Assembly: GCF_008642355.1 (NCBI RefSeq)
Contig: NZ_CP029193.1
Coordinates: 2,938,001-3,002,000, forward strand
Length of the DNA stretch: 64,000 nt
Source: Streptomyces venezuelae
Lineage (GTDB): Bacteria > Actinomycetota > Actinomycetes > Streptomycetales > Streptomycetaceae
Direction of reading: 5' to 3'
In this document: in pieces, positions 1-64,000 of the stretch
Layout of the letters: each line of letters starts with the position of its first letter
Numbering within the stretch: the first letter of the stretch is position 1
The notes under the pieces: model-generated
Seen by the model: only the letters and a program-made list of their open reading frames with translations
Told to the model about the DNA's origin: nothing
Database searches by the model: none
Program-made: the position numbers and the translations under genes

Positions 1-417
1 TTCGTGCAGATAGCCGTGACGCCCGCCGCCGAGCCCGGCCACCGGGACCTGGCTGCCGATGGCGAGGACCGGCGAGGAGCCCGCCGCCGCCTCCTGGAGC
101 GCGGCGAGCGAGGTGAGCGCGCCGGGGCCGGTGGAGAGCAGCAGCGGGGCGACCTCGCCGGTGATGCGGCCGTACGCGTCCGCCGCGAAGCCCGTGTTGT
201 TCTCGACGCGGAATCCGACGTACGAGAGCGAGGAGCGCCGCAGCGCGTCGAACATGCCGAGCGCGTGCTGGCCGGGCAGTCCGAAGACGGTGGTCGCGCC
301 CAGGCCGGCGAGGGTCTCCATGACGAGGTCGCCGCCGTTGCGCCCGGGGGGCGGGTTGAGGGCGGCCTCCGTCTGGCGCGGCGTGGGGCGCAGCACCAGG
401 TCGTGGTCGTGGGTCAT
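1..417 (-). CDS. Thiamine-pyrophosphate enzyme, N-terminal part (acetolactate-synthase-like), cut by window edge
   Basis: Only the first 139 codons are present. The reading frame runs off the left edge. The visible part is the PYR domain of a TPP-dependent enzyme: a 'GLPGQHALGMFDAL' segment after the first strand, then 'VENNTGFAADAYGR', whose Glu is at the position that activates the cofactor ring, then 'STGPGAL'. The ATG lies 33 bases past the agmatinase stop on the same strand, so it is probably the third gene of the symporter-agmatinase operon. Family members use 2-keto acids as donors; the actual substrate cannot be told from this fragment. The link to guanidino-compound breakdown is inferred from context only. 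Confidence 0.85.
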   Translation of the reverse strand, partial: MTHDHDLVLRPTPRQTEAALNPPPGRNGGDLVMETLAGLGATTVFGLPGQHALGMFDALRRSSLSYVGFRVENNTGFAADAYGRITGEVAPLLLSTGPGALTSLAALQEAAAGSSPVLAIGSQVPVAGLGGGRHGYLHE

Positions 418-449
418 GCGGCGTCTCCTCGTTCTCGTGCCGGTGTCGA

Positions 450-1427
450 CTACTGCTGCGCGGCGCGTCCCGCGGCGATCTGCCTGCTCATGATCGTCGT
501 CAGTTCGTACGCGGTGTGGGAGGCGGCGACGGCCGTGATCTCCGCGTGGTCGTAGGCCGGGGCGACCTCGACGACGTCGGCGGAGACGAGGTTGCAGGAG
601 GCGAGGCCGCGCAGGATCTCCAGGAGTTCGCGGGAGGTCATGCCGCCGGCCTCGGGGGTGCCGGTGCCGGGCGCGTGGGCCGGGTCGAGGCAGTCGATGT
701 CGATGGAGATGTAGAGGGGGCGGTCGCCGATGCGCTGGCGGAGCTGGTCGGCGACCTCGTCGGCGCCGCGGCGGTAGATGTCCGCCGAGGTGACGATGCC
801 GAAGCCCATCTTCTCGTCGTCGGTGAGGTCCTTCTTGCCGTACAGCGGGCCGCGCGTGCCGACGTGGGAGAGCGCCTCGGTGTCGAGGATGCCCTCCTCG
901 ACGGCGCGGCGGAACGGCGTGCCGTGCGTGTACTCGGCGCCGAAGTACGTGTCCCAGGTGTCCAGGTGCGCGTCGAAGTGGAGCAGCGCGACCGGGCCGT
1001 GCTTCTTGGCGACCGAGCGGAGCAGCGGCAGGGCGATGGTGTGGTCGCCGCCGAGGGTCATCATGCGGGCCCCGGAGCCGAGGAGGTCGTCGGCGGCGGC
1101 CTCGATGGTCTCCACGGCCTCGTTGATGTTGAACGGGTTGGCCGCTATGTCACCGGCGTCCGCGACCTGCGCGAGGGCGAACGGCGAGGCGTCCTGCGCC
1201 GGGTTGTAGGGGCGCAGGAGGCGGGAGGCCTCGCGGATCGCGTTGCCGCCGAAGCGGGCGCCGGGACGGTACGAGACGCCGGTGTCGAACGGCACGCCGA
1301 CCACCGCGATGTCCGTCGTGCCGCCGACCTCGTCGAGGCGGGGCAGCCGGGCGTACGTCGCCGGGCCCGCGTACCGCGGGATGCGGGAGGAGTCGACGGG
1401 GCCGCGGGGCGTCTCGTTGCTGCTCAT
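450..1427 (-). CDS. speB: Agmatinase / guanidinobutyrase family ureohydrolase
   Basis: The 325-residue protein belongs to the arginase superfamily, which hydrolyses guanidino compounds to an amine plus urea at a binuclear Mn site. All metal ligands are visible: GGDHT (Asp128, His129), DAHLDTW (Asp152, His154, Asp156) and DIDCLDP (Asp243, Asp245). Length is normal for agmatinases. Agmatinase and 4-guanidinobutyrase are hard to separate by sequence. The neighbouring Na+/solute symporter and PucR regulator suggest catabolism of an imported guanidino compound rather than polyamine synthesis. It lies 61 bases after the symporter on the same strand and is probably cotranscribed with it. Confidence 0.88.
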
Positions 1428-1488
1428 GGAGTGCCTTTCTTTGTGCGCGTCTGCACGCTTCGATGCGCTTTGTGGGCGCTTTCTGACT

Positions 1489-2967
1489 TTACTGAGGTGT
1501 GGGGGCCGGTTCGGCCGCGGGCTGTTCCGCCGCGGGCCCGGCGCCGCGTCCGGCGAGCCGCTCGCGCCAGGCGGCGAGGACCTGCGCGTCGGTCGGCTTC
1601 GTGGCGAGGGAGACGACGGCGTACACGGCGAGGGAGGTCAGCAGGCCGTAGTAGACGGGCTCGTTGGCGAGGATCCCGTACCACCACATGAGCCCGATCA
1701 CCGACAGGCCGCCCGCGACGACCGCCGCGAGCGCGCCCGCAGCCGTCCCGCGCCGCCACAGCAGCCCACCCAGGATCGGCACGAGCAGCCCGCCGACGAG
1801 CAGGTTGTACGCGACGGTCAGAGCCTCGACGACGTCGTTGAGGGCGATGGCGATGACGATGACGGCGACGCCCATGGCGAGGATGAAGGCACGGTTGCCC
1901 TTGACCTCGTCGTGCGCCTCACCGGCCGGCTTCCCCACCGCGCCGCGCAGTCGCGACCAGATGTCGTTGTTGGCGACGGTGGCGCAGGCGATGAGGGCAC
2001 CGGACGACGTCGACATCACGGCGGCGAGCGCCGCGGCGAGGACGAGGCCGCGCACGCCCATGGGCAGTTCGTCCTTGACGATGGTCGCGAAGGCCGCGTC
2101 GGCGCTCGGCAGCTTCGGATACATGACCTTGGCGGCGGTGCCGATGACGGCGCCCGCGATGGCGTACACGAGGCAGTACGTGCCCGCGACGGTGCCTCCG
2201 TAGCGGGCGACCTTGTCGCTGCGGGCGGTGAAGACGCGCTGCCAGATGTCCTGCCCGATGAGCATGCCGAACGTATAGATCAGCACATACGTGAAGATCG
2301 TCTCGCCGCCGACGCCCAGCGGGTCGAAGTACTCGGTGGGCAGCTTCGCCTTCATCTCACCGAAGCCGCCCGCCTTGACGACCGCGATGGGCAGCAGGAG
2401 CAGCAGCACGCCGATCGTCTTCACCACGAACTGCACCATGTCGGTGAGCGTGATGGACCACATGCCGCCGAGCGTGGAGTAGGCGACGACGATCGAGCCG
2501 CCGATGACGATCGCCACGGTGCGGTTCAGGTCGAAGAGGACGTCGAAGATCGTGGCGTACGCGATGGTCGAGGTGACCGCGAGCATCAGCGTGTACGCCC
2601 ACATGACCACTCCGGAGATGACACCCGCGCGCCCGCCGTAGCGCAGGTCGAGCATCTCGGAGACGGTGTACACCTTCAGGCGCGCGATGCGGGCCGAGAA
2701 GAACACGCTCAGCGCGAGGAGCCCGAGGCCGATGGTGAAGACCATCCAGGCGCCGGAGAGCCCGTACTGGTAGCCGAGGCCGACACCGCCGATGGTGGAG
2801 GCGCCGCCGAGAACGATGGCGGCCATGGTCCCGGAGTACATCCAGGGCCCGAGGCGACGCCCCGCGACCAGGAACTCGCTCTTGGACTTGGCGCGGCGCA
2901 TGCCCCACCAGCCCATGGCCAGCATCCCGGCGAGATAGACGACGATCACTGTGTAGTCGACGGCCAT
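1489..2967 (-). CDS. Sodium:solute symporter (SSS family)
   Basis: This is a 492-residue integral membrane protein with about 13 hydrophobic segments and a polar, Pro/Ala-rich C-terminal tail. SSS hallmarks are visible: '[13 protein letters not shown]' in the middle and '[12 protein letters not shown]' in the region that carries the sodium-site serines of this family. The start at 2967 is chosen because a strong AAGGAGG sits just upstream and the first residues lead straight into the first membrane segment. The much longer open frame upstream is antisense to the PucR gene and is not coding. It is the first gene of the operon with agmatinase, so a guanidino compound is the likely cargo (inference). 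Confidence 0.9.
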
Positions 2968-3144
2968 GGGGGGCCTCCTTCGCGCACCTCGGTGGCGTGT
3001 CGTGCAGATGGGGGTGAGGACCGGCCGCGGGGACATCCGCCCGTACCCGCGGCCTCCGGTCGGCACGACCCTAGGTGGCCGGAAAGCAACGCTGAAGTGT
3101 ACGTTTCCTCTACTTTCCGCGCCCTGTACGGATGGAATGCCCAT
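2968..3144. promoter_or_regulatory. Divergent promoter region between symporter operon and PucR regulator
   Basis: These 177 bases separate two divergent starts, the usual place for a PucR-type activator to bind. A GGAAA...TTTCC inverted pair lies around 3080-3108, followed by another TTTCC, on an AT-richer background. No clear -35/-10 pair can be assigned by eye. Confidence 0.4.
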
Positions 3145-4605
3145 ATGGCCGACCCCACGGCACCCCCCACCCCTCCCGTGCCGCTCGCCGCGCTGCTCGC
3201 CCGCGAGGACCTGGGCCTGCGGCAGCTCGCCGGGCCCGACGCGCGGGCGGCGGGCACGGCCGTGCAGTGGGTGCACACCTCGGAGATGGCGGACCCGTAC
3301 CCGTACCTGCTCGGCGGCGAGCTGCTCCTCACGGCGGGCGTGCACATCACGGACCCGACGGGCGCGGAGGGCTCCCTCGACGCCTACGTGGCGCGCATCG
3401 TCGCGGCGGGCGGCGCCGCCCTCGGCTTCGGCGTGGCGCCCGTGCACGACACGGTGCCGGGCGCCCTGGCGGCGGCCTGCGACCACTACGGCCTGCCCCT
3501 CGTCGAAGTCCCCCGGCGGACCACCTTCAGCGGCGTCGCCCGCGCCGTCTGGCGGCTCATGGCCGAGGCACGCCACGCCGAGCTGCGCCGGGTCACGGAG
3601 GCGCAGCAGGGCCTCGCCACGGCGGCGGCGAGGACGGACCCGGTCCCGGCTGTCCTGCGCCAGCTGGCGTCGCGCCTCGGCGGCCTGACCGTCCTGTACG
3701 GCCCGGACGGCACGGAGCTGCAGTCGGCGGGCCGGACCGGGGAGGCGGCACGGGGCGCGCTGCGGGAGCTGACGGGCGTCGTACGCCGCGCCGCTCCTGC
3801 GGCCCCGGCCTCCGCGTCGGACACGGTGGGCGCCACGCACCTGGCCGCGTACGCGCTGGGCGGCGGCCGGGGCTTCGCGCTGGGGGTGGCCACGGACCGC
3901 CGCGAGCCGGGCGACCACACGATCGCGGGGGCCGCGGTGGTGCTGCTCTCGCTCCTGACGGGCGAACACCAGAGCACATCGGAGGCCGCGCGCTCGACGG
4001 CCCTGGTCCGCCTGCTCCTGGGGGCTCCGGCGCGTGCGGTGGGCGCGCTCCTCGGAACCGACACCTGGACGGTGGTGCACGCCCACGGAGACCGCACCCC
4101 CTTGTCCACGTCCGCGCTCGCCGCGGCGCTGGGCACGGCGCTGGTCGACCCGGACGAGGATCCCGTACGCCTCCTCGTCCCCGCCGACCGCGAGATCACC
4201 CCCGTGGAGGGCTGGACCCTCGGCGCCTCCGCACCGGTCCCCGTGGCGGGCCTCGCGGCGGCCGACGCGCAGGCGGCCCGCGCGTTGCGCCGCGCGGAGG
4301 CCACGCGGGTCCCCCTCGTCCGCCACCACGCGAACGGCCTCGCCGCCTTGGTGGCCCCCGAGGAGGCCGACGCCCACGCGCGCGTGCTGCTCGCCCCGCT
4401 GGCCGACAACGAGGCCCTGACGTCGACCCTGCGCACCTGGCTCTCCCTGCACGGCAGTTGGGACCGCACGGCGGTGGCCCTGGGAATCCACCGCAACACG
4501 GTCCGCCAACGCATCACCCGCTGCACGACCCTGCTGGGGGCAGACCTGAACGACCCGGACATCCGCATGGAACTCTGGTTCGCCCTGACCCGGACGGCAA
4601 CCTAG
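3145..4605 (+). CDS. PucR-family transcriptional regulator
   Basis: The 486-residue protein has the standard PucR layout. The N-terminal PucR ligand-sensing domain (about residues 15-135) includes 'LLGGELLLTAGV'. A middle region follows, and the C-terminal helix-turn-helix (about 425-480) includes 'GSWDRTAVALGIHRNTVRQR'. PucR proteins often activate adjacent purine, amino-acid or amine catabolic genes. Here the divergent symporter-agmatinase-TPP operon is the obvious target (inference). ATG 3145 is chosen because the PucR domain begins about 15 residues later; upstream in-frame sequence is antisense to the symporter. Confidence 0.88.
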   Translation: MADPTAPPTPPVPLAALLAREDLGLRQLAGPDARAAGTAVQWVHTSEMADPYPYLLGGELLLTAGVHITDPTGAEGSLDAYVARIVAAGGAALGFGVAPVHDTVPGALAAACDHYGLPLVEVPRRTTFSGVARAVWRLMAEARHAELRRVTEAQQGLATAAARTDPVPAVLRQLASRLGGLTVLYGPDGTELQSAGRTGEAARGALRELTGVVRRAAPAAPASASDTVGATHLAAYALGGGRGFALGVATDRREPGDHTIAGAAVVLLSLLTGEHQSTSEAARSTALVRLLLGAPARAVGALLGTDTWTVVHAHGDRTPLSTSALAAALGTALVDPDEDPVRLLVPADREITPVEGWTLGASAPVPVAGLAAADAQAARALRRAEATRVPLVRHHANGLAALVAPEEADAHARVLLAPLADNEALTSTLRTWLSLHGSWDRTAVALGIHRNTVRQRITRCTTLLGADLNDPDIRMELWFALTRTAT

Positions 4606-4611
4606 GAGCAG

Positions 4612-4680
4612 CCACGGGCAAAGGGGCGCGGGGAACTGCGCGACCGGCCCCCACAGACCCGCACGGCAGCCGCGGGCTGA
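4612..4680. repeat. Probable dispersed Streptomyces intergenic repeat
   Basis: The stretch following the PucR stop contains AAAGGGGCGCGGGGAACTG followed by CGCGACC and a C-rich tail. I recognise this as a short intergenic element that recurs many times in Streptomyces genomes, usually in 3' flanks. Only one copy is seen in this window, so its repeat nature rests on memory. Confidence 0.5.
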
Positions 4681-4727
4681 GCGAACCCGCCCCCTGCGCC
4701 GAGCACTCGTCCCGCAGAATGGGAGGC

Positions 4728-5516
4728 ATGCCGATACCCAGCCGTGCCGCGCTCGTCGAACACCTCGTCCGCACCCGCATCGCGGGCGACGTGGCCACGC
4801 CACGCGACAACAACCTCAGCCACTACAGGAAGCTCGCGAACGGCGACCGCCACTACTGGCTGGGTCTTGAGCTCGGCGACCGCTGGACGGACGAGCAGGA
4901 CGTCCTCGCGGTGATGGCCGAGCGCTGCGGCGTCATCGACGACCCGGAGCACCGGTACGGCCAGGACACGATCGACCCGGAGCTGACGGTCGACGCCCTG
5001 GAGCGGATGGCCGCACGCCTGCGGAAGGCGGCCGCCGGCAAGGAGAGGGTGCTTTTCGCCACGGGCCACCCCGGGGGGCTGCTCGACGTGCACCGCGCGA
5101 CGGCCGCCGCACTGCGCGCCGCCGGATGCGAGATCGTCGTGATCCCCGAAGGCCTGACGGCGGACGAGGGGATGGTCTTCCAATTCGCGGACGTCGCGAT
5201 GCTGGAACGCGGCGCGACGCTGTGGCACACGCACTCGCCGGAGCCGATGAACGCGATCCTGGACGGCCTGGAACGCGAGGGACGGCCGCAGCCCGACCTC
5301 GTCGTCGCCGACCACGGCTGGGCGGGCCGCGCGGGCCAGCGCGGCGTGGACGCCGTCGGCTACGCGGACTGCAACGACCCCGCGCTGTTCATCGGCGAGG
5401 CGGAGGGCACCGTCCAGGTGACCGTGCCGCTGGACGACCACGTGACGAGCCCGCGTCACTACGACCCGATGACGGCCTACCTGCTCGGCGCGGCGGGGCT
5501 CACGCCCGGCTCCTGA
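4728..5516 (+). CDS. Conserved actinobacterial phosphatase-like protein
   Basis: This 262-residue protein looks soluble, with no signal peptide or membrane segment. Similar Streptomyces proteins are usually annotated just as 'phosphatase', and I cannot point to a proven activity. It has alternating hydrophobic strands ('ERVLFATGHPGG', 'EIVVIPEG', 'PDLVVADHGW') as in a Rossmann-like fold, with conserved His/Asp in TGHPGG and ADHGW that could bind metal or phosphate. Two in-frame ATGs (4719 and 4728) are possible. A CAGAAT hexamer just upstream may be a -10 element giving a near-leaderless mRNA. The 3' end overlaps the convergent CDF gene by 40 bases. Confidence 0.7.
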   Translation: MPIPSRAALVEHLVRTRIAGDVATPRDNNLSHYRKLANGDRHYWLGLELGDRWTDEQDVLAVMAERCGVIDDPEHRYGQDTIDPELTVDALERMAARLRKAAAGKERVLFATGHPGGLLDVHRATAAALRAAGCEIVVIPEGLTADEGMVFQFADVAMLERGATLWHTHSPEPMNAILDGLEREGRPQPDLVVADHGWAGRAGQRGVDAVGYADCNDPALFIGEAEGTVQVTVPLDDHVTSPRHYDPMTAYLLGAAGLTPGS

Positions 5517-6451
5517 GCGGGACCGGGCGTCGGGTCCAGGTAGACCCTGCGGACGGCCGGGAAGCGTTCCTGGACGCGGAGCGCCATCCGGTCGCAGGCC
5601 CGCTCGATGTCCGCCGCGCTGGACATGTCCCGGAAGTCGACCTTCGCGGCGACCAGGGCCTCCTTGGGGCCCTGGAGGAGCGTGGTCAGCTCCAGTACGT
5701 CCACGACGTGCGGGTCGGCGAGGAGTTCGGCGCGGACCGCGGCCCGCATCTCCGGGGGCAGCGGGCGCCCGATGAGGAGCTCGGAGTTGGCGTGGCCGAG
5801 GACCCAGGCGACGTACACGAGGAGCACGCCGATGCAGAGCGAGGCGATGCCGTCCCACACGCCGGACCCGGTGAGCTGCCCGCCGAGGAGACCGGCCGCT
5901 GCGAGCAGCAGGCCGATCAGGGCGGCCGAGTCCTCCATCACGACGGCCTTGACCGCGGTGTCGGGGGTGTGGCGCAGGTAGCGCTTGATGTGGACCCCGA
6001 AGCGGTCGGCCTCGCCGCGCGCCTGCTTGAGGCCGGTGCGCAGCGAGTAGCCCTCCAGGAGGAAGGCGATGCCGAGCACGACGTACGAGATGAGGGGGTC
6101 GCCGGGGTCCTCGCCGTGGGTGAGCGTGTGGATGCCGTCGTAGACGGCGAAGACGCCGCCGCCGACGAACGTGGCGACGGAGGCGAGGAGCGCCCAGATG
6201 TAGCGGGCGCCTCCGTAGCCGAGCGGGTGCTCCTCGTCGGCGGGCTTGTCGCTCGCCTTCAGGGAGACCAGCAGCATCAGCTCGGTCACGGTGTCGGCGA
6301 CGGAGTGCGCCGCTTCGGAGAGCATGGCGCTGGAGCCGCTGATGACGCCCGCGACGGCCTTGGCCAGCGCGATCCCGAGGTTGGCGACGGCGGCGACGAT
6401 GACGGTGAAGGTGCTCTCGCCGCCACCCGCCTCGGAGGGTTGCTCACTCAT
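5477..6451 (-). CDS. Cation diffusion facilitator family metal transporter
   Basis: The 324-residue protein has six predicted membrane segments and a cytoplasmic C-terminal domain. The CDF metal site on the second helix is visible in 'SEAAHSVADTVTEL' (the HxxxD pair). These proteins export divalent cations such as Zn2+, Co2+ or Fe2+ in exchange for protons; the metal cannot be read from sequence. The start at 6451 precedes the first membrane helix; longer in-frame sequence is antisense to the thioesterase gene. It begins 20 bases after the tesB stop, so the two may be cotranscribed. The C-terminal codons overlap the convergent phosphatase-like gene. Confidence 0.88.
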   Translation of the reverse strand: MSEQPSEAGGGESTFTVIVAAVANLGIALAKAVAGVISGSSAMLSEAAHSVADTVTELMLLVSLKASDKPADEEHPLGYGGARYIWALLASVATFVGGGVFAVYDGIHTLTHGEDPGDPLISYVVLGIAFLLEGYSLRTGLKQARGEADRFGVHIKRYLRHTPDTAVKAVVMEDSAALIGLLLAAAGLLGGQLTGSGVWDGIASLCIGVLLVYVAWVLGHANSELLIGRPLPPEMRAAVRAELLADPHVVDVLELTTLLQGPKEALVAAKVDFRDMSSAADIERACDRMALRVQERFPAVRRVYLDPTPGPAQEPGVSPAAPSR

Positions 6452-6471
6452 GTATCGGACCGTAAGTCCGA

Positions 6472-7332
6472 TCACCGGGGAACGCGAACGACGCCTTCCT
6501 GGATGACGGTCACCGCGAGCCGCCCGTCCTGCGTCCAGATCCGTGCCTGGCCGAGGCCGCGCCCGCCGGAGGACGACGGCGACTCCTGGTCGTAGAGGAG
6601 CCACTCGTCCGCGCGGAAGGGCCGGTGGAACCACATGGCGTGGTCGAGCGAGGCGCCGACGACGTCGCCGACGGCCCAGCCGCCCCTGCCGTGCGCGAGC
6701 AGCACCGAGTCGAGGAGCGTCATGTCGGAGACGTACGTGGCGAGGCAGACGTGCAGCAGGGAGTCGTCGGCCAGCTTGCCGTCGGCGCGGAACCAGACCT
6801 GGGAGCGCGGTTCGCGGGGCTGTCCGACGGTGCCCCACGGCGGTACGTCCGCGTAGCGCAGGTCGACGGCGGCGCGGGCCTCCACGAGCCGCTCGGCGAC
6901 GCGTGCGGGCAGGTGGCGCGGCAGCATCTCGGCGGCGGTGGGCAGCGTCTCCGGGTCGGGCGCGTCCGGCATGCCGGTCTGGTGCTCCAGGCCCTCCTCG
7001 TACGTCTGGAAGGACGCGGAGAGATGGAAGACCGGGTGCCCGTGCTGGACGGCGACGACGCGGCGCGTGGTGAAGGAACGGCCGTCCCTGATCCGGTCGA
7101 CCGTGTACACGATGGGCGCGCCGGGGTCCCCGGGACGCAGGAAGTACGCGTGCAGGGAGTGGGCGGGCCTGTCGTCGGGGACGGTGCGTCCTGCGGCGAC
7201 CAGGGCCTGCGCGGCGACCTGGCCGCCGAAGACGCGGGGCACGATGGACGGGCGGCTCACGCCCCGGAAGATGTCCTCCTCGATCTGCTCCAGGTCGAGC
7301 AGATCGAGGAGGCCCTCAAGTGCCTGGTTCAT
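6472..7332 (-). CDS. tesB: Acyl-CoA thioesterase II (TesB family)
   Basis: The 286-residue protein has two hot-dog domains and hydrolyses acyl-CoA to free acid and CoA. 'GGQVAAQAL' marks the N-terminal hot dog. In the C-terminal one 'SLDHAMWFH' carries the catalytic Asp, 'ESPSSSGGRG' the Ser/Thr and 'IQEGVVR' the Gln of the TesB Asp-Thr/Ser-Gln triad. Length is typical. It sits 36 bases after the acyl-CoA dehydrogenase stop on the same strand, consistent with a shared role in fatty or branched acyl-CoA turnover. Confidence 0.9.
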   Translation of the reverse strand: MNQALEGLLDLLDLEQIEEDIFRGVSRPSIVPRVFGGQVAAQALVAAGRTVPDDRPAHSLHAYFLRPGDPGAPIVYTVDRIRDGRSFTTRRVVAVQHGHPVFHLSASFQTYEEGLEHQTGMPDAPDPETLPTAAEMLPRHLPARVAERLVEARAAVDLRYADVPPWGTVGQPREPRSQVWFRADGKLADDSLLHVCLATYVSDMTLLDSVLLAHGRGGWAVGDVVGASLDHAMWFHRPFRADEWLLYDQESPSSSGGRGLGQARIWTQDGRLAVTVIQEGVVRVPR

Positions 7333-7368
7333 GAACGCAGTTCTACAGGGCTGTCTTCGCGGGCCGGA

Positions 7369-8526
7369 CTACAGACCCATGTTCTTCGCGATGATCATCT
7401 TCATGACCTCGCTGGTGCCGCCGTAGATGCGGTTGACGCGGTTGTCCGCGTACAGGCGGGCGATGGGGTACTCGTTCATGAAGCCGTAGCCGCCGTGCAG
7501 CTGGAGGCACCGGTCGATGACGCGGTGCGCGACCTCGGTGTTGAAGAGCTTCGCGGAGGCGGCCTCGGCGGCGGTCAGCTCGCCCGCGTCCAGGGCTTCG
7601 AGGGCGCGGTCGGCGACGGCCTCGGCGGCGTCCACCTCGGCCTGGCAGGCGGCCAGTTCGAACTTGGTGTTCTGGAAGGACGCGACCGTCTTGCCGAAGA
7701 CCGTGCGGTCCTGGACGTACTCCTTGGCGAACCGGACGGCGGCCTTGGCCTGCGCGTACGCTCCGTAGGCGATGCCCCAGCGCTCGGATGGCAGGTTGCT
7801 CCCGAGGTAGTAGAAGCCCTTGTTCTCCTCGCCGAGGAGGTCCTCGACGGGCACCTTGACGTCGACGAAGGCGAGCTCGGCGGTGTCGGAGGTCTTCAGG
7901 CCGAGCTTGTCCAGCTTGCGGCCGATGGAGTAGCCCTCGGACTTGGTGTCGACGGCGAAGAGCGAGATGCCGTACCGGCGGTCCTCGGCGGTGGGCGCGG
8001 AGGTCCGGGCGCAGACGATCACGCGGTCGGCGTGGACGCCGCCGGTGATGAAGGTCTTCGAGCCGTTGAGGACGTAGTGGGTGCCGTCCTCGGAGAGCTT
8101 GGCCGTGCTCTTCATGCCCGCGAGGTCGGAGCCGGTGCCCGGCTCGGTCATCGCGAGGGCCCACATCTCCTCGGCGGAGACGAACTTCTCCAGGTAGCGC
8201 TTCTTCTGCTCGTCGGTGGCGAGCGCCTTGATGTAGGGCAGGGCGAGCAGCACGTGCACGCCGGAGCCGCCGAAGGTGACGCCCGCGCGGGCGGTCTCCT
8301 CGTACTGGATGGCCTCGAACTTGTGGGTGTCCAGGCCTGCGCCGCCGAACTCCTCGGGCACGTTGATGCCGAAGAGGCCCAGCTCGGCGAGCTTGTAGTA
8401 GAACTCGCGCGGCACCTGTCCCGCGGCGAACCACTCGTCGTGGACGGGAACGACCTCGGCCTCGATGAAGGCGCGCAGGGTCTCCCGGAACGCCTCGTGG
8501 TCCTCATTGAAAACGGTACGGCGCAC
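7369..8526 (-). CDS. Acyl-CoA dehydrogenase
   Basis: The 385-residue FAD enzyme oxidises acyl-CoA to the 2,3-enoyl-CoA. Family segments are present: 'AMTEPGTGSDLAGMKSTA', 'NGSKTFITGG' and C-terminal 'QLHGGYGFMNEYP'. The C-terminal loop reads IYGGTSEV, so the Glu that is the catalytic base in medium/short-chain members is Gly here. As in isovaleryl-CoA and long-chain dehydrogenases, the base may come from helix G, where 'NLPSERWG' offers a Glu. That implies a branched or longer substrate (inference). It is the first gene of the group with tesB and the CDF transporter. Confidence 0.9.
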   Translation of the reverse strand: MRRTVFNEDHEAFRETLRAFIEAEVVPVHDEWFAAGQVPREFYYKLAELGLFGINVPEEFGGAGLDTHKFEAIQYEETARAGVTFGGSGVHVLLALPYIKALATDEQKKRYLEKFVSAEEMWALAMTEPGTGSDLAGMKSTAKLSEDGTHYVLNGSKTFITGGVHADRVIVCARTSAPTAEDRRYGISLFAVDTKSEGYSIGRKLDKLGLKTSDTAELAFVDVKVPVEDLLGEENKGFYYLGSNLPSERWGIAYGAYAQAKAAVRFAKEYVQDRTVFGKTVASFQNTKFELAACQAEVDAAEAVADRALEALDAGELTAAEAASAKLFNTEVAHRVIDRCLQLHGGYGFMNEYPIARLYADNRVNRIYGGTSEVMKMIIAKNMGL

Positions 8527-8562
8527 GGAGAACTCCCTCTGCCTGCATCTGCCTACATCGAC

Positions 8563-8576
8563 TAAGCGCTTGCTCA
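8563..8576. promoter_or_regulatory. Candidate TetR-type operator upstream of acyl-CoA dehydrogenase
   Basis: TAAGCGCTTGCTCA has the perfect 8-base palindrome AAGCGCTT at its core and lies 37 bases upstream of the dehydrogenase start at 8526. It differs from the GTTAACG-type sites in front of the carboxylase operon, so a different regulator is likely. Confidence 0.35.
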
Positions 8577-8620
8577 GAGGAAGGTTACCCGGCGGTCACC
8601 AGAGCGTCCAGAGATGCGTG

Positions 8621-9211
8621 TCACTCGGCGGCGGCCGCGAAGGCCCCCCGGGCCAGGCGGTGCAGGAGTTCCGCCATGGCCGCCCGGCTGGACAGCGCGT
8701 CCCGGCGGCTCAGGTGGGGCGTGGAGTTCAGCAGCCCGAAGACCGCGTGCACGGCCACGCGCGCGGCGTTCTCGGCGAGGTCGGGGTAGACCTTGCGGAC
8801 GACGTCGACCCAGATCTCCACGTACTGGCGCTGGAGCTGGCGGACCAGCTTGCGGTCGCTGTCCCGCAGGCGGTCCAGCTCGCGGTCGTGCAGCGTGATC
8901 AGGGAGCGGTCGTCGAGCGCGAAGTCGATGTGCCCCTGGATGAGCGCGTCGAGAACCCGTTCGGGTGATCCGCCCACGTCGGCCACACAGTGCTTGCCGC
9001 CCGTGAGGAGCTGCCCGCTGATGCCGACGAGCAGCTCGGCGAGCATCGCGTCCTTGCCCGCGAAGTGCCGGTAGAGACCGGGCCCGCTGATGCCGACGGC
9101 GGCCCCTATCTCGTCGACTCCGACTCCGTGGAAGCCACGCTCGGCGAAGAGCCGGGCGGCCTCCTTGAGGATCTGCTCGCGCCGGGTGGGGGCGTCGGTT
9201 CTCGTGGCCAT
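8621..9211 (-). CDS. TetR-family transcriptional regulator of the carboxylase operon
   Basis: The 196-residue protein has an N-terminal TetR helix-turn-helix (residues about 10-55, 'VDEIGAAVGISGPGLYRHF') and a variable ligand-binding C-terminal half. It is divergent from the methylcrotonyl-CoA carboxylase operon, with two matched palindromes in the 87-base gap. It is therefore probably the local repressor, released by a leucine-degradation acyl-CoA (inference). It also neighbours the acyl-CoA dehydrogenase on its other side. Confidence 0.88.
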   Translation of the reverse strand: MATRTDAPTRREQILKEAARLFAERGFHGVGVDEIGAAVGISGPGLYRHFAGKDAMLAELLVGISGQLLTGGKHCVADVGGSPERVLDALIQGHIDFALDDRSLITLHDRELDRLRDSDRKLVRQLQRQYVEIWVDVVRKVYPDLAENAARVAVHAVFGLLNSTPHLSRRDALSSRAAMAELLHRLARGAFAAAAE

Positions 9212-9233
9212 GGAATTGATTCTAGACAGGCCG

Positions 9234-9278
9234 GTTAGCGCTCGTTAACCTGAACGAAACGCGTTAACGGTCATTAAC
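9234..9278. promoter_or_regulatory. Pair of matched operators between TetR gene and carboxylase operon
   Basis: GTTAGCGCTCGTTAAC (9234-9249) and GTTAACGGTCATTAAC (9263-9278) are two 16-base inverted repeats with arms GTTA(A/G)CG, 29 bases apart centre to centre. Their position covers the start region of both divergent genes. Confidence 0.65.
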
Positions 9279-9298
9279 CGAGCAAGGGGGCTCGACTG

Positions 9299-10930
<1,632 letters not shown>

Positions 10931-10937
10931 GGAACGA

Positions 10938-12881
10938 ATGACGATGTTCGACACGGTTCTGGTCGCCAACCGGGGCGAGATCGCGGTCCGCGTCATCCGC
11001 ACGCTGCGGGAGATGGGCGTCCGTTCGGTCGCCGTCTTCAGCGACGCGGACGCGGACGCCCGGCACGTGCGCGAGGCCGACACGGCGGTGCGGATCGGGC
11101 CCGCGGCAGCCACCGAGAGCTACCTGCGCGTGGACCGCATCCTGGAGGCGGCGGCGAAGTCCGGCGCCCAAGCGGTCCACCCGGGGTACGGATTCCTGGC
11201 GGAGAACGCGGAGTTCGCGCAGGCCTGCGCCGACGCGGGCCTCACCTTCATCGGCCCGCCCGCCGAGGCCATCTCCCTCATGGGCGACAAGATCCGCGCC
11301 AAGGCGACCGTGCGGGCCGCCGGCGTGCCGGTCGTCCCCGGCTCCTCGGGCAGCGGCCTGACCGACGCCCAACTGGCCGAAGCCGCACGCGAGATCGGCA
11401 CCCCCGTGCTCCTGAAGCCGAGCGCGGGCGGCGGCGGCAAGGGCATGCGCCTGGTCCGCGACGAGGCGCTCATCGCCGACGAGATCGCCGCCGCCCGCCG
11501 TGAGGCCCGCGCCTCCTTCGGCGACGACACGCTCCTCGTGGAGCGGTGGGTCGACCGCCCCCGGCACATCGAGATCCAGGTCCTCGCGGACGGCCACGGC
11601 AACGTGGTGCACCTCGGCGAGCGCGAGTGCTCCCTCCAGCGCCGCCACCAGAAGATCATCGAAGAGGCGCCCAGCGTCCTCCTCGACGAGGCCACGCGCG
11701 CGGCGATGGGCGAGGCCGCGGTCCAGGCGGCCCGCTCCTGCGGGTACGCGGGCGCGGGCACCGTCGAGTTCATCGTCCCCGGCGGCGACCCCTCGTCGTA
11801 CTACTTCATGGAGATGAACACCCGCCTCCAGGTGGAGCACCCCGTCACGGAGCTCATCACCGGACTCGACCTCGTCGAGTGGCAGCTGCGCGTGGCGGCG
11901 GGCGAGCCGCTGCCGTTCGCCCAGGACGACATCACCCTCACCGGGCACGCGGTGGAGGCCCGCATCTGCGCGGAGGACCCCTCGCGCGGGTTCCTGCCCT
12001 CCGGCGGCACCGTCCTGGCGCTGCACGAGCCGCAGGGCGACGGCGTGCGCACCGACTCCGGCCTGAGCGAGGGCACGGAGGTCGGCAGTCTCTACGACCC
12101 GATGCTGTCGAAGGTCATCGCGTACGGCCCCGACCGCGCCACCGCCCTGCGCAAGCTGCGCGCCGCCCTCGCCGACACGGTCACCCTCGGCGTGCCGACG
12201 AACGCGGGCTTCCTGCGCCGCCTCCTCGCCCATCCGGCGGTCGTCGCGGGCGACCTGGACACGGGTCTGGTGGAGCGCGAGGCGGAGGGACTCGTCCCGG
12301 ACGGCGTGCCCGACGAGGTGTACGAAGCGGCGGCCGCAGTCCGCGAGGACGCCCTGAAGCCGGTGGGCGACGGCTGGACCGACCCGTTCTCCGTGCCGAG
12401 CGGCTGGCGGCTCGGCGGCACCCCGGCGTCCGTCACCCACTGGCTCAGGGCCGCGGGACTTGAGCCCGTCACTCACCGCCTCCGCTCCACCGACCACACC
12501 GTCACCGCCGACCGCGTCCGCGTCACCGTCGACGGCACCCTGCACACCTTCCGCCGCGCGGGCGACTGGCTGGGCCGGGACGGCGACGCCTGGCACGTCC
12601 AGGACCACGACCCCGTCGCCGCCTCCCTCACCGGCGCCGCGCACGCCGGGGCCGACGCGCTCACCGCCCCCATGCCCGGCACCGTCACCGTCGTGAAGGT
12701 CTCCCCCGGCGACACGGTGGCCGCGGGCCAGAGCCTGCTCGTCGTCGAGGCGATGAAGATGGAACACGTCATCTCCGCCCCGCACGCCGGCACCGTCACC
12801 GAACTCGACGTCACCCCGGGCACGACCGTCGCCATGGACCAGGTCCTCGCCGTCGTCGCCCCCGATGAGGAGCAGGCATGA
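10938..12881 (+). CDS. Acyl-CoA carboxylase alpha subunit: biotin carboxylase plus biotin carrier
   Basis: The 647-residue protein carboxylates its own biotin using ATP and bicarbonate. Biotin carboxylase domains occupy the N-terminal ~450 residues: '[13 protein letters not shown]' at the start, the Gly-rich ATP loop '[14 protein letters not shown]', and '[17 protein letters not shown]'. The C-terminal ~70 residues are a biotinyl domain with [10 protein letters not shown] around residue 603; its Lys is the biotinylation site. It sits between the carboxyltransferase and HMG-CoA lyase, which fixes its role in the leucine pathway. Its stop overlaps the lyase start (ATGA). Confidence 0.92.
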
Positions 12882-13879
12882 CCAGCACCGACGAGCCCCT
12901 GGAGCTGGCGTCCGCACCGCTCCCCATGGTCGTGCCGACCCGCGGCCTGCCCACCCGCGTCCGCATCCACGAAGTGGGCGCACGCGACGGCCTGCAGAAC
13001 GAGAAGACGGTCGTCCCCACGGAGCTCAAGGCGGAGTTCATCCACCGCCTCGCCGACGCGGGCCTCACCACCGTCGAGGCGACCAGCTTCGTGCACCCCA
13101 AATGGGTGCCCCAACTGGCCGACGCCGAGGACCTCTTCCCGCTCCTCGGCGACCTCCAGGGCGTCCACCTGCCGGTCCTCGTGCCGAACGAACGCGGCCT
13201 CGACCGCGCCCTCGCCCTCGGCGCACACCGCGTCGGCGTCTTCGCCAGCGCCACCGAGTCGTTCGCCCGCGCCAACCTCAACCGCACGGTCGACGAGGCC
13301 CTCGCGATGTTCGCGCCGGTGGTCGCCCGCGCGCGGGAGCAGGGCGTGCACGTGCGCGGCTATCTGTCGATGTGCTTCGGCGACCCCTGGGAGGGCGCCG
13401 TGCCGATCTCCAGGGTCGTCCGCGTCTGCCGCGCCCTGCTCGACATGGGCTGTGACGAGCTGAGCCTCGGCGACACGATCGGCGTGGCCACCCCGGGCCA
13501 CGTCTCGGCGATGCTCGCCGCTCTCAACGCGGTGCAGGTGCCGACCGAGCGCATCGGCGTCCACTTCCACGACACGTACGGCCAGGCGCTCACCAACACC
13601 CTCGCCGCGCTGCAGCACGGCGTGACGACGGTGGACGCGTCCGCCGGCGGCCTCGGGGGCTGCCCGTACGCGAAGAGCGCCACCGGCAACCTCGCCACCG
13701 AAGACCTCGTGTGGATGCTCCACGGCCTCGGCATCGACACCGGGGTCGACCTCGTCCGTCTCAGCGCCACCAGCGCCTGGATGGCCGACCAGTTGGGCCG
13801 ACCCAGCCCGTCCCGCACCGTCCGTGCCCTCACGGCCCGCTCCCACGAAGAGCCGGCCGCCTCCCCACAGGAGCAGTGA
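12878..13879 (+). CDS. hmgL: Hydroxymethylglutaryl-CoA lyase
   Basis: The 333-residue TIM-barrel protein cleaves HMG-CoA to acetyl-CoA and acetoacetate, the last step of leucine degradation. '[11 protein letters not shown]' carries the metal-binding Asp and catalytic Arg. '[12 protein letters not shown]' carries the metal His residues. '[15 protein letters not shown]' is the family signature with the catalytic Cys. ATG 12878 overlaps the preceding stop, so translation is coupled. About 30 extra N-terminal residues precede the first barrel strand. Confidence 0.92.
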
Positions 13880-13885
13880 ACAACG

Positions 13886-15040
13886 ATGGACCACCGTCTG
13901 AGCCCCGAGCACGAGGAACTGCGCCGCACGGTCGAGGCGTTCGCGCACGACGTCGTCGCCCCCAAGATCGGCGACTTCTACGAGCGTCACGAGTTCCCGT
14001 ACGAGATCGTCCGCGAGATGGGCCGCATGGGCCTGTTCGGCCTGCCCTTCCCGGAGGAGTACGGCGGGATGGGCGGTGACTACTTCGCGCTGGGCATCGC
14101 CCTGGAGGAACTCGCCCGGGTCGACTCGTCCGTGGCGATCACCCTGGAGGCGGGCGTCTCCCTCGGCGCCATGCCGCTGCACCTCTTCGGCACGGAGGAG
14201 CAGAAGAGGGAGTGGCTGCCGCGGCTGTGCGCGGGCGAGGTGCTCGGCGCGTTCGGCCTGACCGAGCCGGACGGCGGCTCCGACGCGGGCGGGACGCGCA
14301 CGACGGCGGTGCGCGACGGCGACGAGTGGGTGATCAACGGCTCGAAGTGCTTCATCACCAACTCCGGCACGGACATCACGGGCCTGGTCACGGTCACCGC
14401 CGTCACCGGCCGCAAGGACGACGGGCGCCCGCTGATCTCCTCGATCATCGTGCCGTCGGGCACGCCCGGGTTCACGGTCGCCGCGCCCTACTCGAAGGTG
14501 GGGTGGAACGCCTCGGACACCCGCGAGCTGTCCTTCTCGGACGTCCGCGTCCCCGCGGCGAACCTGCTCGGCGAGGAGGGCCGGGGATACGCGCAGTTCC
14601 TGCGGATCCTCGACGAGGGCCGGATCGCGATCTCCGCACTGGCCACCGGTCTCGCCCAGGGGTGTGTCGACGAGTCGGTGAAGTACGCGCGCGAGCGGCA
14701 CGCCTTCGGCAGGCCGATCGGCGCGAATCAGGCCATCCAGTTCAAGATCGCCGACATGGAGACGCGGGCGCACATGGCGCGTGTCGGGTGGTACGACGCG
14801 GCGTCGCGGCTGGTCGCGGGCGAGCCGTTCAAGAAGCAGGCGGCGATCGCCAAGCTCTACTCGTCGACGGTCGCCGTGGACAACGCGCGCGAGGCCACGC
14901 AGATCCACGGGGGGTACGGCTTCATGAACGAGTACCCCGTGGCGCGCATGTGGCGGGACTCGAAGATCCTGGAGATCGGCGAGGGCACGAGCGAGGTGCA
15001 GCGCATGCTGATCGCCCGTGAGCTGGGCTTCGCGAGCTGA
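13886..15040 (+). CDS. acdH: Acyl-CoA dehydrogenase AcdH (branched-chain acyl-CoA)
   Basis: The 384-residue FAD enzyme contains 'FGLTEPDGGSDAGGTRT', 'NGSKCFITNSGTD' and 'QIHGGYGFMNEYPV'. Unlike the dehydrogenase at 7369-8526, its C-terminal loop reads IGEGTSEVQ, retaining the Glu normally used as catalytic base. It is the last gene of the leucine operon, 6 bases after the lyase. The S. coelicolor gene in this position, acdH, has been linked to branched-chain acyl-CoA oxidation, so isovaleryl-CoA and related substrates are likely. The downstream gap carries an iron box belonging to the next gene. Confidence 0.88.
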   Translation: MDHRLSPEHEELRRTVEAFAHDVVAPKIGDFYERHEFPYEIVREMGRMGLFGLPFPEEYGGMGGDYFALGIALEELARVDSSVAITLEAGVSLGAMPLHLFGTEEQKREWLPRLCAGEVLGAFGLTEPDGGSDAGGTRTTAVRDGDEWVINGSKCFITNSGTDITGLVTVTAVTGRKDDGRPLISSIIVPSGTPGFTVAAPYSKVGWNASDTRELSFSDVRVPAANLLGEEGRGYAQFLRILDEGRIAISALATGLAQGCVDESVKYARERHAFGRPIGANQAIQFKIADMETRAHMARVGWYDAASRLVAGEPFKKQAAIAKLYSSTVAVDNAREATQIHGGYGFMNEYPVARMWRDSKILEIGEGTSEVQRMLIARELGFAS

Positions 15041-15082
15041 TCGGCGCCGTACCGCGAGGGGTCGCGGGCCCCGGAAGGTGGC

Positions 15083-15101
15083 TTAGGTTAGCCTAAGCTA
15101 C
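15083..15101 (+). promoter_or_regulatory. Iron box (DmdR1/IdeR operator) upstream of desE
   Basis: TTAGGTTAGCCTAAGCTAC matches the 19-base iron-box consensus TTAGGTTAGGCTAACCTAA at 16 positions and lies 52 bases before the desE start. DmdR1 with Fe2+ would repress here and release under iron starvation. Confidence 0.8.
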
Positions 15102-15152
15102 CCATTCCGGCCAGCGGCCCCGCCGCCGTACGTCACGAAAGCTGAGACCCAC

Positions 15153-16193
15153 ATGCGCCAGGTCCGCCTCCCCCAGCCGTCCCGCCGAGGCATCCTCGCC
15201 GCCGGCGGCGCCCTCGGCCTCACGGCCGCCCTCGCGGCCTGCGGCACCGAGAAGAAGGACGGGTCGGGCAAGACCGAGGGCGGCGGCGAGACCGGCCCCT
15301 GGAGCTTCAAGGACGACCGCGGCCAGACCGCGAAGCGTGACGCGGCGCCGAAGAACATCGTGGCGTTCACGGGTGTCGCCGCGGCCCTGTTCGACTACGG
15401 CATCGAGGTCAAGGGCGTCTTCGGTCCGACGACGACCAAGGACGGCAAGGCCGACGTCCAGGCCGGCGACATGGACGTCAGCAAGCTGACGGTCATCGGC
15501 AACGCGTGGGGCCAGTTCAACATCGAGAAGTACGCGGGCCTCGCCCCGGACGTGCTGATCTCCACGATGTTCGACGACAAGGGCACCCTCTGGTACGTCC
15601 CCGAGGAGAGCAAGGACAAGATCCTCAAGCTCGCCCCGAGCGTCGGCATCAGCGTCTACGACCGTCAGCTCACCCACCCGCTGCAGCGCATCCAGGCGCT
15701 CGCCGAGTCGCTCGGCGCGGACGTGAAGGCCGACAAGGTCGTCAAGGCGAAGAAGCGCTTCGAGGACGCGTCCGAGCGGCTGCGCAAGGTCGCCAAGGCA
15801 CACAAGGACATCAAGGTCCTCGTCGGCTCCGCGAGCCAGGACCTGTTCTACGTCTCCGGCTCCAACCTCTCCGTCGACCTGGAGTACTTCAAGGCGCTCG
15901 GCGTGAACCTCGTCGAGCCCTCGGAGCAGGCCAAGAAGGAGTCCGGCGGCTGGTTCGAGAACCTGAGCTGGGAGAACGTCGACAAGTACCGGGCGGACAT
16001 CATCATGATGGACAACCGCACCTCGGCGATCCAGCCGGCCGACATCTCCAAGCCGACCTGGAAGAAGCTGCCCGCGGTCAAGGCCGGACAGGTCATCCCG
16101 CGCATCGCCGAGCCGATCTTCTCGTACGACAAGTGCGCGCCGATCCTGGAGGACCTGGCGGACGCGATCGAGAAGGCGAAGAAGCTCAAGTAA
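15153..16193 (+). CDS. desE: Ferrioxamine-binding lipoprotein of an ABC importer (DesE)
   Basis: The 346-residue FepB/FhuD-type siderophore receptor is exported by a twin-arginine-type leader (SRRGIL) and lipidated at Cys30 in the lipobox ALAAC. The mature protein has the two-lobe periplasmic-binding fold typical of class III binding proteins, with a long linker helix. The iron box in front and a des gene remnant behind identify it as DesE, the ferrioxamine B/E receptor of Streptomyces. It is full length with no defects, unlike the biosynthetic genes that should follow. A rho-independent-type hairpin closes the transcript. Confidence 0.9.
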   Translation: MRQVRLPQPSRRGILAAGGALGLTAALAACGTEKKDGSGKTEGGGETGPWSFKDDRGQTAKRDAAPKNIVAFTGVAAALFDYGIEVKGVFGPTTTKDGKADVQAGDMDVSKLTVIGNAWGQFNIEKYAGLAPDVLISTMFDDKGTLWYVPEESKDKILKLAPSVGISVYDRQLTHPLQRIQALAESLGADVKADKVVKAKKRFEDASERLRKVAKAHKDIKVLVGSASQDLFYVSGSNLSVDLEYFKALGVNLVEPSEQAKKESGGWFENLSWENVDKYRADIIMMDNRTSAIQPADISKPTWKKLPAVKAGQVIPRIAEPIFSYDKCAPILEDLADAIEKAKKLK

Positions 16194-16205
16194 CGCGCCG
16201 TGCGG

Positions 16206-16235
16206 ACCGCCCCCTTCACTCCCGGAGGGGGCGGT
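16206..16235 (+). terminator. Hairpin terminator after desE
   Basis: A 9-base perfect stem ACCGCCCCC/GGGGGCGGT with a 12-base loop begins 13 bases after the desE stop and is followed by TTCGTTTG. Confidence 0.75.
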
Positions 16236-16282
16236 TTCGTTTGTCGCGTCGCTTTCCGGGGCCGCCCCAAGCAGGATTGAAA

Positions 16283-16301
16283 TTAGGTTAGGCTTACCTA
16301 A
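16283..16301 (+). promoter_or_regulatory. Iron box upstream of the desA remnant
   Basis: TTAGGTTAGGCTTACCTAA matches the iron-box consensus at 18 of 19 positions and lies 28 bases before the desA-like start. It is better conserved than the gene it controls. Confidence 0.85.
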
Positions 16302-16328
16302 GTTAACCCCTCACCCGGAGGACAGCTC

Positions 16329-17453
16329 ATGCGCGCGCACCCACTCCACGGCACCGACGAACTCGACGAGCTGTACCTGCGGGACGCCGTGCGCGCCGGC
16401 CGCCCCCGTCACCTCGGCACCTGGGACCAGCCGCCCGGCGCCCCGCTCGTCGAGCGCCGCCTCATCGACTGGACCGCCGAGCGCATCGGCCTCGGCCCCG
16501 CCGCCGCGGGCGCGTTCACCGACGGAGGCACCGACGCCGAACTCCAGGCGCTGCTGCTCGCCCGCGAGGAGGCCGGGGACCGGGACCCGGCCACCCTGCG
16601 GATCTTCGTCTCCGAGGCCGCGCAGGCCGGCGTCCGGCACACGGCACGGCTGCTCGGCCTCGGCGAGGAAACCGTCGTGACCGTCCCCACCGACCGCGAC
16701 AAACGGCTGCAGACCGTGGCCCTCGCCCGCGCCCTGGAGCGCTGCGCACGCGACGACCTCTCCCCCATGGCTGTCGTCGCGTCCGCGGGCACCGCCGACT
16801 TCGGCTCCATCGACCCGCTGCCGGAGATCGCCCGACTCTGCGCGCAGTACGGTACCTGGCTGCACGTGGACGCCTCGTACGGCTGCGGGCTGCTCGCCTC
16901 ACGCCGCAACCGGCACCTCATCGACGGCATCGAGCGCGCCGACTCGGTCGCCGTGGACTTCGGCAAGGCCTTCTGCGAACCGGTGGGTTCGTCCGCCGTC
17001 CTCGTACGGGGCCGGGAGCTGCCGGAGCCGCGGGCGGGCCGCCGCTTCGACGCGCTGAAGCCGTGGATGGCGCTGCGCGTGCGGGGCGCGCACGGCATCG
17101 GCGACCGCTTCGACGAGGCCTGCGCCCTGGCCACCCGCGGCTGGGAACTGCTCGTCGCCGACCCGCGCTTCGACGTCGTGGCCGAACCCCGGCTCGCCAC
17201 ACTCGTCTTCCGCCACATCCCGGCGACGATCTGTTCGCCCGCCGCCATCGACCGCGCCAACCTGTACGCCCGCAAGGCGCTCCATGCCTCGGGCGACGCG
17301 GTCGTGGCGACCACCAGGGCGGGTGGCCGCCAGTACCTCCGGTTCACCCTGCTCGACCCCGATACGACCACCGCCGACATCGAAGCCGTCCTCGACCTGA
17401 TCGCCGGCCACGCCGAGCAGTACCTGGGAGAGCACCTTGAGCGCGCTTGCTGA
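16329..17453 (+). CDS. desA: Shortened DesA-like PLP decarboxylase, probably inactive
   Basis: The 374-residue open frame resembles DesA, the lysine decarboxylase that starts desferrioxamine synthesis, but that family is about 480 residues. It keeps 'WTAERIGLGPAAAG', 'GTADFGSIDPLPEIA' and 'LHVDASYGCGLLAS' (the Asp that contacts PLP). Segments are missing in frame: most of the N-terminal arm, about 25 residues between YLRDAV and TWDQ, and about 25 residues before RRFDALK. The PLP-stacking His region reads SEAAQAGV where I expect SECSHFSV. The Lys remains in VDFGKAF, but the usual preceding His is Gly. GGAGG and the iron box are intact. I read it as a decaying gene; comparisons are from memory of S. 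coelicolor DesA. Confidence 0.75.
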   Translation: MRAHPLHGTDELDELYLRDAVRAGRPRHLGTWDQPPGAPLVERRLIDWTAERIGLGPAAAGAFTDGGTDAELQALLLAREEAGDRDPATLRIFVSEAAQAGVRHTARLLGLGEETVVTVPTDRDKRLQTVALARALERCARDDLSPMAVVASAGTADFGSIDPLPEIARLCAQYGTWLHVDASYGCGLLASRRNRHLIDGIERADSVAVDFGKAFCEPVGSSAVLVRGRELPEPRAGRRFDALKPWMALRVRGAHGIGDRFDEACALATRGWELLVADPRFDVVAEPRLATLVFRHIPATICSPAAIDRANLYARKALHASGDAVVATTRAGGRQYLRFTLLDPDTTTADIEAVLDLIAGHAEQYLGEHLERAC

Positions 17454-17757
17454 CCTCCGCCTGCCCACCGACCGCCTGGACCGCCTCGACCGCCGGAGCG
17501 CCGACTTCACGCTCCGGACCCTCGACCCCCTCACCGACTCCGAGCTGGTGCACACCTGGGTGACGCACCCGCGCGCGGAGCACTGGATGACGCGGGACGC
17601 CACCCTGACGGACGTCGAGCGCGCCTACATGGCGATCGCGGCCTCCGGCCACCGCGAGGCCTACCTCGGGCTGTGCGAGGGCGTGCCGTCCTTCCTCGTG
17701 GAGTGGTACGACTTGCGGGAACTGTCGGCGGGCCAGGGCACCTGCGGCGAGGCGTAG
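17437..17757 (+). pseudogene. desC: 5' stub of desC (siderophore acyltransferase)
   Basis: About 90 codons resemble the start of DesC, the GNAT-type N-acyltransferase of desferrioxamine synthesis: 'FTLRTLDPLTD', 'TWVTHPRAEHWM', 'DVERAYMAIAA'. Homology stops near the WYD at about 17710. The remaining codons are the antisense of the hexosaminidase 3' end. The acetyl-CoA-binding half is gone. It begins at TTG 17437 overlapping the desA stop, with no room for desB. The frame is open but cannot encode a working acyltransferase. Confidence 0.75.
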
Positions 17758-19337
17758 TAGCCGATGCCCAGCGCGTCCCAGCGCGGGGCCTGCGCGGCGA
17801 GCCGCACCTTGTACGTGTCCCAGTCGTGCGTGGCGGCCGGCGACCAGCCGAGCTCTGCGATGCCCGGCAGCCGCGGGAACGCCATGTAGTCCAGGTGGGC
17901 GGGGGTCGACAGGGTCTCCGTCCACAGCGGCGCCTCGACACCGATGACCGCGTCCTCGGGCACGCCTTCGAGGTAGGTGGCCGGGTCCCAGTCGTAGGAG
18001 CGCCGGACCTCGACGTAGCCCGCCCACGAGAGGCCGAGCGGGGTGTCCTTGGTGTACTTGTGGTCGATGTAGGCGCGGTCGGCCGGTGAGAGCAGCAGCT
18101 TCGTGCCGTTCTTCGCGGCGTTGACGACCTGCTCGCGCTCGGCGGCGCCGGTCCTGTCGTAGCCCCAGTACTGCGCGACGGCGCCCTCGGCCGGACGGGC
18201 GCCGGCCAGCTGGTGCCAGCCCATCACCGTCTTGCCGTACTTGGCGACGATCGGCTGCACCTTGTCCATGAAGGCGACGAAGTCCTCGTGGCTGGTGGAG
18301 TGCGCCTCGTCGCCGCCGATGTGGAGGTACTTGCCCGGCGTCATCGCGGCGAGCTCACGGATCACGTCGTCCACGAAGTCGTACGTGACGTCCTTCTTGA
18401 CGCACAGCGAGCTGAAGCCGACCTCGGTGCCGGTGTAGAGCGGCGGGGCGACGCCGTTGCAGTTGAGTTCGGCGTACGAGGCGAGCGCGGCGTTGGTGTG
18501 GCCCGGCATGTCTATCTCGGGGACGACTTCCAGGTACCGCGACGCGGCGTAGTCGATGATCTCCTTGTACTGCGCCTTCGTGTAGTAGCCGCCCTTGCCG
18601 CCGCCGACCTGCGTGGAGCCGCCGTACGCCGCGAGGCGCGGCCAGGAGTCGATGGCGATGCGCCAGCCCTGGTCGTCGCTGAGATGCAGGTGCAGCTTGT
18701 TCATCTTGTAGAGGGCGGCCTGGTCGATGTAGCGCTTGACCTGGTCGACGGTGAAGAAGTGCCGGGACACGTCGAGCATCGTGGAGCGGTAGCCGTAGCG
18801 CGGCATGTCCTTGACGGTGCCGCCCGCGATCCGCCAGGGGCCGCGCTGCTTGGTCCTCTTCTCCACGGCGGCGGGCAGGTGCTGACGCACGGTCTGTACG
18901 CCGTGGAAGAGTCCCGCGCCACTCCAGGAGGTGATGGTGAGGGAGCCGCGCGCGGAGATGACGCGGTACCCCTCGTTGCCGAGCACCTTGTTCGCGGGTT
19001 CGGCGCTGATGCGCAGCCGGATGCCGTCGGAACCCTTGTCGCTGGTGACGGGGAGCCGGTAGCCGGTGGAGGGGCGGAGCAGCTCGGCGAGGTATTCGGC
19101 GACGCGGCGCTCCTCGGCGTTGCCCTTGCCTACGCGGATACGGGTCTTGGCGGTGATCTCGTATCCGGGGCCGCCCGGCTCGGCGGCCAGGGGCGCGGGC
19201 ACGATCTGTCCGAGCGGTGTGGTGGCGGGGGCTCGCGCCTCTCCCGGTGCGGGTGCTGCGGCGAAGGAGGAGATTCCGGCGGCCGCGACGAGAAGCAGCG
19301 AGCCGAGGATGCGTGTCGTTCTTCCGTGCGATCTCAC
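17661..19337 (-). CDS. hexA: Beta-N-acetylhexosaminidase, GH20, secreted
   Basis: The 558-residue protein releases terminal GlcNAc from chitin oligosaccharides and related glycans. It has a signal peptide (RTTRILGSLLLVAAAG, Ala-rich c-region), an N-terminal GH20b domain, then the barrel with 'HLHLSDDQGWRI' and the catalytic Asp-Glu pair in 'HIGGDEAHSTS'. GTG 19337 is chosen because AAGGGA precedes it by 8 bases and the signal peptide follows; longer frames lack this. The protein seems to end naturally at about SPQVPW. The last ~20 residues are read through the inverted desC stub, so the deletion that removed desD apparently also removed the native stop. A DasR-type site lies upstream. Confidence 0.88.
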   Translation of the reverse strand: MRSHGRTTRILGSLLLVAAAGISSFAAAPAPGEARAPATTPLGQIVPAPLAAEPGGPGYEITAKTRIRVGKGNAEERRVAEYLAELLRPSTGYRLPVTSDKGSDGIRLRISAEPANKVLGNEGYRVISARGSLTITSWSGAGLFHGVQTVRQHLPAAVEKRTKQRGPWRIAGGTVKDMPRYGYRSTMLDVSRHFFTVDQVKRYIDQAALYKMNKLHLHLSDDQGWRIAIDSWPRLAAYGGSTQVGGGKGGYYTKAQYKEIIDYAASRYLEVVPEIDMPGHTNAALASYAELNCNGVAPPLYTGTEVGFSSLCVKKDVTYDFVDDVIRELAAMTPGKYLHIGGDEAHSTSHEDFVAFMDKVQPIVAKYGKTVMGWHQLAGARPAEGAVAQYWGYDRTGAAEREQVVNAAKNGTKLLLSPADRAYIDHKYTKDTPLGLSWAGYVEVRRSYDWDPATYLEGVPEDAVIGVEAPLWTETLSTPAHLDYMAFPRLPGIAELGWSPAATHDWDTYKVRLAAQAPRWDALGIGYYASPQVPWPADSSRKSYHSTRKDGTPSHSPR

Positions 19338-19427
19338 AAGCGGGTCCCTTCGACGGGCCGGCGTCAACTGTGGTGCATCGCCATCGAACGGTTCCCATTG
19401 GTAACCCGGCCCCCACAAGGGGTCAAG

Positions 19428-19439
19428 GGGTGTAGACCA
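19428..19439 (-). promoter_or_regulatory. DasR-type operator (dre) upstream of hexosaminidase
   Basis: On the minus strand TGGTCTACACCC matches the DasR core TGGTCTAGACCA at 10 of 12 positions, 91 bases upstream of the hexosaminidase start. DasR represses chitin/GlcNAc genes in Streptomyces and is released by glucosamine-6-phosphate. Confidence 0.6.
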
Positions 19440-19471
19440 GGTGTCCAAGGGCTCGGTGCGAGAATCCACGT

Positions 19472-20371
19472 ATGGCGGAAATCATCCAGCGCGACGGGAC
19501 CTGGACCTTCGACGGGGAGACCCTGCGCCTCGTGCCGGGCCACGACAAGAACGTGTCCCTGCTGCGCAAGACCCTCGGTGAACTGACGGTCCCGCTGGCC
19601 GCGTTGGCGGGCATCGCCTTCGAACACGGGAAGAAGTCGGGCCGGTTGCGGCTGCGGCTGCGCGACGGCTCCGATCCGCTGCTCCAGGCGACGGGCGGGA
19701 AGCTGCCGGACGCCTCGGACCCGTATCGCCTGACGGTCGAGCCCGACCGGTACGGGGTGGCGGAGTACCTGGTCGACGAGGTGCGCAACGCCCATCTGAT
19801 CGAACAGGTGCCGACAGCGCCCTGCGACGCGTACCTCCTGACGGGTCCTTCCGTGCCGCTGTCCGTCTCCGCGGGGGACGGCACGGCGAGCTTCGACGGG
19901 GAGACGGTCCGCCTGGAGTGGAACTGGAAGACGGAGGAGGCGAAGACGGCGGCCGGCACCCGGTCGCTGGCCCTCGCGGACATCACGGCCGTGGAGTGGC
20001 ACCCCGCGGTCGGCCTGGAGAACGGCCACCTGCGGTTCACCGTGCGGAACGCGCCGACCAAGGCCCCGCCGAAGTACGACCCGAACGCCGTCGAACTGTG
20101 GGGCTTCAAGAAGGACCCGCTGATGGCGCTGGTGGCGGCCGCCGTCCAGGCCCGCCTGCCGCACCCCGCGGCCCCCGCCGGGCCCGCCGGGCCGAAGGCG
20201 TTCGCAGACCCGGCCCCCGACGGCGCGCGGGCCGGAGCGGCGAGCCCTGCCGCCGACGACCACGACGCGCTCCTGCGCCGCCTGCGGGAGCTGGGCGAGC
20301 TGCACCAGGCCGGGATCCTCACGGACGAGGAGTTCACGACGGCCAAGCAGGCGGTCCTGCGCCGCATGTGA
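19472..20371 (+). CDS. DUF4429 domain protein with C-terminal SHOCT motif
   Basis: The 299-residue soluble protein has two copies of a beta-rich DUF4429/PH-like unit, each opening with 'TFDGETLRL' or 'SFDGETVRLEW' (about residues 10-105 and 130-225). A Pro/Ala linker leads to a C-terminal SHOCT helix pair ('LRELGELHQAGILTDEEFTTAK'-like, residues 268-298). SHOCT motifs commonly mediate oligomerisation or membrane association. Function is unknown. It is divergent from the hexosaminidase, 134 bases apart, and the DasR-type site lies in that gap. Confidence 0.82.
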   Translation: MAEIIQRDGTWTFDGETLRLVPGHDKNVSLLRKTLGELTVPLAALAGIAFEHGKKSGRLRLRLRDGSDPLLQATGGKLPDASDPYRLTVEPDRYGVAEYLVDEVRNAHLIEQVPTAPCDAYLLTGPSVPLSVSAGDGTASFDGETVRLEWNWKTEEAKTAAGTRSLALADITAVEWHPAVGLENGHLRFTVRNAPTKAPPKYDPNAVELWGFKKDPLMALVAAAVQARLPHPAAPAGPAGPKAFADPAPDGARAGAASPAADDHDALLRRLRELGELHQAGILTDEEFTTAKQAVLRRM

Positions 20372-20503
20372 GCGCGACACGTGAGCCGCACATGACCCGC
20401 ACATGAGCGCCGATCGCGCCATGGAATGGCCCGTTCGACACGCCCCTGCCCGATTCCGGGCAGGATTCTTGCGAATGGGTGTCCGATACCCCAGGATCAA
20501 CGC

Positions 20504-20761
20504 ATGCACGACGACCTGGTGGATCACCTCACCCGCAGCACCCCGCTCCAGCGGGGCGAAGCGCTGCGGGTCGTCCAGGACGTGCTCGCCTACTTCGACG
20601 AGACGACAGAACAGTTCGTCCGTCGCCGCCACCGCGAGCTGCAGGGTCAGGGCCTGCTGAACGCGGCGATCTTCCAACAGGTCTCGGCGGAACTCGAATA
20701 CCGCGCGGTCGCGCCGCCCGAGCTCACCCTCAGGCAGCTGCGCCGCATCGTCTACGGCTAG
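20504..20761 (+). CDS. Small conserved hypothetical protein
   Basis: The 85-residue, mostly helical acidic/basic protein ends 10 bases before glmS and is likely cotranscribed with it. 'LQRGEALRVVQDVLAYFDET' and 'RRRHRELQGQGLLNAAIFQQ' suggest a helical bundle. No catalytic motif is visible. ATG 20504 is chosen because the conserved-looking sequence begins there. A longer in-frame start at 20426 adds 26 residues rich in Arg/Pro that look non-coding. Confidence 0.65.
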   Translation: MHDDLVDHLTRSTPLQRGEALRVVQDVLAYFDETTEQFVRRRHRELQGQGLLNAAIFQQVSAELEYRAVAPPELTLRQLRRIVYG

Positions 20762-20771
20762 GACACCCTTT

Positions 20772-22589
20772 ATGTGCGGAATCGTCGGATACATCGGCAA
20801 GCGTGACGTCGCCCCGCTCCTCCTCGAAGGTCTGCAGCGCCTGGAGTACCGCGGCTACGACTCCGCGGGCATCGCCGTCACCAGCCCCAAGGCCGGCGGC
20901 CTGAAGATGGTCAAGGCCAAGGGCCGCGTGCGCGACCTGGAGGCCAAGGTCCCGGCCCGCTTCAAGGGCACGACCGGCATCGCCCACACCCGCTGGGCCA
21001 CCCACGGCGCACCCTCCGACGAGAACGCCCACCCGCACCTCTCCGCGGACAACAAGGTCGCCGTCGTCCACAACGGCATCATCGACAACGCCTCGGAGAT
21101 CCGCGCCAAGCTCACCGCCGACGGTGTCGAGTTCCTCTCCGAGACCGACACCGAGGTCCTCACGCACCTCATCGCCCGCTCCCAGGCCGACAAGCTGGAG
21201 GAGAAGGTCCGCGAGGCGCTGCGCCACATCGAGGGCACGTACGGCATCGCGGTGCTGCACGCCGACTTCAACGACCGCATCGTCGTCGCCCGCAACGGCT
21301 CGCCCGTCGTCCTCGGCATCGGCGAGAAGGAGATGTTCGTCGCCTCGGACGTCGCCGCGCTCGTCTCGCACACCCGCCAGGTCGTCACCCTCGACGACGG
21401 CGAGATGGCCACCATCAAGGCCGACGACTACCGCACGTACACCACCGAGGGCTCGCGCACGACCGCCTCGCCGACCACCGTGGAGTGGGAGGCCGAGTCG
21501 TACGACATGGGCGGCCACGACACGTACATGCACAAGGAGATCTTCGAGCAGCCCGACGCGGTCGACCGCGTCCTGCGCGGCCGCATCGACGACCGCTTCT
21601 CCACCGTGCACCTCGGCGGCCTGAACCTCGACGCGCACGACGCCCGCAAGGTGCGCCGCGTCAAGATCCTCGGCTGCGGCACCTCGTACCACGCGGGCAT
21701 GATCGGCGCCCAGATGATCGAGGAGCTGGCCCGCATCCCCGCCGACGCGGAGCCCGCGTCCGAGTTCCGCTACCGCAACGCGGTCGTGGACCCCGACACC
21801 CTCTACATCGCGGTCTCCCAGTCCGGCGAGACGTACGACGTGCTCGCCGCCGTGCAGGAGCTGAAGCGCAAGGGCGCCCGCGTCCTCGGCGTCGTGAACG
21901 TCGTCGGCTCGGCTATCGCCCGTGAGGCGGACGCGGGCGTGTACGTCCACGCGGGTCCGGAGGTCTGCGTCGTCTCGACCAAGTGCTTCACCAACACCAC
22001 GGTCGCCTTCGGCCTCCTCGCCCTGCACCTGGGCCGCATCCGTGACCTGTCGGTCTCCGACGGCAAGCGGATCATCGAGGGCCTGCGCAAGCTGCCCGGC
22101 CAGATCTCGGAGATCCTCAAGCAGGAGGACGAGATCAAGAAGATCGCCAAGCAGTACGCGGACGCCCGCTCGATGCTCTTCATCGGGCGCGTGCGGGGCT
22201 ACCCCGTCGCCCGCGAGGCCTCGCTGAAGCTCAAGGAGGTCTCGTACATCCACGCCGAGGCCTACCCCGCGTCCGAGCTGAAGCACGGCCCGCTCGCCCT
22301 CATCGAGCCCGCGCTCCCCACGGTCGCGATCGTGCCGGACGACGACCTCCTGGAGAAGAACCGCGCCGCCCTGGAGGAGATCAAGGCCCGCAGCGGCAAG
22401 ATCCTCGCGGTCGCGCACCAGGAGCAGGAGAAGGCCGACCAGACCATCCTGGTCCCGAAGAACGAGAACGAGCTGGACCCGATCCTGATGGGCATCCCGC
22501 TCCAGCTGCTCGCCTACCACACGGCCCTTGCGCTCGGCCGGGACATCGACAAGCCGCGCAACCTCGCGAAGTCCGTGACGGTGGAGTAA
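20772..22589 (+). CDS. glmS: Glutamine-fructose-6-phosphate aminotransferase (isomerising)
   Basis: The 605-residue enzyme makes glucosamine-6-phosphate from fructose-6-phosphate and glutamine, feeding peptidoglycan precursors. Cys2 is the N-terminal nucleophile of the glutaminase domain (MCGIVGYIG; 'LEYRGYDSAG', 'HTRWATHGAPSDENAHPH'). Two SIS domains follow ('GCGTSYHAGM', 'SQSGETYDVLA', 'KEVSYIHAEAYPASELKHGP'). It ends in SVTVE as is standard. S. coelicolor has two glmS genes; this position corresponds to glmS2. A strong terminator follows. Confidence 0.95.
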   Translation: MCGIVGYIGKRDVAPLLLEGLQRLEYRGYDSAGIAVTSPKAGGLKMVKAKGRVRDLEAKVPARFKGTTGIAHTRWATHGAPSDENAHPHLSADNKVAVVHNGIIDNASEIRAKLTADGVEFLSETDTEVLTHLIARSQADKLEEKVREALRHIEGTYGIAVLHADFNDRIVVARNGSPVVLGIGEKEMFVASDVAALVSHTRQVVTLDDGEMATIKADDYRTYTTEGSRTTASPTTVEWEAESYDMGGHDTYMHKEIFEQPDAVDRVLRGRIDDRFSTVHLGGLNLDAHDARKVRRVKILGCGTSYHAGMIGAQMIEELARIPADAEPASEFRYRNAVVDPDTLYIAVSQSGETYDVLAAVQELKRKGARVLGVVNVVGSAIAREADAGVYVHAGPEVCVVSTKCFTNTTVAFGLLALHLGRIRDLSVSDGKRIIEGLRKLPGQISEILKQEDEIKKIAKQYADARSMLFIGRVRGYPVAREASLKLKEVSYIHAEAYPASELKHGPLALIEPALPTVAIVPDDDLLEKNRAALEEIKARSGKILAVAHQEQEKADQTILVPKNENELDPILMGIPLQLLAYHTALALGRDIDKPRNLAKSVTVE

Positions 22590-22609
22590 CCACGGACCCG
22601 TCTCATGTG

Positions 22610-22650
22610 AACGACCCCCTGTGCGTGCCACCAGCACACAGGGGGTCGTT
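22610..22650 (+). terminator. Strong hairpin terminator after glmS
   Basis: A 14-base perfect stem (AACGACCCCCTGTG with its complement at 22637-22650) and a 13-base loop start 20 bases after the glmS stop. Confidence 0.85.
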
Positions 22651-22772
22651 CCTCAAGGGGCCGGGGTCGCCCATTACCCCGACCCGCGCTCGCCTCGCCC
22701 GGTGGCCGTCACCCGCCGGCCCGAGACGCCGTTGTGACCCTTATGTACCCTTCCCCGGGGCGCGAACCACCT

Positions 22773-22786
22773 CTACGCGCGAGTAG
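22773..22786. promoter_or_regulatory. Palindromic operator-like site in a convergent intergenic gap
   Basis: CTACGCGCGAGTAG is one mismatch from the perfect palindrome CTACTCGCGAGTAG, a form typical of TetR-type operators. It is embedded in an AT-richer stretch (GTAGATTTATCTG). The gap (22651-22862) lies between the 3' ends of glmS and the stress protein, where an operator is unexpected. Otherwise I see nothing in the gap. Confidence 0.35.
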
Positions 22787-22862
22787 ATTTATCTGTCCAC
22801 AAAAGCACTTCACAAGGCGAGTTGAGCCCCACGCGCATCAACCCCCGGGGCGCGGGCGGGCG

Positions 22863-23387
22863 TTACGGAATGACGACGACGGGGCGCTGCGCACGGCGCG
22901 CGAGACGGCCCGCGACGGAGCCGAAGATGCGCCCCACGATGCCGTGCGTGGAGCCGACGACGATCGCGTCCGCGCTGTACTCGCGGCCGACCTCCTCCAG
23001 CTCGTGGCAGATGTCGCCACCGCGCTCGACGAGGATCCACGGCACCTCGGACAGGTACTCCGCGCAGGCCAGTTCCAGTCCGAGCACTTCCGTGCGGTGG
23101 TCGGGCACGTCGACGAAGACCGGGGGCTCGCAGCCCGCCCACACCGTGGTGGGCAGCCGGTTGGCGACGTGGACGATGATCAGGCCCGAGCCGGAGCGGT
23201 GGGCCATCCCGATCGCATAGGCGAGGGCCCGCTCACTGGAGGTCGAGCCGTCGAAGCCGACGACGACACCGTGCAGGAAGGCGGGATCGCATGAATGACG
23301 CGGTTCTTCCGCCGCTCGGGGGGTCGCCGTCGGATCGGCGACCTGCCGTTTGCGGTCCGCAGGTTCGGAGAATTCGTGACCGGCCAT
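22863..23387 (-). CDS. Universal stress protein (UspA family)
   Basis: The 174-residue protein has a single Usp domain (residues about 35-174): 'VVVGFDGSTSSERALAYA' at the start and the ATP-binding tail 'VVGSTHGIVGRIFGSVAGRL' then 'RPVVVIP'. The Gly-x2-Gly-x9-Gly-Ser pattern indicates the nucleotide-binding subclass. ATG 23387 gives a ~30-residue charged leader before the domain. Longer in-frame starts run through sequence with no coding character. It is probably monocistronic. Confidence 0.85.
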   Translation of the reverse strand: MAGHEFSEPADRKRQVADPTATPRAAEEPRHSCDPAFLHGVVVGFDGSTSSERALAYAIGMAHRSGSGLIIVHVANRLPTTVWAGCEPPVFVDVPDHRTEVLGLELACAEYLSEVPWILVERGGDICHELEEVGREYSADAIVVGSTHGIVGRIFGSVAGRLARRAQRPVVVIP

Positions 23388-23752
23388 GGGTGTCTCGGCG
23401 AAGGAGTCCTCTGTGGGAGGGTCGGCTTTTTCAGGTGATGCAACGTTCAGGACCTGGAAGGTCGTCCGGGAATCATCTTCCCAACCCCATACCCCCAAGG
23501 GTACGGCGACACTCCTCCTCTGCCCAGAGCCTGCGGAGGGCCCGCTCGGAGCCCGTCCCGGGCCCCACAGGGGCCTCCCGGCGTTCACCGGAGCATGCAT
23601 GAGCCGCGCCCGTATGGCAATGGTTGCTGCCTCCTACAGGCGGTTTGCCCACCCGTCCGGCGCCACCAGGAGGCTCCCGCAGTGACTCGCCGACGCGCCC
23701 CGCGTTGGACAGCGCTGGACCGTCCTACGCCATATGCCACAGGGAGCACGCC
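23388..23752. other. 365-base gap between stress protein and small membrane protein
   Basis: It holds the stress-protein promoter region. One short frame at 23599-23685 (28 codons, ATG with GGAG five bases ahead) could be a leader peptide, but I cannot support it further. No tRNA or clear terminator is seen. Confidence 0.4.
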
Positions 23753-24175
23753 GTGCCTGGACCTTCGACCGCGTCCCCACCCTCCACCCGCCTCCCTTCT
23801 TCACCCGAGTCTTCACCCGAGCAAGGGACACCGGACCGCGACCCCCTCGCGGTGCCCGCGCCGCGCACCCACGAGGCACCGGCCGCACCCCCGCAGGACG
23901 CGGTGAGCGACGTGGTCCGCTGGGCCGCGTTCAGCTGCGTCCTGGTCCCCGTCGTCCTTGTCGGGTACGGGGGCTCGCTGGCCGGCGCGGCCGGCGCGGC
24001 CCTCGGACTCGTGGCCGTCACCGGGGTGTGCCGGGTGCTCCTGCGGCAGTCGGAGCGGGGCGCCGCGCGACTGCTTGCAGAACAGAACAGAGGACACCGC
24101 GGGAGGCACCACAGGACGGGCGTGGGGGCGCACAGGGGCCCCCGTCAGAGTGCCGATGGTGCACCGTTGGACTGA
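23753..24175 (+). CDS. Small predicted membrane protein upstream of adpA
   Basis: The 140-residue protein has a Pro/Ser-rich N-terminal ~55 residues, then two closely spaced hydrophobic segments ('WAAFSCVLVPVVLVGYGG' and 'AAGAALGLVAVTGVCRVLL'), then a basic Arg/His-rich tail. GTG 23753 is chosen because AGGGAG lies 6 bases upstream. I do not recognise a family with known function. A hypothetical gene occupies the same position next to adpA in S. coelicolor (from memory). Confidence 0.6.
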   Translation: MPGPSTASPPSTRLPSSPESSPEQGTPDRDPLAVPAPRTHEAPAAPPQDAVSDVVRWAAFSCVLVPVVLVGYGGSLAGAAGAALGLVAVTGVCRVLLRQSERGAARLLAEQNRGHRGRHHRTGVGAHRGPRQSADGAPLD

Positions 24176-24598
24176 CCAATTCACACACACGATCCCGTAG
24201 GTTTTCAGCCAACTTCCGGGGGCCGTCGATTTCTTGGCCGAACGCCCCCTCAACCCCCTTCCGACCAGGGCTGAAAGCCGCGCTCAGGCCGTCCGCACCC
24301 TACGGGGACCGGCCATGGAGCGGAGGCGCACTTCCCAGCAAGCCGCGCGAGTGCAACGCTTCGTGATCGAATGCTTCACGCCAAGTTGCCATGTCGACAA
24401 TCTGCCGAGTGATGAACTGGTCACCCCGGCAGCACGGGACGCAGTAGATTCGATCTTGACTGTATTACGGCGGGGGACTGGTGGAGGACCGAGGGGAAAC
24501 GTGCAGGAGCGACAAGCGAGGCAAGCGCGTCAAGCACGTCAAAAACGTCAAGCACGCCAGGAACAAGGAGCCGCGAAGCCCGAGGGGGGTTTAGCACC
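24176..24598. promoter_or_regulatory. Long adpA leader/promoter region
   Basis: This 423-base stretch has lower GC than its surroundings. It contains TAGATT (24445-24450) and TTGACT (24456-24461), either of which could belong to a promoter, then the nonamer repeat array directly before adpA. adpA is classically controlled by a gamma-butyrolactone receptor and AdpA itself. I could not place those binding sites by eye. Confidence 0.5.
24504..24566 (+). repeat. Tandem 9-base repeats in the adpA leader
   Basis: About seven degenerate consecutive copies of a nonamer lie in register. The clearest are CAAGCGAGG, CAAGCGCGT, CAAGCACGT, CAAAAACGT and CAAGCACGC (24513-24557). The array ends 32 bases before the adpA start codon, so it is in the 5' untranslated region. 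Confidence 0.7.
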
Positions 24599-25828
24599 AT
24601 GAGCCACGACTCCACAGCCGCGCCGGAGGCCGCGGCTCGGAAACTCTCGGGGCGGCGCCGCCGGGAGATCGTAGCGGTGCTGCTGTTCAGCGGCGGACCC
24701 ATTTTCGAGAGTTCCATACCGCTCTCCGTCTTCGGCATCGACCGGCAGGACGCGGGTGTCCCCCGCTACCGGCTGCTGGTCTGCGCCGGCGAGGAGGGCC
24801 CGCTGCGGACCACCGGCGGACTGGAACTCACCGCGCCACAGGGCCTGGAGGCGATCGGCCGGGCGGGCACGGTCGTCGTGCCCGCCTGGCGGTCGATCAC
24901 ATCGCCACCGCCACCCGAGGCGCTCGACGCACTGCGTCGCGCGCACGAGGAGGGCGCCCGCATCGTCGGGCTCTGCACGGGGGCGTTCGTGCTCGCCGCG
25001 GCCGGACTGCTCGACGGACGCCCGGCGACCACCCACTGGATGTACGCGCCGACGCTCGCCAAGCGTTATCCGTCCGTCCACGTGGACCCGCGTGAGCTCT
25101 TCGTCGACGACGGGGACGTCCTGACGAGTGCCGGCACCGCGGCCGGAATCGATCTCTGTCTGCACATCGTGCGCACGGACCACGGCAACGAGGCGGCGGG
25201 CGCGCTCGCCCGCAGGCTCGTGGTGCCACCGCGCAGGGCCGGCGGCCAGGAGCGCTATCTCGACAGGTCTTTACCCGAGGAGATCGGCGCCGACCCGCTC
25301 GCCGAGGTCGTCGCCTGGGCGCTGGAGCACCTCCACGAACAGTTCGACGTGGAGACGCTGGCCGCACGCGCGTACATGAGCAGGCGGACCTTCGACCGCA
25401 GGTTCCGCTCGCTCACGGGCAGCGCGCCGCTGCAGTGGCTGATCACCCAGCGGGTGCTCCAGGCGCAACGGCTCCTTGAGACGTCCGACTACTCCGTCGA
25501 CGAGGTCGCGGGCCGCTGCGGCTTCCGCTCGCCGGTGGCGCTGCGCGGACACTTCCGACGCCAGCTGGGCTCGTCCCCCGCCGCATACCGGGCCGCCTAC
25601 CGCGCCCGCAGGCCGCAGGGCGAGCGGGCACTGGAGTCCGTGCCCGCGGGCGCGCAGGCCGTGCCCAGCCTGGTGGAGGCGGGACCTGTGCCGTCCCAGT
25701 CACGGCGTACGGCCGCCGCGAGCGCGCTCGGCCCCTCGACCTCGGTGCCGACCGATCCCGGCAAGCCGCACTCGGACGTGTACGCGCCAGGACGTGCTCC
25801 TCTGCCCGGCCAGAGGAGCGCGCCGTAG
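24599..25828 (+). CDS. adpA: Master developmental regulator AdpA
   Basis: The 409-residue AraC/XylS-type activator of morphological differentiation and secondary metabolism has two parts. An N-terminal ThiJ/DJ-1-like dimerisation domain (residues about 20-195) includes '[21 protein letters not shown]'. The C-terminal AraC pair of helix-turn-helices (about 235-330) includes '[16 protein letters not shown]' and '[17 protein letters not shown]'. Leu in 'DRSLPEEIG', at the interdomain linker, is encoded by TTA at 25271-25273, so translation needs the bldA tRNA, the conserved control point of this gene. The C-terminal ~75 residues are low complexity. Oligoribonuclease follows 10 bases later, as in other Streptomyces. 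Confidence 0.95.
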
Positions 25829-25838
25829 GGTAAGACGC

Positions 25839-26441
25839 ATGAACGATCGCATGGTGTGGATCGACTGCGAGATGACCGGGCTCTCGTTGACGGACGACGC
25901 ACTTATCGAGGTGGCCGCACTGGTCACCGACTCGGAACTGAACGTGCTCGGCGAAGGTGTGGACATCGTGATCCGCCCGCCGGACGCGGCGCTGGAGACC
26001 ATGCCCGAGGTGGTGCGCACCATGCACACCGCCTCGGGGCTCCTCGACGAACTGGCCGGCGGCACCACGCTGGCCGACGCCGAGGAGCAGGTCCTGGCGT
26101 ACGTACGTGAGCACGTCAAGGAGCCGCGGAAGGCACCGCTGTGCGGAAACTCCGTCGGCACCGACCGCGGCTTCCTCGCGCGGGACATGCGGACGCTGGA
26201 GGAGTACCTCCACTACCGCATCGTCGACGTCTCCTCCGTCAAGGAGCTGGCCCGGCGCTGGTACCCCCGGGCGTACTTCAACAGCCCGGACAAGAACGGC
26301 AACCACCGCGCGCTCGCGGACATCCGTGAGTCCATCGCGGAGCTCCGTTACTACCGCGAGGCGATCTTCGTCCCGCAGCCGGGCCCGGACTCGGAGACGG
26401 CGCGGACGATCGCGGCCAAGCACGTCCTGCCTGCGGAATAG
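25839..26441 (+). CDS. orn: Oligoribonuclease
   Basis: The 200-residue DEDDh 3'-5' exonuclease degrades 2-5 nt RNAs and the linear dinucleotides from cyclic-di-GMP turnover. The DEDD residues are visible: Asp9 and Glu11 in 'WIDCEMTGL', '[15 protein letters not shown]', and '[12 protein letters not shown]' with the catalytic His/Asp. Length is standard. In S. coelicolor ornA also lies next to adpA and affects development. A GGDEF-EAL protein elsewhere in the window is a functional neighbour through c-di-GMP. Confidence 0.94.
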
Positions 26442-26552
26442 CCCGTCGGGCAGCCCTGTGTACGGGGTCGGGAAAACGTGTGCGCGAGCACCCCTCCAGA
26501 CCCTGTACACTTTTTCTCGGCCGGTCGGAAGAACGACAAAAGACCGGGCATG

Positions 26553-26625
26553 GTGGGTGTAGCTCAGTTGGTAGAGCACCTGGTTGTGGTCCAGGTGGCC
26601 GCGGGTTCAAGTCCCGTCACTCACC
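26553..26625 (+). tRNA. tRNA-His (GTG)
   Basis: The cloverleaf is complete: acceptor GTGGGTG/CACTCAC, anticodon loop TTGTGGT with anticodon GTG, T-loop TTCAAGT. The base before position 1 (26552) is G, opposite C73, the extra G typical of tRNA-His. No CCA is encoded. A TACACT hexamer at 26506 may be its -10. Confidence 0.95.
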
Positions 26626-26635
26626 CTGATCGATC

Positions 26636-26667
26636 AAGGTCCGGTCTGCGAAAGCAGGCCGGGCCTT
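26636..26667 (+). terminator. Terminator after tRNA-His
   Basis: A 14-base stem (two G-U pairs) with a GAAA tetraloop is followed by CTTCGTTT. Confidence 0.8.
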
Positions 26668-26793
26668 CTTCGTTTCCCGGCGCGGCCCCGAGCGCGCTCC
26701 CGATCGTGACATCACGAAACAGCCACACCCCCCTCACGTCGCCCACACATGGGCGCATGATGCGCTGAGAACGCTCGATCGCAGGGGGGACCC

Positions 26794-27471
26794 ATGAGCA
26801 ACACCATGCCGCCACCGCCGCCGATGTATCCGCCGCAGCCCCCTCCGCCGAGGCGCGGGCCGAGCAACGCGGTCGTCATCGGGTCGGCCGCCGCGGTCAT
26901 CGCGGCCGTCGTCGCGACGGGCATCGTCGTCGTCAACAGCGGCGACGACGACAAGAAGCCGGAGAAGACCGCCGGTGCCGCCGCGTCCGCGAAGGCCGAC
27001 GACGTCGTCGCGGACGAGGAGGAACCGGCCGAGGAGCCCGAGCCGGAGTCCGGCCCGGGGAGCGCCGCGGGGGAGGCGGCCGGGCTCAACGACACCGTGG
27101 AGTACGGGAACGACGTCCAGCTGAGCGTGTCGAAGTTCGCCCGGGGCACGTCCGGCCCGTACGGAGCGCCGGAGAACACCCCGTACGTCAAGTTCGCGGT
27201 GCAGGTGAAGAACAACGGCAAGTCGACCGTGGACACGTCGATGTTCACCACCAGCTGCTCGTACGGCAAGGACGGCAAGTCGAGTGAGTCGATCTACGAC
27301 TCGGACCGGGGACTGAACGGCGGGCCCGACACGAAGCTGCTCGCGGGCCGTTCCATCACGGTGACGTGGGCGTGCAAGATGCCGAAGACCGAGAAGACGA
27401 TCCAGATCGAGGTCTCGCCGGACATGGACATGGAGGCGGAGCCCGCGATCTTCACGGGCGACGTGAAGTAG
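26794..27471 (+). CDS. Membrane-anchored DUF4352-like protein
   Basis: The 225-residue protein has a Pro-rich cytoplasmic head (residues 5-22), one membrane segment ('AVVIGSAAAVIAAVVATGIV'), an acidic Glu/Pro linker (about 45-95) and an extracytoplasmic beta-sandwich domain. The last contains 'VKFAVQVKNNGKSTVDTSMF' and 'AGRSITVTWACKM', the immunoglobulin-like DUF4352 pattern, with two Cys that may pair outside the cell. AGGGGGGA sits 7 bases before ATG 26794. Function is unknown; it is probably a surface protein. Confidence 0.75.
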   Translation: MSNTMPPPPPMYPPQPPPPRRGPSNAVVIGSAAAVIAAVVATGIVVVNSGDDDKKPEKTAGAAASAKADDVVADEEEPAEEPEPESGPGSAAGEAAGLNDTVEYGNDVQLSVSKFARGTSGPYGAPENTPYVKFAVQVKNNGKSTVDTSMFTTSCSYGKDGKSSESIYDSDRGLNGGPDTKLLAGRSITVTWACKMPKTEKTIQIEVSPDMDMEAEPAIFTGDVK

Positions 27472-27492
27472 CGGGGAGAGATCGGCGGGCCG

Positions 27493-27789
27493 TCAGTCGA
27501 CTTCGGGCGCACGGCACCACGCGCCGACGCGGCTGTCGACCCAGCGGGCGCGGGGGTGCGTGCAGTCCGGGCCGACGGGGTGCCGGTCCAGGTAGACGTG
27601 GTGGGCCCGCACCGTCCCCATGTGGTGCTCGCACACGGAGGACGTCCTGATCTCGTCCGGTCCCTCGTGCTCCCACGCGATGTGCCACGCCCCCGCTGCC
27701 GTGCAGCGGACGGCGGTGCCGTCCGGGTGGTGGTCGACGACGCCGCAGCCGTCGCCGTCGCCAGGACCGCCGTACTCGGGAAAGTTCAT
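27493..27789 (-). CDS. Small Cys/His-rich hypothetical protein
   Basis: The 98-residue protein has five Cys and several His in short clusters ('GCGVVDHH', 'VCEHHMGTV', 'DCTHPRARW', 'GAWCRAPE'), which could make a small zinc site. ATG 27789 begins the conserved-looking stretch; upstream in-frame sequence is Arg/Gly-rich and probably non-coding. I do not recognise the family. It is divergent from the next small gene. Confidence 0.55.
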   Translation of the reverse strand: MNFPEYGGPGDGDGCGVVDHHPDGTAVRCTAAGAWHIAWEHEGPDEIRTSSVCEHHMGTVRAHHVYLDRHPVGPDCTHPRARWVDSRVGAWCRAPEVD

Positions 27790-27867
27790 GTGCCAGGTTC
27801 CTCGGCCGGGGAGGTTCAGGGGCCGTATCGCGCGCCCCGGTGGCGGCAGACGGAGCATACTGCCGGC

Positions 27868-28116
27868 GTGGGATCCGATCCGCAGAGCAGTCCCCCGGCC
27901 CGGAACGACCGGGAGCGTCACGTCGCCGCCCGGGAGATCACGGTCGACGGCCGGGAGCGTGCCCTGCGGGCCCGGGTGCGGCGCCTGCGGCAGCAGTCCG
28001 CGATGGCCCTCGACGCCCTGTCCGCCGCGCAGGACAGGCTCGCCCATGACCATGAAGAGCACCGCAGGCCGCAGCGTGCGGCCCAGGAGATCGACGACGG
28101 GCAGACCACGGGGTAG
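27868..28116 (+). CDS. Small helical hypothetical protein
   Basis: The 82-residue protein is highly charged. Residues about 20-70 form a likely coiled coil ('ALRARVRRLRQQSAMALDAL'). GTG 27868 is preceded at 8-13 bases by CATACT, which resembles a -10 hexamer, so the mRNA may be nearly leaderless. Its last codons lie in the imperfect repeat shared with the lacI 3' end. Function is unknown and coding status only moderately supported. Confidence 0.45.
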   Translation: MGSDPQSSPPARNDRERHVAAREITVDGRERALRARVRRLRQQSAMALDALSAAQDRLAHDHEEHRRPQRAAQEIDDGQTTG

Positions 28117-28286
28117 GGCGGCGACCCGGCTCAGAAAGAGGACCGCCCACCAGCTGCGTCGGGAGGCACCAGCAGCCCCACACCGAGCCGGTCCGCCGGC
28201 GGACGAGGGGCAGGCCACGGGGCGGGCGCCACCGCGCTCAGGAAGAGGCCCGCTCCACCAGCTGCGTCGGGAGCACCAGCTGGCGC
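28092..28286. repeat. Imperfect direct repeat: decayed copy of the cebR 3' end
   Basis: Bases 28092-28178 resemble 28201-28286, offset 109. Both contain CCACGGGG, an A/G-rich ...CTCAG(A/G)AAGAGG... and CACCAGCTGCGTCGGGAG. The second copy encodes the last residues of the LacI regulator (minus strand). The first carries an extra base that breaks this frame, so it is a relic of a tandem duplication or of a lost paralogue. Confidence 0.65.
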
Positions 28287-29293
28287 CGCTCCAGGCGGCG
28301 GGCGGCGGCCGGGCGGCTGTCCGCGATCTCGGCGAGAAGGAGGTCGATCATCGCGCGCCCCATCTCCTCGATGGGCTGGCGCACGCTCGTCAGCGGGGGG
28401 TCCATGTGGCGGGCGATCGCCGAGTCGTCGAAGCCGACGAGCGCCACGTCGTCGGGTATGCGGCGCCCCGCCTCGCGCAGCGCCTGGCGGGCGCCCGCCG
28501 CCATCACGTCGGAGCCGGCGAACACGGCGTCGATGCCGGGGCGGGCGGCGAGCAGCTCCCGCATCGCGCGGTGGCCGCCCTCCTCGGTGAAGTCCCCTGG
28601 CGCGATCAACTGCTCGTCGACCTCGCGGCCCGCGTCCCGCAGGGCGGCGCGATAGCCGTCCAGGCGGCGTTGTGCTCCGTACACGTCGAGACGGCCCGTG
28701 ATGGTGGCTATGGCGGTGCGGCCGCGGGCCAGGAGGTGTTCCACGGCCGAGCAGGCTCCGGCGTAGTTGTCGGAGTCGACGGAGGGCAGGGCCTCCTCGG
28801 CGGAGCGGCGGCCGCTGATGACGGCGGGGATCTCCAGCTGGGAGAGCAGGTCCGGCAGCGGGTCGTCGGCGTGGACGGAGACGAGGAGGACGCCGTCGAC
28901 GCGGTGGGCGGCGAGGTACTGGGCCAGGCGCTGGCGCCTGCGGTCGTTGCCCGCGAAGATCAGCAGCAGCTGCATCTCGGTCTCGCTGAGCTCGGCGCCG
29001 ACGCCGCGCAGGACGTCGGAGAAGTACGGCTCGGCGAAGAAGCGGGTCTCGGGCTCGGGGACGACCAGTGCGATGGCGTCCGTGCGGTTGGCGGCAAGCG
29101 CGCGGGCCGCGGTGTTCGGCACGTACCCGAGCTCGGCCACGGCGGCCTCGACGGCGGTCCTGGTCGCCTCGCTCACCCGCGGCGAACCGTTGATCACGCG
29201 GGAGACCGTGCCCCGGCCGACCCCCGCCCGCGCCGCCACCTCTTCCAGAGTGGGCCGTCCGCCGCTGCGGCCGCGTGCCGCGTGAGCTGCCAT
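28238..29293 (-). CDS. LacI-family repressor, CebR-like
   Basis: The 351-residue protein has an N-terminal LacI helix-turn-helix ('TLEEVAARAGVGRGTVSRVI', residues about 14-34, hinge 'NTAARALAANRTDAIALV') and a periplasmic-binding-type sugar domain. It is divergent from a cello-oligosaccharide-type ABC importer and beta-glucosidase. Exact CebR-type palindromes lie in front of the importer and at the beta-glucosidase start, so this is the local CebR (CebR-2 of S. coelicolor), probably released by cellobiose or cellotriose (inference). No binding palindrome is seen close to its own start. Confidence 0.88.
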   Translation of the reverse strand: MAAHAARGRSGGRPTLEEVAARAGVGRGTVSRVINGSPRVSEATRTAVEAAVAELGYVPNTAARALAANRTDAIALVVPEPETRFFAEPYFSDVLRGVGAELSETEMQLLLIFAGNDRRRQRLAQYLAAHRVDGVLLVSVHADDPLPDLLSQLEIPAVISGRRSAEEALPSVDSDNYAGACSAVEHLLARGRTAIATITGRLDVYGAQRRLDGYRAALRDAGREVDEQLIAPGDFTEEGGHRAMRELLAARPGIDAVFAGSDVMAAGARQALREAGRRIPDDVALVGFDDSAIARHMDPPLTSVRQPIEEMGRAMIDLLLAEIADSRPAAARRLERRQLVLPTQLVERASS

Positions 29294-29606
29294 AGTCCGC
29301 CTCCCGTCACACTTCCCCCGGCGAGGAATGTAACAGCCCGATCTTCACCGGGGCCGCGGGCCGATTCCGCGGACGGACCGCGGGCGTCCCGTAACGGCCC
29401 GATAACCGAAGACATAACTCCCTGTCCGGTCCCTTGACACCCCCGGCGCGAGCCACGAGTCTTCAACTCATCACGTGTGGGAGCGCTCCCACACTACCTG
29501 ACACGTACACATCCCGCACGTTCCCCGCCCGAGCCGCAGAGTGAACCAACGGGCCCAGCAGTGCAGTTGGCCGGGGGGTCGGCACGTCAGGCAACAGGAG
29601 GACGTC
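29294..29606. promoter_or_regulatory. cebR-cebE intergenic region
   Basis: These 313 bases carry the CebR box and, 38 bases before it, TTGACA (29434-29439), a good -35. GAGTCT at 29457-29462 is a weak -10 at 17-base spacing. That would place the operator just downstream of the transcription start. Confidence 0.5.
29478..29491. promoter_or_regulatory. CebR box upstream of the sugar importer
   Basis: TGGGAGCGCTCCCA is a perfect 14-base palindrome identical to the CebR operator described in Streptomyces. It lies 115 bases before the binding-protein start. Confidence 0.88.
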
Positions 29607-30929
29607 ATGCGCAGCAGCACTTTCCGCCGGTCCCGCAGGTCCCGTCGGCTCGTCGCGTACGCGGCCACGGCCGCGCTGGCCACGAGCCTGCTCGCCGCTT
29701 GTTCGAGCGACGACGAAGGCGGCTCGGCGGGCGACGGCAAGATCACGCTCAACGTCGGCACGTTCGGCGTGCTGGGCCTGAAGCAGGCCGGTCTGTACGA
29801 CGAGTACGAGAAGTCGCACCCGAACATCACGATCAAAGAGAACGTGATCGAGCGGAACGACGCCTATTACCCGAAGCTGCTCACCCAGCTGCAGTCCGGC
29901 GCGGGCGTCAACGACGTCGCGGCCATAGAGGTCAGCAACATCACCGAGGTCGTCCAGACCCAGGGCGCCAAGTTCGAGGACCTCGGCAAGGCCGAGGGCG
30001 TGGAGAAGTCGACGTACCTCGACTGGAAGTGGGAGCAGGCCACGACCGAGGACGGCAAGACGATCGGCCTCGGCGTCGACATCGGCCCGACCGCGCTCTG
30101 CTACCGCAAGGACCTCTTCGAGAAGGCCGGGCTCCCCACCGACCGCGAGAAGCTCGCGAAGGAGTGGGCGGGCGACTGGGACAAGTACGTCGCGCTCGGC
30201 AAGAAGTACATGGAGAAGGCGCCCAAGGGCACCAAGTTCGTCGACTCCGCCTCCAGCGTCTACAACGCCGTCTTCGCCGGTGCCACCGAGCGGTACTACG
30301 ACAAGAGCGGCAAGGAGATCTACGAGGACAGCCAGGGCCGCAAGGACGCCTGGGACGCGGCGATGAAGGTCGCGCAGGGCGACATGTCCGCCAAGCTCAA
30401 GCAGTTCGACCCGACGTGGGACCAGGGGTTCGCCAACGCCAAGTTCGCCACCGTGGCCTGCCCCGCCTGGATGGCCGGGTACATCCAGGAGAAGACGGGC
30501 CCGGAGGGCAAGGGCCAGTGGGACATGGCGAAGGCCCCGGCGGACGGCAACTGGGGCGGCACGTTCCTCGGTGTGCCGAGCGCGGGCAAGCACAAGAAGG
30601 AGGCGACCGAGCTCGCCGTCTGGCTGACGCAGCCCGAGCAGCTCGCGAAGGTCTTCGCCAAGCAGGCGAGCTTCCCGTCGACCCCGTCGGCGTACGACAC
30701 GCTGAAGCCGTCGGCGGCCACCAAGGCGTACTTCAACGACGCGCCCATCACGGAGATCTTCGCCGAGATCGCGAAGAACACCCCTTCGGCGGTCTACGGC
30801 ATCAAGGACGCCCAGATCGGCCAGTCCATCACGGACATCGGTGTGCTCCAGGTGGAGCAGCAGGGCAAGTCTCCCGATGAGGGCTGGGAGGCGGCCCAGA
30901 AGGAGATCAAGGACGTTCTGGGACAGTGA
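29607..30929 (+). CDS. Sugar-binding lipoprotein of ABC importer (CebE-like)
   Basis: The 440-residue family 1 extracellular solute-binding protein has an Arg-rich leader and a lipobox LLAAC with Cys32. The mature part shows 'DVNNVAAIEVSN'-type hinge features, and 'CPAWMAGYIQ' with 'GVPSAGKHKKEATELAVWL' typical of oligosaccharide-binding members. CAGGAGG lies 7 bases upstream of ATG 29607. No ATPase is encoded here; Streptomyces Ceb systems use the shared MsiK ATPase. The ligand is inferred to be cello-oligosaccharide from the CebR boxes and beta-glucosidase. Confidence 0.88.
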   Translation: MRSSTFRRSRRSRRLVAYAATAALATSLLAACSSDDEGGSAGDGKITLNVGTFGVLGLKQAGLYDEYEKSHPNITIKENVIERNDAYYPKLLTQLQSGAGVNDVAAIEVSNITEVVQTQGAKFEDLGKAEGVEKSTYLDWKWEQATTEDGKTIGLGVDIGPTALCYRKDLFEKAGLPTDREKLAKEWAGDWDKYVALGKKYMEKAPKGTKFVDSASSVYNAVFAGATERYYDKSGKEIYEDSQGRKDAWDAAMKVAQGDMSAKLKQFDPTWDQGFANAKFATVACPAWMAGYIQEKTGPEGKGQWDMAKAPADGNWGGTFLGVPSAGKHKKEATELAVWLTQPEQLAKVFAKQASFPSTPSAYDTLKPSAATKAYFNDAPITEIFAEIAKNTPSAVYGIKDAQIGQSITDIGVLQVEQQGKSPDEGWEAAQKEIKDVLGQ

Positions 30930-30934
30930 CCCCC

Positions 30935-31939
30935 ATGTCCGACACCGCTGAGTACGCCGAGACCGCGTCCCCCGGCAAGGGGGACGCGGCCCCGGCCGCG
31001 ACCGGGAGCAAGACCTCCCGCACGCCGTCGCCGTGGCGCAGCCGCCTGTACCGCTGGGACATCAAGGCGTCGCCGTACGTCTTCGTCGCGCCCTTCTTCC
31101 TCTTCTTCGGCGCCTTCGGCCTCTTCCCGCTCCTCTACACCGGCTGGGCCTCGCTGCACCGCCTGGAGCTCACCAACCTCGACGACAGCACCTGGCTCGG
31201 CCTGGACAACTACACCAACCTGCTGCAGAGCGACTACTTCTGGAACGCGCTCGGCAACACCTTCACCATCGGTGTCATCTCCACCGTCCCCCAGCTGGCC
31301 ATCGCGCTCGGCATCGCGCACCTGCTCAACTACAAGCTGCGCGGCTCCACCCTGTGGCGGGTCGCGATGCTCGCCCCGTACGCGACGTCCGTGGCGAGCG
31401 CCTCGCTGGTCTTCACGCTGCTGTTCGCGTGGGACGGCGGCATGGTCAACTGGCTGATCGGCTCGGTCGGCATCGATCCCGTCAACTGGCGTGAGTCGTC
31501 GTGGGGTTCGCAGTTCGCCGTGTCGTCGATCGTCATCTGGCGGTGGACCGGGTACAACGCGCTGATCTATCTGGCGGCGATGCAGGCCGTGCCGCACGAC
31601 CTGTACGAGTCGGCCGCGCTGGACGGCGCCTCGCGCTGGCAGCAGTTCCGGCACGTGACGATCCCGATGCTGCGGCCGACGATCCTGTTCACGGTCGTCG
31701 TCTCCACCATCGGCGCGACGCAGCTCTTCGGCGAGCCGCTGCTGTTCGGCGGCACGGCCGGGTCCAAGGGCGGCGCCGACCACCAGTTCCAGACCCTGGG
31801 GCTCTACCTGTACGACCAGGGCTGGATCAACGGCCACCTGGGGCGCGCGTCGGCCGTCGCCTGGCTGATGCTCGTGATCCTGCTGCTCATCGCCGCGGTC
31901 AACATGCTGATCGCCCGACGCCTGAGGAAGGACCGATGA
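30935..31939 (+). CDS. Sugar ABC transporter permease (CebF-like)
   Basis: The 334-residue MalF-type inner-membrane protein has six to seven membrane segments and the EAA loop 'YESAALDGASRWQQFRHV', which docks the ATPase. The polar Ala/Pro/Gly N-terminal ~45 residues precede the first helix. ATG 30935 is preferred; GTG 30926, giving a GTGA overlap with the binding-protein stop, is equally possible. Confidence 0.88.
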   Translation: MSDTAEYAETASPGKGDAAPAATGSKTSRTPSPWRSRLYRWDIKASPYVFVAPFFLFFGAFGLFPLLYTGWASLHRLELTNLDDSTWLGLDNYTNLLQSDYFWNALGNTFTIGVISTVPQLAIALGIAHLLNYKLRGSTLWRVAMLAPYATSVASASLVFTLLFAWDGGMVNWLIGSVGIDPVNWRESSWGSQFAVSSIVIWRWTGYNALIYLAAMQAVPHDLYESAALDGASRWQQFRHVTIPMLRPTILFTVVVSTIGATQLFGEPLLFGGTAGSKGGADHQFQTLGLYLYDQGWINGHLGRASAVAWLMLVILLLIAAVNMLIARRLRKDR

Positions 31940-32814
31940 AGACGCGCACGGTGGGGCCGGAGGGCAAGGCGCGTCCCCTCGGCCGGAAGGCCGGCCGGAC
32001 GATGCACGCGGGACCGTTCACGTACGTGGTCCTCGCACTGTTCACGGCGGTCTCGCTGGCGCCCCTGATCTGGACCGCCGTCGCGGCCTCGCGCACGAGC
32101 GGGCGTCTCGCGCAGACACCGCCGCCGCTGTGGTTCGGCGGCAACCTGTTCAAGAACCTCGAACGGGCGTGGACGGAGGCGAGCCTCGGCGACGCGATGC
32201 TGAACACCACGATCGTGGCGGGCAGCATCACCATCGGCACGGTCCTGTTCTCCACCGTCGCCGGATTCGCCTTCGCCAAGCTGAAGTTCAGGTTCAGCGG
32301 CGCGCTGCTCCTGCTGACCATCGGCACGATGATGGTGCCGCCGCAGCTCAGCGTCGTACCCCTGTATTTGTGGGTCGCGGACCTCCAGTGGACCAACCAG
32401 CTCCAGGCCGTCATCCTGCCGACGTTCGTGAGCGCCTTCGGTGTCTTCTTCATGCGGCAGTACCTGCTGCAGGCCCTGCCCGGCGAGCTCATCGAGGCGG
32501 CGCGGATGGACGGGGCGAGCAGCCTGCGGATCATCTGGCACGTGGTGTTCCCGGCGGCGCGGCCCGCGATGGCCGTCCTCGGGCTGCTCACGTTCGTCAT
32601 GGCGTGGAACGACTTCCTGTGGCCGATCATCGCGCTGAACCAGTCGAACCCGACGGTGCAGGTGGCGCTCAACTCCCTCGGCACGGGGTACATCCCCGAC
32701 CGGGCCGTCATCATGGCGGGCGCGCTGCTCGGCACGCTGCCGCTGCTGCTCGCGTTCATCCTGTTCGGCAAGCAGATCGTGAGCGGCATCATGCAGGGCG
32801 CGGTCAAGGGCTGA
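31936..32814 (+). CDS. Sugar ABC transporter permease (CebG-like)
   Basis: The 292-residue MalG-type permease has six membrane segments and the EAA loop 'IEAARMDGASSLRIIWHVV'. The end 'FGKQIVSGIMQGAVKG' is characteristic of the family. ATG overlaps the CebF stop (ATGA), implying coupled translation. It completes the importer with CebE and CebF. Confidence 0.9.
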   Translation: MKTRTVGPEGKARPLGRKAGRTMHAGPFTYVVLALFTAVSLAPLIWTAVAASRTSGRLAQTPPPLWFGGNLFKNLERAWTEASLGDAMLNTTIVAGSITIGTVLFSTVAGFAFAKLKFRFSGALLLLTIGTMMVPPQLSVVPLYLWVADLQWTNQLQAVILPTFVSAFGVFFMRQYLLQALPGELIEAARMDGASSLRIIWHVVFPAARPAMAVLGLLTFVMAWNDFLWPIIALNQSNPTVQVALNSLGTGYIPDRAVIMAGALLGTLPLLLAFILFGKQIVSGIMQGAVKG

Positions 32815-32897
32815 TCACCCGGGAGGCCTCCGGGGGCCGACAGGCTCCCGGACTCTCCCCGGCCCCCTTCTCCTACGTACGTCTCTTCCCCTACCCA

Positions 32898-32911
32898 TGG
32901 GAGCGCTTCCA
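32898..32911. promoter_or_regulatory. CebR box overlapping the beta-glucosidase start codon
   Basis: TGGGAGCGCTTCCA differs from the perfect CebR palindrome at one base. Its last base is the A of the ATG start at 32911, and its GGGAG doubles as the ribosome binding site. Repressor bound here could act as a roadblock inside the operon. Confidence 0.8.
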
Positions 32912-34332
32912 TGCCTGAACCCATTACGTTTCCGGCCGACTTCCTCTGGGGGGCGGCCACCTCCGCGTACCAGATCGAGGGCGCCGTGCGCGAGGACGGC
33001 CGCACGCCCTCCATCTGGGACACCTTCAGCCACACCCCGGGCCGCACCGCGGGCGGCGACACCGGCGACGTCGCCGTCGAGCACTACCACCGCTACCGCG
33101 ACGACGTGGCGCTCATGGCGGAGCTCGGCCTGAACGCCTACCGGTTCTCCGTCTCCTGGTCCCGTGTGCAGCCCACCGGGCGCGGCCCCGCCGTCCAGCG
33201 CGGCCTCGACTTCTACCGGCGTCTGGTCGACGAGCTGCTCGCCAGGGACATCAAGCCCGCCCTGACCCTCTACCACTGGGACCTGCCGCAGGAGCTGGAG
33301 GACGCGGGCGGCTGGCCGGCGCGCGAGACCGCGTACCGGTTCGCGGAGTACGCGGGCATCGTCGGCGAGGCGCTCGGCGACCGCGTCTCCTCCTGGATCA
33401 CGCTCAACGAGCCCTGGTGCAGCGCCTTCCTGGGGTACGGCTCCGGCGTCCACGCCCCCGGCCGCACCGACCCGGCCGCCGCCCTGCACGCCGCCCACCA
33501 CCTGAACCTCGCGCACGGCCTGGGCACGCAGGCGCTGCGCGCCGCCCTGCCGGCCCGCGCGCAGATCGCGGTGAGCCTCAACTCCGCCGTGGTCAGGGCG
33601 GTCTCGGACGACCCACGGGACCAGGACGCGCGGCGGCGCATCGACCACCTCGCCAACGGCGTCTTCCACGGGCCGATGCTGCACGGCGCCTACCCCGATG
33701 GCCTGTTCACGGACACGGCACGGGTCACCGACTGGTCCTGCGTGCGCGAGGGCGACCTGGCCGTCGCGCACCAGCCGCTGGACGCGCTGGGCCTCAACTA
33801 CTACACGCCCTCGCTGGTGTCGGCCGCACCGGAAGGGCCGGGCAGCCGGCGCGCCGACGGCCACGGGGCGAGCGACCACTCCCCCTGGCCGGGCTCCGAC
33901 GACGTCGCCTTCCATCAGACGCCGGGCGAGCGCACCGAGATGGGCTGGACCATCGACCCGGGCGGACTGCACGAGCTGATCATGCGGTACACGCGCGAGG
34001 CGCCGGGGCTCCCGCTGTACATCACGGAGAACGGTGCGGCGTACGACGACAAGCCCGACCCGGAGGGCCGCGTCCACGACCCGGAGCGCATCGCCTACCT
34101 GCACAAACACCTGGCGGCGGTCCGCCGGGCCATCGCCGACGGCGCGGACGTCCGCGGCTACTACCTCTGGTCGCTCATGGACAACTTCGAGTGGTCCTAC
34201 GGCTACGGCAAGCGCTTCGGCGCGGTGTACGTCGACTACGACACGCAGGTCCGCACGCCGAAGTCGAGTGCCCACTGGTACGCGGCGGTCGCGGGCGCCG
34301 GGGAGCTGCCGTCGGAGCTCGTCATGGACTGA
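32911..34332 (+). CDS. Beta-glucosidase, GH1, cytoplasmic
   Basis: The 473-residue GH1 enzyme hydrolyses imported cellobiose and short cello-oligosaccharides to glucose. It starts with the family signature '[15 protein letters not shown]'. The acid/base Glu is in TLNEPW (about residue 168) and the nucleophile Glu in YITENG (about 372). There is no signal peptide, so it acts inside the cell on sugars brought in by the upstream importer. It is expressed from the ceb operon with an additional CebR box at its start. The 3' end overlaps the convergent GH18 gene by 11 bases. Confidence 0.93.
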
Positions 34333-35380
34333 CCTGCTGGTACGCGGCGAACGCCTTCGTGAACTCCAGCGGCTGCTGCTCGATTGACGAGCACGTCGGC
34401 TGCGCGGAGCCGGAGGCGCCGCCCTCGCAGGCCTTGTCGCGGGTCGAGGACCACATCGACAGCCAGGCCAGGTCCTTCTCCTGGGCGAACTTCACCAGTT
34501 CGGCGGCGTCGTCGGTCTTGAAGACCTCTGTCGTCACGTCGTTGACGCCGATCATGGGGGTGACGGCGACGGCCTGCCAGGCCGCCTTGTCGGAGAGGCC
34601 GAGGGCCGTCTTGATCTGCTTCTGCGTGGCGGTGGCGGCCTGGACGGCGTATTCGCCCATGTCGCCGCTGTAGGAGGGGCCGTAGTCCATGGCCATGATG
34701 TTGACCGCGTCGACGCGCACGCCGTTCTTCTTGGCGTCGGCGAGGAGGTCGACGCCGGGCTGCGTCAGCCCTTCGGGCATGACGGGCAGCGTGAACGACA
34801 CGTCCAGGTCCGGGTGCTCCTTCTGGAGCCGCGCTATGGCCTGGGAGCGGCGCGTGTTGGCCGCGGTGTCGGGGAGTGCGGCGCCCTCGATGTCGAAGTC
34901 GACCTTGGTCAGGTCGTACGCGTCGACGACCTTGCCGTAGGCCTCGGTGAGGGCGTCGGCGCTGTCGCACCTGAGGCCGAGTTCGGAGCCCGCGGCGCCG
35001 CCGAAGGAGACCCGGACGTCACCGCCCTTGGCGCGCAGTCCGTCGATCTGCGCGGCCACCTTGTCGTCACCGAGGCCGGTGGCGCCGCCCCAGAGCGGCT
35101 CGCAGCCGCCGCCGGAGGTGACGAAGGCGAGGGTGAACTGCTTCACGCCGGTCTTCCGGGCGGTGTCGAGGAGGTCGTGGGCCGGGGCGAGGGAGGTGTC
35201 GACGAAGGGGGCGAACTTGGCGGGGGCGGGGGCCGCGGCTTCGGCGGGGCTGTCTGCCGCTTTCGTCGCCAGCGCCGTGCCGGAGAAGAGGTGGGCGCCG
35301 CCGCCGACGAGGGATGCGGCGACGAGTCCGCCGATGACCTTGGACCGGGTGCTCACCGTGCGCCGGTGCGTGCTGCTCAT
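34322..35380 (-). CDS. Secreted GH18 chitinase-like protein
   Basis: The 352-residue protein has a signal peptide (basic start, then '[18 protein letters not shown]') and a GH18 barrel with '[10 protein letters not shown]' and the catalytic DxDxE as DFDIE (Asp161, Asp163, Glu165). It resembles the single-domain actinobacterial GH18 group and has no chitin-binding module. Activity on chitin is likely but not certain, since other GH18 branches are endo-beta-N-acetylglucosaminidases. AGGAA precedes ATG 35380. No DasR site is seen upstream. Confidence 0.85.
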
Positions 35381-35603
35381 CGCGTTCCTGCCTTAGCTGT
35401 ACGGGGGTGGGGGGCGTGGGGGTGTGTGGGGGTGCGATCAAGCTAGCCCCGCCGGAAACGACAAAACGGTTATCCGGGCGTCGAGTTGAGGATCTTAGGG
35501 TGCGCTTAAGGGAGGGATGGGGGCCGATTAAGGGCTCGGGCACGCCGACGACGGCGTCGGCGCACGACAGGCGGCCCGGGGCCATCCCGGAGAACCTGGG
35601 GAC

Positions 35604-36086
35604 ATGACTCGTACGCACCGTAGAGCGCTGATCACAGGAATCGTTCTCCTCGCGACGCTGCCCGCCTGCCCGTCGCCCTCGTGGGCGGCGCCCGCCGAGT
35701 GGCGCCCCCGCCCGGCCGACCTGGTGGAAGAGGTCAACCGGCAGCGGGCCGCAGCCGGCTGTCGGCCCGTGCGGCTGCGGGTCTCCCTCACCCGGGCCGC
35801 TCAGCGGCACAGCGCCGACATGTCACGTCACAGGCGCCTCAGTCACACCGGGTCCGACGGCAGCCGGCCGCCCGGCCGCATGCGGGCCGCCGGGTTCCGG
35901 GCGGGCCCCACCGGCGAAGTCATCGCGTCGGGGCCGGACACGGCGCGCGCCGCCGTGCGGACGTGGCTGCGCAGCCCGTCCCACCGGACCGTCGTCCTCA
36001 CCTGCCGTTACACCGACGCGGGCGTCGGCGTGGCGCGGGGCCCCGGCGGCCCGTGGTGGACGCTGGACCTGGCCGCACGCCGCTGA
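35604..36086 (+). CDS. Secreted CAP/SCP-domain protein
   Basis: The 160-residue protein has a signal peptide ('ALITGIVLLATLPA') and one CAP domain: 'LVEEVNRQRAAAGCRPV' opens it, 'SADMSRHRRLSHTGSDG' holds the conserved His, 'GEVIASGPDTARAAVRTWL' and 'HRTVVLTCRYTDAGVGV' follow. Bacterial CAP proteins are extracellular with roles mostly unknown. The usual second-strand His/Glu set is partly altered (GEVIAS in place of GENIA), so metal binding is uncertain. Confidence 0.8.
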   Translation: MTRTHRRALITGIVLLATLPACPSPSWAAPAEWRPRPADLVEEVNRQRAAAGCRPVRLRVSLTRAAQRHSADMSRHRRLSHTGSDGSRPPGRMRAAGFRAGPTGEVIASGPDTARAAVRTWLRSPSHRTVVLTCRYTDAGVGVARGPGGPWWTLDLAARR

Positions 36087-36105
36087 GGCCACCGGAAGCA
36101 GTGGC

Positions 36106-37494
36106 TCAGGTCGCGCCGGCCGGGCGCTTGCGGCGGCGTACCGCGGGGCCGCGGTGGCCCCGGCGGCCCTCACCGGGGCGGCGGGCGTCCAGCTGTATCC
36201 AGAGGCGGACCTCCGTGCCGCCGAGGACGGAGCTGCCGATGCGGAGGTCGCCGCCCGTGGACTCGGCGAGGCGGCGCACGATGTCGAGGCCGAGGCCCGT
36301 GGAGCCGTCCTCGCCGGAGCCCGCGCCGCGGGCGAGCGCGGCCTCGGGGTCGGCGATGCCGGGGCCCGCGTCGGAGACGAGCACGATCACGGCGTCCTCG
36401 CCGTTGTGGACGTCCACCGAGAACGCCGTGCCCTCCGGGGTGTGCCGGAAGACGTTGCCGAGCAGCGCGTCGAGGGCGGCGACCAGTTCGGTGCGGGCCA
36501 CGGGGATGCGGACCGGGCGTTCGACACCCGCGACCCGGACCTCGCGGCCCTCGTCCTCGGCGAGCGCCGACCAGAAGGCCATCCGCTCCCGGATGACCTC
36601 GGCGGCGTCGCAGCCCGCGCCGGGGCCTGCCGTCGCCGTCTGCGGTTTGGCGTCGCGGGCGGTGCGGATGATGGTGTCGACCTCGCGCTCCAGCGTCTCG
36701 ACGGCGGTACGCGTCTGCTCGGCCGCCGGGCCCTCGCCGAGCGAGGCCGCGTTGAGCCTCAGCACCGTCAGCGGGGTGCGCAGGCGGTGGGAGAGGTCGG
36801 CGGCGAGCTCGCGTTCGTTGGCGAGGAGCTGGACGACCTGGTCGGCCATCGAGTTGAACGCGACGGCGGCGAGGCGCAGTTCGGTGGGCCCCTCCTCGGG
36901 CACGCGTGCCCCCAGCTTTCCCTCACCGAGGTCGTGCGCGGCGCCCACCAGGCGTTTTGCGGGCTGCACCATGCGTACGCCGAGACGGTCCGCGACCGCC
37001 ACCGACCCGATGATCAGCGCGATGCCGACGCCCGCGAGCACCACCCACGCGGTGGTCACGCCGTTGCTGACCTCGGCCTCGGGGACGTAGATCTCCACGA
37101 CGGCCGTGCCGGAGCTGAGCGCGGTCGGCTGGAGCACGACGAAGCCGCCGGGAACCCCGGTGGTCCTGGCCCGGCCCTCCTTGCGGGTGGCCTCGACCGC
37201 GCGCGCCCCGGCCCGGGGGTCGCCGACCTCGAACGCCTCGGCGTCCCCGACGGCAGGCACGTACACGGCCATCCGCCCGTCGCCGCCCGCCTCCGACGAG
37301 GCGACGGCCCGGGTGAGCTCCTCACGGTCGGTGGTGATGGAGAGCGTGGGGCCCATGCCGGCGCCGTGGCGTTCCGCGTTCGAGATGGCGCGGTCCCGCG
37401 CCATCTCCTTGACGACGAGTCCGAGCGGTACCGCGAAGGCCACCACGACCATCGTGGTGACGGCCAGGCAGACCTTGACCAGGGCCCATCTCAC
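36106..37494 (-). CDS. Two-component sensor histidine kinase
   Basis: The 462-residue protein has a membrane segment at each end of a ~135-residue extracellular sensor region. A HAMP domain follows ('VQPAKRLVGAAHDLGEGKLG'), then HisKA with the phospho-acceptor His in DLSHRLRTPL and an HATPase domain (N box 'LLGNVFRHTPEG', 'SDAGPGIAD', 'GLGLDIVRRLAES'). GTG 37494 overlaps the response regulator stop (GTGA) and starts just before the first membrane segment, so it is preferred over longer frames. The C-terminal ~20 residues are very basic. Confidence 0.9.
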   Translation of the reverse strand: MRWALVKVCLAVTTMVVVAFAVPLGLVVKEMARDRAISNAERHGAGMGPTLSITTDREELTRAVASSEAGGDGRMAVYVPAVGDAEAFEVGDPRAGARAVEATRKEGRARTTGVPGGFVVLQPTALSSGTAVVEIYVPEAEVSNGVTTAWVVLAGVGIALIIGSVAVADRLGVRMVQPAKRLVGAAHDLGEGKLGARVPEEGPTELRLAAVAFNSMADQVVQLLANERELAADLSHRLRTPLTVLRLNAASLGEGPAAEQTRTAVETLEREVDTIIRTARDAKPQTATAGPGAGCDAAEVIRERMAFWSALAEDEGREVRVAGVERPVRIPVARTELVAALDALLGNVFRHTPEGTAFSVDVHNGEDAVIVLVSDAGPGIADPEAALARGAGSGEDGSTGLGLDIVRRLAESTGGDLRIGSSVLGGTEVRLWIQLDARRPGEGRRGHRGPAVRRRKRPAGAT

Positions 37495-38195
37495 AGCTGT
37501 GGCTCCGGCACCGGCGGCTCCAGCTTCACGCCGACGCCGCGCAGCGTGTGCAGGTAGCGCGGACGGGCGGCCGTTTCGCCCAGTTTCCTGCGCAGCCACG
37601 ACAGATGTACGTCGATGGTCTGGTCGTCGCCGTAGCTCTGCTGCCAGACCTCGGCGAGCAGTTCCTTGCGGGGTACGACGACACCGGGCCGCCCGGCGAG
37701 GAAGGCGAGCAGGTCGAACTCGCGCCGGGTCAGGTCGAGCCGCGCGCCGTCCAGCTCGGCCTGGCGCCGCAGCGGGTCGATGCTGAGTCCGCCGACCTGG
37801 AGGACGTTGCTCGGCGGCGCCTCGCCCGCCGTGGTGCGCGTGCGGCGCAGCACGGCGGCCATGCGGGCCGACAGGTGTTCCACGGAGAACGGCTTGGTGA
37901 GGTAGTCGTCGGCGCCGTCGTTGAGGAGCCGGACGATCTCCGCCTCGTCGTCCCGCGCGGTCGCGATGATCACGGGGACGTCCGTGATGCCGCGGAGCAT
38001 CTTCAGCGCCTCCGACCCGTCGAGGTCGGGCAGGCCGAGATCCAGGATCACCACGTCGAAACGGAAATGGGCGACCTCCCGCAGCGCCTCCAGGGCGGTG
38101 CCGACGCTGCGCACGGTGTGCGCCGCCTCGGTCAGATGCCGGATGAGAGCGGAGCGTACGAACTGGTCATCCTCGACGACGAGCACACTTGCCAT
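37491..38195 (-). CDS. Two-component response regulator, OmpR/PhoB type
   Basis: The 234-residue protein has a receiver domain with the phosphorylated Asp52 in VVILDLGLPDLDG, acidic pair in 'VVEDD' and Lys in 'YLTKPF'. A winged-helix DNA-binding domain follows (about 135-230, 'LTRREFDLLAFLAGRPG', 'DVHLSWLRRKLGE', 'YLHTLRGVGVKL'). It is the first gene of the pair with the kinase. Signal and targets are unknown. The divergent gene at 38304 is a possible target by position only. Confidence 0.92.
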   Translation of the reverse strand: MASVLVVEDDQFVRSALIRHLTEAAHTVRSVGTALEALREVAHFRFDVVILDLGLPDLDGSEALKMLRGITDVPVIIATARDDEAEIVRLLNDGADDYLTKPFSVEHLSARMAAVLRRTRTTAGEAPPSNVLQVGGLSIDPLRRQAELDGARLDLTRREFDLLAFLAGRPGVVVPRKELLAEVWQQSYGDDQTIDVHLSWLRRKLGETAARPRYLHTLRGVGVKLEPPVPEPQL

Positions 38196-38303
38196 GGGCG
38201 GCACCGTACGCCATACGGCGGAACGTGGTCTTCCCCGGAAAGCGCCGGGGAGCGTGCGGTCCGGTGGGACAGGGGCGTACGGGGTGGTGCAGTATGGCCC
38301 GCG

Positions 38304-38840
38304 ATGCACAGAGGACTCGTACACGCAATCGCCTGGTCGCTCGCCACGGGCGCGGCGGTCACGCTGTCCTGGTGGGGCGTCCACACGGTGATGGCGGGCA
38401 CGGCGTACGACCCGCCGCGCGCCCTGCCGCTGGCCGCGGACGACGGCGGCCCGGACCGGGCGGAGCCGCTCGCCTCCTCGACGCACCGCGGCCCCGAGCC
38501 GTCACCGTCGAAGAAACCCACGAAGCCCCGGAACCCCCCGAAGCCGTCGAAAACCCCCACGGCATCCGGAACCCACTCCGCGAAGCCGCCCTCGCCCAGC
38601 CCCACGGACTCCGGTACCGGCACGGTGCGGAGCTACAGCACCCCGGGCGGCCGGGTCGTGTTCGACCTCGGCGAGGACTCGGCGACGCTGGTCTCGGCGA
38701 CCCCGGCGACGGGCTGGTCGGTGCAGACGTGGAAGCAGGACAAGTGGATCCGCGTGGAGTTCACGGGCGGCGCGGCGCGGGTGTCGGTGTTCTGCACGTG
38801 GCACGACACGGCGCCGCGGGTGGAGGTCGACAAGTACTGA
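38304..38840 (+). CDS. Secreted or anchored hypothetical protein with Pro/Lys-rich stalk
   Basis: The 178-residue protein has an N-terminal signal/anchor ('AIAWSLATGAAVTLSWWGV'), a disordered Pro-Ser-Lys stalk (about 60-110) of the kind that spans peptidoglycan, and a ~65-residue beta-rich domain ('VFDLGEDSATLVSATPATGW', 'RVEFTGGAARVSVFCTWHD'). It looks like a cell-surface protein of unknown role. ATG 38304 gives the hydrophobic segment directly; the longer frame upstream is antisense to the regulator. Confidence 0.65.
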   Translation: MHRGLVHAIAWSLATGAAVTLSWWGVHTVMAGTAYDPPRALPLAADDGGPDRAEPLASSTHRGPEPSPSKKPTKPRNPPKPSKTPTASGTHSAKPPSPSPTDSGTGTVRSYSTPGGRVVFDLGEDSATLVSATPATGWSVQTWKQDKWIRVEFTGGAARVSVFCTWHDTAPRVEVDKY

Positions 38841-38863
38841 AGCCCGTCGTCACGTCCTGTCCG

Positions 38864-39724
38864 TCACCGGAAGACCGAAGGCGGCGGCGCGGGTGAGGCG
38901 ACGGCCGCGGCGTCGGTGACGGCCGCGGCTCCCCCGCTGAAGTCGATGAGTCCCCGCCCGTGTTCGACCCGGCCGGGATGGGGGTCGCCGGCGCAGCGCC
39001 GGGTCAGTTCGGCGACGGGCAGCGCGCGGTCGGAGGCGAGCAGCACGGCGTTGCCGAAGCGTTTGCCGCGGAGCACGGCGGGGTCGGCGGCGAGGGCGAG
39101 TTCGGGGAAGAGCGCGGCGGCGGTCGCGAGCTGGCCGCGCAGGTGCGCGAGCGGCGGGCCGTCGGCGAGGTTGGCCACGTAGTACCCGCCGGGCTTCAGG
39201 GCCCTGCGGACGTCGGCGAGGAATTCGGTGCTGGTGAGGTGGGCGGGGGTGCGGGCCCCGCTGAAGACGTCGGCGATGACGAGGTCGGCCCAGCCGTCGG
39301 CGATCTTGGCGAGGCCTTCGCGGGCGTCGGTGCCGCGTACGCGGACGCGCGCCTGGGGGTCCAACGGCAGTTCACGGCGGACGAGTTGGACGAGGGCGGT
39401 GTCGCGCTCGACGATCTGCTGGGTGGAGCGGGGGCGCGTCGCGGCGACGTAGCGCGCGAGGGTGAAGGCGCCGCCGCCGAGGTGCAGGGCGTGGACGGGC
39501 TTGCCGGGCGGGGCGACGAGGTCGGCGATGTGCCCGATCCTGCGCTGGTACTCGAAGTCGAGGTGTGCGGGGTCGTCGAGGTCGACGTGCGACTGCGGCG
39601 CGCCGTCGACGAGCAGCGTCCAGGCATGCGCCCTGTCCCGGTCCGGTATGAGCTCGGCGAGCCCGCCGTCGACTTCCTCGACCACGGCTTCCCGCGCCTC
39701 ACGGGCCCGCTTGTTCCTTGCCAT
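38864..39724 (-). CDS. Spermidine-synthase-like methyltransferase-fold protein
   Basis: The 286-residue protein has the fold of spermidine synthases: 'SHVDLDDPAHLDFEYQRRIG', the Gly-rich loop 'ALHLGGGAFTLARYVA', 'VIADVFSGARTPAHLTSTEF' and 'KPGGYYVANLAD'. The GGGDG loop of true aminopropyltransferases reads GGGAF, and the catalytic Asp is in a VFSG context. Polyamine synthesis is therefore not assured; many actinobacterial members are of unknown activity. The basic N-terminus begins at ATG 39724. Confidence 0.78.
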   Translation of the reverse strand: MARNKRAREAREAVVEEVDGGLAELIPDRDRAHAWTLLVDGAPQSHVDLDDPAHLDFEYQRRIGHIADLVAPPGKPVHALHLGGGAFTLARYVAATRPRSTQQIVERDTALVQLVRRELPLDPQARVRVRGTDAREGLAKIADGWADLVIADVFSGARTPAHLTSTEFLADVRRALKPGGYYVANLADGPPLAHLRGQLATAAALFPELALAADPAVLRGKRFGNAVLLASDRALPVAELTRRCAGDPHPGRVEHGRGLIDFSGGAAAVTDAAAVASPAPPPSVFR

Positions 39725-39783
39725 CAGCCCATTATCGACGCAGGGCGGCGGCGGGGCCCGCCGTGGGGGGCCCGCCGTGGGGG

Positions 39784-40248
39784 TCAGCGGCAGCTGTCCG
39801 CCGCTTCGATCGTGCGCGCGGCCTGGCCCAGTGCCGCGCGGAGGACGGCCGGGTCGGTCACCGGGTCGTTCTCGCCGTCCGGGGGGAGGAGCCAGCCCGT
39901 GCCCGCGACCGGCGGGTCGGGGACGACGGGCCCGGCGGGTCCCGGTTCCGGGGCCGTGTACACGCTCATCCCGTGCCCGAACGTCTGCGTGCACGCGCTG
40001 CCCGGCAGGTCCCAGCCGTCGGCGGTGCCGGGCGGCACGAGGAAGCCGAGGGTGTCGCAGCCCCCGTCGTGCAGGACCGGCCCGATCGTTTCGGCCGCGG
40101 CACGGCGCAGGATGTCGACCGCTTCGAGGCCCTGCCTGGCCGGGACGGTGACCAGGTCGCAGCACTCGTCGTCGCAGGGCTCCGCGCCGGGGGGCGGGGC
40201 GCTGCCGTCCGGGGTGGGCCAATGCCGTGCCGTCGTGTGGGATGCCAA
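39784..40248 (-). CDS. Conserved hypothetical protein with Cys cluster
   Basis: The 154-residue protein has a Cys-rich segment near residue 25 ('CDDECCDL'), a middle part 'GGCDTLGFLVPPGTADGWD' and another Cys in 'GSACTQTFGHG'. The VPPGTA-type segment recalls actinobacterial primase/polymerase-like proteins such as the one at 48439-49083, but similarity is weak. No catalytic motif can be named. It lies 59 bases upstream of the spermidine-synthase-like gene on the same strand. Confidence 0.6.
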   Translation of the reverse strand: MASHTTARHWPTPDGSAPPPGAEPCDDECCDLVTVPARQGLEAVDILRRAAAETIGPVLHDGGCDTLGFLVPPGTADGWDLPGSACTQTFGHGMSVYTAPEPGPAGPVVPDPPVAGTGWLLPPDGENDPVTDPAVLRAALGQAARTIEAADSCR

Positions 40249-40537
40249 GGAAACCCCTCCTCGCCCGTGCGGCAGCCGCCCTGCTCCCGCTCGTCATGGT
40301 TCAACGCGCCGGGACGTCAACAGGCACTGCGGCGCGCCGCCGCAAAGGATGGCAGTTCATGGCGGATCGCGGGTGAGATATCCGTTTTGTAGCCAAACCC
40401 TGCGTGGCGGACCCGGCACAGCGGGTACGTTCATGCTCCGCCGGAACAGGGGCAGGCCCGCGAGATCCCGTGCGCGGGCACGGAGTCCAGTGCGCGAGCG
40501 TGCACGATCCGGCACGACCGCACGAGAGGGTCCGGCC
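40249..40537. other. Gap between divergent hypothetical protein and NsdA-like regulator
   Basis: These 289 bases have an AT-richer patch around 40370-40400 (GATATCCGTTTTGTAG) that may hold the regulator promoter. I see no other feature. Confidence 0.4.
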
Positions 40538-41923
40538 ATGGCGTCGTCACCGATGACATCGTCAACTCAGTCCAAACGACCGAACCTTGCCTTCCGGCAG
40601 CTCCGCGGACAGCTCTCGCCCGGCGAGTTCGCCGCGGCGGTCCGGCGGGCCGCCCGCGAGATCGGCGAGCGGGTCAGCTGCGACGCGCGCTACGTAGGGC
40701 GCGTGGAGGCAGGCGAGATCCGCTGCCCCAACTACGCCTACGAGCGTGTGTTCCTGCACATGTTCCCGGGCCGGACCCTCGCGGACCTGGGGTTCGCCCC
40801 CCGCGCACAAGTGCGCGGAAGAGCGGCGCGCTCGCGCACCGAGCCCGAGGCCCAGCAGACCCCTTACGCGGTCCAGACCCACGAGGAGAGCGACGTGCGG
40901 CGTCGCGCGTTCATGACCGGCTCGACGGCCGCCGTCGCCGCGGCCCTGGGGCCCATCGGCCTCACACTCGGCGACCCCGCGGAGGCCGCCGACCGGCGCG
41001 GCAGACGGATCGGCGAGACAGAGGTCCACGCGGTCGAGGAGGCCGTACGCCGGATCAGGCTGCTCGACGACCGGCACGGCGCCGACGGGCTCTACCGGCG
41101 CGCCGCCGCCCCGCTGCGCACCGCCTACACCCTGCTCGACGCGGGGACCACGGTGCGGCAGACCACCTCGGACCGGCTGCACGCGGGCGCGGGTGAACTG
41201 GCGATCACCGTCGGCTGGCTCGCGCACGACTCGGGCCGCTTCGACGACGCCCGTTCGCACTACGCCGAGGCCCTGGCGACCGCCCGCGTCTACGGCGACG
41301 CGGCCCTGGAGGCGCACGCCTTCTGCAACACGGCGTTCCTTGCGCGCGACGCGGGCCGCCCCAGGGAGGCGGTGCGGGCCGCGCAGGCGGCCGGCCGCGC
41401 CGCCCGGCACCTCGGCTCGCACCGGCTCAGCTCCCTCATCGCGCTGCGCGAGGCGGGCGGCTGGGCCGGGCTCGGCGACCGCGCGGGCTGCGAGCAGGCG
41501 CTGTCCCGCGCCCACGGCCTCTTCGACCGGGGCGCCGGGGACGACGATCCGGAGTGGATGAGCTTCTTCGGCCCGGCCGAGCTGGCAGGCCTGGAGGCGC
41601 AGTGCTGGTCGGCGCTCGGCGAGTGGGCGCGGGCCGTGGGACACGCCCGGCTCGCCGCGTCCGTCGCGGCCTCGCAGACCCCGCAGTTCACGCGGAACAT
41701 CGCGCTCTACACCGCGGAGCTCGCCGACGACCTGGCGCGCTCGGGCCGCCCCGACGAGGCGGCCGACGCGGGCCTTCGGGTCCTCGCGCTCCTCGGCGAG
41801 GTGCAGTCCTCACGCATCCAGGCGATGCTCGCCACCACGGCACGGCTGCTCCTGCCGCACCGCAGCGACGCGGGGGTGAGCGAGTTCCTGGAGGGGCACG
41901 CCGTCCTGTCGCGCACGGCATGA
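40538..41923 (+). CDS. NsdA-type regulator (helix-turn-helix plus TPR-like repeats)
   Basis: The 461-residue protein has an N-terminal Xre-like DNA-binding region ('LSPGEFAAAVRRAAREIGE', 'SCDARYVGRVEAGEIRCPNY') and a Tat-like 'RRRAFMTGSTAAVAAALGP' stretch near residue 125. About 270 residues of helical TPR-like repeats follow ('GRFDDARSHYAEALATARVY', 'GRPREAVRAAQAAGRAARH'). This layout matches NsdA, a negative regulator of sporulation and antibiotic synthesis in S. coelicolor, and its paralogues. Which paralogue this is, and its targets, cannot be told here. GAGAGGG lies 7 bases before ATG 40538. Confidence 0.75.
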   Translation: MASSPMTSSTQSKRPNLAFRQLRGQLSPGEFAAAVRRAAREIGERVSCDARYVGRVEAGEIRCPNYAYERVFLHMFPGRTLADLGFAPRAQVRGRAARSRTEPEAQQTPYAVQTHEESDVRRRAFMTGSTAAVAAALGPIGLTLGDPAEAADRRGRRIGETEVHAVEEAVRRIRLLDDRHGADGLYRRAAAPLRTAYTLLDAGTTVRQTTSDRLHAGAGELAITVGWLAHDSGRFDDARSHYAEALATARVYGDAALEAHAFCNTAFLARDAGRPREAVRAAQAAGRAARHLGSHRLSSLIALREAGGWAGLGDRAGCEQALSRAHGLFDRGAGDDDPEWMSFFGPAELAGLEAQCWSALGEWARAVGHARLAASVAASQTPQFTRNIALYTAELADDLARSGRPDEAADAGLRVLALLGEVQSSRIQAMLATTARLLLPHRSDAGVSEFLEGHAVLSRTA

Positions 41924-41928
41924 CCCGT

Positions 41929-42528
41929 TCAGTCCTGGGTCAGGTGACCCGTCTCGTTCCACGCCTCGATGGCGGGTTCTCCGTAGGCCCAGCCCAGGAC
42001 CGAGAGGGACGTCGGGTTGAGGCGGATGCGGGCGGCGAACTCGATCCCGAGGCCGAGCCAGCGCGCGCCGATGACCCGCAGGATGTGGCCGTGCGCGAAG
42101 ACCAGCACGTCGCGGTCGGCGCTCCTGGCCCACTCCACGACCTCGTCCGCGCGCGCGGCGACCTGCGCCAGCGTCTCGCCCTCGGGCACACCGTCGCGCC
42201 AGATGAACCAGCCGGGGCGGACCGCCTGGATGTCGGCGGGGGTCATCCCGTCGTACGCCCCGTAGTCGAACTCCATGAGCGCGTCCCACGGGGTGGCGCG
42301 GTCGCCGAAGCCGGCGATCTCGCAGGTCTCCCGCGCGCGGGAGAGCGGACTCGTGCGCACCTCGACATCCGGGAGGCCGTCGTAGGGCGCGCGGTGCAGC
42401 CGCTCGCCGAGGAGCTTCGCGCCGCGCCGGCCCTCTTCGAGGAGGGGGATGTCGGTCCTGCCGGTGTGCTTCCCGGACAGCGACCACTCCGTCTGTCCGT
42501 GCCGGGCCAGCAGGATGCGGGGTGCCAT
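41929..42528 (-). CDS. Histidine phosphatase (phosphoglycerate mutase-like)
   Basis: The 199-residue protein has the catalytic RHG motif at the start ([11 protein letters not shown]), the acid/base Glu in '[12 protein letters not shown]' and the second His in '[10 protein letters not shown]'. The substrate is unknown: the family covers sugar phosphates, phosphoglycerate, alpha-ribazole phosphate and others. ATG 42528 puts the RHG at residue about 10, as usual. It converges on the NsdA-like gene with 5 bases between stops. Confidence 0.85.
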
Positions 42529-42602
42529 GGGGATCTCTCCAAGTCGTACACATGCCGTTCCGGCCGCGAGCGCCGGTGACACTTTTGATGCTTTTTACGG
42601 AC

Positions 42603-42620
42603 AGGGGGCGACTGCCCCCT
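42603..42620. repeat. Short GC-rich hairpin in the divergent gap
   Basis: AGGGGGC and GCCCCCT form a 7-base stem with a GACT loop, 164 bases upstream of the PAP2 start. It is too far from any stop to be an obvious terminator. Nothing else is seen in the 255-base gap. Confidence 0.4.
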
Positions 42621-42783
42621 CCATCATCACCCACCCGCGGCAGCCCACCGGCCCTGCCTGGCAACCCGGTCGCCGATCTCTGCGTCTAAGACGACCGGGG
42701 GATGCCTCGACCACCCTGGCGTGCGCCGTAAAGTGAGGCCGCGGTATACGCCGCATGAACAGAGACGATGGGGGACCCACCGG

Positions 42784-43758
42784 ATGCCGAAGACCGACGT
42801 GCCGGGCACTGCGGGCATAACCGGGCACCGGCTCCGCTGGTGGACCGAGCTGCCGCTGATCGTGCTGGTGTACGCCGCGTACTCCGCCGGCCGGCTGATC
42901 GTGCGGGGCGATGTGGCCAGCGCGATCGACCACGGTGTGGGGATCCTCAAGACCGAGCAGTTCCTGCGTCTCAACGCGGAGAGCCCGCTGAACCGCCTCT
43001 TCACCGCCAACGCCTGGATCGGTGTCCCCGCGGACTTCTGGTACGCCTCGCTGCACTACCTCGTCACGCCCGCCGTGCTCGTCTGGCTGTTCCGCAGCCG
43101 CGCGGTCCACTACCGGGCCGCACGCGCGTGGCTGATGATCTCCACCATGATCGGCCTCGTCGGCTTCACGCTCCTGCCGACCTGCCCGCCCCGGCTGCTG
43201 AGCGAGGGGTACGGCTTCGTCGACACCATGGCGCAGTACAGCGACTTCGGCTGGTGGGGCGGCGAGGCGAGCGCGCCGCGCGGGCTCGGCGGGATGACCA
43301 ACCAGTACGCGGCGATGCCGAGCCTGCACGTCGGGTGGGCGCTGTGGTGCGGCGTGATGCTGTGGCGGTGCGGGCGTTCGCCGCTCACCAGGGCGGCCGC
43401 CGTCGGCTACCCGCTGATCACCACGATCGTGGTCATGGGCACCGCCAACCACTACTTCTTCGACGCGCTCGCGGGTGCCGCCGTGATGGGCGTCGGGTTC
43501 CTGCTCGTGCGGCCCGTGCAGCGGCTCACGGAGCCCGTGATGGACCGTCTGCGGGCGCGTTTCCTGCGGAGCCCCGAGGTCTCGTCCGCCACAGAGTCCT
43601 CGATTGTCGGTGCCGGATGCCAGACTTCGGCAGGTGAGCGAATTCCCCGACAGCGCAAGCAGAGTGCCCCCCAGGGCGCCGAGTCGAGTGCCCGCCCAGC
43701 CGAGGCAGGACGCCCGGCCGACGTCTCCGGGGACGGCGCTCCGGCACCGGCTCACTGA
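42784..43758 (+). CDS. PAP2-superfamily membrane phosphatase / phosphotransferase
   Basis: The 324-residue membrane protein has about six hydrophobic segments. PAP2 motifs are visible: 'LLPTCPPRLL', 'YAAMPSLHVGWALW' (catalytic His) and 'GTANHYFFDALAGA' (second His, Asp). These match the inositol-phosphotransferase-like branch, which handles lipid phosphates at the membrane surface. GGGGGA precedes ATG 42784. The last ~75 residues are polar and overlap the start of the nuclease gene by about 125 bases. Confidence 0.8.
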   Translation: MPKTDVPGTAGITGHRLRWWTELPLIVLVYAAYSAGRLIVRGDVASAIDHGVGILKTEQFLRLNAESPLNRLFTANAWIGVPADFWYASLHYLVTPAVLVWLFRSRAVHYRAARAWLMISTMIGLVGFTLLPTCPPRLLSEGYGFVDTMAQYSDFGWWGGEASAPRGLGGMTNQYAAMPSLHVGWALWCGVMLWRCGRSPLTRAAAVGYPLITTIVVMGTANHYFFDALAGAAVMGVGFLLVRPVQRLTEPVMDRLRARFLRSPEVSSATESSIVGAGCQTSAGERIPRQRKQSAPQGAESSARPAEAGRPADVSGDGAPAPAH

Positions 43759-44887
43759 GCTGCGCGGCGCCGACCTGCCGCCGCGGCCGTTGGACGCCCG
43801 TGCGCTGGCCGCACTCGCGGCCAATCCGGGGTGCAGACGCCGTGCGCTGCTCGACGGCGCGGGCGTGGACAAGACGGCGCTCGCGGAATCCCTTGGCTCG
43901 CCCTCCGGCTTCGGGCAGTCCCAGTTCGCGTTCATGCGGGGCAACGCCTTCGAGGCGCGGGTCAAGGCGGACGGCGGCGCCGAGCTGCTGCGCCTGACGC
44001 ACGGCACGCTGGGCGGCGGTCCCGAGCCCGTGCCGGGCGAGGCCGCCGTGCCCGACCTGTCGGCTGCGGGCCCCGAGGGGCGTGCCGCGCGGACCGCGCT
44101 CGCGCTGCGGGAGGCGAGCGCGGCGGGCGGCTGGACGCTCCTGGACCACCCGATGCTGGTGCTGGACGTCGCGGGGACGCCCGCGTTCCTGGAGCCGGAC
44201 GCGGTGGTCGTCCATCCGGACGGCGGCTGGACGGTCGTCGAGATCAAGTCCTTCCCGATGATCGACGGCTCGGCGGACGCGGCGAAGGTCGGCGGGGCGG
44301 CGCGGCAGTCCGCGGTGTACGCACTGGCGCTCGAGCGGGTCGCCGCGCGCATGGACCCGGCGCCCCCGGTCCGCCACCACGTGCTCCTCGTCTGCCCGAA
44401 GGACTTCTCCAACCTGCCGACGGCGTCCGCGGTAGACGTCCGCAAGCAGTTGTCGGTGACCCGCCGCCAGCTGGCCCGCCTCACCCGTGTCGAGGACATC
44501 GCGGCGGAGCTCCCCGAGGGCACGACGTTCGACGTGCGGCGCCCCGCGGCGGAGCTGACGGCGGCGGTCGAGTCGGTTCCCGCGACGTACGCGCCCGAGT
44601 GCCTTGCCGCCTGCGAGCTGGCCTTCCACTGCCGGGCGCGGGCCCGCCAGGAGGGCGAGGTGACCTCCCTGGGGCGTGCGATCCGCGGCGAGCTGGGCGG
44701 TCTGACGTCCATCGGCGACGTCCTGGCCGCCGCCCGCGGGGAGGCGGGCGACCCGGACGACCCGGCGGTGGCGACCCTGCGCAGGGCGGCGGGGCTGCGG
44801 CGGGAGGCGCTCGCGGGCGTGGGCTCCCCGGGCGGCGGGGCGACCCTTCAGGATGTGCTGACGGAAGAGGGGCAACCGTGTCGCTGA
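43634..44887 (+). CDS. Cas4/RecB-type PD-(D/E)XK nuclease with four Fe-S-type cysteines
   Basis: The 417-residue protein has every hallmark of the Cas4/Dna2/AddB nuclease branch. Cys67 lies in 'NPGCRRRALL' ahead of the core, then RGNAFE (Gly103, Glu107), PDAVVV (Asp189), VEIKSF (Glu203, Lys205), QSAVYA (QxxxY, Gln225 and Tyr229). Three Cys follow in 'ECLAACELAFHC' (Cys323, 327, 333). The four Cys would ligate an iron-sulphur cluster, as in Cas4 and Dna2 (inference). No CRISPR array or other cas gene is present. The start is uncertain (GTG 43634 preferred; TTG 43604 and GTG 43610 possible) because it overlaps the PAP2 gene. It overlaps the next gene by 10 bases. Confidence 0.8.
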   Translation: MSEFPDSASRVPPRAPSRVPAQPRQDARPTSPGTALRHRLTELRGADLPPRPLDARALAALAANPGCRRRALLDGAGVDKTALAESLGSPSGFGQSQFAFMRGNAFEARVKADGGAELLRLTHGTLGGGPEPVPGEAAVPDLSAAGPEGRAARTALALREASAAGGWTLLDHPMLVLDVAGTPAFLEPDAVVVHPDGGWTVVEIKSFPMIDGSADAAKVGGAARQSAVYALALERVAARMDPAPPVRHHVLLVCPKDFSNLPTASAVDVRKQLSVTRRQLARLTRVEDIAAELPEGTTFDVRRPAAELTAAVESVPATYAPECLAACELAFHCRARARQEGEVTSLGRAIRGELGGLTSIGDVLAAARGEAGDPDDPAVATLRRAAGLRREALAGVGSPGGGATLQDVLTEEGQPCR

Positions 44888-46488
44888 TCGACAACCTCGC
44901 CCGGCTGGAGGCGGTCACCACGGGCCGCGCCCAGCCGCGCGCGACCGTGCGGCACCGGCACATCTCGCAGCGCCCCCTGGTGCTCGTCCCCCTCACCACC
45001 GCCGGTGAGGCGGGTGCGCCGCTCGGCGCGCTCGTCGGGACGGAGCGGACCTCCCCGCGGCTCCTCGTCGTGCCCCAGCCCCGCGACCGCGACCTGCGCT
45101 TCGTGTTCCTCGCGCAGCTCGCCGAGATCGTCCTGCCGTACGTGGAGGCGTACGGCGAGGATGTCGAGGCCGCCGAGCGCAACGAGACCGACCCGGAGAC
45201 GGGCAAGCGCGTCAAGGTCGAGGTCGAGCTGTGCGCGGACGCCCCGCAGCTGATCGTGCCGAGCCGCGCGGGCATCGACTTCGTGCGGCTCCTCGGCCGC
45301 TCCACGCGCTTCCGCCGCACCGCCGAGCAGGACCCCGAGGCGCCGCACCCCGCGCCGCCCCGCGTCCCCCTCCTCGGCCGCTGGCTGACACACTTCGGTG
45401 AGCGGGCCCGCGTTCCCGGCTCCTCCCTGCTCACCGCCATGACCGAGCTGCTCTCCCGGCACTGGGCGACGGGCCAGTCCAGCCTGGAGGACCAGCACCT
45501 GGGGGCCCTGCTCGCCTGGATCGAGGCCCCGGAGGGCACGTCCGGCGCCGAGGCCGCGCTCCGCGCCGAGCTGGCCCGCGACGCGGCCGGACAGCTGCTG
45601 TGCCCGCCCGCGGGACCGGCCACGGACCCGGCGTTCGACAACGACCTGCTGGCCCCCGCCATGGAGCGGTACGACCGCGCGCGCAGCGCCCTCGCCGCCG
45701 CCGAGGACGGCGTGCAGGCCGACGAGCGGCTGGCGCAGCTGACCGCCGCCGAGCGGGAGATCCACGCCCTCATCGAGAGCAGAACCCGCCCCACCTGGGA
45801 CGCGGTGTGGCGCGGCCTGGACGTCCTGTGCACGCTCCCCGAGGCGCCGCACGCCGCCGACCGGTGGACCCGCGACCGCTGGTCGTTCACCGCCCACCGC
45901 GACCGCATCACGGCCGGTGAGCCGCCGCAGCCGCGCGTCGACGACGCGGTGACGGCGGCCAACAAACTGGCCACGCGCGAGCGCGAACAGGCCCGTCTGG
46001 ACGCCCAGGAGGCCCTCGACGACCCGCTGGTCATGGCGGGCCGCCGCCTCGCCGGGGAGGCCTTCGTCGGCGAGGTGACGGAGGTCGTCATGGCGTACAG
46101 CGAGGCAAAGAGCCCACGGCCGCGCCCGCTCGTCACCGTCCGCACGGACGACCACCCGCACCTCGGCGAGCGCACGAAGGTGTACCGCGCGCTGGGCGGC
46201 AAGCCGCAGACCGCCGAGTTCGTGGCGTACGCGGGCGGGAGCGAGGGCGGCGGCACCGGCAAGGACACCGTCGTGCTGCGCATCACCGACAAGATGGGTC
46301 GCGGCAAGGAGCCCGAGCCGGGGTCCGTGCCCGGCAAGGGCGATCGGATCTGCTGGACGCTCTTCGAGCACGAGCAGCGCGGCGGCCCGAAGCTGCCCGA
46401 CCCCGAGGAGACGCCGTGGACGCACGGCGGGCCGCCGTCGGCCACCGCAGAGAGCCCCGACCCCGTGACCGCGGAGGACACCCTGTGA
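44878..46488 (+). CDS. Uncharacterised middle protein of the nuclease-helicase operon
   Basis: The 536-residue protein has no family I recognise. The N-terminal third is mixed alpha/beta ('RPLVLVPLTTAGEAGAPLGA', 'RDLRFVFLAQLAEIVLPYVE'). The middle is long charged helix, probably coiled coil (about 260-390, 'EREQARLDAQEALDDP'). The last ~140 residues alternate short strands ('RPLVTVRTDD', 'DTVVLRITDKMGRG', 'GDRICWTLFEHE') like a small beta-barrel. The beta-barrel resembles the 1B/stalk region placed before the motor in Upf1/Dna2 helicases (inference only). GTG 44878 follows AGAGGGG. The stop overlaps the helicase start (TGATG). Confidence 0.7.
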   Translation: MSLIDNLARLEAVTTGRAQPRATVRHRHISQRPLVLVPLTTAGEAGAPLGALVGTERTSPRLLVVPQPRDRDLRFVFLAQLAEIVLPYVEAYGEDVEAAERNETDPETGKRVKVEVELCADAPQLIVPSRAGIDFVRLLGRSTRFRRTAEQDPEAPHPAPPRVPLLGRWLTHFGERARVPGSSLLTAMTELLSRHWATGQSSLEDQHLGALLAWIEAPEGTSGAEAALRAELARDAAGQLLCPPAGPATDPAFDNDLLAPAMERYDRARSALAAAEDGVQADERLAQLTAAEREIHALIESRTRPTWDAVWRGLDVLCTLPEAPHAADRWTRDRWSFTAHRDRITAGEPPQPRVDDAVTAANKLATREREQARLDAQEALDDPLVMAGRRLAGEAFVGEVTEVVMAYSEAKSPRPRPLVTVRTDDHPHLGERTKVYRALGGKPQTAEFVAYAGGSEGGGTGKDTVVLRITDKMGRGKEPEPGSVPGKGDRICWTLFEHEQRGGPKLPDPEETPWTHGGPPSATAESPDPVTAEDTL

Positions 46489-47852
46489 TGCAGCTCGCCC
46501 CGCCCGCGGGCGCCTCCTTCGACCCCGGCGCCGAGGCCGCGCGCGCCACGGAGGCGATCCTCCACGACACGCTGCACGGCACGCACCGCGGCGTCGTGGT
46601 CGACTCGCCGCCCGGCGCGGGCAAGTCGACGCTCGTGGTCCGCGCGGCGCGTGAGCTGGCCGCGGCGGGCCGCCCGCTGATGGTCATCGCGCAGACGAAC
46701 GCGCAGGTCGACGACCTCGTCCTGCGGCTCGCGGAGAAGGACCCCGAGCTTCCCGTGGGCCGACTGCACAGCAGCGACCCCGATCCGTACGACAAGGCGC
46801 TCGACGACCTGGCGAACGTCCGCAAGTCCACGAAGGCGGGGGATCTCGCCGGTCTGGACGTCGTCATCTCCACCGCCGCGAAGTGGGCGCACGTCAAGGC
46901 CGACCAGCTCGACGCGCCGTGGGGGCACGCGATCGTCGACGAGGCCTACCAGATGCGGTCGGACGCGCTGCTCGCCGTGGCGGGTCTGTTCGAGCGGGCG
47001 CTGTTCGTGGGCGACCCCGGGCAGTTGGACCCGTTCTCGATCGTCGGCGCGGAACAATGGGCGGGGCTCTCGTACGATCCGTCGGCCTCCGCGGTGGCGA
47101 CGCTCCTCGCCCACAACCCCGACCTGCCGCAGCACCGCCTGCCGGTGTCCTGGCGGCTGCCCGCGTCGGCCGCGCCCTTGGTCTCGGACGCGTTCTACCC
47201 GTACACGCCGTTCCGCAGTGGCACGGGGCCCGGGGACCGCGCCCTCCGCTTCGCGGTGGAGTCGGACGGTTCGGGCGCCGACCGGGTGATCGACGAGGCG
47301 GCGGAGTCCGGCTGGGGCCTGCTCGAACTCCCGGCGCGCAACACGCCGCGCACGGACCCGGAGGCGGTCCGGGCGCTGGCCCAGGTGGTCCGCCGCCTCC
47401 TGGACCGCGGCGGTGCGGCGACGTCGGAGCGCGACCCCGACCCCACCCCGCTCACCGCGGACCGGATCGCGGTGGGCACGGCCCACCGCGACCAGGCGGC
47501 GGCGGTGCGGGCCGCGCTGGCGGACGTCGGCGTCCTGGACGTCACGGTGGACACGGCGAACCGCCTCCAAGGCCGCGAGTACGACGTGACGGTGGTCCTG
47601 CACCCGCTCTCGGGCCGCCCCGACGCGACGGCGTTCCACCTGGAGACGGGCCGCCTCTGCGTCCTGGCGTCCCGGCACCGTCACGCGTGCATCGTGGTCT
47701 GCCGGGCAGGCGTCAGCGCCCTGCTCGACGACCACCCGTCGACGGAACCGGTCCAGCTGGGCGTCACGGTGAAATTCCCCGACGGCTGGGAAGCGAACCA
47801 CGCGGTCCTGTCCCGCTTGTCGGAACACCGTGTGCCGTGGCAGCCCCATTAG
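46488..47852 (+). CDS. Upf1/Dna2-type superfamily 1 helicase
   Basis: The 454-residue P-loop motor has Walker A PPGAGKST (residues 41-48), motif Ia 'IAQTNAQVDDLV', and Walker B as DEAYQ (151-155), close to the DEAxQ form of SF1B helicases. Motif III is GDPGQLDP (175-182), motif IV 'LPVSWRLPASAAPLV', motif V 'TVDTANRLQGREYDVTVV' and a motif VI-like 'LASRHRHACIVV', where one Arg could be the finger. It is short: only the two RecA-like domains are present, with no N-terminal nuclease or barrel. It is coupled to the previous gene by TGATG, so the operon products probably act together on DNA ends or loops. Confidence 0.82.
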   Translation: MQLAPPAGASFDPGAEAARATEAILHDTLHGTHRGVVVDSPPGAGKSTLVVRAARELAAAGRPLMVIAQTNAQVDDLVLRLAEKDPELPVGRLHSSDPDPYDKALDDLANVRKSTKAGDLAGLDVVISTAAKWAHVKADQLDAPWGHAIVDEAYQMRSDALLAVAGLFERALFVGDPGQLDPFSIVGAEQWAGLSYDPSASAVATLLAHNPDLPQHRLPVSWRLPASAAPLVSDAFYPYTPFRSGTGPGDRALRFAVESDGSGADRVIDEAAESGWGLLELPARNTPRTDPEAVRALAQVVRRLLDRGGAATSERDPDPTPLTADRIAVGTAHRDQAAAVRAALADVGVLDVTVDTANRLQGREYDVTVVLHPLSGRPDATAFHLETGRLCVLASRHRHACIVVCRAGVSALLDDHPSTEPVQLGVTVKFPDGWEANHAVLSRLSEHRVPWQPH

Positions 47853-47883
47853 GGGCGGCGGTGCGGTGGGCTTTCCGGGGCGC

Positions 47884-47909
47884 GGGGCGACGGAGTCCCC
47901 CGTCGCCCC
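47884..47909 (+). terminator. Hairpin after the helicase gene
   Basis: GGGGCGACGG pairs perfectly with CCGTCGCCCC over 10 bases with a 6-base loop, 32 bases after the stop. It separates the operon from the next small gene. Confidence 0.7.
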
Positions 47910-47961
47910 CTTGTGCGGCAAGGGACAATAGGAGACGGCCCACGTACGAGGAGGAACAGAC

Positions 47962-48312
47962 ATGGCGGAGCCCGAGCGGCCCCGGACCGAGCAGCGCATG
48001 CGCCCCGCGCCCCTGCTCTTCGAACCCGCGGAGGCCGGCGCCGACCCGGAGCACTTCTTCGACCTGGAGTCGATAGAGGACCCGCGGGAGCTGCTCGACC
48101 GCGCCACCGAGCTGACGCAGGCGTTCCGCGCCGCCACGGACCGGTCCGTCGAGTTCCAGGCCATCGCGGCCGCCCAGCTCGCCGACCCCCGCCGCTTCGA
48201 CCGGCTGACGCCCGCGCTGATCGCGGAGCGCGCCGAGTGGACCGAGGACTACGCGAAGAAGATGGTCGAGTTCGGCCGGGGCCTGCTGCGGGGCGGCGCC
48301 GAGCACCCGTAG
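47962..48312 (+). CDS. Small conserved helical protein
   Basis: The 116-residue acidic protein is predicted mostly helical ('PRELLDRATELTQAFRAATD', 'ALIAERAEWTEDYAKKMVEF'). It has a strong AGGAGGAA 7 bases before ATG 47962. No enzyme motif or known domain is seen. It lies 110 bases after the helicase, beyond a hairpin, so it may be a separate unit. Confidence 0.65.
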   Translation: MAEPERPRTEQRMRPAPLLFEPAEAGADPEHFFDLESIEDPRELLDRATELTQAFRAATDRSVEFQAIAAAQLADPRRFDRLTPALIAERAEWTEDYAKKMVEFGRGLLRGGAEHP

Positions 48313-48336
48313 GCCCCGGAAACGGAGGGGTCGCCT

Positions 48337-48346
48337 GGCATATGCC
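48337..48346. promoter_or_regulatory. GGCATATGCC palindrome
   Basis: A perfect 10-base palindrome lies 93 bases before the primase/polymerase-like gene. The 12-mer GGCATATGCCAG occurs here (minus strand) and again at 62522-62533. Such AT-containing palindromes are rare in this sequence. Confidence 0.3.
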
Positions 48347-48383
48347 GAGGGGGCAAGGTACCCCACTTCCGCCCCCGCTGTCC

Positions 48384-48409
48384 CCATTTCCGGTAACCCC
48401 CGGAAATGG
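48384..48409. promoter_or_regulatory. Long inverted repeat before the primase/polymerase-like gene
   Basis: CCATTTCCGG and CCGGAAATGG are perfect 10-base arms with a 6-base spacer (TAACCC), ending 30 bases before the start codon at 48439. It could be an operator overlapping the promoter or a hairpin in the leader. Confidence 0.55.
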
Positions 48410-48438
48410 AACCCTCACTACCGGTAGACGTACCTGCC

Positions 48439-49083
48439 ATGAGCAGCAGTACTTCCCTCCACCCCGCTCCGACCCCCACCCACGGCGCCCCGGCTCCCAC
48501 CGGGCCCGCCCACGACTCCTGCGACGACGTCACCGCCGACGGAGCCGCCTGGCTCGCCTCCGCCGAAACGTATCCGCGCAGCGCGCTCACCCACTGGCGC
48601 AGCCGGCCCGGCGCCCCGGCCGTCCTCCCCTGCGGCTCCGCGTTCGACGTGGTCAGCGTCCCGGCCGTCTTCGGGCGGCGGATGCTCGACCGGTTATGGG
48701 AGGAGGGTCCGGGATCGGGCCCGGTCGCCGCGCACCGGGGCCGCGTCCTGCTCTTCGCCGCGCCCGGCACCGCGCAGCGCCTGCCCGCCCTCCTGGAGTG
48801 GGAGGAGTGGGGAGGAGGCACGGAGGTCCCGCCGGTGCTCTGCCACGGCACGGGCGACGCCGTCACCGTGCCGCCGCTCGCCGCCACCGGCCCCGGCGGA
48901 CGGCTGGAATCCCGGTGGCTCGTCGCCCCCGGCACCCGGCACCCCTGGCTCCCGGGGCCCGAGGTCATCCTCTGGGCCTGCGTCCGCGCGGCCCGCTCGG
49001 CGGCGTCGTCCGCCGTGCGCGTATCGATTTTTCCTGGCGGCGATCAGAGTGCTAAGGTCTACGACGTCAGCAGGCGCCGCTAG
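48439..49083 (+). CDS. Bifunctional primase/polymerase-like (N-terminal) protein with TTA codon
   Basis: The 214-residue protein resembles the short actinobacterial proteins annotated as primase/polymerase N-terminal domain ('GAAWLASAETYPRSALTHWR', 'AVLPCGSAFDVVSVPAVFG', 'GRVLLFAAPGTAQRLPALL', 'GTRHPWLPGPEVILWACV'). The acidic triad of active Prim-Pol enzymes is not evident, so it may be a non-catalytic relative. Leu in 'MLDRLWEEG' is TTA (48694-48696), making translation bldA-dependent. The last codons and stop lie inside the tRNA-Lys gene by 10 bases, and the tRNA promoter must lie inside this coding region. Confidence 0.6.
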   Translation: MSSSTSLHPAPTPTHGAPAPTGPAHDSCDDVTADGAAWLASAETYPRSALTHWRSRPGAPAVLPCGSAFDVVSVPAVFGRRMLDRLWEEGPGSGPVAAHRGRVLLFAAPGTAQRLPALLEWEEWGGGTEVPPVLCHGTGDAVTVPPLAATGPGGRLESRWLVAPGTRHPWLPGPEVILWACVRAARSAASSAVRVSIFPGGDQSAKVYDVSRRR

Positions 49084-49147
49084 CTCAGTTGGTTAGAGCA
49101 GCTGACTCTTAATCAGCGGGTCCGGGGTTCGAGTCCCTGGCGGCGCA
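49074..49147 (+). tRNA. tRNA-Lys (CTT), first copy
   Basis: The cloverleaf is complete: acceptor GCGCCGC/GCGGCGC, anticodon loop CTCTTAA with anticodon CTT, T-loop TTCGAGT, discriminator A, no encoded CCA. It is identical over 74 bases, plus 8 bases of 5' flank, to the inverted copy at 63507-63580. A TAAGGT hexamer about 20 bases upstream may be the -10. Confidence 0.96.
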
Positions 49148-49157
49148 CAGACGGTGA

Positions 49158-49185
49158 GAAGCCCCTCGCGGAAGCGAGGGGCTTC
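49158..49185 (+). terminator. Terminator after tRNA-Lys
   Basis: GAAGCCCCTCGC pairs over 12 bases with its complement around a GGAA loop, followed by TTGCG. It lies 10 bases past the tRNA. Confidence 0.85.
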
Positions 49186-49222
49186 TTGCGTATACGGGTA
49201 CACGGGTGCACAGGACCGACCC

Positions 49223-50473
49223 TCAGACCGTCGTCACCTGCACCGTCCACGCCCCCGACGCCGTCCGACCCGCCACCTCGACCCGCACGTCGTGGTCCGG
49301 CACCGTGAAGCTCTCCCCCGCCCGCACCGGCGCGTCCGCCAGCTGCGGGTACACCGATTCGCCCCAGCAGGCCTCGGTCTCCGGATGGGCGTCGACGACC
49401 TCGACGGGGCCGCTGCCCGACGCCGTCCCGCTCCGCACCTCGTAGACGAGGATCCCCTCCGTACACGTCGCACGGTCGTTGCCCGTCGAGCCGCGCGCCT
49501 CCAGGGCGAGCACGGTGTCCCGGCCCGTGCGGACCACGGCGAGCCGGGTGCCGCCGAGCGCACCCGGTGCGAGGGGGGCCGCCAGCGGTTCGAGGGTGAG
49601 CCGTTCCGTTCCCGCTCCGACGCACCGCACCTGCCGCGGCTCCAGCCAGCCCAGCTTCCACTTGTGCCAGCCGAAGAGGTCGGGGGCGAGCCCGAACTGG
49701 CTGCCCATGACGTCCCAGTCGCCGACGTGGGTGTCCCAGTCGCCCTTGCCGTCGGTGGGGCGGTGGTAGAGGTCGGGGAGGTCGAAGACGTGGCCCGTCT
49801 CGTGGGCCAGGACGTTGCGGTCCGGCGGGTGCCGTTCGAAGACGGTGACGATGCGCCGGATGTCCGTGCCGTCGGCCCGCATCGGCCGGTCGAAGTTGAC
49901 CACCTTCGTGGCGTCCGAGTCGACGCCGGGCGCGTCCGGGTCGGCGACGAAGTACACGACGTCGTAGCGCGAGAAGTCCACGTGCGGATCGGCCGCGGCG
50001 ACCGCTTCGCGCAGATAGGCGGCGCGGCGCTTGGGGTTCCAGTCGCGCCGTATGGCGTACGAGAGGGAGTCGCCCGGCATCTCGACCCACTCGCGGTGCG
50101 GATGGGGGCGCAGCGCGAACTTGCCGTACGAGGCGCGTTCGAAGAAGTCGCTGGTGGCGGGGAAGTGGTCGGCGGTCAGTTCGTCGGGGGTCGTCCGCGG
50201 CGGGGAGTCCGGGAAGGAGAGGAACACCAGCACCGCGTTCAGGGTGCGCGCCGGGCGCGGATAGGCGGTGTTCCAGGTGTCGAGGCCTTCCGAGTGGTGC
50301 GCGCCGGTGCGCCGCAAGGCGCACGGTCCCGCCGTGGGCTCGGCGGTCGCGGGGCCCGCGACCAGGGAGGTGGCGGCCAGGGCGGTCAGCGAGGTGAGGA
50401 GGGCGGCGGTGCTGCGCAGGCGGGAATTCTCCCCTCCACGGGTGAGTCCCCAAGGGGGGAGCTGACGCGGCAC
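49223..50473 (-). CDS. Secreted M6-family metalloprotease
   Basis: The 416-residue protein has a signal peptide ('TAALLTSLTALAATSLVAG') and an M6 (immune inhibitor A-type) catalytic domain. The zinc motif is HETGH in VLAHETGHVFDLPDLYH, with the downstream 'GDWDVMGSQFG' Met-turn region characteristic of M6. A C-terminal beta domain follows ('GILVYEVRSG', 'SFTVPDHDVRVEV'). GTG 50473 is chosen because GGAGG lies 5 bases ahead. It is probably an extracellular peptidase. Confidence 0.85.
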   Translation of the reverse strand: MPRQLPPWGLTRGGENSRLRSTAALLTSLTALAATSLVAGPATAEPTAGPCALRRTGAHHSEGLDTWNTAYPRPARTLNAVLVFLSFPDSPPRTTPDELTADHFPATSDFFERASYGKFALRPHPHREWVEMPGDSLSYAIRRDWNPKRRAAYLREAVAAADPHVDFSRYDVVYFVADPDAPGVDSDATKVVNFDRPMRADGTDIRRIVTVFERHPPDRNVLAHETGHVFDLPDLYHRPTDGKGDWDTHVGDWDVMGSQFGLAPDLFGWHKWKLGWLEPRQVRCVGAGTERLTLEPLAAPLAPGALGGTRLAVVRTGRDTVLALEARGSTGNDRATCTEGILVYEVRSGTASGSGPVEVVDAHPETEACWGESVYPQLADAPVRAGESFTVPDHDVRVEVAGRTASGAWTVQVTTV

Positions 50474-50585
50474 GTCGACCTCCGGGTGCGGAATGCGGGA
50501 CACCCCACCCACCTTGTGATGATCTGTTGAACTTCGCCCTGTTTGTCTGGCCCTTCCGAGTGAGGACGGGACAAGGGCGCGACAC

Positions 50586-50619
50586 CCCGACCGCTCACGG
50601 AACGTCACAAGCGGTCGGG
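50586..50619. promoter_or_regulatory. Inverted repeat containing a BldD-like box, upstream of the GGDEF-EAL gene
   Basis: CCCGACCGCT and AGCGGTCGGG are 10-base perfect arms. Across the left arm end and the loop, 50595-50607 reads (minus strand) TGACGTTCCGTGA, fitting the BldD pattern TNAC-N5-GTNA. BldD represses cdgA in S. coelicolor. The remaining bases of the 356-base gap (50474-50829) show no gene. Confidence 0.4.
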
Positions 50620-50829
50620 TCGCAAAGGAACCGGTCCAGGGCCGAGCAGAAACGATCTGCCGGGGGCGGTGCGCCCCGCCCGGACCGGTGATACGGCTGG
50701 AACGGGCCTCTGGCCAGCCTCTATGATCGGCACACTTTCCTGCGCGGGCCCGGCCCCCACCGCCGCCCGCCACCTGCCCGCCGCCCGACGAGACCTGTTC
50801 GGCCACAAACTGCACTGCGGGAGCAAGCG

Positions 50830-52662
50830 GTGAACGGAACGTCCGAAGGGCCCGCCTCCACGGTCACAGCGCCCGACCGAACCCGTACCGACGTCACGGA
50901 GCGTCGCCGGACCGATGCGTCGGACCCTCGCGACGCCTCCGACTACCGCGGCGCCTTCGCCGCCGCGCCCCTGGCCCTCGCGGTCGTCGACGCCGACGGC
51001 CTCGTCATCAGCGCCAACGACGCACTGGCCGCCCTGTTCGGCGCGGCCCCCGGCGCGCTCACCGGGAGCGTCGCCGCCGACCTGATCGACCTGGCGTCCG
51101 ACGCCCGCACCTGGCACGCGTACTGCGAGGTGCTGCGCGGACGGCAGGCCAAGCTGCGCTGCACGCGGCGCCTGAAGCACCCCGACGGGCACTCCCTGTG
51201 GGTGCAGATCACGGTCTCACCGATGCCGGAGCACGCCGACGGGGGCGCGGGCGGCGCCGTCCTGCTCGCCGCCTCCGACATCAGCGCGCGCCGCGAACTG
51301 CAGGCCCGGCTGCGGCACGTACAGATGCACGACCCGGTGACGCGGCTGCCCAACCGCAACCTGTTCTTCGAGCGCCTCGCGACGGCGCTGGAGGCGGGGA
51401 CGTACGACGACACGAGCACCGGCCGGATCGGGCTCTGCTACCTCGACCTCGACGGGTTCAAGGCGGTCAACGACACCCTCGGCCACCGGGTCGGCGACCG
51501 GCTGCTCGCCGCCGTCGCCGAGCGGCTCACGCGCTGCGCGGACCGGGCCGGGTACGGCAGGGCGTCGGCGCCGCTGGTCGCGCGGCTCGGCGGCGACGAG
51601 TTCGCGCTGCTCGTCGAGGACTCGACCGGCACGGACCAGCTGGCCGAGCTCGCCGACACGACGCTGAAGGCGCTCCAGGAACCGTTCGACCTGTCCGGGC
51701 AGCGGCTCTCCGTCTCCGCGTCCATCGGCGTCGTGGAGCGGCGCGCCGCGGGCACCACCACGACGGGCCTCATGCAGGCCGCCGACACGACGCTGTACTG
51801 GGCGAAGACGGACGGCAAGGCCCGCTGGACGCTGTTCGACCCCGAGCGCAACGCCAACCGTGTGACCCGGCAGGCGCTGTCCAGCTCACTGCGGCCCGCG
51901 GTCGAGCGCGGCGAGTTCGTCCTGGAGTACCAGCCGCTGGTGGGGCTCGACGACGAGGGGCTGCACGGCGTCGAGGCGCTCGTGCGGTGGCAGCACCCGC
52001 AGTTCGGTCTCCTGACGCCGAATCGGTTCATCGGACTGGCCGAGGAGGACGGTTCGATCGTGCAGCTGGGGCGCTGGGTGCTGCGGAGCTCCTGCCTGCA
52101 GGCGCGGCGCTGGCAGTTGGAGCACCCCGAGCGTGAACCGGTCTTCGTCAGCGTCAATGTGGCGGTGCGCCAGGTCTGGGACTCGGACCTGGTCGCGGAC
52201 GTCGCCGAGATCCTCGCCGAGACGGGCCTCCCGGCCCGCCTCCTCCAGCTGGAGCTCACCGAGTCCGCCGTGATGGGCTCGGCGGGCCGCCCGCTCCAGG
52301 CGTTGCAGGCGCTCAGCGACATGGGCGTGCGGATCGCCATCGACGACTTCGGCACGGGCTACTCGAACCTCGCCTACCTCAGCCGTCTCCCGGTCTCCGT
52401 CCTCAAGCTGGACGGCTCCTTCGTGCGGGGATTCCAGTACGAGGAGGGCGAGGAGCGCACCAATCCCGCCGACGAGGTCATCGTCGAGGCGATGATCCAG
52501 CTCGCCCACCGGCTCGGCCTGACGGTGACGGCCGAATGCGTGGAGACGGCCGCTCAGGCGACCCGCCTGCGCCGCATCGGCTGCGACACGGGCCAGGGCT
52601 GGCTCTACTCCCGACCGGTCGCGCCGGATCGTATCTCCCTGCTGCTGGAGGGGGCCGCCTGA
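50830..52662 (+). CDS. cdgA: PAS-GGDEF-EAL cyclic-di-GMP enzyme (CdgA-like)
   Basis: The 610-residue protein has a PAS domain (about residues 40-160, 'FAAAPLALAVVDADGLVISA'), GGDEF cyclase domain (about 165-335; signature RLGGDEFALL intact) and EAL phosphodiesterase domain (about 350-605; GVEALVRWQ, 'ELTESAVMG', 'IDDFGTGYSNLAYL', 'KLDGSFVRG'). Both active-site signatures are intact, so it could make or degrade c-di-GMP. There are no membrane segments. The S. coelicolor gene in this position, cdgA, is a BldD target affecting development. GGGAG precedes GTG 50830. Confidence 0.9.
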   Translation: MNGTSEGPASTVTAPDRTRTDVTERRRTDASDPRDASDYRGAFAAAPLALAVVDADGLVISANDALAALFGAAPGALTGSVAADLIDLASDARTWHAYCEVLRGRQAKLRCTRRLKHPDGHSLWVQITVSPMPEHADGGAGGAVLLAASDISARRELQARLRHVQMHDPVTRLPNRNLFFERLATALEAGTYDDTSTGRIGLCYLDLDGFKAVNDTLGHRVGDRLLAAVAERLTRCADRAGYGRASAPLVARLGGDEFALLVEDSTGTDQLAELADTTLKALQEPFDLSGQRLSVSASIGVVERRAAGTTTTGLMQAADTTLYWAKTDGKARWTLFDPERNANRVTRQALSSSLRPAVERGEFVLEYQPLVGLDDEGLHGVEALVRWQHPQFGLLTPNRFIGLAEEDGSIVQLGRWVLRSSCLQARRWQLEHPEREPVFVSVNVAVRQVWDSDLVADVAEILAETGLPARLLQLELTESAVMGSAGRPLQALQALSDMGVRIAIDDFGTGYSNLAYLSRLPVSVLKLDGSFVRGFQYEEGEERTNPADEVIVEAMIQLAHRLGLTVTAECVETAAQATRLRRIGCDTGQGWLYSRPVAPDRISLLLEGAA

Positions 52663-52691
52663 CCGCCGGAGGGGCGGCGTGAGGTGCGGCG

Positions 52692-53792
52692 TCACGCCTC
52701 CGGCAGGCCGTAGGCGCTCGCGATCAGGTCGTAGCTGCGCAGGCGGACCTCGCCGCTGTGGGCGTTGGCCGTGAGCATCAGCTCGTCGGCGCCCGTGCGC
52801 TTGGCGAGGTCGTCCAGGCCGGAGCGGACCTGGTCGGGGGTGCCGTGGACGACGTTGGAGTTCCAGGACGTGATGAAGTCACGCTCCATCTCCGTGAACC
52901 GGTGCGCCTCCGCCTCCTCGGGGGTGGGGACCAGGCCGGGGCGGCCGGTGCGCAGCCGGACCATGTTCAGGGCGGCGGCCATGACCTGGCGGCGGGCCTC
53001 GTTCTCGTCGTCCGTCGCGAGGGCCGAGACGCCGATGACCGCGTACGGGGCGTCGAGGAGCGCCGAGGGCTTGAACGACTCGCGGTAGAGGTCGAGCGCC
53101 GGGATCGTGTTCTGCGCGGAGAAGTGGTGCGCGAAGGCGAACGGCAGGCCGAGGGCGCCGGCGAGCCGGGCGCTGAAGCCGGAGGAGCCGAGCAGCCAGA
53201 CCGGCGGGCGGTGCGGGGACTGGACGCCGCCGGGCGAGGTCGCCTGGACGGGGCCGGGGACGGCGTGGATGCGGCTGTAGGGGTGGCCGTCGGGGAAGTC
53301 GTCGTCCAGGAAGCGGGTGAGCTCGGCGAGTTGCTGCGGGAAGTCGTCGGCGCCCTCGTTGAGCCGGTCGGTGCGGCGCAGGGCGGCGGCGGTCGCGCCG
53401 TCCGTGCCGGGGGCGCGGCCGAGGCCGAGGTCGACGCGGCCCGGGGCCATCGCCTCCAGGGTGCCGAACTGTTCGGCGATGACGAGCGGCGCGTGGTTGG
53501 GCAGCATGACGCCGCCGGAGCCGAGCCGGATGCGGCCGGTGTGGGCGGCCAGGTGGGCGAGGATCACGGCCGGGGACGACGAGGCGACGCCCGGCATGGA
53601 GTGATGCTCGGCGACCCAGTAGCGGTGGTACCCGCGGGCCTCGGTCAGCTTGGCGATGTCGACGCTGGTGCGCAGCGCGTCGGTGGCGGTGCGCCCCGCG
53701 CCGACGGTGACGAGGTCGAGCACGGACAGGGGCACGGGCGCGGTGCCGTGCCGCTCGCCGCGGATGCCGTCGTCGGTCGGGTCCACTGTCAC
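52692..53792 (-). CDS. LLM-class flavin-dependent oxidoreductase
   Basis: The 366-residue luciferase-like TIM-barrel protein uses FMN or F420. '[20 protein letters not shown]' near the N-terminus, '[20 protein letters not shown]' and '[19 protein letters not shown]' are typical of the alkanal monooxygenase-like group. The substrate is unknown. GTG 53792 has GGAGGACC upstream at good spacing; longer frames run antisense through the next gene. It converges on cdgA with 29 bases between stops. Confidence 0.87.
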
Positions 53793-53913
53793 TTGGGGTC
53801 CTCCTGCACTGCGTACGTACGTCATGTCGTGACTACGGAAACCCAGAACAGGAGGGTCACTCCGTTTTATTCCCGGCACGCGTTCCCGCCCGTCCACGAC
53901 TACCGTGCTGGCC

Positions 53914-54162
53914 ATGGCTGATCCCTTGAAGACCCTCGTCGACGGAGTCGAGGTCGAGGTGCCCAACACCCTCCCCGACATCCGCGCCGCCCTGCCCGCG
54001 CACCGGCGCACGGAGTTCGACCGGGCCATCAACGCGGCCGGCGTCGACGAGATCCACGCGGTGATGCGGCACTGGATGCTGGAGGCCGTGCCCGACCCCG
54101 ACGCCGAGGCACGCCTCGCCCGGCTCGCCTCCGACGAGGCGGAACGGCGGTCCACGTCGTGA
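53914..54162 (+). CDS. Antitoxin-like protein (DUF6247 type)
   Basis: The 82-residue acidic, helical protein contains '[20 protein letters not shown]', recalling DUF6247 proteins that pair with RelE-type toxins in actinobacteria. It overlaps the next gene by 4 bases (GTGA), the usual antitoxin-first order. ATG 53914 is chosen over the in-frame start three codons upstream. No separate DNA-binding domain is obvious. Confidence 0.65.
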
Positions 54163-54419
54163 GCCCCCGCCACCGCAAGGTCCACCGCGTCACCTACGCG
54201 CCGCCCGCCGACGACACCCTCGCCAAGATGGGCGACGCCGACGCGTTCCGCGCCGCCCTGTCCCGCACCATCGGCCGGGATCCGTACGGCCACGGCTCCA
54301 CACCCGTACGGGACGACCCCGACCGCAGGGAAGCCACGGTCGACGGCGCCATCGTCCTCTACTACGTCTCCGGGTCCGTCCAGACGTTAACGGTGGTGAG
54401 ACTGATCCTCAGCCCGTGA
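54159..54419 (+). CDS. RelE/ParE-like toxin with a TTA codon
   Basis: The 86-residue basic protein has the small RelE/ParE fold pattern: N-terminal helices, a central Arg-rich segment and C-terminal strands '[20 protein letters not shown]'. RelE toxins cleave ribosome-bound mRNA; ParE toxins poison gyrase. Which this is cannot be decided. Leu in 'VQTLTVV' is TTA (54387-54389), so synthesis should require bldA tRNA. The antitoxin gene has no TTA, giving an unequal dependence on bldA. It ends 4 bases from the convergent racemase-like gene. Confidence 0.65.
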
Positions 54420-54423
54420 CCGC

Positions 54424-55167
54424 TCAGCCCGTGACCGGCGCCTGGACCGGCGGCTCCTTCGTGAACAGGGCGCCGAGTGCCGGCGCGTTCACCCTGCGCT
54501 CGGCCAGCCGCAGCGCCTCCCAGACGGTGACCTGGTTCGCCGTCAGGACCGGCTTGCCGACCTCCGCCTCCAGGTCGCGGACGTACGCCGCCGTGTGCAG
54601 CGCCGTGTCCGGCAGCAGCAGCGCCTCGGCGTCCGGGTGGTCGCCCGCGCGGGCCAGCGCGAACACCTCGTCGCGCCCCCATGTGCCGACCTCGGCCGCC
54701 GTGATGATGCCGCTCCCCCTGGCCGCCACCACCTCCACGCCACCGTCCTTCAGGAAGGCGGAGAAGTGCCCGGTCACATCCTCCGGATACGTCGCGGCGA
54801 CCGCGACCCGGGTGGCCCCCACCTCGCGCGCGGCGTGGGCGAAGGCGAACGACGTCGACGAGGCGGGCAGCCCGGCCGCCAGGGCCAGCTTGCGGACCTG
54901 GTCGTGCGCGCCCTCCCGGCCGAGGACGAAGCTGCCGCTGGTGCACGCCCACACCACCGCCTCGGCGCCGGCGAGCCGCAGCTCCTCCACGCCCGCGGCG
55001 AGCCGGTCGGCCGATCCCATTTCGAGCAGCGCGTCGACGCGGTGCGCGTCCTCGCCGATGTCCGTGTGGACGACCTGCAGCCGGATGTCGCTGCCGAGCA
55101 TCTGCTCCATGCGGGGATAGTCGTCCTCGGCCGAGTGCCCCGGGTAGAGAAATCCGAGTGCCGTCAC
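54424..55167 (-). CDS. Asp/Glu racemase-superfamily enzyme (maleate isomerase-like), one-cysteine variant
   Basis: The 247-residue protein of the Asp/Glu/hydantoin racemase fold starts 'TALGFLYPGHSAEDDYPRME'. The first catalytic Cys is present in 'WACTSGSFV'. At the place of the second Cys, where the paralogue next door has SCTNLPT, this protein reads PDTALHT, so Cys is Asp. A two-Cys racemase mechanism is unlikely; an isomerase, decarboxylase or other lyase is possible. GTG 55167 follows GGAGGAGG and overlaps the stop of the upstream paralogue by 4 bases. Confidence 0.8.
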   Translation of the reverse strand: MTALGFLYPGHSAEDDYPRMEQMLGSDIRLQVVHTDIGEDAHRVDALLEMGSADRLAAGVEELRLAGAEAVVWACTSGSFVLGREGAHDQVRKLALAAGLPASSTSFAFAHAAREVGATRVAVAATYPEDVTGHFSAFLKDGGVEVVAARGSGIITAAEVGTWGRDEVFALARAGDHPDAEALLLPDTALHTAAYVRDLEAEVGKPVLTANQVTVWEALRLAERRVNAPALGALFTKEPPVQAPVTG

Positions 55168-55994
55168 GTCCAGCCTCCTCCTTCTGCGGGTGGTGCTTCG
55201 GGCAGGCCCTGGGGCGGAGCCGGCGGGTTCAGCGGACTCGCGCCCGGCCTCGCCGTCGGATCGATCAGTGCCTGATAGGGCCCTACCGCACGGGTACCCA
55301 GCCGACGCAGTGCGGACCACATCGTCACCTGGTTCGCCGAGATCACCGGCATCCGCAGTTCCGCTTCCAGTTGCGGGATGACGTCGTACGTGGGGAGGTT
55401 CGTACAGCTGATGAAGAGGCAGTCCACGCCGCCCTCGCTGGCGAGTACGGCACGGCGCGCCATGTCGGCCACGTCCCGGTAGGGGACCTTCCAGATGTGC
55501 CGGGTGAGGCCGAGGTAGGCGCGGCCCGTGACGGACACCCCCGCCTCCGCCAGGTACTCCTCCAGGGACTGCGTGACCGACCAGGTGTAGGGGGTGACGA
55601 GCGCGATGCGCCGCGCGCCCAGTTCGTCGAGGGCTTCCAGGAGGGCACCGGACGTGGTCACCGCGCCGACCGCGCCCTCGCGGGTCATGGCCTCGCACAT
55701 CGCGCGTTCACCCGGCGTGCCGCCGACGAAACTGCCCGACGTACAGGCGTACGCGAGGACTTCGGGCTCGGCGGCGGTCAGTGCGCGGACCGCCTCGGCG
55801 AGGGTCTCGTGCTCGCTGACCAGGCGGGCGAGGTCGAGGCTGACCTCCACGGGCACGTACGGCGTCCGGGTCAGGTGGAGGGAGACCTCGTCGGGGATCC
55901 AGCGCCACAGTTCGCGATCGAGGACGAAGTCGAAAGGGGCGACGACACCCACACCGCGCTGAGGGTGTGGTCCGCCGAGGAAAGAGACGTCCAT
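55164..55994 (-). CDS. Asp/Glu racemase-superfamily enzyme (maleate isomerase-like), two-cysteine
   Basis: The 276-residue paralogue of the next gene has both catalytic Cys: 'YACTSGSFVGG' and 'FISCTNLPTYDVI'. The maleate cis-trans isomerase/arylmalonate group fits best ('AVTTSGALLEALDELGARRI', 'PVISANQVTMWSALRRLG'). It leads a two-gene coupled unit divergent from the dehydrogenase/amidase genes. The C-terminal ~25 residues are Pro/Gly-rich. The substrate is unknown. Confidence 0.82.
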   Translation of the reverse strand: MDVSFLGGPHPQRGVGVVAPFDFVLDRELWRWIPDEVSLHLTRTPYVPVEVSLDLARLVSEHETLAEAVRALTAAEPEVLAYACTSGSFVGGTPGERAMCEAMTREGAVGAVTTSGALLEALDELGARRIALVTPYTWSVTQSLEEYLAEAGVSVTGRAYLGLTRHIWKVPYRDVADMARRAVLASEGGVDCLFISCTNLPTYDVIPQLEAELRMPVISANQVTMWSALRRLGTRAVGPYQALIDPTARPGASPLNPPAPPQGLPEAPPAEGGGWT

Positions 55995-56283
55995 GAGCAG
56001 TCCCCAAGGTCGTGCGTGTGTTCAGGGACCGGCCGGGGGCCGGGGACGAGCGATGCCGGCGACGCGCCGGGACGTCGGGACGGGGAGCGCTGCGCGGGCG
56101 TACCACACAGCGAGTTCGATCGGCTGCACGGAGAGTACTGGTTCCTGGACAGCCGGTACAGCAGTGCCTCTGTTGACGAAGGTAGGTTCGGGTGCGAGCG
56201 TGGTCAATCCGCACATCTCAGACGGTTGAGCCGACTTGTCGATGCGGCGCGGCCGTACCTCTGAACAGGGAAGCGGAATCTCA
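55995..56283. promoter_or_regulatory. Divergent control region of the catabolic cluster
   Basis: This 289-base gap lies between the racemase pair and the dehydrogenase. TTGACG at 56174-56179 may be a -35 for the plus-strand unit. GGTTCCTGGACA (56140-56151) resembles, in reverse, TGTCCGGAACC in front of the iclR gene, so it may be a shared IclR operator half. Confidence 0.4.
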
Positions 56284-57261
56284 TTGCGAAACGGTGTCCC
56301 GTCGGTTTCCGATACGACCGTCCTCGTCCTTGACGCCGAGCCACCGACCCCGCCGCCGCGCCTCGGCAGCCTGGCGGGGCAGGCCCGGATCCTGCACGCC
56401 GACGAGTCCACGCTGGCCGAGCAACTCCCCCTTGCCGACGCCCTGTTGGTGTGGGACTTCACGTCGGACGCGGTGCGCCGCGCCTGGCCCGGTGAGGGTC
56501 CGCGGCCCCGCTGGGTGCACACCGCGAGCGCGGGCGTCGACCATCTGATGTGCCCCGAACTCGCCGCGTCCGACACCGTCGTGACGAACGCCCGTGGCGT
56601 CTTCGACCAGCCCATCGCCGAGTACGTGGCCGCACTGGTCCTCGCCATGGCCAAGGACCTGCCGCGCACCCTGGAACTGCAGCGTGAGCGCTCCTGGCGG
56701 CACCGCGAGACCCAGCGGATCGCGGGCACGCGCGCGTGCGTGATCGGTTCGGGGCCGATCGGGCGGGCCATCGCGCGCACGCTGAAGGGGCTCGGCATCC
56801 TCACGGCCCTGGTGGGCCGCACGGCACGGCCGGGGGTGCACGGCACGGACGAGCTGGACCGGCTGATGGCCAGGGCCGACTGGGTGGTGTGCGCGGCGCC
56901 GCTCACGGACGACACGCGCCGCATGTTCGACGCGCGGCGCTTCGGTTTCATGCAGCCGTCGGCGCGGTTCATCAACGTCGGGCGCGGGCCCCTCGTCGTC
57001 GAGGACGACCTGGTCGAGGCGGTGTCCAAGCGGTGGATCGCGGGCGCGGCCCTGGACGTGTTCGAGGACGAGCCGCTGCCAGCGGACAGCCCCCTGTGGA
57101 CGACGCCGGGCCTGATCGTCTCGCCGCACATGAGTGGTGACACGGTCGGCTGGCGCGATGCGCTGGGCGCGCAGTTCGTCGAGCTGTTCCAGGCGTGGGC
57201 GGCGGGTCGGCCGCTGACGAACGTCGTCGACAAGGAACGTGGGTATGTCCCAGGTCATTGA
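56284..57261 (+). CDS. D-2-hydroxyacid dehydrogenase family protein
   Basis: The 325-residue NAD(P)-dependent enzyme of the D-isomer 2-hydroxyacid dehydrogenase fold has nucleotide loop 'VIGSGPIGRAIART' (GxGxxG). The catalytic Arg is in 'NVGRGPLVVE', Glu in 'DVFEDEPLP' and His in 'VSPHMSGDT'. It reduces a 2-keto acid or the reverse. TTG 56284 is preferred, with GGGAAGCGG upstream; in-frame ATG 56242 is an alternative. It is the first gene of the rightward catabolic unit. Confidence 0.83.
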   Translation: MRNGVPSVSDTTVLVLDAEPPTPPPRLGSLAGQARILHADESTLAEQLPLADALLVWDFTSDAVRRAWPGEGPRPRWVHTASAGVDHLMCPELAASDTVVTNARGVFDQPIAEYVAALVLAMAKDLPRTLELQRERSWRHRETQRIAGTRACVIGSGPIGRAIARTLKGLGILTALVGRTARPGVHGTDELDRLMARADWVVCAAPLTDDTRRMFDARRFGFMQPSARFINVGRGPLVVEDDLVEAVSKRWIAGAALDVFEDEPLPADSPLWTTPGLIVSPHMSGDTVGWRDALGAQFVELFQAWAAGRPLTNVVDKERGYVPGH

Positions 57262-57317
57262 CCGCCTCCCGGTCGATGCCCCCCAACCGATCACGCCCCG
57301 TCTGCTGAGGAGCCTGC

Positions 57318-58721
57318 ATGACCGAGCTCGCGGATCTCACGGCCGTACAACTGGTCGACGGCTATCGCAAGGGCGAATTCAGTCCGGTCGACGTGACCCG
57401 GGCGGCCCTGCGCAGGGCGGAGGAGAGCCGGCCGCGTGTGAACGCCTTCGTGCGGGTCATGGCGGACTCGGCGTTGGCGCAGGCCGAGGCCAGCGCGGAG
57501 CGGTGGCGCCGTGGCGCGCCGCAGGGGCTCGTGGACGGCGTCCCGGTGTCCGTGAAGGATCTGCTCCTGCTGCGCGGCGAGCCGACATTGCGCGGCTCGC
57601 TGACGGTGCGGCACGAGGGCAAGTGGAACGAGGACGCGCCCTCGGTGGCCCGGCTGCGCGAGCACGGCGCGGTGTTCATCGGCCGGACGACGACGCCGGA
57701 GTTCGGGTGGAAGGGCGTGACGGACGGCCCGCAGAGCGGCATCACCCGCAACCCGCACGATCCGTCCCGCACGTCGGGCGGATCCAGCGGGGGCAGCGCG
57801 GCCGCCGTGGCGCTCGGCGCGGGCCCGCTGTCGCTGGGCACGGACGGCGGCGGCTCGGTGCGGATCCCCGCGGCGTTCTGCGGGATCTTCGCGCTGAAGC
57901 CGACGTACGGCAGGGTGCCGCTGTATCCCGCGAGCCCGTTCGGGACGCTCGCGCACGTCGGGCCGATGACCCGCGACGCGGCGGACGCGGCGCTGATGAT
58001 GGACGTGATCACGGGCCCCGACGACCGCGACTGGTCCCAGCTCGCACCCGTGGAAGGCGGCTTCAGGGCGGGCCTGGACGGGGGCGTGCACGGACTTCGC
58101 GTCGCCTACTCCGCCTCCCTCGGCGGGCAGGTCGCGGTGCGTCCCGCCGTCGCGGCGGCGGTGCGGCGCGCCGTGGAGTCGCTCGCGGCGCAGGGCGCGT
58201 ACGTCGAGGAGGCCGACCCCGACTTCACCGACCCGGTGGAGGCCTTCCACACCCTGTGGTTCAGCGGGGCGGCGCGCGTCGTGCAGCATCTGCCGCCCGC
58301 GCAGCGGGAGTTGCTCGACCCGGGGCTGCGGGAGATCTGCGGGCAGGGCGCACGGTACAGCGCGCTGGACTACCTCGCGGCGGTCGACATCCGGATGGCC
58401 CTCGGGCGCCGGATGGGCCGCTTCCACTCGACGTACGACCTGCTGGTCACGCCCACGCTGCCGATCACGGCGTTCGAGGCGGGCGTCGAGGTGCCGAAGG
58501 GGTCGGGGCACCGGCGCTGGACCGGGTGGACGCCGTTCACGTACCCCTTCAATCTCACGCAGCAGCCCGCGGCGACGGTGCCCTGCGGGGTGGACGACGA
58601 CGGTTTGCCCATCGGCGTGCAGATCGTCGCCGCCCGCCACGCGGACCCGGTGGTGTTGCGTGCGGCGCACGCGCTGTACGAGTCGGGCAGCGCCGCGGTG
58701 CCGCCGCCCGTGCTCGGCTGA
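57318..58721 (+). CDS. Amidase (amidase signature family)
   Basis: The 467-residue amidase has the Ser-cisSer-Lys triad visible: Lys80 in 'VSVKDLL', cis-Ser156 in 'TSGGSSGGSAAA' and nucleophile Ser180 in 'GTDGGGSVRIPA'. It hydrolyses an amide to acid and ammonia. Specificity is not readable. Together with maleate-isomerase-like enzymes and a hydroxyacid dehydrogenase it suggests stepwise breakdown of an imported amide (inference). GAGGAG lies 6 bases before ATG 57318. Confidence 0.9.
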   Translation: MTELADLTAVQLVDGYRKGEFSPVDVTRAALRRAEESRPRVNAFVRVMADSALAQAEASAERWRRGAPQGLVDGVPVSVKDLLLLRGEPTLRGSLTVRHEGKWNEDAPSVARLREHGAVFIGRTTTPEFGWKGVTDGPQSGITRNPHDPSRTSGGSSGGSAAAVALGAGPLSLGTDGGGSVRIPAAFCGIFALKPTYGRVPLYPASPFGTLAHVGPMTRDAADAALMMDVITGPDDRDWSQLAPVEGGFRAGLDGGVHGLRVAYSASLGGQVAVRPAVAAAVRRAVESLAAQGAYVEEADPDFTDPVEAFHTLWFSGAARVVQHLPPAQRELLDPGLREICGQGARYSALDYLAAVDIRMALGRRMGRFHSTYDLLVTPTLPITAFEAGVEVPKGSGHRRWTGWTPFTYPFNLTQQPAATVPCGVDDDGLPIGVQIVAARHADPVVLRAAHALYESGSAAVPPPVLG

Positions 58722-58728
58722 ACGCGCT

Positions 58729-59229
58729 TCAGGCGCGTCGGAAGTTCAGCGTCTCCCCCTGCGCGCCCGCGCGCCACAGGTCGTTGCAGGCCTCGGCCAT
58801 CCGGTCGAGGCCTTCGACGATCTGGCCCCAGACGATGCCGGGCACCCAGCCCACGTCGCCGTTGAGGAGCAGGTTGTTCCGTTCGTAGAAGAGGGCGAGG
58901 TCGACGACCGTGGTACCCGCCTTCACGCCGGCCTCCGCCTCGTAGCCGTACGCCTGGGTGCCCAGTTCCGTACCGGAGAAGGAGAAATAACAGAGATCTC
59001 CCGGGATGGGCGTGACGGTCGGATTCTCCAGGGGCGGCTCGCGGTCCGCGAAGGCCGGGAAGAGGGCGTAGATCTCGTTGCGCGCGTACTTCGCGTGGTA
59101 GACGTCCGAGCCGAGCGGCAGTGCCTCCCACACCGCCGCGCAGGTCACCGGAGCCCGGTCGTCGAGCAGTTTCGCCGTGCACTGGACCCCTCGCTCGGCG
59201 AGGGAGACTTCGATGAATCGCTCTGCCAT
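58729..59229 (-). CDS. DUF3830 family protein
   Basis: The 166-residue beta-rich protein has the cyclophilin-like layout of DUF3830 ('LLDDRAPVTCAAVWEALPL', 'ARNEIYALFPAF', 'GDLCYFSFSG', 'NLLLNGDVGWVPG'). DUF3830 genes often accompany amidases and racemase-like genes, but no activity is known to me. It converges on the amidase with 7 bases between stops. ATG 59229 is preferred; ATG 59238 directly after GGGAGGAG is also possible. Confidence 0.82.
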   Translation of the reverse strand: MAERFIEVSLAERGVQCTAKLLDDRAPVTCAAVWEALPLGSDVYHAKYARNEIYALFPAFADREPPLENPTVTPIPGDLCYFSFSGTELGTQAYGYEAEAGVKAGTTVVDLALFYERNNLLLNGDVGWVPGIVWGQIVEGLDRMAEACNDLWRAGAQGETLNFRRA

Positions 59230-59326
59230 GTGTCCCATGCTCCTCCCTGGGTCAAGGGCACAACGATGGCATCAGGGGCCGGAATTCGTCGGCATAACTC
59301 GCTTGGAGTCGGGTAGCCGCGCGCCC

Positions 59327-60259
59327 ATGGCTCCACCACTTGGGAACAACGAGGGATTCATAGGCAGAGCGGTGCGCCGCCGCGCACTGCTCACCGGAGC
59401 GGGCGGGGCGGCTCTGGGGGTTTTCGGGGCGTCGGCGTGCAGCCGCGTACCCGACGAGGGGAAGGTTGAGGGGGGCGATCTGCTGGACCGGCTGCGCGAC
59501 AGCGGCACGGTCAGGATCGGTGTCGCGGGCGAGGTCCCGTTCGGATACATCGACGAGAACGGCGAGGTCACGGGCGAGGCGCCGGCGATCGCCAAGGTCA
59601 TCTTCCCCCGCCTCGGCGTACCCAAGGTCAAGGCGGTGCCCACGAAGTTCGGCGCGCTGATCCCCGGCCTCACACAGGCCCGGCAGTTCGACGTCGTGTC
59701 GGCGGGCATGTACATCAACCCGACGCGGTGCGAACAGGTCCTCTTCTCCGACCCCGACTACCTCATGCTCGACTCCTTCATCGTGAAGAAGGGCAACCCC
59801 CACGGCATCAAGGGGTACGAGGACATCGCCGAGAAGGGCCTGAAGCTGGCGAGCGGCACGGCCTACGCGGAGATCGACTACGCCAAGGCGGCGGGCGTGA
59901 AGTCCGTGCTCGTCCTGCCCGACCAGGTCGCCGGGATGGACGCCGTGGCGCAGGGCCGGGTCGACGCGTTCGCCGGCACCAACGTCACCGTGCGCACGGT
60001 GATCAAGAACAATCCGCGGGTCGAGGCGACGAAGCCGTTCCAGCCCGTCGTCGACGGCGAGCCGGCCTACGGAGCGGGTGGCTTCGCCTTCCGGCTGTCC
60101 GAGAAGAACCTGCGGGACGCCTTCAACGAGGAGCTGCACAAGCTCAAGGAGAGCGGCGAACTGCTGCGCATCGTCAAGCCGTTCGGGTTCACCGAGGCCG
60201 AGATGACCGAGCTGACCGTCGAGAAGCTGTGTCCCCCGGCGAAGGGCGCCTCGTCATGA
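59327..60259 (+). CDS. Solute-binding lipoprotein of polar amino-acid-type ABC importer (EhuB-like)
   Basis: The 310-residue SBP family 3 protein has a twin-arginine leader (RRRALLTGAGG), a lipobox-like GASAC and Cys38. The mature part shows 'VRIGVAGEVPFGYIDENGEV', 'GLTQARQFDVVSAGMYINP' and 'RVDAFAGTNVTVRTV'. Automatic annotation would call it EhuB (ectoine/hydroxyectoine), but no ectoine-degradation lyase genes are present, so the ligand is open. It is followed by two permeases and an ATPase in overlapping frames. Confidence 0.85.
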   Translation: MAPPLGNNEGFIGRAVRRRALLTGAGGAALGVFGASACSRVPDEGKVEGGDLLDRLRDSGTVRIGVAGEVPFGYIDENGEVTGEAPAIAKVIFPRLGVPKVKAVPTKFGALIPGLTQARQFDVVSAGMYINPTRCEQVLFSDPDYLMLDSFIVKKGNPHGIKGYEDIAEKGLKLASGTAYAEIDYAKAAGVKSVLVLPDQVAGMDAVAQGRVDAFAGTNVTVRTVIKNNPRVEATKPFQPVVDGEPAYGAGGFAFRLSEKNLRDAFNEELHKLKESGELLRIVKPFGFTEAEMTELTVEKLCPPAKGASS

Positions 60260-60990
60260 TGTCGTCGGAGTTCTTCGGGAACTGGTTCCTGCCCGGCATC
60301 TGGATCACTGTCCAGGTCACGTTCCTCAGCGCGGCCCTCGCCTTCGTGATCGCGTTCCCCATCGGTGTGCTGCGCACGTCGCGGCTGTGGATCGTCCGCT
60401 TCCTCGCCGGGGCCTACTTCGAGATCTTCCGCAGCACGTCGTCGCTGGTCTTCATGTTCTGGATCGCGTTCACCGTGCCGCCGCTGTTCAACATCAGCTT
60501 CCAGCCGATGTTCGCGGGCGTCCTCGCCCTCGGCATCACGTACGGGGCGTACGCCTCGGAAATCGTGCGCGGCGCGCTCGCCGCGGTGCCGCCCGCGCAG
60601 CGCGAGGCCGGCATCGCCCTGAACTTCACCCCGACGCAGCGGCTGCGCCGCATCGAACTGCCGCAGGCCTGGCCGGAGATGATCCCGCCGTTCAACAACC
60701 TGCTCATCGAGCTCCTGAAGGGCACCTCGCTGGTGTCCCTCATCGCGGTGGCCGACATGACGTTCGCCGGTGACCTGCTGCGGCTCGTCAAGAACGAGAG
60801 CGCCCCGATCTACACGCTGCTGCTCGCCCTGTACTTCGTCTTCGCGTTCATCCTCACGCGCGGCATGCGGCTCCTGGAGCGGCACGCCAAGAAACGGGTG
60901 GGGCAGACGCCGGAGAAGACGAGCCTGCTCGGCGGCCTGCGCGCCAAGTCGTCGATCGACGTCGTCTCGGGCACGGGGGGTGCCAAGTGA
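60256..60990 (+). CDS. Amino-acid-type ABC permease (EhuC-like)
   Basis: The 244-residue permease has five membrane segments and the HisM/GlnP-type motif 'LAAVPPAQREAGIALNFTPT' (EAG loop contacting the ATPase). ATG overlaps the binding-protein stop (ATGA). The C-terminal ~35 residues are polar. Confidence 0.88.
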   Translation: MMSSEFFGNWFLPGIWITVQVTFLSAALAFVIAFPIGVLRTSRLWIVRFLAGAYFEIFRSTSSLVFMFWIAFTVPPLFNISFQPMFAGVLALGITYGAYASEIVRGALAAVPPAQREAGIALNFTPTQRLRRIELPQAWPEMIPPFNNLLIELLKGTSLVSLIAVADMTFAGDLLRLVKNESAPIYTLLLALYFVFAFILTRGMRLLERHAKKRVGQTPEKTSLLGGLRAKSSIDVVSGTGGAK

Positions 60991-61634
60991 ACTGGAACTG
61001 GGATCACGTCGACGAGTTCATGCCGCTCTTCTGGGACGGTCTGGAGCTCACCCTCAAGGCGCTGCTCTTCGGCTCCTTGATCGCCTTCTCCCTCGGTCTG
61101 GTCTGGGCGGTCGCCCAGCGCTCGGCGAAGAAGTGGATCCGCTGGCCGGTCACGGTGGTCACGGAGTTCATCCGCAACACCCCGCTCCTGGTGCAACTGT
61201 TCTTCCTGTTCTACGTGGTGCCGGAGTGGGGGCCCTCGATGTCCCCGCTCACCACGGGCATCGTCGGGCTCGGCCTGCACTACTCGACGTACACCTCGGA
61301 GGTCTACCGGGCGGGCATCGAGGGTGTGCCGGCCGGCCAGTGGGAGGCGGCGACCGCGCTCAGCCTCTCCAAGCGGCGCACCTGGACGTCCGTGATCCTG
61401 CCGCAGGCGGTGCGCAGGGTGATCCCCGCACTCGGCAACTACGTGATCGTCATGCTGAAGGAGTCGCCGCAGATGGCGGCCATCGGCGCGCTCGACATGC
61501 TGGGCCAGGCCCAGAACTACAGCCAGACGACCTTCACCTTCGAGGCGATCAGCGTGGTCGGTGTCGCCTTCATCGTCATCGCCTACCCGGCCTCTCTTCT
61601 TCTGCGAGTTTTGGAGCGTCGCCTTGTCCGCTGA
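60987..61634 (+). CDS. Amino-acid-type ABC permease (EhuD-like)
   Basis: The 215-residue second permease has the EAA-type loop 'VPAGQWEAATALSLSKRRTW', 'FIRNTPLLVQLFFLFYVVPE' and five membrane segments. GTG overlaps the previous stop (GTGA). It pairs with the first permease to form a heterodimeric channel. Confidence 0.88.
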   Translation: MNWNWDHVDEFMPLFWDGLELTLKALLFGSLIAFSLGLVWAVAQRSAKKWIRWPVTVVTEFIRNTPLLVQLFFLFYVVPEWGPSMSPLTTGIVGLGLHYSTYTSEVYRAGIEGVPAGQWEAATALSLSKRRTWTSVILPQAVRRVIPALGNYVIVMLKESPQMAAIGALDMLGQAQNYSQTTFTFEAISVVGVAFIVIAYPASLLLRVLERRLVR

Positions 61635-62439
61635 CAGCAGCACTTCCCAGGAAATCCCCAACCCGGCCGTCGACGGCAGCGAGCTGATCCGCTTCGACAA
61701 GGTCGTCAAGCGGTACGGCTCGAACGTCGTCCTCGACGAGCTGGACTTCTCCGTCGCCTCCGGCAAGCACGTGACGCTGATCGGTCCCTCGGGATCCGGC
61801 AAGACCACGATCCTGCGGCTCCTGATGACGCTGGTGAAGCCGGAACAGGGCACGATCAAGGTGGGCGGCAGGTACCTCACCCACGAGGAGAAGAACGGCA
61901 AGCTCGTCCCCGCGGGCGAGAAGCACGTCCGCGAGGTCCGCAAGAACATCGGCATGGTGTTCCAGCAGTTCAACCTCTTCCCGAACATGAAGGTGCTGCG
62001 CAACGTCACCGAGGCTCCCGTCTCCGTCCTCGGGCTGTCCAAGGACGAGGCAGAGCAGCGGGCCCGTGAGCTGCTCGATCTGGTCGGGCTCGGGGACCGC
62101 TGCGACGCGTACCCGACGCAGCTCTCCGGCGGCCAGCAGCAGCGGGTGGCCATCGCGCGGGCCCTGGCGATGCGCCCGCAGGTGCTGCTCCTCGACGAGG
62201 TGACGTCCGCGCTCGACCCCGAGCTGGTGGCGGGCGTCCTGGACGTGCTCCGCGACATCGCGCACACCACGGACATCACCATGCTGTGTGTGACGCACGA
62301 GATGAATTTCGCGCGGGACATCTCGGACCAGGTCCTCATGTTCGATTCGGGCCGCGTCATCGAGTCCGGCACGCCGGAGAAGATCTTCACGGAGCCGGAG
62401 CACGAGCGCACGCGTGAATTCCTCAGCGCGGTGCTGTGA
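61624..62439 (+). CDS. ABC transporter ATP-binding protein (EhuA-like)
   Basis: The 271-residue ATPase energises the importer. Walker A is GPSGSGKTT, the Q-loop 'MVFQQFNLFPNM', the signature LSGGQQQRVAIARAL, Walker B 'LLLDEVTSALD' and the switch His in 'CVTHEMNFA'. TTG 61624, preceded by TGGAG, is chosen since it begins just before the ABC domain and overlaps the previous gene by 11 bases. Confidence 0.9.
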   Translation: MSADSSTSQEIPNPAVDGSELIRFDKVVKRYGSNVVLDELDFSVASGKHVTLIGPSGSGKTTILRLLMTLVKPEQGTIKVGGRYLTHEEKNGKLVPAGEKHVREVRKNIGMVFQQFNLFPNMKVLRNVTEAPVSVLGLSKDEAEQRARELLDLVGLGDRCDAYPTQLSGGQQQRVAIARALAMRPQVLLLDEVTSALDPELVAGVLDVLRDIAHTTDITMLCVTHEMNFARDISDQVLMFDSGRVIESGTPEKIFTEPEHERTREFLSAVL

Positions 62440-62521
62440 CAGCTCCGGGCGCGGTGCCGCGTCAGTCCTGAGCGCGGTGCCGTGACGGCTGGGACGGACC
62501 GAACGCCCGGGGCATGACCTG

Positions 62522-62531
62522 GGCATATGCC
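62522..62531. promoter_or_regulatory. GGCATATGCC palindrome, second copy
   Basis: The same 10-base palindrome as at 48337-48346 lies in the 225-base gap between the ATPase gene and iclR, 134 bases before the iclR start. Confidence 0.3.
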
Positions 62532-62616
62532 AGAGTGGCGCGTTCCTGATGAGAGATCCGGAACGCGCCACCAATGTCCCCAACAGGCTCTCCATGTCCG
62601 TCACTTGACAGCTATC

Positions 62617-62651
62617 GTGGAACCGAGCCCGACTGTCCGGAACCGTTCCAC
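62617..62651. promoter_or_regulatory. Inverted repeat in the iclR leader
   Basis: GTGGAAC (62617-62623) and GTTCCAC (62645-62651) flank TGTCCGGAACC (62634-62644), itself partly palindromic with GTTCC. TTGACA lies just upstream. It ends 14 bases before the iclR start, as expected for an autoregulatory operator. Confidence 0.5.
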
Positions 62652-62664
62652 GCAGGGGGATGCC

Positions 62665-63435
62665 GTGGCGTTGCAGCACGAGGCGATCACGCCGCACCGC
62701 TCCGTCCAGAGCGCCCTGCGCGTCCTGGAGACCGTCGCACGGCACGACACCGGCGTGACCGCCGCCCGCATCGCCCGCGACACCGGCCTGCCCCTCGACC
62801 GCCTGACCCCCCTCCTGCACATGCTGACCAGCGAGGGATACGTCGAACAGCTCACGGACGACGGCACCCCGGGGGCGTACGTCACGGGCGAGACCCTCAG
62901 CAGGCTCGGCTCCGCCCGCGACCACGCGGAGGCCCTGCGCGAGAAGCTCCAGCGCACCCTGGACGGGCTGCGCGACTCCATCGGCGCGGCGGTCTACATC
63001 AGCCGGTACGTGGACGGCGAGGTGCGCGTCACCGACTTCGCGGCGGGCCCCCGCACCCCCGCGGTCAACGAATGGGTCGACTTCCGCTCCTCCGCCCACG
63101 CCAGCGCGGTCGGCAAGAGCCTGCTGACCCAGCTCGACGTGAACGGCCGCAGGGACCACCTCTCCCGCCACAAGATGGCCCGCCTCACGTCCAGGACGAT
63201 CACGAACGAGCAGGTCCTGCTCAACCGGCTCGCGTCGCAGCCCGCCACGGTCCCGGTCCTCGACCTCCAGGAGTACGCGGTCGGCACGGTCTGCGCGGCC
63301 GTCCCCATCACGGCGGGCTCCGCCGTCGGCTGCCTCGCCCTGTCCCTGCCGGTCGAGCACGCCCACCGGCTGCGCGAGGCGGCGGACACGCTCAACCGCG
63401 GGGCGGCGCCGGTGCTGCTCTCACTCGCGATCTAG
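62665..63435 (+). CDS. IclR-family transcriptional regulator
   Basis: The 256-residue protein has an N-terminal winged helix (residues about 10-75, 'VQSALRVLETVARHDTGVTA', 'IARDTGLPLDRLTPLLHMLT') and a C-terminal IclR effector domain ('SSAHASAVGKSLLTQL', 'ISRYVDGEVRVTDF', 'AVPITAGSAVGCLALSLP'). It lies downstream of the importer, so it probably controls the catabolic cluster with its substrate as effector (inference). AGGGGG lies 6 bases before GTG 62665. Confidence 0.88.
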   Translation: MALQHEAITPHRSVQSALRVLETVARHDTGVTAARIARDTGLPLDRLTPLLHMLTSEGYVEQLTDDGTPGAYVTGETLSRLGSARDHAEALREKLQRTLDGLRDSIGAAVYISRYVDGEVRVTDFAAGPRTPAVNEWVDFRSSAHASAVGKSLLTQLDVNGRRDHLSRHKMARLTSRTITNEQVLLNRLASQPATVPVLDLQEYAVGTVCAAVPITAGSAVGCLALSLPVEHAHRLREAADTLNRGAAPVLLSLAI

Positions 63436-63448
63436 CGGAACGCGAGTG

Positions 63449-63497
63449 CCGGGTACGCCGAAAGGGCGTACCCGGAGACCGGGAACGCCCTTTCGGC
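63449..63497. terminator. Overlapping alternative hairpins between iclR and tRNA-Lys
   Basis: CCGGGTACGCC/GGCGTACCCGG (63449-63475, 11-base stem) shares bases with GCCGAAAGGGCGT/ACGCCCTTTCGGC (63457-63497, 13-base stem), so only one can form at a time. The second is symmetric and could stop both iclR (plus) and tRNA-Lys (minus) transcripts. Confidence 0.7.
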
Positions 63498-63506
63498 ATT
63501 CGCAAG

Positions 63507-63580
63507 TGCGCCGCCAGGGACTCGAACCCCGGACCCGCTGATTAAGAGTCAGCTGCTCTAACCAACTGAGCTAGCGGCGC
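63507..63580 (-). tRNA. tRNA-Lys (CTT), second copy, inverted
   Basis: It is identical in all 74 bases to the copy at 49074-49147 but on the other strand. Upstream (minus strand) TACTAT lies in the AT-rich stretch around 63595-63602 and is a good -10. The shared identity extends 8 bases into the 5' flank. Confidence 0.96.
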
Positions 63581-63713
63581 CTGCTGACTCATTAATAGTA
63601 CCCGGTCCCGGGGGGTGCTCCTGACCAGCTCCCGGCGGGGTGCGGGAAACCGCACCCCGACCCGACGGCAACCCCCATACCGCCGGTGACCTGGGATTTC
63701 TAGCGTTGCTGCC

Positions 63714-64000
63714 ATGGACCTCATGACTCTCGCCCTCCCCCAGGAGCCGGCCGGCGGCATCGCGGGCTGGGCCGCGGACCTCGTGGACACCCTGGGCGGT
63801 CCGGGCGCGGGGCTCGCCATCGCCCTGGAGAACCTCTTCCCGCCGCTGCCCAGCGAGGTGATCCTGCCGCTGACCGGCTTCGCCGCGGGACAGGGCGTGA
63901 TCAGCCTCGCCTCCGCCCTGTTCTGGACGACGCTCGGCTCGGTGGTCGGCGCCGCCGCCCTGTACTGGATCGGCGTGCTCTTCGGACGCGAGCGCATGCA
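63714..64000 (+). CDS. DedA-family membrane protein, N-terminal part, cut by window edge
   Basis: The first 95 codons are present; the frame runs off the right edge. 'LENLFPPLPSEVILPLTGFA' is the DedA/SNARE-associated re-entrant motif with its conserved Glu and Pro-Ser. A membrane helix ('LFWTTLGSVVGAAALYWIGV') and GRERM follow. DedA proteins are lipid scramblase/flippase-type transporters (including undecaprenyl phosphate carriers). The cargo of this one is unknown. Confidence 0.82.
   Translation, partial: MDLMTLALPQEPAGGIAGWAADLVDTLGGPGAGLAIALENLFPPLPSEVILPLTGFAAGQGVISLASALFWTTLGSVVGAAALYWIGVLFGRERM

Follow-up and report, generated by a model that had tools for sequence, protein, structure and literature searches.

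RESULTS

A three-gene operon for a probable divided Dna2-like nuclease-helicase

Three overlapping genes (NUC, MID and HEL) in the window, i.e. the whole 64,000-nt stretch of Streptomyces venezuelae DNA that was analysed, probably encode a Dna2-like nuclease-helicase that is divided among three subunits and acts on DNA ends, with the copy in the window being chromosomal and accessory copies elsewhere often accompanying Wadjet genes. An earlier note on this DNA had proposed a split Dna2-like machine, and this proposal was supported by the finding, in the predicted structure of MID, of a candidate for the barrel that HEL lacks.

The coordinates, overlaps and motifs of the three genes (Table 1) agreed with the earlier note, which had placed them at 43634..47852. 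The NUC and MID frames overlap by 10 nt whilst the stop codon of MID and the start codon of HEL have one base in common (TGATG). The 5' end of NUC as called overlaps the upstream PAP2 frame (42721-43758). As NUC residues 1 to ~30 had low model confidence, aligned poorly and lie inside this frame, the real start is probably a little downstream of 43634. Scoring of ~8,000 candidates for each protein identified 3,098 relatives of NUC and 3,699 of MID at E <= 0.001; these thousands of relatives and the co-conservation of the set indicate that the gene set is not due to chance. Among the best 120 copies listed for each of NUC and MID, those with a name were described as hypothetical, secreted or uncharacterized proteins.

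Table 1. Coordinates of the operon genes and of the features of their products
Feature	Coordinates	Strand	Description
NUC	43634(GTG)..44887	+	417 aa, Cas4/Dna2-type Fe-S PD-(D/E)XK nuclease
First cluster cysteine, C67	43832..43834	+	C in 41/42 rows, X in one
RGNAFE, NUC residues 102-107	43937..43954	+	R 41/42, G 39/42, N 32/42, F 42/42, E 39/42 (A105 left out of the count)
EPD ... EIK catalytic motifs, NUC residues 187-205	44192..44248	+	D189 42/42, E203 39/42, K205 40/42
CxxxCxxxxxC, cluster cysteines C323/C327/C333	44600..44632	+	each 42/42 rows
MID	44878(GTG)..46488	+	536 aa, pseudo-exonuclease domain + helix + SF1B-type 1B barrel
RNase-H/DnaQ-like fold, MID residues 31-379	44968..46014	+	like family-B DNA polymerase exonuclease domains
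Beta barrel, MID residues 387-497	46036..46368	+	like SF1B domain 1B (IGHMBP2, Sen1, SETX)
HEL	46488(ATG)..47852	+	454 aa, SF1B helicase core (RecA1+RecA2), without 1B barrel
Walker A GAGKST	46614..46631	+	38/38 except S48 (34 S, 4 T); A45 invariant
Motif II DEAYQ, HEL residues 152-156	46938..46952	+	38/38
Motif III GDPGQL, HEL residues 176-181	47010..47027	+	38/38

Nuclease, helicase and the intervening protein

The predicted structure of NUC resembles the Cas4/Exo5/AddB/Dna2 fold and, together with the RGNAFE, PD (residues 188-189), EIK (residues 203-205) and QxxxY motifs, confirmed the assignment of this protein to the PD-(D/E)XK nucleases. In the 42-row alignment, Q225 and Y229 of the last motif were conserved in 41 and 42 rows, respectively. 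The one-plus-three cysteine layout described previously is formed by C67 followed by C323, C327 and C333, and was nearly invariant. Catalytic residues are altered in three NUC copies (two of which are near-identical), an observation that counts against the preferred explanation. No Pfam or NCBIfam match to NUC was obtained at E <= 1. When the NUC profile was compared with the PDB, positions 20-48 matched designed repeat proteins and the only other match had an E of 0.42; all of these were judged spurious.

For HEL, matches were obtained to Pfam AAA_11, AAA_12 and AAA_30, the best PDB sequence match was DNA2 (E 5e-7), and the HEL profile matched IGHMBP2 (3e-11) with a best stretch starting from IGHMBP2 residue 204. 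These matches and the invariant motifs II and III upheld the placement of HEL in the Upf1/Dna2 branch of SF1 helicases. The N-terminus of HEL lies just ahead of Walker A and the protein has no 1B barrel.

An AlphaFold2 model of MID (mean pLDDT 89.3, pTM 0.87) contained an exonuclease fold and a barrel. The exonuclease fold is devoid of the catalytic DxE; the ExoI carboxylates are missing and no acid is present at the ExoI strand, in a MID/ExoI register that was derived from VIA ranges and is approximate at the level of individual residues. In a fold comparison, the barrel aligned to IGHMBP2 residues 39-140, indicating that MID and HEL are complementary as HEL covers IGHMBP2 from residue 204 onward. 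The 1B match was within 1 Z of ferredoxin-reductase barrels (i.e. a tie) and a Foldseek search with the MID model gave no match at E <= 0.001, both of which count against the split-Dna2 explanation. Dna2 was not among the 50 VIA rows listed for MID, an absence that rules nothing out. The earlier description of MID as a protein of no known family stood as far as family models are concerned, the best match being Pfam Caa3_CtaG (E 0.035, under its cut-off) with none in NCBIfam, PADLOC or PHROGs, but did not extend to the predicted fold, which is recognisable in its two parts. No relative of the MID profile was detected among PDB sequences, no relatives were present in 50,697 phage records and no viral fold matches were obtained at E <= 0.001, whilst relatives occurred in three of 72,556 plasmid records (one being an 11.9-Mb Nonomuraea record). 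A fused MID-HEL protein was sought but not found, the best of 387 scored proteins reaching the 980 bits of MID alone, and this absence also counts against the preferred explanation.

Conservation and distribution of the operon

The three genes were co-conserved, with NUC and MID being found together in an identical set of 58 of 296 class genomes and HEL in 56 of the 57 examined, the remaining locus being interrupted by a contig end. HEL adjoined MID in 54 of these 57 genomes and was located elsewhere in two more. Frames overlapped in 53/65 loci for NUC-MID and 42/58 for MID-HEL (median -4 nt, with starts chosen by script). Within Streptomyces, NUC and MID were present in 30 of 31 genomes, and the PGM neighbour was kept in all 19 core loci that were extended from these 30 genomes. 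The window lineage is one clade: in each of the NUC, MID and HEL trees, the Streptomyces core formed a clade, as did a mostly Wadjet-linked group.

Sister copies often adjoin SbcCD and Wadjet genes

A second lineage, found outside the window, has a fourth gene (U) and is located beside SbcCD (i.e. Mre11-Rad50). Gene U exhibited a weak UVR-motif match (E 0.081) and coiled-coil matches with E values of 0.03 and worse. SbcCD was present at 37 of 115 locus rows, and Wadjet genes, belonging to types I-III, were detected in 31 of these 37 as compared to one of the 78 rows without SbcCD; removal of repeats and of one weak case left 27 of 34 SbcCD rows with Wadjet. In the MID tree, the Wadjet type switched at least 9 times across the 29 rows that carry Wadjet genes, a count restricted to these rows that becomes 14 when 'no Wadjet' is treated as a type. 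Testing SbcCD against Wadjet by independent pairs left just four pairs, too few to decide. The presence of SbcCD and Wadjet beside sister copies suggests a role in degradation of broken or foreign DNA, and favours DNA-end processing or degradation over replication.

Neither SbcCD nor Wadjet genes were found beside the window copy, and a tblastn search of window positions 30001-64000 with 17 Jet queries detected no Jet genes. No MID copy shared a contig with any of the JetA1 places (54 of 296 genomes over the cut-off), indicating that type I Wadjet does not in general include the module. This result and the absence of SbcCD and Wadjet beside the window copy count against the preferred explanation. 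Single loci have other genes nearby, with DarTG and a GmrSD_N gene at L103 and a DUF4011-type helicase at L102. Some accessory copies (e.g. L092) lie near the ends of linear replicons. Telomere processing was considered from these copies and set aside, as the operon also occurs in Micromonospora and Dactylosporangium, whose chromosomes are circular.

DISCUSSION

We infer that NUC, MID and HEL form one complex and, with this, its polarity, substrate, order of action and activity. HEL would be a 5'-3' SF1B motor to which MID supplies the absent 1B barrel, the dead exonuclease fold of MID probably serving as a DNA grip or scaffold, and NUC would be an Fe-S exonuclease cleaving the strand delivered by the motor. 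The complex may load at DNA ends, either alone or after Mre11-Rad50, unwind them and then resect or degrade them. The window copy would be a vertically inherited chromosomal version that processes DNA ends during repair or for maintenance of the chromosome. Where accessory copies include gene U and SbcCD, Wadjet would linearise a plasmid, SbcCD would open the ends and the split Dna2 would degrade the remainder.

Other explanations were weighed against a single end-processing machine. A role of the window operon in defence against phages or plasmids, with chance fixation in Streptomyces chromosomes, is unlikely. The association of other copies with SbcCD and Wadjet, and of single copies with DarTG, the DUF4011-type helicase and the GmrSD_N gene, would fit such a role, but the window lineage is a single clade spanning almost all of the Streptomyces genomes, its PGM neighbour is constant in the 19 extended core loci and these yielded neither Wadjet nor SbcCD genes. 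Conservation at this level is unusual among defence genes.

We consider it very unlikely that the genes are co-transcribed without forming one machine, MID being an unrelated scaffold with a common barrel and HEL independent of it. MID appears to carry the domain missing from HEL, HEL was present in 12 of 12 MID genomes tested even where not adjacent to MID, and a locus from another class (L219) preserves the gene order despite low identity; these observations stand against the level score of the MID barrel with ferredoxin reductases, the gene inserted between MID and HEL in L103, and the Micromonospora-type genomes, where HEL is kilobases to tens of kb away from MID, a separation that counts against one machine. 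It is likewise very unlikely that HEL acts on RNA or R-loops in the manner of Upf1, Sen1 and Senataxin whilst NUC trims the displaced DNA strand. Although HEL and the MID barrel do belong to the Upf1/IGHMBP2/Sen1 group, NUC is of a DNA-exonuclease type and sister copies accompany DNA-end and DNA-loop machines. Dna2 itself shares this helicase group with Upf1, IGHMBP2 and Sen1 (PMC4716839).

A three-subunit Dna2-like enzyme, if true, would mean that the nuclease, barrel and motor of Dna2 are able to work as separate subunits, and would put a name to a conserved DNA-end-processing operon of Streptomyces. Circular DNA is cut by Wadjet and we know of no remover of the cut DNA; the module provides candidate clearance genes beside all three Wadjet types. 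Rather more tentatively, SbcCD, gene U and the three-part Dna2 could constitute a portable module that plugs into any Wadjet type and destroys linearised plasmids, and so be a dedicated bacterial counterpart of Mre11-Rad50 and Dna2 resection. The chromosomal Streptomyces copy would then treat the ends of broken chromosomes likewise, standing in for a single-chain Dna2.

Comparison with known systems

The earlier note had presented the system as undescribed, and no characterised system with the same three components was found in the literature searches. Among the nuclease-helicase pairs of PADLOC (e.g. Mokosh), HEL alone matches, weakly and through its motor core (MkoA 5e-8), with no match for NUC or MID to PADLOC models at E <= 1. 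NUC shares the predicted Cas4-like Fe-S nuclease fold but, unlike Cas4, matches no Cas4 family model of Pfam or NCBIfam at E <= 1; the window holds no CRISPR-like repeat array, in keeping with the proposed independence from CRISPR. AddAB and AdnAB are similar in having an Fe-S nuclease (the fold of NUC being AddB/AdnA-like), a helicase partner and a presumed role in end resection. Their motors are of the SF1A UvrD type, whereas HEL is an SF1B AAA_11/12 helicase. Wadjet (JetABCD types I-III) adjoins most SbcCD-bearing copies (31/37 rows), although no Wadjet gene is part of the operon.

Archaeal Mre11-Rad50 genes are linked to a nuclease and a helicase (PMC2288612). The archaeal Mre11-Rad50-HerA-NurA operon resembles the present system in placing Mre11-Rad50 genes near nuclease and helicase genes, and differs in that the SbcCD linkage here is confined to accessory copies. 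HerA and NurA have unrelated folds.

The TM0106 family (TIGR03491 + AAA_11/12) has the same order of a RecB/Cas4-like nuclease, an RNase-H-fold domain (RNase_H_2) and an SF1B helicase, but in a single chain of ~1,150 aa whose RNase_H_2 domain retains the DxE that MID lacks (D331/E333 invariant in 11 rows). HEL is homologous to the single-chain helicase (2.4e-23). NUC exhibited a weak match (2.2e-4, probability 45) and HHalign gave no match for MID, both of which count against the split-Dna2 explanation. MID did not match Pfam RNase_H_2, and TIGR03491 gave no match at E <= 1 to NUC or MID and none in the host genome. In a sample of 148 genomes, the single-chain form occurred in 1 of 25 genomes with MID as compared to 43 of 123 without.

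Eukaryotic Dna2 runs from the nuclease through a barrel with a two-helix stalk to a helicase of ~450 residues (PMC4716839). The operon differs in having three chains instead of one, no recognised OB domain and an additional pseudo-exonuclease domain in MID. Like Dna2, it combines an Fe-S PD-(D/E)XK nuclease and an SF1B motor, with a putative barrel between them and, as NUC is the nuclease, MID contains the predicted barrel and HEL is a helicase without one, the gene order would equal the domain order of Dna2.

Organization of the operon and its surroundings

The window lies on an 8.02-Mb single-contig Streptomyces chromosome. When the frames were re-read, the three overlapping genes and the motifs reported in an earlier note for the nuclease (NUC), the 536-aa middle protein (MID) and the helicase (HEL) were borne out. 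In searches of Pfam, NCBIfam, PADLOC and PHROGs, the top match of NUC was a PHROGs exonuclease (E 0.02) and that of MID was Caa3_CtaG (E 0.035), which is below the family cut-off; a family-model search matched HEL to AAA_11, AAA_12 and AAA_30. Three MID proteins (i.e. P0258, P0286 and P0343) carry the public names 'cytochrome c oxidase assembly' or 'membrane protein', and such names perhaps stem from the weak Caa3_CtaG match.

Features neighbouring the NUC-MID-HEL operon in the window
Feature	Position	Location	Basis
PAP2 phosphatase gene		upstream of operon	Pfam
116-aa frame		downstream of operon	
Small Prim-Pol-like frame	48406-49083	downstream of operon	PF09250, E 1.6e-7
tRNA-Lys(ctt)	49074-49148	adjoins Prim-Pol-like frame	
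Second tRNA-Lys(ctt)	63506-63580		

Conservation of NUC, MID and HEL

MID was detected in 58 of 296 class genomes, including 30 of 31 Streptomyces, and NUC in the same 58 plus one marginal extra (G155, E 6e-4). HEL adjoined MID in 54 of the 57 MID genomes examined (58 minus G133) and lay ~36 and ~49 kb away in G082 and G175; the one genome where HEL was not found has a locus (L033) ending at a contig edge. NUC and HEL were also not found in G213, the sole Streptomyces genome without MID. In a phylum-wide sample, MID occurred in 12/296 genomes, one of them outside the class (G535, E 1.3e-10), where a divergent MID was flanked by NUC (23% identity) and HEL (36%) in unchanged gene order. A 564-aa protein adjoining this operon (L219:5059-6753, minus strand) has an RNase_H_2 domain (Pfam) and, judged by eye, Cas4-like cysteines.

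Core neighbours were examined at 19 Streptomyces loci (L220-L238; 19/30 genomes, all rows kept) extended to 19 kb each. PGM was present at 19/19, S116 at 17/19, PRIMPOL at 16/19 and PAP2 at 12/19, and no Jet (Wadjet) or SbcCD genes were found at these loci.

Some copies were unusual. At L103:11577-13919, a GmrSD_N (DUF262) gene, HEC-05-like by PADLOC, is inserted between MID and HEL, and a frame with an identical start occupies L102:11579-13915. Upstream of the L103 operon, positions 1685-3450 encode DarT and the macrodomain protein DarG, and frames at L104 16741-18503 begin similarly. A single open frame of 531 aa at L093:9668-11263 joins the NUC start to the later part of MID, and is a decayed copy, a deletion or an assembly error. 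Catalytic residues of NUC are substituted in L035 and its near-identical counterpart L036 (E to L, K to R), as well as in L053 (E to A); some complexes may therefore lack nuclease activity.

Association of accessory copies with SbcCD and Wadjet

On two Streptomyces plasmids, a MID copy at 38-39% lay in a U-NUC-MID-HEL array ahead of JetA-D; SbcCD (Mre11-Rad50) was divergent and upstream, split into several frames in L003. Gene U (~280 aa) was found in 17/58 MID genomes: all 16 full-length matches were directly upstream of NUC and the seventeenth genome (G246) held a broken remnant. The window genome yielded one fragment only (E 0.026). A species-wide scan with an accessory MID query (one genome per species, 84,980 species) gave 89 relatives and 79 retrieved loci, with NUC in 78, HEL within reach in 46, U in 43 and SbcD in 31. 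A second layout, U-NUC-MID-HEL-SbcD-SbcC on one strand with SbcCD downstream and not divergent upstream, was seen at L145:8026-17167. Separate contigs of one Streptomyces genome (L079, L080, L081) carry a near-identical module with type I Wadjet three times.

The linkage count covered 115 rows, made up of 3 loci from the plasmid collection, 32 genome loci, 79 species-scan loci and window positions 30001-64000; the set is non-random, 79 rows having been drawn by the accessory-MID search. SbcCD was present in 37, its assignments backed by Pfam. Jet genes accompanied 31 of these (type I 15, II 8, III 8), the weaker cases showing one JetC2 stretch at 26-27% in L073, fragmented genes in L143 and JetA2 alone at the locus edge in L062; the six others were L037, L038, L091, L092, L093 and L145. 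Among the 78 rows without SbcCD, Jet genes occurred in one (L086). With at least 7 kb on each side, the proportions were 25/30 with SbcCD versus 1/67 without. When repeats were merged (L056 duplicates L068; L079-L081 are near-identical, from a single strain) and L073 was counted as Jet-less, Jet genes remained in 27/34 SbcCD rows. Among scanned proteins, PADLOC models verified JetA1, JetC1, JetD1, JetA2, JetB2, JetC2 and JetA3; type III was called from JetA3 (8/8 loci), as the following gene matched no PADLOC model. DUF3375 (JetA1) exceeded the cut-off in 54/296 class genomes, six of which also held MID, and in none of the six did the two share a contig, which argues against a general module-Wadjet rule.

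In a quick-method MID tree of 78 rows, the Streptomyces core formed one clade (support 100), and 31 rows, 28 carrying Jet genes, formed a second (100). L062, L037, L038 and L145 branched apart. Wadjet type switched at least 9 times across the 29 Jet-bearing rows, with L075 (type I) and L084 (type II) as sisters (100), likewise L069 (type III) and L070 (type I; 98). The core and mostly Jet-bearing groups were also clades in the NUC and HEL trees (95-100).

Proposed mechanism

For the genes, motifs, predicted folds and linkage established here, family knowledge suggests a mechanism. HEL would move 5'-3' along ssDNA, completed as a motor by the predicted MID barrel, and NUC would thread and cut the tracked strand, while the dead exonuclease fold of MID may grip DNA or partners. 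Wadjet is described as cleaving circular, not linear, DNA (PMC10586767). At accessory loci, circular DNA might be linearised by Wadjet, its ends opened by SbcCD and then degraded by the split Dna2. The window operon could possibly pair with a chromosomal SbcD, since a relative (35% identity) sits at an unlinked site in that genome.

Comparison with known systems

No description of this module was recognised among the 12-20 best-ranked matches per search of the open-licence PMC literature, and unseen work is possible. Cas4 phylogenomics has described UvrD-Cas4 fusions and a COG1205 link (PMC5704561); the words 'actinobacteria', 'Streptomyces' and 'COG2251' are absent from its main text by word search. 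By sequence, the closest solved relative of HEL was Dna2 (5eaw, E 5.1e-7), and a 38-row HEL profile ranked IGHMBP2 (3e-11) and Dna2 (1e-10) highest among solved structures. The Dna2 chain runs from nuclease through a barrel on a stalk of two long helices to a ~450-residue helicase (PMC4716839), an order that NUC-MID-HEL, with its predicted barrel, probably matches across three genes.

In two actinobacterial single-chain proteins of the TIGR03491 type, both above the cut-off, nuclease, RNase_H_2 and AAA_11/12 domains followed one another in the same order. Against a profile of 11 such proteins (from 20 fetched regions), HEL matched at 2.4e-23 and NUC at 2.2e-4 (probability 45). As MID gave no match in this comparison, its descent from a single-chain protein, suggested by fold and position, is a guess. 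TIGR03491 exceeded its cut-off in 1/25 MID genomes versus 43/123 others (Fisher p 0.0013, kinship uncorrected, assuming that the 148 surveyed genomes are G000-G147); split and single-chain forms seldom occur in one genome.
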